Shown here: positions 1 through 6,106 of the stretch, piece by piece
How positions within the stretch are numbered: the stretch's first letter is position 1
Layout: every line of letters begins with the position of its first letter
Origin: Chloroflexota bacterium
Lineage (GTDB): Bacteria; Chloroflexota; UBA6077; CF-72
Direction: 5' to 3'
Assembly: GCA_019247135.1 (NCBI GenBank)
Contig: JAFAPL010000218.1
Span: 1 to 6,106 of the forward strand
DNA: 6,106 nucleotides
Translations under genes and position numbers: made by a program
Notes under the pieces: model-generated
What the model saw: the letters and a program-made list of their open reading frames with translations, nothing else
Told to the model about the DNA's origin: nothing
The model's database searches: none

Positions 1-1
1 C

Positions 2-430
2 ATCTTTATCTTCGGAATCGACTCCGCATCGAAGGTCGCCGTCGTATTTCTGCTGGCTGTCTTTCCGATTGTCATCAACACTGCAACGGGCATTCGCTCG
101 ACTGACCAGGTCTACGTTGACGCCGCACGCTCGTTCTGCGCCAATCGGTGGCAAATTTTCTCGAAAGTGCTGATACCATCCGCACTGCCGTTTATTGTCG
201 CCGGACTGCGACTGGGCATCGGACGCGGACTGGTCGGCGTCGTTATCGGTGAATTCATCGGTGCCCGCGCCGGCCTGGGATACATGATCTTTCGATCGTC
301 GCAAGGCTTCGAGATCGACGCCATGTGGGTTGGCGTGTTTCTTCTGGCGGGCACCGGCGTCGTCTCCGTGATCGTGCTGCAGAAAGTGGAGCGGCGGATG
401 GCTCCGTGGCGCCATTTCGATCTGAAATGA
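2..430 (+). CDS. ABC transporter permease, SsuC/TauC type (5'-truncated)
   Basis: Inner-membrane permease of a nitrate/sulfonate/taurine-type ABC importer. Only the last 142 codons are present; the reading frame is open from base 2 and the start lies outside the window. Hydrophobic helices are visible at about residues 13-25, 65-82 and 103-118 of the visible part. Between the first two lies the cytoplasmic EAA loop (from residue 40, DAARSFCANRWQIF, then IPSALPFI), which docks on the ATPase. The normally conserved loop glycine is cysteine here (residue 46). The protein ends in a short charged tail (VERRMAPWRHFDLK). Its TGA stop at 428-430 overlaps the ATG of the ATPase gene, so the two are probably translationally coupled. 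The substrate cannot be deduced; no binding-protein gene is in the window and it may lie upstream. Confidence 0.9.
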   Translation: MFIFGIDSASKVAVVFLLAVFPIVINTATGIRSTDQVYVDAARSFCANRWQIFSKVLIPSALPFIVAGLRLGIGRGLVGVVIGEFIGARAGLGYMIFRSSQGFEIDAMWVGVFLLAGTGVVSVIVLQKVERRMAPWRHFDLK

Positions 431-1251
431 GCGAACCGCACAAACTGGAGGCGCGGAACATCTCGATGATGTACACGCGCCGGGAGACTCGCTTCGCCGC
501 ATTGCGTGACGTTTCTCTGCAAGTCCAGCAGGGCGAGTTCATCTCGCTGGTGGGTGCGTCAGGTTGTGGGAAGACGACATTCTTGCGCATCGTCGATGGG
601 CTGATCACGCCAACGCGCGGCCAGATCCTGGTGGATGGACGAGAGGTACGCGGGCCTGGACCGGACCGCGGCTTCGTTTTCCAACAAGATGCGCTATTTC
701 CGTGGCGAACGGTGCTCGACAACGTCATCTTCGGACTGGAGGTACAGGGCCGGGGCAAACGGGAGGCGCGCAGCCTGGCCGATCACTTCGTCGAACTGGT
801 CGGACTGAGCGGATTCGAGCATCACTTTCCGCACGAGCTGTCGGGCGGAATGCGACAGCGCGCCAATCTGGCGCGCGCCCTCACGATCGATCCGGCAATT
901 CTGTTGATGGACGAGCCTTTCGCGGCGCTGGACGCACAGACGCGCGAGCTGATGCAATCGGAGTTGCTGCGCATCTGGCGATCGAACCGCAAAACGGTGC
1001 TATTCGTGACGCACCAGATCGACGAGGCGGTGTATCTAGCGGACCGCGTCGTGGTCATGACGTCTCGACCGGGACAAGTCAAGGCGATTCTGGAGGTTGG
1101 TATTCCGCGGCCACGGTCGCTCTCCGTCAAACGGACTCCGCGGTTCCTGGAACTGGTGGATGCGATCTGGGCGATGATCGAGGAGGAAGTCCGCAGCGCG
1201 CTGCAGATGACGCGCCACCGGGAGATCGAATCTCAGGCGATCGCCACCTGA
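427..1251 (+). CDS. ABC transporter ATP-binding protein, SsuB/TauB type
   Basis: Cytoplasmic ATPase (274 aa) that powers the adjacent permease. All nucleotide-binding motifs are intact: Walker A GASGCGKT (43-50), Q-loop around FVFQQDALFPW (83-93), signature LSGGM (138-142), Walker B ILLMDEP (158-164), D-loop ALDA (167-170) and switch His196 in VTHQ. The FPWRTV stretch after the Q-loop and the length are typical of SsuB/TauB/NrtD-like importers. The start at 427 is chosen because it gives the usual family N-terminus and an ATGA overlap with the permease stop; the frame is open further upstream, but those codons lie inside the permease gene. The C-terminal 60 residues (MTSRPGQVKAI onward) match the usual extension of the family. 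A terminator hairpin overlaps the stop codon. Sulfonate, nitrate, taurine, pyrimidine-precursor or aromatic-acid import are all possible. Confidence 0.93.
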   Translation: MSEPHKLEARNISMMYTRRETRFAALRDVSLQVQQGEFISLVGASGCGKTTFLRIVDGLITPTRGQILVDGREVRGPGPDRGFVFQQDALFPWRTVLDNVIFGLEVQGRGKREARSLADHFVELVGLSGFEHHFPHELSGGMRQRANLARALTIDPAILLMDEPFAALDAQTRELMQSELLRIWRSNRKTVLFVTHQIDEAVYLADRVVVMTSRPGQVKAILEVGIPRPRSLSVKRTPRFLELVDAIWAMIEEEVRSALQMTRHREIESQAIAT

Positions 1252-1269
1252 CGCGCGCGGTCGCTTTTT
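1237..1269 (+). terminator. Rho-independent terminator overlapping the ATPase stop codon
   Basis: GCGATCGC (1237-1244) pairs with GCGGTCGC (1257-1264) in an 8-bp stem with one T-G wobble. The loop is 12 nt, and five T residues (1265-1269) follow directly. The TGA stop of the ATPase gene (1249-1251) lies in the loop, so the stem starts inside the coding sequence. The T run is on the + strand only; on the - strand the hairpin has no T tract after it, so it should not end nadE transcription in the same way. Confidence 0.7.
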
Positions 1270-1288
1270 GCCCCGAATGTTCAGCCGG

Positions 1289-3373
1289 CTAGACGCTGAC
1301 CGCGGCCTCGCTCGGCACCAGCTCCAGCGCCGCGAGCCACGCGGTGGCCTCACCGTCACTTGGTGCGCGCCAGTCGCCGCGTGGTGAAAGAGAGCCGCCC
1401 GAACCAACCTTCGGCGCATTCGGCAAACAACTCCGCTTGTACTGACTCAGCCGGAAAAACCGCTCGATGAAGATTCGCAGATTGGTGCGGATTGGCTCGA
1501 GCGAGTACTCGTGGTGCGCGTCGAGGCCTTCGGGCCATGCGCCGAGCGAAGCGTCATGCCACGCGGACCACGCGAGAAACGCCAGCCGCGGCGGCGTATA
1601 GCCAAACCGTAACGTGTAATACAGGAAGAAGTCCTGCAGCTCGTACGGTCCGACAACGGCTTCGCTCGACTGAAGCGCGCCGTTGCGCGAAGGATCCGAG
1701 GGTACGAGCTCCGGGCTGATCTCGGTGCCGAGCACGTCCATGAGGGTCTGGCTGGCGGCCGAGCCGAGTCTGCCCGTCTGCGCCACCCAACGAATCACGT
1801 GCTGGATGAGTGTCTTCGGCACGCTCGCGTTGACGCTGTAGTGTGCCATGTGGTCCCCAACGCCGTACGTGCACCAACCGAGTGCCAGCTCGCTCAGGTC
1901 GCCGGTACCTACGACCATCGCGTTGTGAAAATTCGCCAGTCGGAACAGATGGCTGGTCCGCTCGCCGGCCTGGACGTTTTCGAACGTCACGTCGTAGACG
2001 GGTTTACCATCCGCATACGGATGGCCGATATCCCCGAGCATTTGCAGACTGGCCGGGCGGATGTCCAGCTCACTCGCCGTGCAGCCAAGTCCTTCCATCA
2101 GCCGACGCGCCTGCTGGAGCGTGCGTTCACCAGTGGCGAAACCCGGCATCGTGTACGCCAGTACGTTCGAACGCGGATAACCCAGCGTATCCATCGCCTG
2201 CACGCAGACGAGCAGCGCGTGGGTGGAGTCCAGCCCACCTGACACGCCGATCACGACGTTCTCAACTCCGGTGTATTGCAGGCGTTTGACGAGTCCCTGG
2301 ACCTGGATGTTGTACACCTCGGCGCACCGTTCATCCAGGCGCGAAGAGTCGGCGGGCACATACGGGAACCGCTCAAAACGACGCGCAGGAAGCGTGATGC
2401 GCTCCTGGCGCGGCAGCTCCAGTGGGACCTCGACGGTTCTGAAGCTCTGAGCCGCCTGGTGCTCGTGCAGGACACTCTGGCCAAAGCTGTTCTGGCGCAT
2501 GCGCTCCTGACTGATCCGCTCCAGGTCAATATCCGCGTGGATCACCTGCGGCTCCGCCGAGAATCGGTTGGACTCGACGAGCAGGTGGCCCATTTCGGAA
2601 ATCAGCGCGTGCCCATCCCAAGCGAGGTCGGTCGTAGATTCACCCGGACCGGCGGCCGAATAGGCGTAGGCGCCAATCAATCGGGCGGCCTGGCCCATCA
2701 CCAGCGCACGCCGGTAGTCGGCCTTCGCCACGGTGATGTTCGAGGCCGAGAGGTTCAGAAAAACCGTCGCGCCAGCAAGCGCGGCATACGAGGACGGCGG
2801 AATCGGCACCCACACGTCCTCACAGATCTCGATGTGCATCGCGAGCTTCGGCTGCTCGGTCGCCTGGAAGATCAGACGACTGCCGAATGGCACGTCGCGC
2901 TGACCACAGATGTTGACTTCGGTCTGCGGCGCCGTGTCACCCGGTGTGAACTGACGCGCTTCATAGAACTCGCGATAGTTCGGCAGATAGATCTTCGGCA
3001 CGAGTCCGAGAATGCGACCGCGATGGACCACGGCCGCGCAGTTGAACAGCAATTGGCCGATCTGCACGGGCAGGCCGACGACGCTGACGAGTCCGAGCTG
3101 TTCGGATGCGTCTTTGACTTGCTGCAGCGCGTGCAGGCTGGCATCCAGCAAGGCGCGCTGATGGAACAGGTCCTCGCACGAATACGCCGAGAGGCCAAGC
3201 TCGGGAAACAGGACCACCGCCGCGTGCTCGTGGTCGGCGCGTTGCATGAGCTTGATGGTTTCGGCCGCGTTGAACGCGGGGTCGGCGACGCGCACAGTCG
3301 GCACGGCGACGGCGAGCCGCACGAAATCGTGGTTATAGAGGTTGAAGAACTGCTCGCCTGCCTGCACGTTCAA
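1289..3373 (-). CDS. nadE: Glutamine-dependent NAD(+) synthetase (NadE, two-domain)
   Basis: Catalyses the last step of NAD biosynthesis: amidation of deamido-NAD using ATP, with ammonia released from glutamine. The protein has 694 aa, close to the long mycobacterial-type enzymes. The N-terminal nitrilase-type glutaminase domain (about 17-290) carries the triad Glu58 (FPELGLSAY), Lys127 (VPKIYLPNYREFYE) and Cys184 (IEICEDVW). The C-terminal synthetase domain has the PP-loop SGGLDS (378-383), the conserved block GTGDLSELALGW followed by TYGVGDHMAHY, and a family-typical tail (KRSCLPNAPKV, SPRGDWRAPSD). The listed start is a TTG (3373-3371), two codons after an in-frame TAG. A GTG six bases inside (3367-3365) is a good alternative: it is preceded by AGAG at a reasonable distance and gives an N-terminus closer to relatives, which begin near FFNLYNHDFVR. 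The gene is convergent with the transporter, 37 bp away, and is probably monocistronic or follows the small zinc-ribbon gene. Confidence 0.96.
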   Translation of the reverse strand: MNVQAGEQFFNLYNHDFVRLAVAVPTVRVADPAFNAAETIKLMQRADHEHAAVVLFPELGLSAYSCEDLFHQRALLDASLHALQQVKDASEQLGLVSVVGLPVQIGQLLFNCAAVVHRGRILGLVPKIYLPNYREFYEARQFTPGDTAPQTEVNICGQRDVPFGSRLIFQATEQPKLAMHIEICEDVWVPIPPSSYAALAGATVFLNLSASNITVAKADYRRALVMGQAARLIGAYAYSAAGPGESTTDLAWDGHALISEMGHLLVESNRFSAEPQVIHADIDLERISQERMRQNSFGQSVLHEHQAAQSFRTVEVPLELPRQERITLPARRFERFPYVPADSSRLDERCAEVYNIQVQGLVKRLQYTGVENVVIGVSGGLDSTHALLVCVQAMDTLGYPRSNVLAYTMPGFATGERTLQQARRLMEGLGCTASELDIRPASLQMLGDIGHPYADGKPVYDVTFENVQAGERTSHLFRLANFHNAMVVGTGDLSELALGWCTYGVGDHMAHYSVNASVPKTLIQHVIRWVAQTGRLGSAASQTLMDVLGTEISPELVPSDPSRNGALQSSEAVVGPYELQDFFLYYTLRFGYTPPRLAFLAWSAWHDASLGAWPEGLDAHHEYSLEPIRTNLRIFIERFFRLSQYKRSCLPNAPKVGSGGSLSPRGDWRAPSDGEATAWLAALELVPSEAAVSV

Positions 3374-3479
3374 ACTCTAGCGCAGGCCGTCTTGCGGCTG
3401 CGGCCTCGGGTCGCTTCCAGCGCCCCTCGCCTGCGTCGCTCCGCCCGCGCGCCCTTTCTACCGCTCAGCGTAAACCGCA

Positions 3480-3533
3480 AGCGTCACGTAGAGCGTCACG
3501 CGAATGTAAAAAAGCGTCACGCCAAGCGTCACG
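3480..3533. repeat. Four direct copies of AGCGTCACG in two 33-bp-spaced pairs
   Basis: Exact copies of AGCGTCACG begin at 3480, 3492, 3513 and 3525. Within each pair the spacing is 12 bp; equivalent copies of the two pairs are 33 bp apart, close to three helical turns. In both pairs the second copy is followed by CG. On the nadE strand the motif reads CGTGACGCT. The position, 107-160 bp upstream of the nadE start, and the helical phasing suggest an operator for a regulator binding cooperatively. No known NAD-gene operator (NrtR, NiaR, NadR, NadQ) is recognised with confidence. One more copy lies inside the hydrolase gene (4517-4525), most likely by coding chance. Confidence 0.6.
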
Positions 3534-3540
3534 CGCATTA

Positions 3541-3557
3541 CAGAATTGTTAAATCTG
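3541..3557. promoter_or_regulatory. AT-rich imperfect palindrome (candidate operator or promoter part)
   Basis: CAGAATTGTTAAATCTG has matching arms CAGA/TCTG with inner TT/AA symmetry around a short centre. It is the most AT-rich patch in the surrounding DNA and sits just upstream, as read toward nadE, of the four-copy repeat and beside the possible -10 TGTAAT. It could be a transcription-factor site or a promoter element. The arms are too weak and lack a T tract for a terminator of the upstream small gene. Confidence 0.3.
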
Positions 3558-3571
3558 CAGTGGCGGGTAGG

Positions 3572-3883
3572 TTAGTTGAACCTGTCGGGGCTCGGCCGGC
3601 GACGCCGCGGCTCCGCGCCGCCCCACAGCTGCTCGGGCGAGGGTTCCGTCCGCTCGCGCACCGTCTCGACCTGGTCGAGGTACAGAGTGCCGCCGCAATC
3701 GTCACACCGCAACCCCGCCCAATTGACCAGCCGAACCGGCTGTCCGTTGGCCCGCGGACGAAAGACGACGCCACGCACGGCCGGCGACCGCTGGCTCTCG
3801 AGCGAGCCCGCCATGCGGCCACACAGGTGGCACTTGACTTCCGCGACCACGCGCTCGGACACAACGTTCATAACGACGTCCAT
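3572..3883 (-). CDS. Small zinc-ribbon-like protein with two CxxC pairs
   Basis: A 103-aa protein not assigned to a named family. It has two cysteine pairs, CHLC (18-21) and CDDC (60-63, in RCDDCGGTLYLD), 38 residues apart, the pattern of a zinc ribbon binding one Zn(2+) or, less likely, a redox centre. Between them is a basic, beta-rich stretch (VRGVVFRPRANGQPVRLVNW). The C-terminal 25 residues are low-complexity, rich in R, P and E. No signal peptide or membrane segment is seen, so it is probably cytoplasmic, with DNA, RNA or protein binding possible. The frame is open to 3967, but that start would leave only 3 bp to the divergent hydrolase gene, so an internal ATG is preferred: 3883, or 3871, which has a weak GGA upstream and begins MNVVSERVVAEVKCHLCG. 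The base pattern supports coding, but the function is unknown. Confidence 0.75.
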   Translation of the reverse strand: MDVVMNVVSERVVAEVKCHLCGRMAGSLESQRSPAVRGVVFRPRANGQPVRLVNWAGLRCDDCGGTLYLDQVETVRERTEPSPEQLWGGAEPRRRRPSPDRFN

Positions 3884-3918
3884 TATCGCCGTAGACGCGT
3901 CTTGGTCTGCACGATTTT

Positions 3919-3937
3919 CCGCGCCGCCTCGGCGCGG
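3919..3937. promoter_or_regulatory. Perfect hairpin in the divergent intergenic region
   Basis: CCGCGCC (3919-3925) and GGCGCGG (3931-3937) form a perfect 7-bp GC inverted repeat around a 5-nt loop. It lies between the divergent small CxxC gene and the alpha/beta hydrolase, ending 33 nt before the hydrolase ATG. No T run follows on either strand, so it is not an intrinsic terminator. It may be an operator serving both promoters or a structure in the hydrolase mRNA leader. Confidence 0.35.
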
Positions 3938-3954
3938 GTAGACTGGCCAGCCCC

Positions 3955-3961
3955 AGGGAGG
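3955..3961 (+). promoter_or_regulatory. Strong ribosome binding site of the hydrolase gene
   Basis: AGGGAGG lies 9 nt before the ATG at 3971. It decides the start: the reading frame is open for more than 1.6 kb upstream, antisense to nadE and the small CxxC gene, but only this ATG has a ribosome binding site and gives a normal alpha/beta hydrolase N-terminus. Confidence 0.8.
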
Positions 3962-3970
3962 CGTCAATCA

Positions 3971-4711
3971 ATGCCCTTGTACGAGCGCGCCGACGCAAAG
4001 ATCTATTACGAGGAGCGCGGCTCTGGATTTCCGCTCCTGCTACTCGCGCCTGGTGCCCTGAACTCCACCGTCGAATTCTGGGGCCGCATGCCCTTCAACC
4101 CAATCGATGTCTTCAAGGAGGAGTTCCACATCATCGCCATGGACCAGCGCAACGCCGGCCGGTCCAGTGGGCGGCTGCCCGTCGATGACCCGTGGGGCGC
4201 GTACGCCGACGATCAACTCGGCGTGCTGGACCATCTCGGCATTCAGGAATTTCTGGTGATGGGCTGCTGCATCGGTTGCTCCTTCATCCTGAAACTCGCG
4301 CAACGAGCACCGCACCGCATCGTTGCCGGCGTGATGGAGCAACCGATCGGAAAAGACGAAACGAACGCCGGCGTGTTCGGCCCGCGGATCTATACGGAAT
4401 GGGGCGAGAAGCTGGCGGCCAAGCGCAGCGACATCAAGATTGAGGACGTGAACCGCTTTGGCGAGCGAATGTTCGCCGGCGATTTTGTCATCAGCGTTCC
4501 GCGCGACTTTATTCCGAGCGTCACGACGCCGCTGCTCGTCATGCCGGGCATCGACCCGGCACATCCAACCGGCGTCGGCCTGGAGGTCGCCCGCCTGTTG
4601 CCGAACTCCGAGCTGCTGGAGAAATGGCGCGAGCCCGCCGAGATCGTGCCGCAAACGATTGAACGGGTGCGCGAGTTTCTGCGTGCGCACACGCCGTCGG
4701 GTGTCGCATGA
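3971..4711 (+). CDS. Alpha/beta hydrolase with cysteine at the nucleophile position
   Basis: A 246-aa cytoplasmic alpha/beta-hydrolase-fold protein, first gene of a coupled operon. The fold is shown by the N-terminal strands (KIYYEERGSGFPLLLLAPG, 10-28, with the oxyanion region at 26-30), the DQRNAGRS segment (58-65) and the nucleophile elbow GCCIG (98-102) followed by a helix. The elbow normally reads GxSxG; here Cys100 takes the place of serine, as in dienelactone hydrolase. The likely acid is Asp195 in LLVMPGID, and His198 in the same DPAHP stretch is the best histidine candidate, because the usual C-terminal GGH motif is missing. The cap region (about 125-180) is short. Family members cleave esters, lactones or carbon-carbon bonds of ring-fission products, which fits the neighbours, but the substrate is not known. 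Its TGA stop overlaps the next ATG (ATGA, 4708-4711). Confidence 0.88.
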   Translation: MPLYERADAKIYYEERGSGFPLLLLAPGALNSTVEFWGRMPFNPIDVFKEEFHIIAMDQRNAGRSSGRLPVDDPWGAYADDQLGVLDHLGIQEFLVMGCCIGCSFILKLAQRAPHRIVAGVMEQPIGKDETNAGVFGPRIYTEWGEKLAAKRSDIKIEDVNRFGERMFAGDFVISVPRDFIPSVTTPLLVMPGIDPAHPTGVGLEVARLLPNSELLEKWREPAEIVPQTIERVREFLRAHTPSGVA

Positions 4712-4839
4712 ACACCGAGACACCAGACGAGCGCGAGGCGAAAAACACCCCTCCTCCGGCCGACGAGGAGGAAGAAACCGAGGAGCTTCGCTGCACGTTG
4801 TGCGGGCTCCGTGCGTGCTGGACCGGAGATAAGCGATGA
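4708..4839 (+). CDS. 43-aa acidic microprotein with a CxxCx4C motif
   Basis: A very short gene filling the space between the hydrolase and the FAH-family gene exactly. Its ATG overlaps the hydrolase stop (ATGA, 4708-4711) and its TGA overlaps the FAH-family start (ATGA, 4836-4839), a layout that implies translational coupling on both sides. Residues 1-26 are hydrophilic and acidic, with an E/D-rich run at 19-26 (DEEEETEE). Residues 27-38 read LRCTLCGLRACW, with Cys29, Cys32 and Cys37, and the protein ends TGDKR. Three cysteines could bind a metal, perhaps completed by a partner protein, or act in thiol chemistry. It has no membrane segment or signal peptide. It might be a small subunit, metallochaperone or activator of the flanking enzymes; this is inference from position alone. 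No named family is recognised. The CxLCG start of its motif resembles that of the small protein at 3572-3883. Confidence 0.75.
   Translation: MNTETPDEREAKNTPPPADEEEETEELRCTLCGLRACWTGDKR
4825..4828 (+). promoter_or_regulatory. Ribosome binding site of the FAH-family gene
   Basis: GGAG lies 7 nt before the ATG at 4836, inside the last codons of the microprotein gene. It supports this start and suggests that ribosomes finishing the microprotein can restart here. Confidence 0.6.
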
Positions 4840-5714
4840 AAGTCGTCGTCTTCGGTCCGCAGCGTCGAGTCGGCGCGCTGGTCGGCGATGAGGTCATTGA
4901 TTTGCAGCAGCCGAGCCTGCGCACGTTCATCGAGGGTGGACAGGCAGCCCTGGATGCTGCTCAACGTATCGTCGACACCGGAACTCGCGAGGCCCTGACA
5001 AATCTGCGTGCGCCGTGGCCGGAGCGGCGCATCGCCTGCATGGGCGGCAACTACGCGGATCACCTGGCCGGCATGCAGCCCGGCGGGCACTCACTCGAGG
5101 AAATCGCGCGCACCACACGCGAAGGCGGGCAATGGGGCTTCTGGAAGGTGCCCTTCGAGGTCCGCGGACCCGACGACTCGATCGCGTATCCACGCCGCAC
5201 CCAGTATTTCGACTATGAAGCGGAGGTGGCGATCGTCATTGGCCGGCGCGGCAAGGACATTCCGGCCTCGGCGATCGATGAATTCGTGTGGGGCGTCACG
5301 CTTTTCAATGACTGGAGCATCCGCGACGGCATGGGCGGCCCGAAGCCGTTGAATTACAACATGGCCAAGAACTTCGACGGCTCGGCGTCCATGGGACCGT
5401 CCATCGTCGTCGGCGAGCTGGACCCGCAGAACGTGGACGTGCAGACCTGCATCAACGGTCAGATCCGACAGCAATTCAACACACGCGACATGATCTTCTC
5501 GTTCGCCGAGGCACTGGAGTATCTGTCACGTGATTTCACGTTCGTTCCGGGCGACATGATCGCCGGTGGCACGGCCGCTGGTACCGCCGCCGACAAGACG
5601 CAGCGGGCACCGGATGGCAGTCGACCAAAGGACTTGTTCTTGAAAGTGGGCGACACGGTCGAAATCTCGTCGCCTCAGATCGGTACGCTGAGCAACCGCG
5701 TTGCCGAGGCTTAA
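4836..5714 (+). CDS. Fumarylacetoacetate hydrolase (FAH) family protein
   Basis: A 292-aa enzyme of the FAH superfamily, whose members hydrolyse, decarboxylate, hydrate or isomerise oxo-acids from ring cleavage using Mg(2+) or Mn(2+). The N-terminal about 60 residues form the small domain typical of the HpcE/YcgM-like branch. In the catalytic domain the metal ligands Glu128 and Glu130 (FDYEAEVAIVIG), Asp159 (FNDWSIRD) and the catalytic Lys178 (MAKNFDGSASMGP) are present. The loop GTAAG (245-249) replaces the usual GTPAG, and LFLKVGDTVEI followed by IGTLSNRV closes the fold. The NYADHLAG segment (72-79) keeps His76 but has Gly79 where hydrolase/decarboxylase members usually carry the Glu of an HxxE dyad, and the following lid (80-118) looks longer than normal. 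The exact reaction is therefore open: 2-hydroxyhepta-2,4-dienedioate isomerase, an acylpyruvate hydrolase or a related activity. It is the last gene of the coupled operon. Confidence 0.92.
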   Translation: MKVVVFGPQRRVGALVGDEVIDLQQPSLRTFIEGGQAALDAAQRIVDTGTREALTNLRAPWPERRIACMGGNYADHLAGMQPGGHSLEEIARTTREGGQWGFWKVPFEVRGPDDSIAYPRRTQYFDYEAEVAIVIGRRGKDIPASAIDEFVWGVTLFNDWSIRDGMGGPKPLNYNMAKNFDGSASMGPSIVVGELDPQNVDVQTCINGQIRQQFNTRDMIFSFAEALEYLSRDFTFVPGDMIAGGTAAGTAADKTQRAPDGSRPKDLFLKVGDTVEISSPQIGTLSNRVAEA

Positions 5715-5718
5715 GAGA

Positions 5719-5856
5719 TTAGAGCTCGGGCGTTAGCGGGATAGTTCGCTGGTGCTCGAGGCCCTCCTCGATGGTGCGAATGATCGGGCGAGCTCGCGGA
5801 TGCGCTCCAGCACGTGCACCTGCGCGGGTGAGGTACGTGGGCTGCCGCTGTTTCAT
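5719..5856 (-). pseudogene. Frameshifted N-terminal remnant, possibly acyl-CoA-dehydrogenase-fold protein
   Basis: Read from ATG 5856 in one frame, this gives 45 residues to a TAA at 5721-5719, but codon use shows that the frame changes twice. In 5856-5829 and 5790-5722 most third positions are G or C in the main frame. Between 5828 and 5787 that frame has mainly A/T third bases, while the +1 frame has 14 successive codons all ending in G or C (residues PAQVHVLERIRELA). Joining the three parts gives MKQRQPTYLT, then AQVHVLERIRELA, then PIIRTIEEGLEHQRTIPLTPEL. The pattern ERxRELAPIIR followed by E, R, xxPxxPEL resembles the N-terminal helix of acyl-CoA dehydrogenases and related flavin hydroxylases (HsaA/DszC-like). 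Those continue for about 350 more residues; here a stop follows at once, 4 bp from the end of the FAH-family gene. It is probably a remnant left by deletion, divergent from the dioxygenase. The family call is tentative. Confidence 0.4.
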
Positions 5857-5870
5857 GCCCGTATTAAGGT

Positions 5871-5905
5871 GAGGGTGCGAGCGCACGAGGCGCGCGGGTA
5901 CCCTC
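5871..5905 (+). promoter_or_regulatory. Inverted repeats in the leader of the dioxygenase gene
   Basis: GAGGGT (5871-5876) is complementary to ACCCTC (5900-5905), and within them GTGCG (5875-5879) and CGCAC (5882-5886) form a tight palindrome. The two hairpins overlap by two bases, so they would compete. They end 7 nt before the dioxygenase ATG, where no Shine-Dalgarno sequence is visible. They may be an operator or an mRNA structure; chance in GC-rich DNA cannot be excluded. Confidence 0.25.
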
Positions 5906-5912
5906 GCAAGCG

Positions 5913-6106
5913 ATGGCCGAGCTGGTCGGCGCCTTCGGGGTGCCGCACATGCCCAATACACCACTGACGGTTCGCAACGAGCCGCACGGCGAGCTGGCGC
6001 AGCTGTTCGGGGCCGTACGCGCACATGTCGACGCCGTCGATCCGGACGTCCTGCTCGTATTCGACACCGATCACTTCGCCAACTTCTACTATCACAAACT
6101 GCCGGT
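5913..6106 (+). CDS. Class III extradiol ring-cleavage dioxygenase, LigB type (3'-truncated)
   Basis: The first 64 codons of a LigB-superfamily dioxygenase, which opens catechol-type rings next to the hydroxyl pair using Fe(2+) and O2; the gene runs off the window end. Two signature segments are visible: GAFGVPHMPNTP (6-17) with His12, and DPDVLLVFDTDHFANFYY (43-60) with His54. These match the two iron-binding histidines of protocatechuate 4,5-dioxygenase beta subunit (His12 and His61); the third ligand, a C-terminal Glu, is outside the window. The start is fixed: an in-frame TAA lies at 5865-5867 and 5913 is the only start codon after it. No clear ribosome binding site precedes it. It lies 198 bp downstream of the FAH-family gene in the same direction and probably acts in the same catabolic route. 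Other LigB members, such as gallate or homoprotocatechuate dioxygenases and non-aromatic paralogues, cannot be told apart from this part. Confidence 0.88.
   Translation, partial: MAELVGAFGVPHMPNTPLTVRNEPHGELAQLFGAVRAHVDAVDPDVLLVFDTDHFANFYYHKLP

Follow-up and report, generated by a model that had tools for sequence, protein, structure and literature searches.

Rubredoxin carries two CxxCG knuckles, the four cysteines of which bind a single iron atom, and a zinc ribbon or zinc knuckle needs four zinc ligands, cysteine or histidine, within its chain. Alpha/beta-hydrolases with a Cys-His-Asp set are, for their part, those of the dienelactone-hydrolase type. In the cobalt nitrile hydratases the metal claw motif reads CTLCSCY (PMC2667541). 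Nitrile hydratase activators, like other small metallochaperones, have an accessory gene that adjoins that of the enzyme. We describe here a locus that may be compared with these systems. It lies in a stretch of 6106 nucleotides from a Chloroflexota bacterium, analysed as a whole and named the window hereafter, where a frame of 43 codons (4708..4839, plus strand; translation MNTETPDEREAKNTPPPADEEEETEELRCTLCGLRACWTGDKR, followed by its stop codon) comes after the gene of an alpha/beta-hydrolase and carries, near the C-terminus of its product, the block CTLCGLRAC (Table 1).

The CTxCG turn of this microprotein is like the knuckles of rubredoxin and of zinc ribbons, and some of its scattered, weak Pfam matches are to zinc ribbons; yet it has one CxxC pair and an additional cysteine in place of two knuckles, and no domain surrounds them. 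Against the four cysteines of rubredoxin, three are found in 120 of the 121 family members counted here and in what follows (120 relatives listed out of 142, and the window protein), the exception, P0226, having a fourth one at the position of the tryptophan of the motif. No histidine is conserved across the 121 members, where a zinc ribbon would call for a fourth ligand, so that a single chain does not hold a complete metal site. A search of the PDB with a profile of 10 peptide sequences returned nothing significant, its sole match being a rubredoxin, through RCTVCG, at E 7.5. Cobalt nitrile hydratase, with the threonine of its cobalt motif (PMC2667541), has C-T-L-C in common with the microprotein, in which the threonine is invariant too, but the third cysteine of the latter stands five places after the second, not two, the spacing being CxxCx4C in 121 of 121 members instead of the CxxCSC claw of the alpha subunit; moreover, the microprotein, with some 40-60 residues, is no alpha subunit and matches no family. 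The arrangement of accessory gene and enzyme gene recalls that of the nitrile hydratase activators, but no sequence relation to these was found, and the hydrolase met here is not known as a metal binder.

This hydrolase has the fold and the nucleophile elbow of the alpha/beta-hydrolases and, as in the dienelactone-hydrolase type, a cysteine in the elbow (GxCxG), in all of 39 aligned sequences. It differs from that type in that Trp219, present in 39 of 39, appears where the catalytic histidine is expected after the last strand, while His198 would belong to the preceding loop, a placement deduced for a part of the chain that sequence alignments to solved structures stop short of. With Cys100, His198 and Trp219 all conserved in the 39 sequences, the family possibly has an atypical catalytic set.

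Table 1. Position of the genes, motifs and junctions in the window
Feature	Position	Strand	Remark
Partner gene, alpha/beta-hydrolase, 246 aa	3971..4711	+	
Nucleophile elbow GCCIGCS, Cys100 codon 4268-4270	4262..4282	+	Cys100 in 39/39 aligned hydrolases
His198, candidate catalytic base	4562..4564	+	39/39 aligned; putative role
Microprotein gene	4708..4839	+	43 aa; relatives by sequence search
ATGA start/stop overlap, microprotein and hydrolase	4708..4711	+	Putative translational coupling
N-terminal tail, residues 2-25	4711..4782	+	Variable, acidic, Pro-rich; probably disordered
Conserved block ELRCTLCGLRACW, residues 26-38	4783..4821	+	Family alignment
Cys29, Cys32, Cys37, codon starts	4792, 4801, 4816	+	
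ATGA stop/start overlap, microprotein and FAH-family gene	4836..4839	+	Peculiar to the window
FAH-family gene	4836..5714	+	Pfam FAA_hydrolase, E 1.1e-50; neighbour here, not a conserved part

The microprotein gene and its family

The frame behaves as a gene, more than chance would allow, because it has relatives, because the position of its start is kept and because identity is highest in its own reading frame. Over the 13 codons of the motif at 7 distinct loci, window included (L027, a near-copy of L025, being omitted), mean pairwise amino acid identity is 0.67 in the frame of the gene versus 0.45-0.55 in the five other frames. Nucleotide identity at codon positions 1, 2 and 3 of the same set is 0.71, 0.85 and 0.67; the third position is the least conserved, which speaks for a protein. 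A low dN/dS had been proposed as a check in the first-pass annotation of this DNA, and the value found is only moderate: pooled pN/pS is 0.47 for the 13 motif codons of 8 sequences, a figure which takes in variable positions and in which third positions may be constrained, in DNA rich in G+C. An RNA element was considered and set aside, as no Rfam family reaches its gathering score in the window.

With the window protein as a single query, 9 small proteins were retrieved (E 1.3e-5 to 2.2), which have ELRCT[LI]CGLRACWTG in common and tails that are unlike. The 142 small relatives were obtained, at E <= 10, with a profile built from 17 members, of which 7 had been translated from beside hydrolases and 9 recur among the 120 listed; outside the query alignment the top match is P0131 (E 5.2e-11). 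The relatives were found via shared words of five residues, and a search of this kind favours conservation of the motif. C-T-x-C-x4-C is present in all 121 members. The third place of the motif is occupied by Ile (60), Leu (59) or Phe (2), the fifth by Gly (114), Asn (5) or His (2), the sixth by Leu (108) or Met (13), with Arg next in 106; Ala or Ser precedes the third cysteine in 121 and Trp follows it in 119, Glu stands three places before the first cysteine in 113, and the chain ends 2-4 residues past the third in 90. The conserved cysteine microprotein announced behind a hydrolase with a cysteine elbow is therefore real, and the numbering first given for its C29, C32, C37 and W38 is correct. 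The tails are stretches rich in Ala, Pro, Glu and Thr, with a mean net charge of -4.1 and a hydrophobic fraction of 0.06. Their acidic character, also announced, holds as far as charge is concerned, which is negative in 107 of 121 members, but not as a conserved sequence, since this part is poorly conserved.

At E <= 1 the window protein matches no Pfam family, and at E <= 0.01 no NCBIfam family; Pfam searched with 80 of the 121 members gave scattered matches only (best E 0.012), and in PHROGs the window protein had two weak ones (best E 0.063), two relatives none. The structural model of the peptide, a weak one (mean pLDDT 67.9, with residues 1-30 at about 60-71), had no Foldseek match. Four motif strings were absent from the literature searched, a corpus that lies mostly outside subscription papers, and the available part of PMC11364881 makes no mention of Chloroflexota or Chloroflexi. 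Many of the 120 listed relatives are already in databases as 'hypothetical protein', and all 120 are predicted proteins, contrary to the supposition that gene callers may systematically miss them. The individual proteins had thus already been deposited; new are their grouping into a family, the motif and the partner.

Hydrolase-anchored loci and the pairing of the two genes

A real microprotein can be told from a chance frame by anchoring the search on a neighbour, here the upstream hydrolase. This enzyme was sought in 393 genomes of one class at E <= 1e-60 and in 400 genomes of the phylum at E <= 1e-75. At stricter limits, no additional hydrolase came from an order of 44 genomes and a class of 29, both searched twice, or from another 272 genomes sampled from the phylum; all these sets overlap. 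Only hydrolases at E <= 1e-60 or 1e-75 were taken, which led to 31 loci with their flanks, and every ORF with 25 aa or more and a start between -8 and +150 nt of the hydrolase stop was listed, whatever its sequence. A microprotein gene with all three cysteines is present at 7 of these 31 loci and absent from 24, three of which (L041, L059 and L065) show an unrelated frame, started by TTG at 4 nt or less from the stop and devoid of the motif. Four carrier loci (L026, L055, L056 and L058) came to light by way of the hydrolase only, without use of the motif, and the other three (L024, L025 and L027) belong to genomes first met through a motif scan; the seven come from two groups only, the order of 44 and the class of 29 genomes, and L025/L027 as well as L031/L033 are near-copies. 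As the gene is missing from 24 of the 31 loci, the microprotein is not needed for the basic chemistry of the hydrolase family.

At the seven carrier loci the start codon lies at -1 (five loci), +2 (one) or +4 (one) when counted from the first nucleotide of the stop codon of the hydrolase, which amounts to an overlap of 4 nt, ATGA or GTGA, at five of them, an overlap of 1 nt at one and a gap of 1 nt at one. In the window the ATG of the microprotein (4708-4710) overlaps the TGA of the hydrolase (4709-4711), and its own TGA (4837-4839) overlaps the ATG of the FAH-family gene (4836-4838), exactly as had been claimed of a 43-codon frame with an ATGA overlap at both ends. The lock is two-sided in the window only, because the stop-side overlap is found at none of the seven other loci, where no gene overlaps the stop of the microprotein. 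A frame which begins at the stop of the hydrolase at seven loci might also call to mind a programmed frameshift, with the block translated as an extra C-terminal part of the enzyme and no separate protein at all. This is hardly credible, as the shift needed would be -1 at six of the seven loci and +1 at L055, and as a start codon is kept at the junction in seven cases out of seven. An in-frame fusion of hydrolase and block was rejected as well, C[TSPA]xC being absent from all 120 listed hydrolases.

The carriers are the hydrolases closest to that of the window, with 52.7-58.3% identity in tblastn, versus 40.7-51.7% for the non-carriers. In a tree of 39 hydrolases they stand, 15 rows out of 15, on one side of a branch with support 99/97; these rows comprise the window, the seven loci where adjacency was seen and seven others picked through contigs of equal size. 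The first-pass annotation had proposed that related gaps without an open frame, or without conserved cysteines, would tell against it. Because the carriers are together on the tree, its claim stands for the nearest hydrolases, with frame and three cysteines at 7 of 31 loci, and fails for the wider family, with neither at 24 of 31.

Sizes of contigs, at least 5000 bases long, that recur in both the hydrolase list and the microprotein list number 7, versus 0.05 expected from jittered sizes, with 28 listed hydrolases and 37 listed microproteins on such contigs. Among the latter, 30 are without a matching listed hydrolase contig, and 21 of the 28 hydrolases, the record of the window included, are unmatched, adjacency thus being unobserved for most database members; as the lists hold 120 each, out of 3714 hydrolases and 142 peptides, lone members are neither shown nor excluded by them. 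A converse search, with a motif pattern run on sets of 400 and 386 genomes, also favours the pairing: the pattern matched at 8 distinct places, 6 of them at known carrier hydrolase loci, and it misses L058, where the motif has diverged; the matches in G535 and G042 were rejected, having no hydrolase match and no like frame. A stricter pattern run on all genome contigs gave 5 matches, 3 of them real (L001, L004 and L005, whose record titles name Dehalococcoides, Dehalococcoidia and Chloroflexi), while those of L002 (Pontibacter) and L003 (Actinomycetota) have neither a hydrolase match nor a like frame. The scan of viral contigs gave 0 matches.

A proposed role for the peptide, and the genes around it

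What we observe is a gene, its motif, its junction and its association with hydrolases from one side of a branch, and it seems natural to ask what the peptide is for. We propose, as the likeliest reading though with belief and doubt evenly poised, that it is a co-translated accessory peptide, the three thiolates of which, probably metal-binding, act on the hydrolase. Because of the ATGA or GTGA junction, translation is presumably coupled: ribosomes that end the hydrolase would restart at the overlapping start codon, and both proteins would be made together. The tail, probably disordered and negatively charged, would be a soluble tether, and the C-terminal block E-[LM]-x-C-T-[LI]-C-G-[LM]-R-[AS]-C-W would be the working part. 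The three invariant thiolates, placed in a turn like CxxCG, lead us to suspect a metal site, and the insignificant rubredoxin match and the C-T-L-C of cobalt nitrile hydratase point the same way, short of proof; the thiolates would most likely hold zinc, iron or cobalt in the manner of a rubredoxin knuckle, with a fourth ligand coming from the hydrolase, from a second copy of the peptide or from solvent. Zinc binding alone does not explain the invariant threonine. The block would dock on the hydrolase via its conserved Leu, Arg and Trp and, once docked, might complete, stabilise or gate the active site. A metal donor, a small subunit or an activator had been suggested at the outset, and the microprotein may be one of these.

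From a lone small frame we thus arrive at a family of more than 100 members, which have one invariant motif in common and probably one partner. Should the active site prove to be completed or gated by the peptide, this would be a novel means of controlling an alpha/beta-hydrolase, and it might explain how this clade works with a cysteine elbow, apparently in the absence of the usual histidine. A bolder version, which we would call improbable, is that the microproteins are an undescribed, translationally coupled class with a minimal three-thiolate site, marked by a threonine like that of cobalt nitrile hydratase, and that a hydrolase with a cysteine elbow and a displaced histidine needs this site for a working active site, the two genes together specifying a new metallo-thiol enzyme of two components.

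The main rival to this accessory, metal-binding peptide is thiol exchange with the cysteine-rich elbow, GCCIGCS, in which the invariant cysteines of the peptide would find a natural counterpart: as a redox partner, a small dithiol or trithiol switch or a donor of thiol, it would reduce, persulfidate or reversibly disulfide-link Cys100, beside which are Cys99 and Cys103. We deem this possible but unlikely. Cys99 is present in 13 of 15 carriers versus 6 of 24 non-carriers, and Cys103 in 12 of 15 versus 3 of 24; neither is confined to carriers (the non-carriers L057 and L059 have the two together), which counts against this reading. Its genetic surroundings point both ways. Of the five loci with searched neighbours, three (L056, L058 and L024) have a thioredoxin-like or AhpC/TSA gene next to the pair, but these genes are convergent (L056, L058) or divergent (L024) and hence outside the unit, L056 and L058 belong to one class, and no such gene is among the two neighbours searched at each of L025 and L055, nor beside the gene in the window.

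At these five of the seven loci (L024, L025, L055, L056 and L058), 10 neighbouring ORFs in all were searched with Pfam. The families met are a solute-binding protein, AhpC/TSA, a molybdopterin-binding dehydrogenase, a short-chain dehydrogenase, a sulfatase, a gamma-glutamyltranspeptidase, an acyl-CoA dehydrogenase, a thioredoxin-like protein and a histidine kinase, the thioredoxin-like one being alone in recurring at more than one locus. Its two genes are at L056:6896-7789 (-) and L058:5229-5984 (+), in two genomes.

The only strictly conserved part of the peptide being a C-terminal block borne on a flexible tail, it could also be viewed as a handle: its cysteines would be acylated or otherwise loaded, and the hydrolase, paired with it one to one at seven loci, would act on the loaded peptide like a thioesterase, much as small carrier proteins do service in other pathways. 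We find such a carrier or substrate rather improbable, as no loading enzyme recurs beside the pair and the neighbours searched vary by locus. A secreted or modified peptide, signal or RiPP-like precursor, would likewise have a short C-terminal block with Cys and Trp, the 13 residues being the product and the tail its leader. Here, however, it is the leader that would vary and the core that would be nearly invariant, and most RiPPs show the reverse. Among the 10 neighbouring ORFs Pfam recognised no maturase, although the gamma-glutamyltranspeptidase (L055) and the solute-binding protein (L024) are among them, and the peptide itself matches no family; we hold this to be very unlikely.

The first-pass annotation had set the microprotein between two catabolic enzymes, as a factor for the hydrolase or for the FAH-family enzyme. 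A link with the latter, or with a catabolic pair, was rejected, there being no FAH match at E <= 1e-4 in the 31 hydrolase regions, where the sequence available beyond the peptide gene is only 191 nt at L026 and 1241 nt at L056. According to a simple ORF caller, five of the six loci with enough sequence (L024, L025, L027, L056 and L058) have a convergent ORF next to the peptide gene, and the hydrolase and microprotein genes therefore stand alone, as a pair, at those five; at L055 the next ORF is codirectional and encodes the gamma-glutamyltranspeptidase, about 85 nt on, from a start picked by hand.

Some further features of the window may be recorded. Four copies of AGCGTCACG are found within 54 bases at 3480-3533 and one more, at 4517, falls within the gene of the hydrolase, making 5 copies in the window versus 0.19 expected; the array, between an NAD synthase gene and a small frame of the minus strand, is perhaps bound by a regulator. 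This small frame (3572-3967, -) has two CxxCG pairs, CHLCG and CDDCG, and looks like a zinc ribbon, with no Pfam match; a stretch 36% identical to it is present at L065:480-683. After the FAH-family gene, at 5913-6106 (+), comes what appears to be the start of an extradiol (LigB-like) dioxygenase, a weak match below cut-off, and the downstream genes of the window look like aromatic catabolism.
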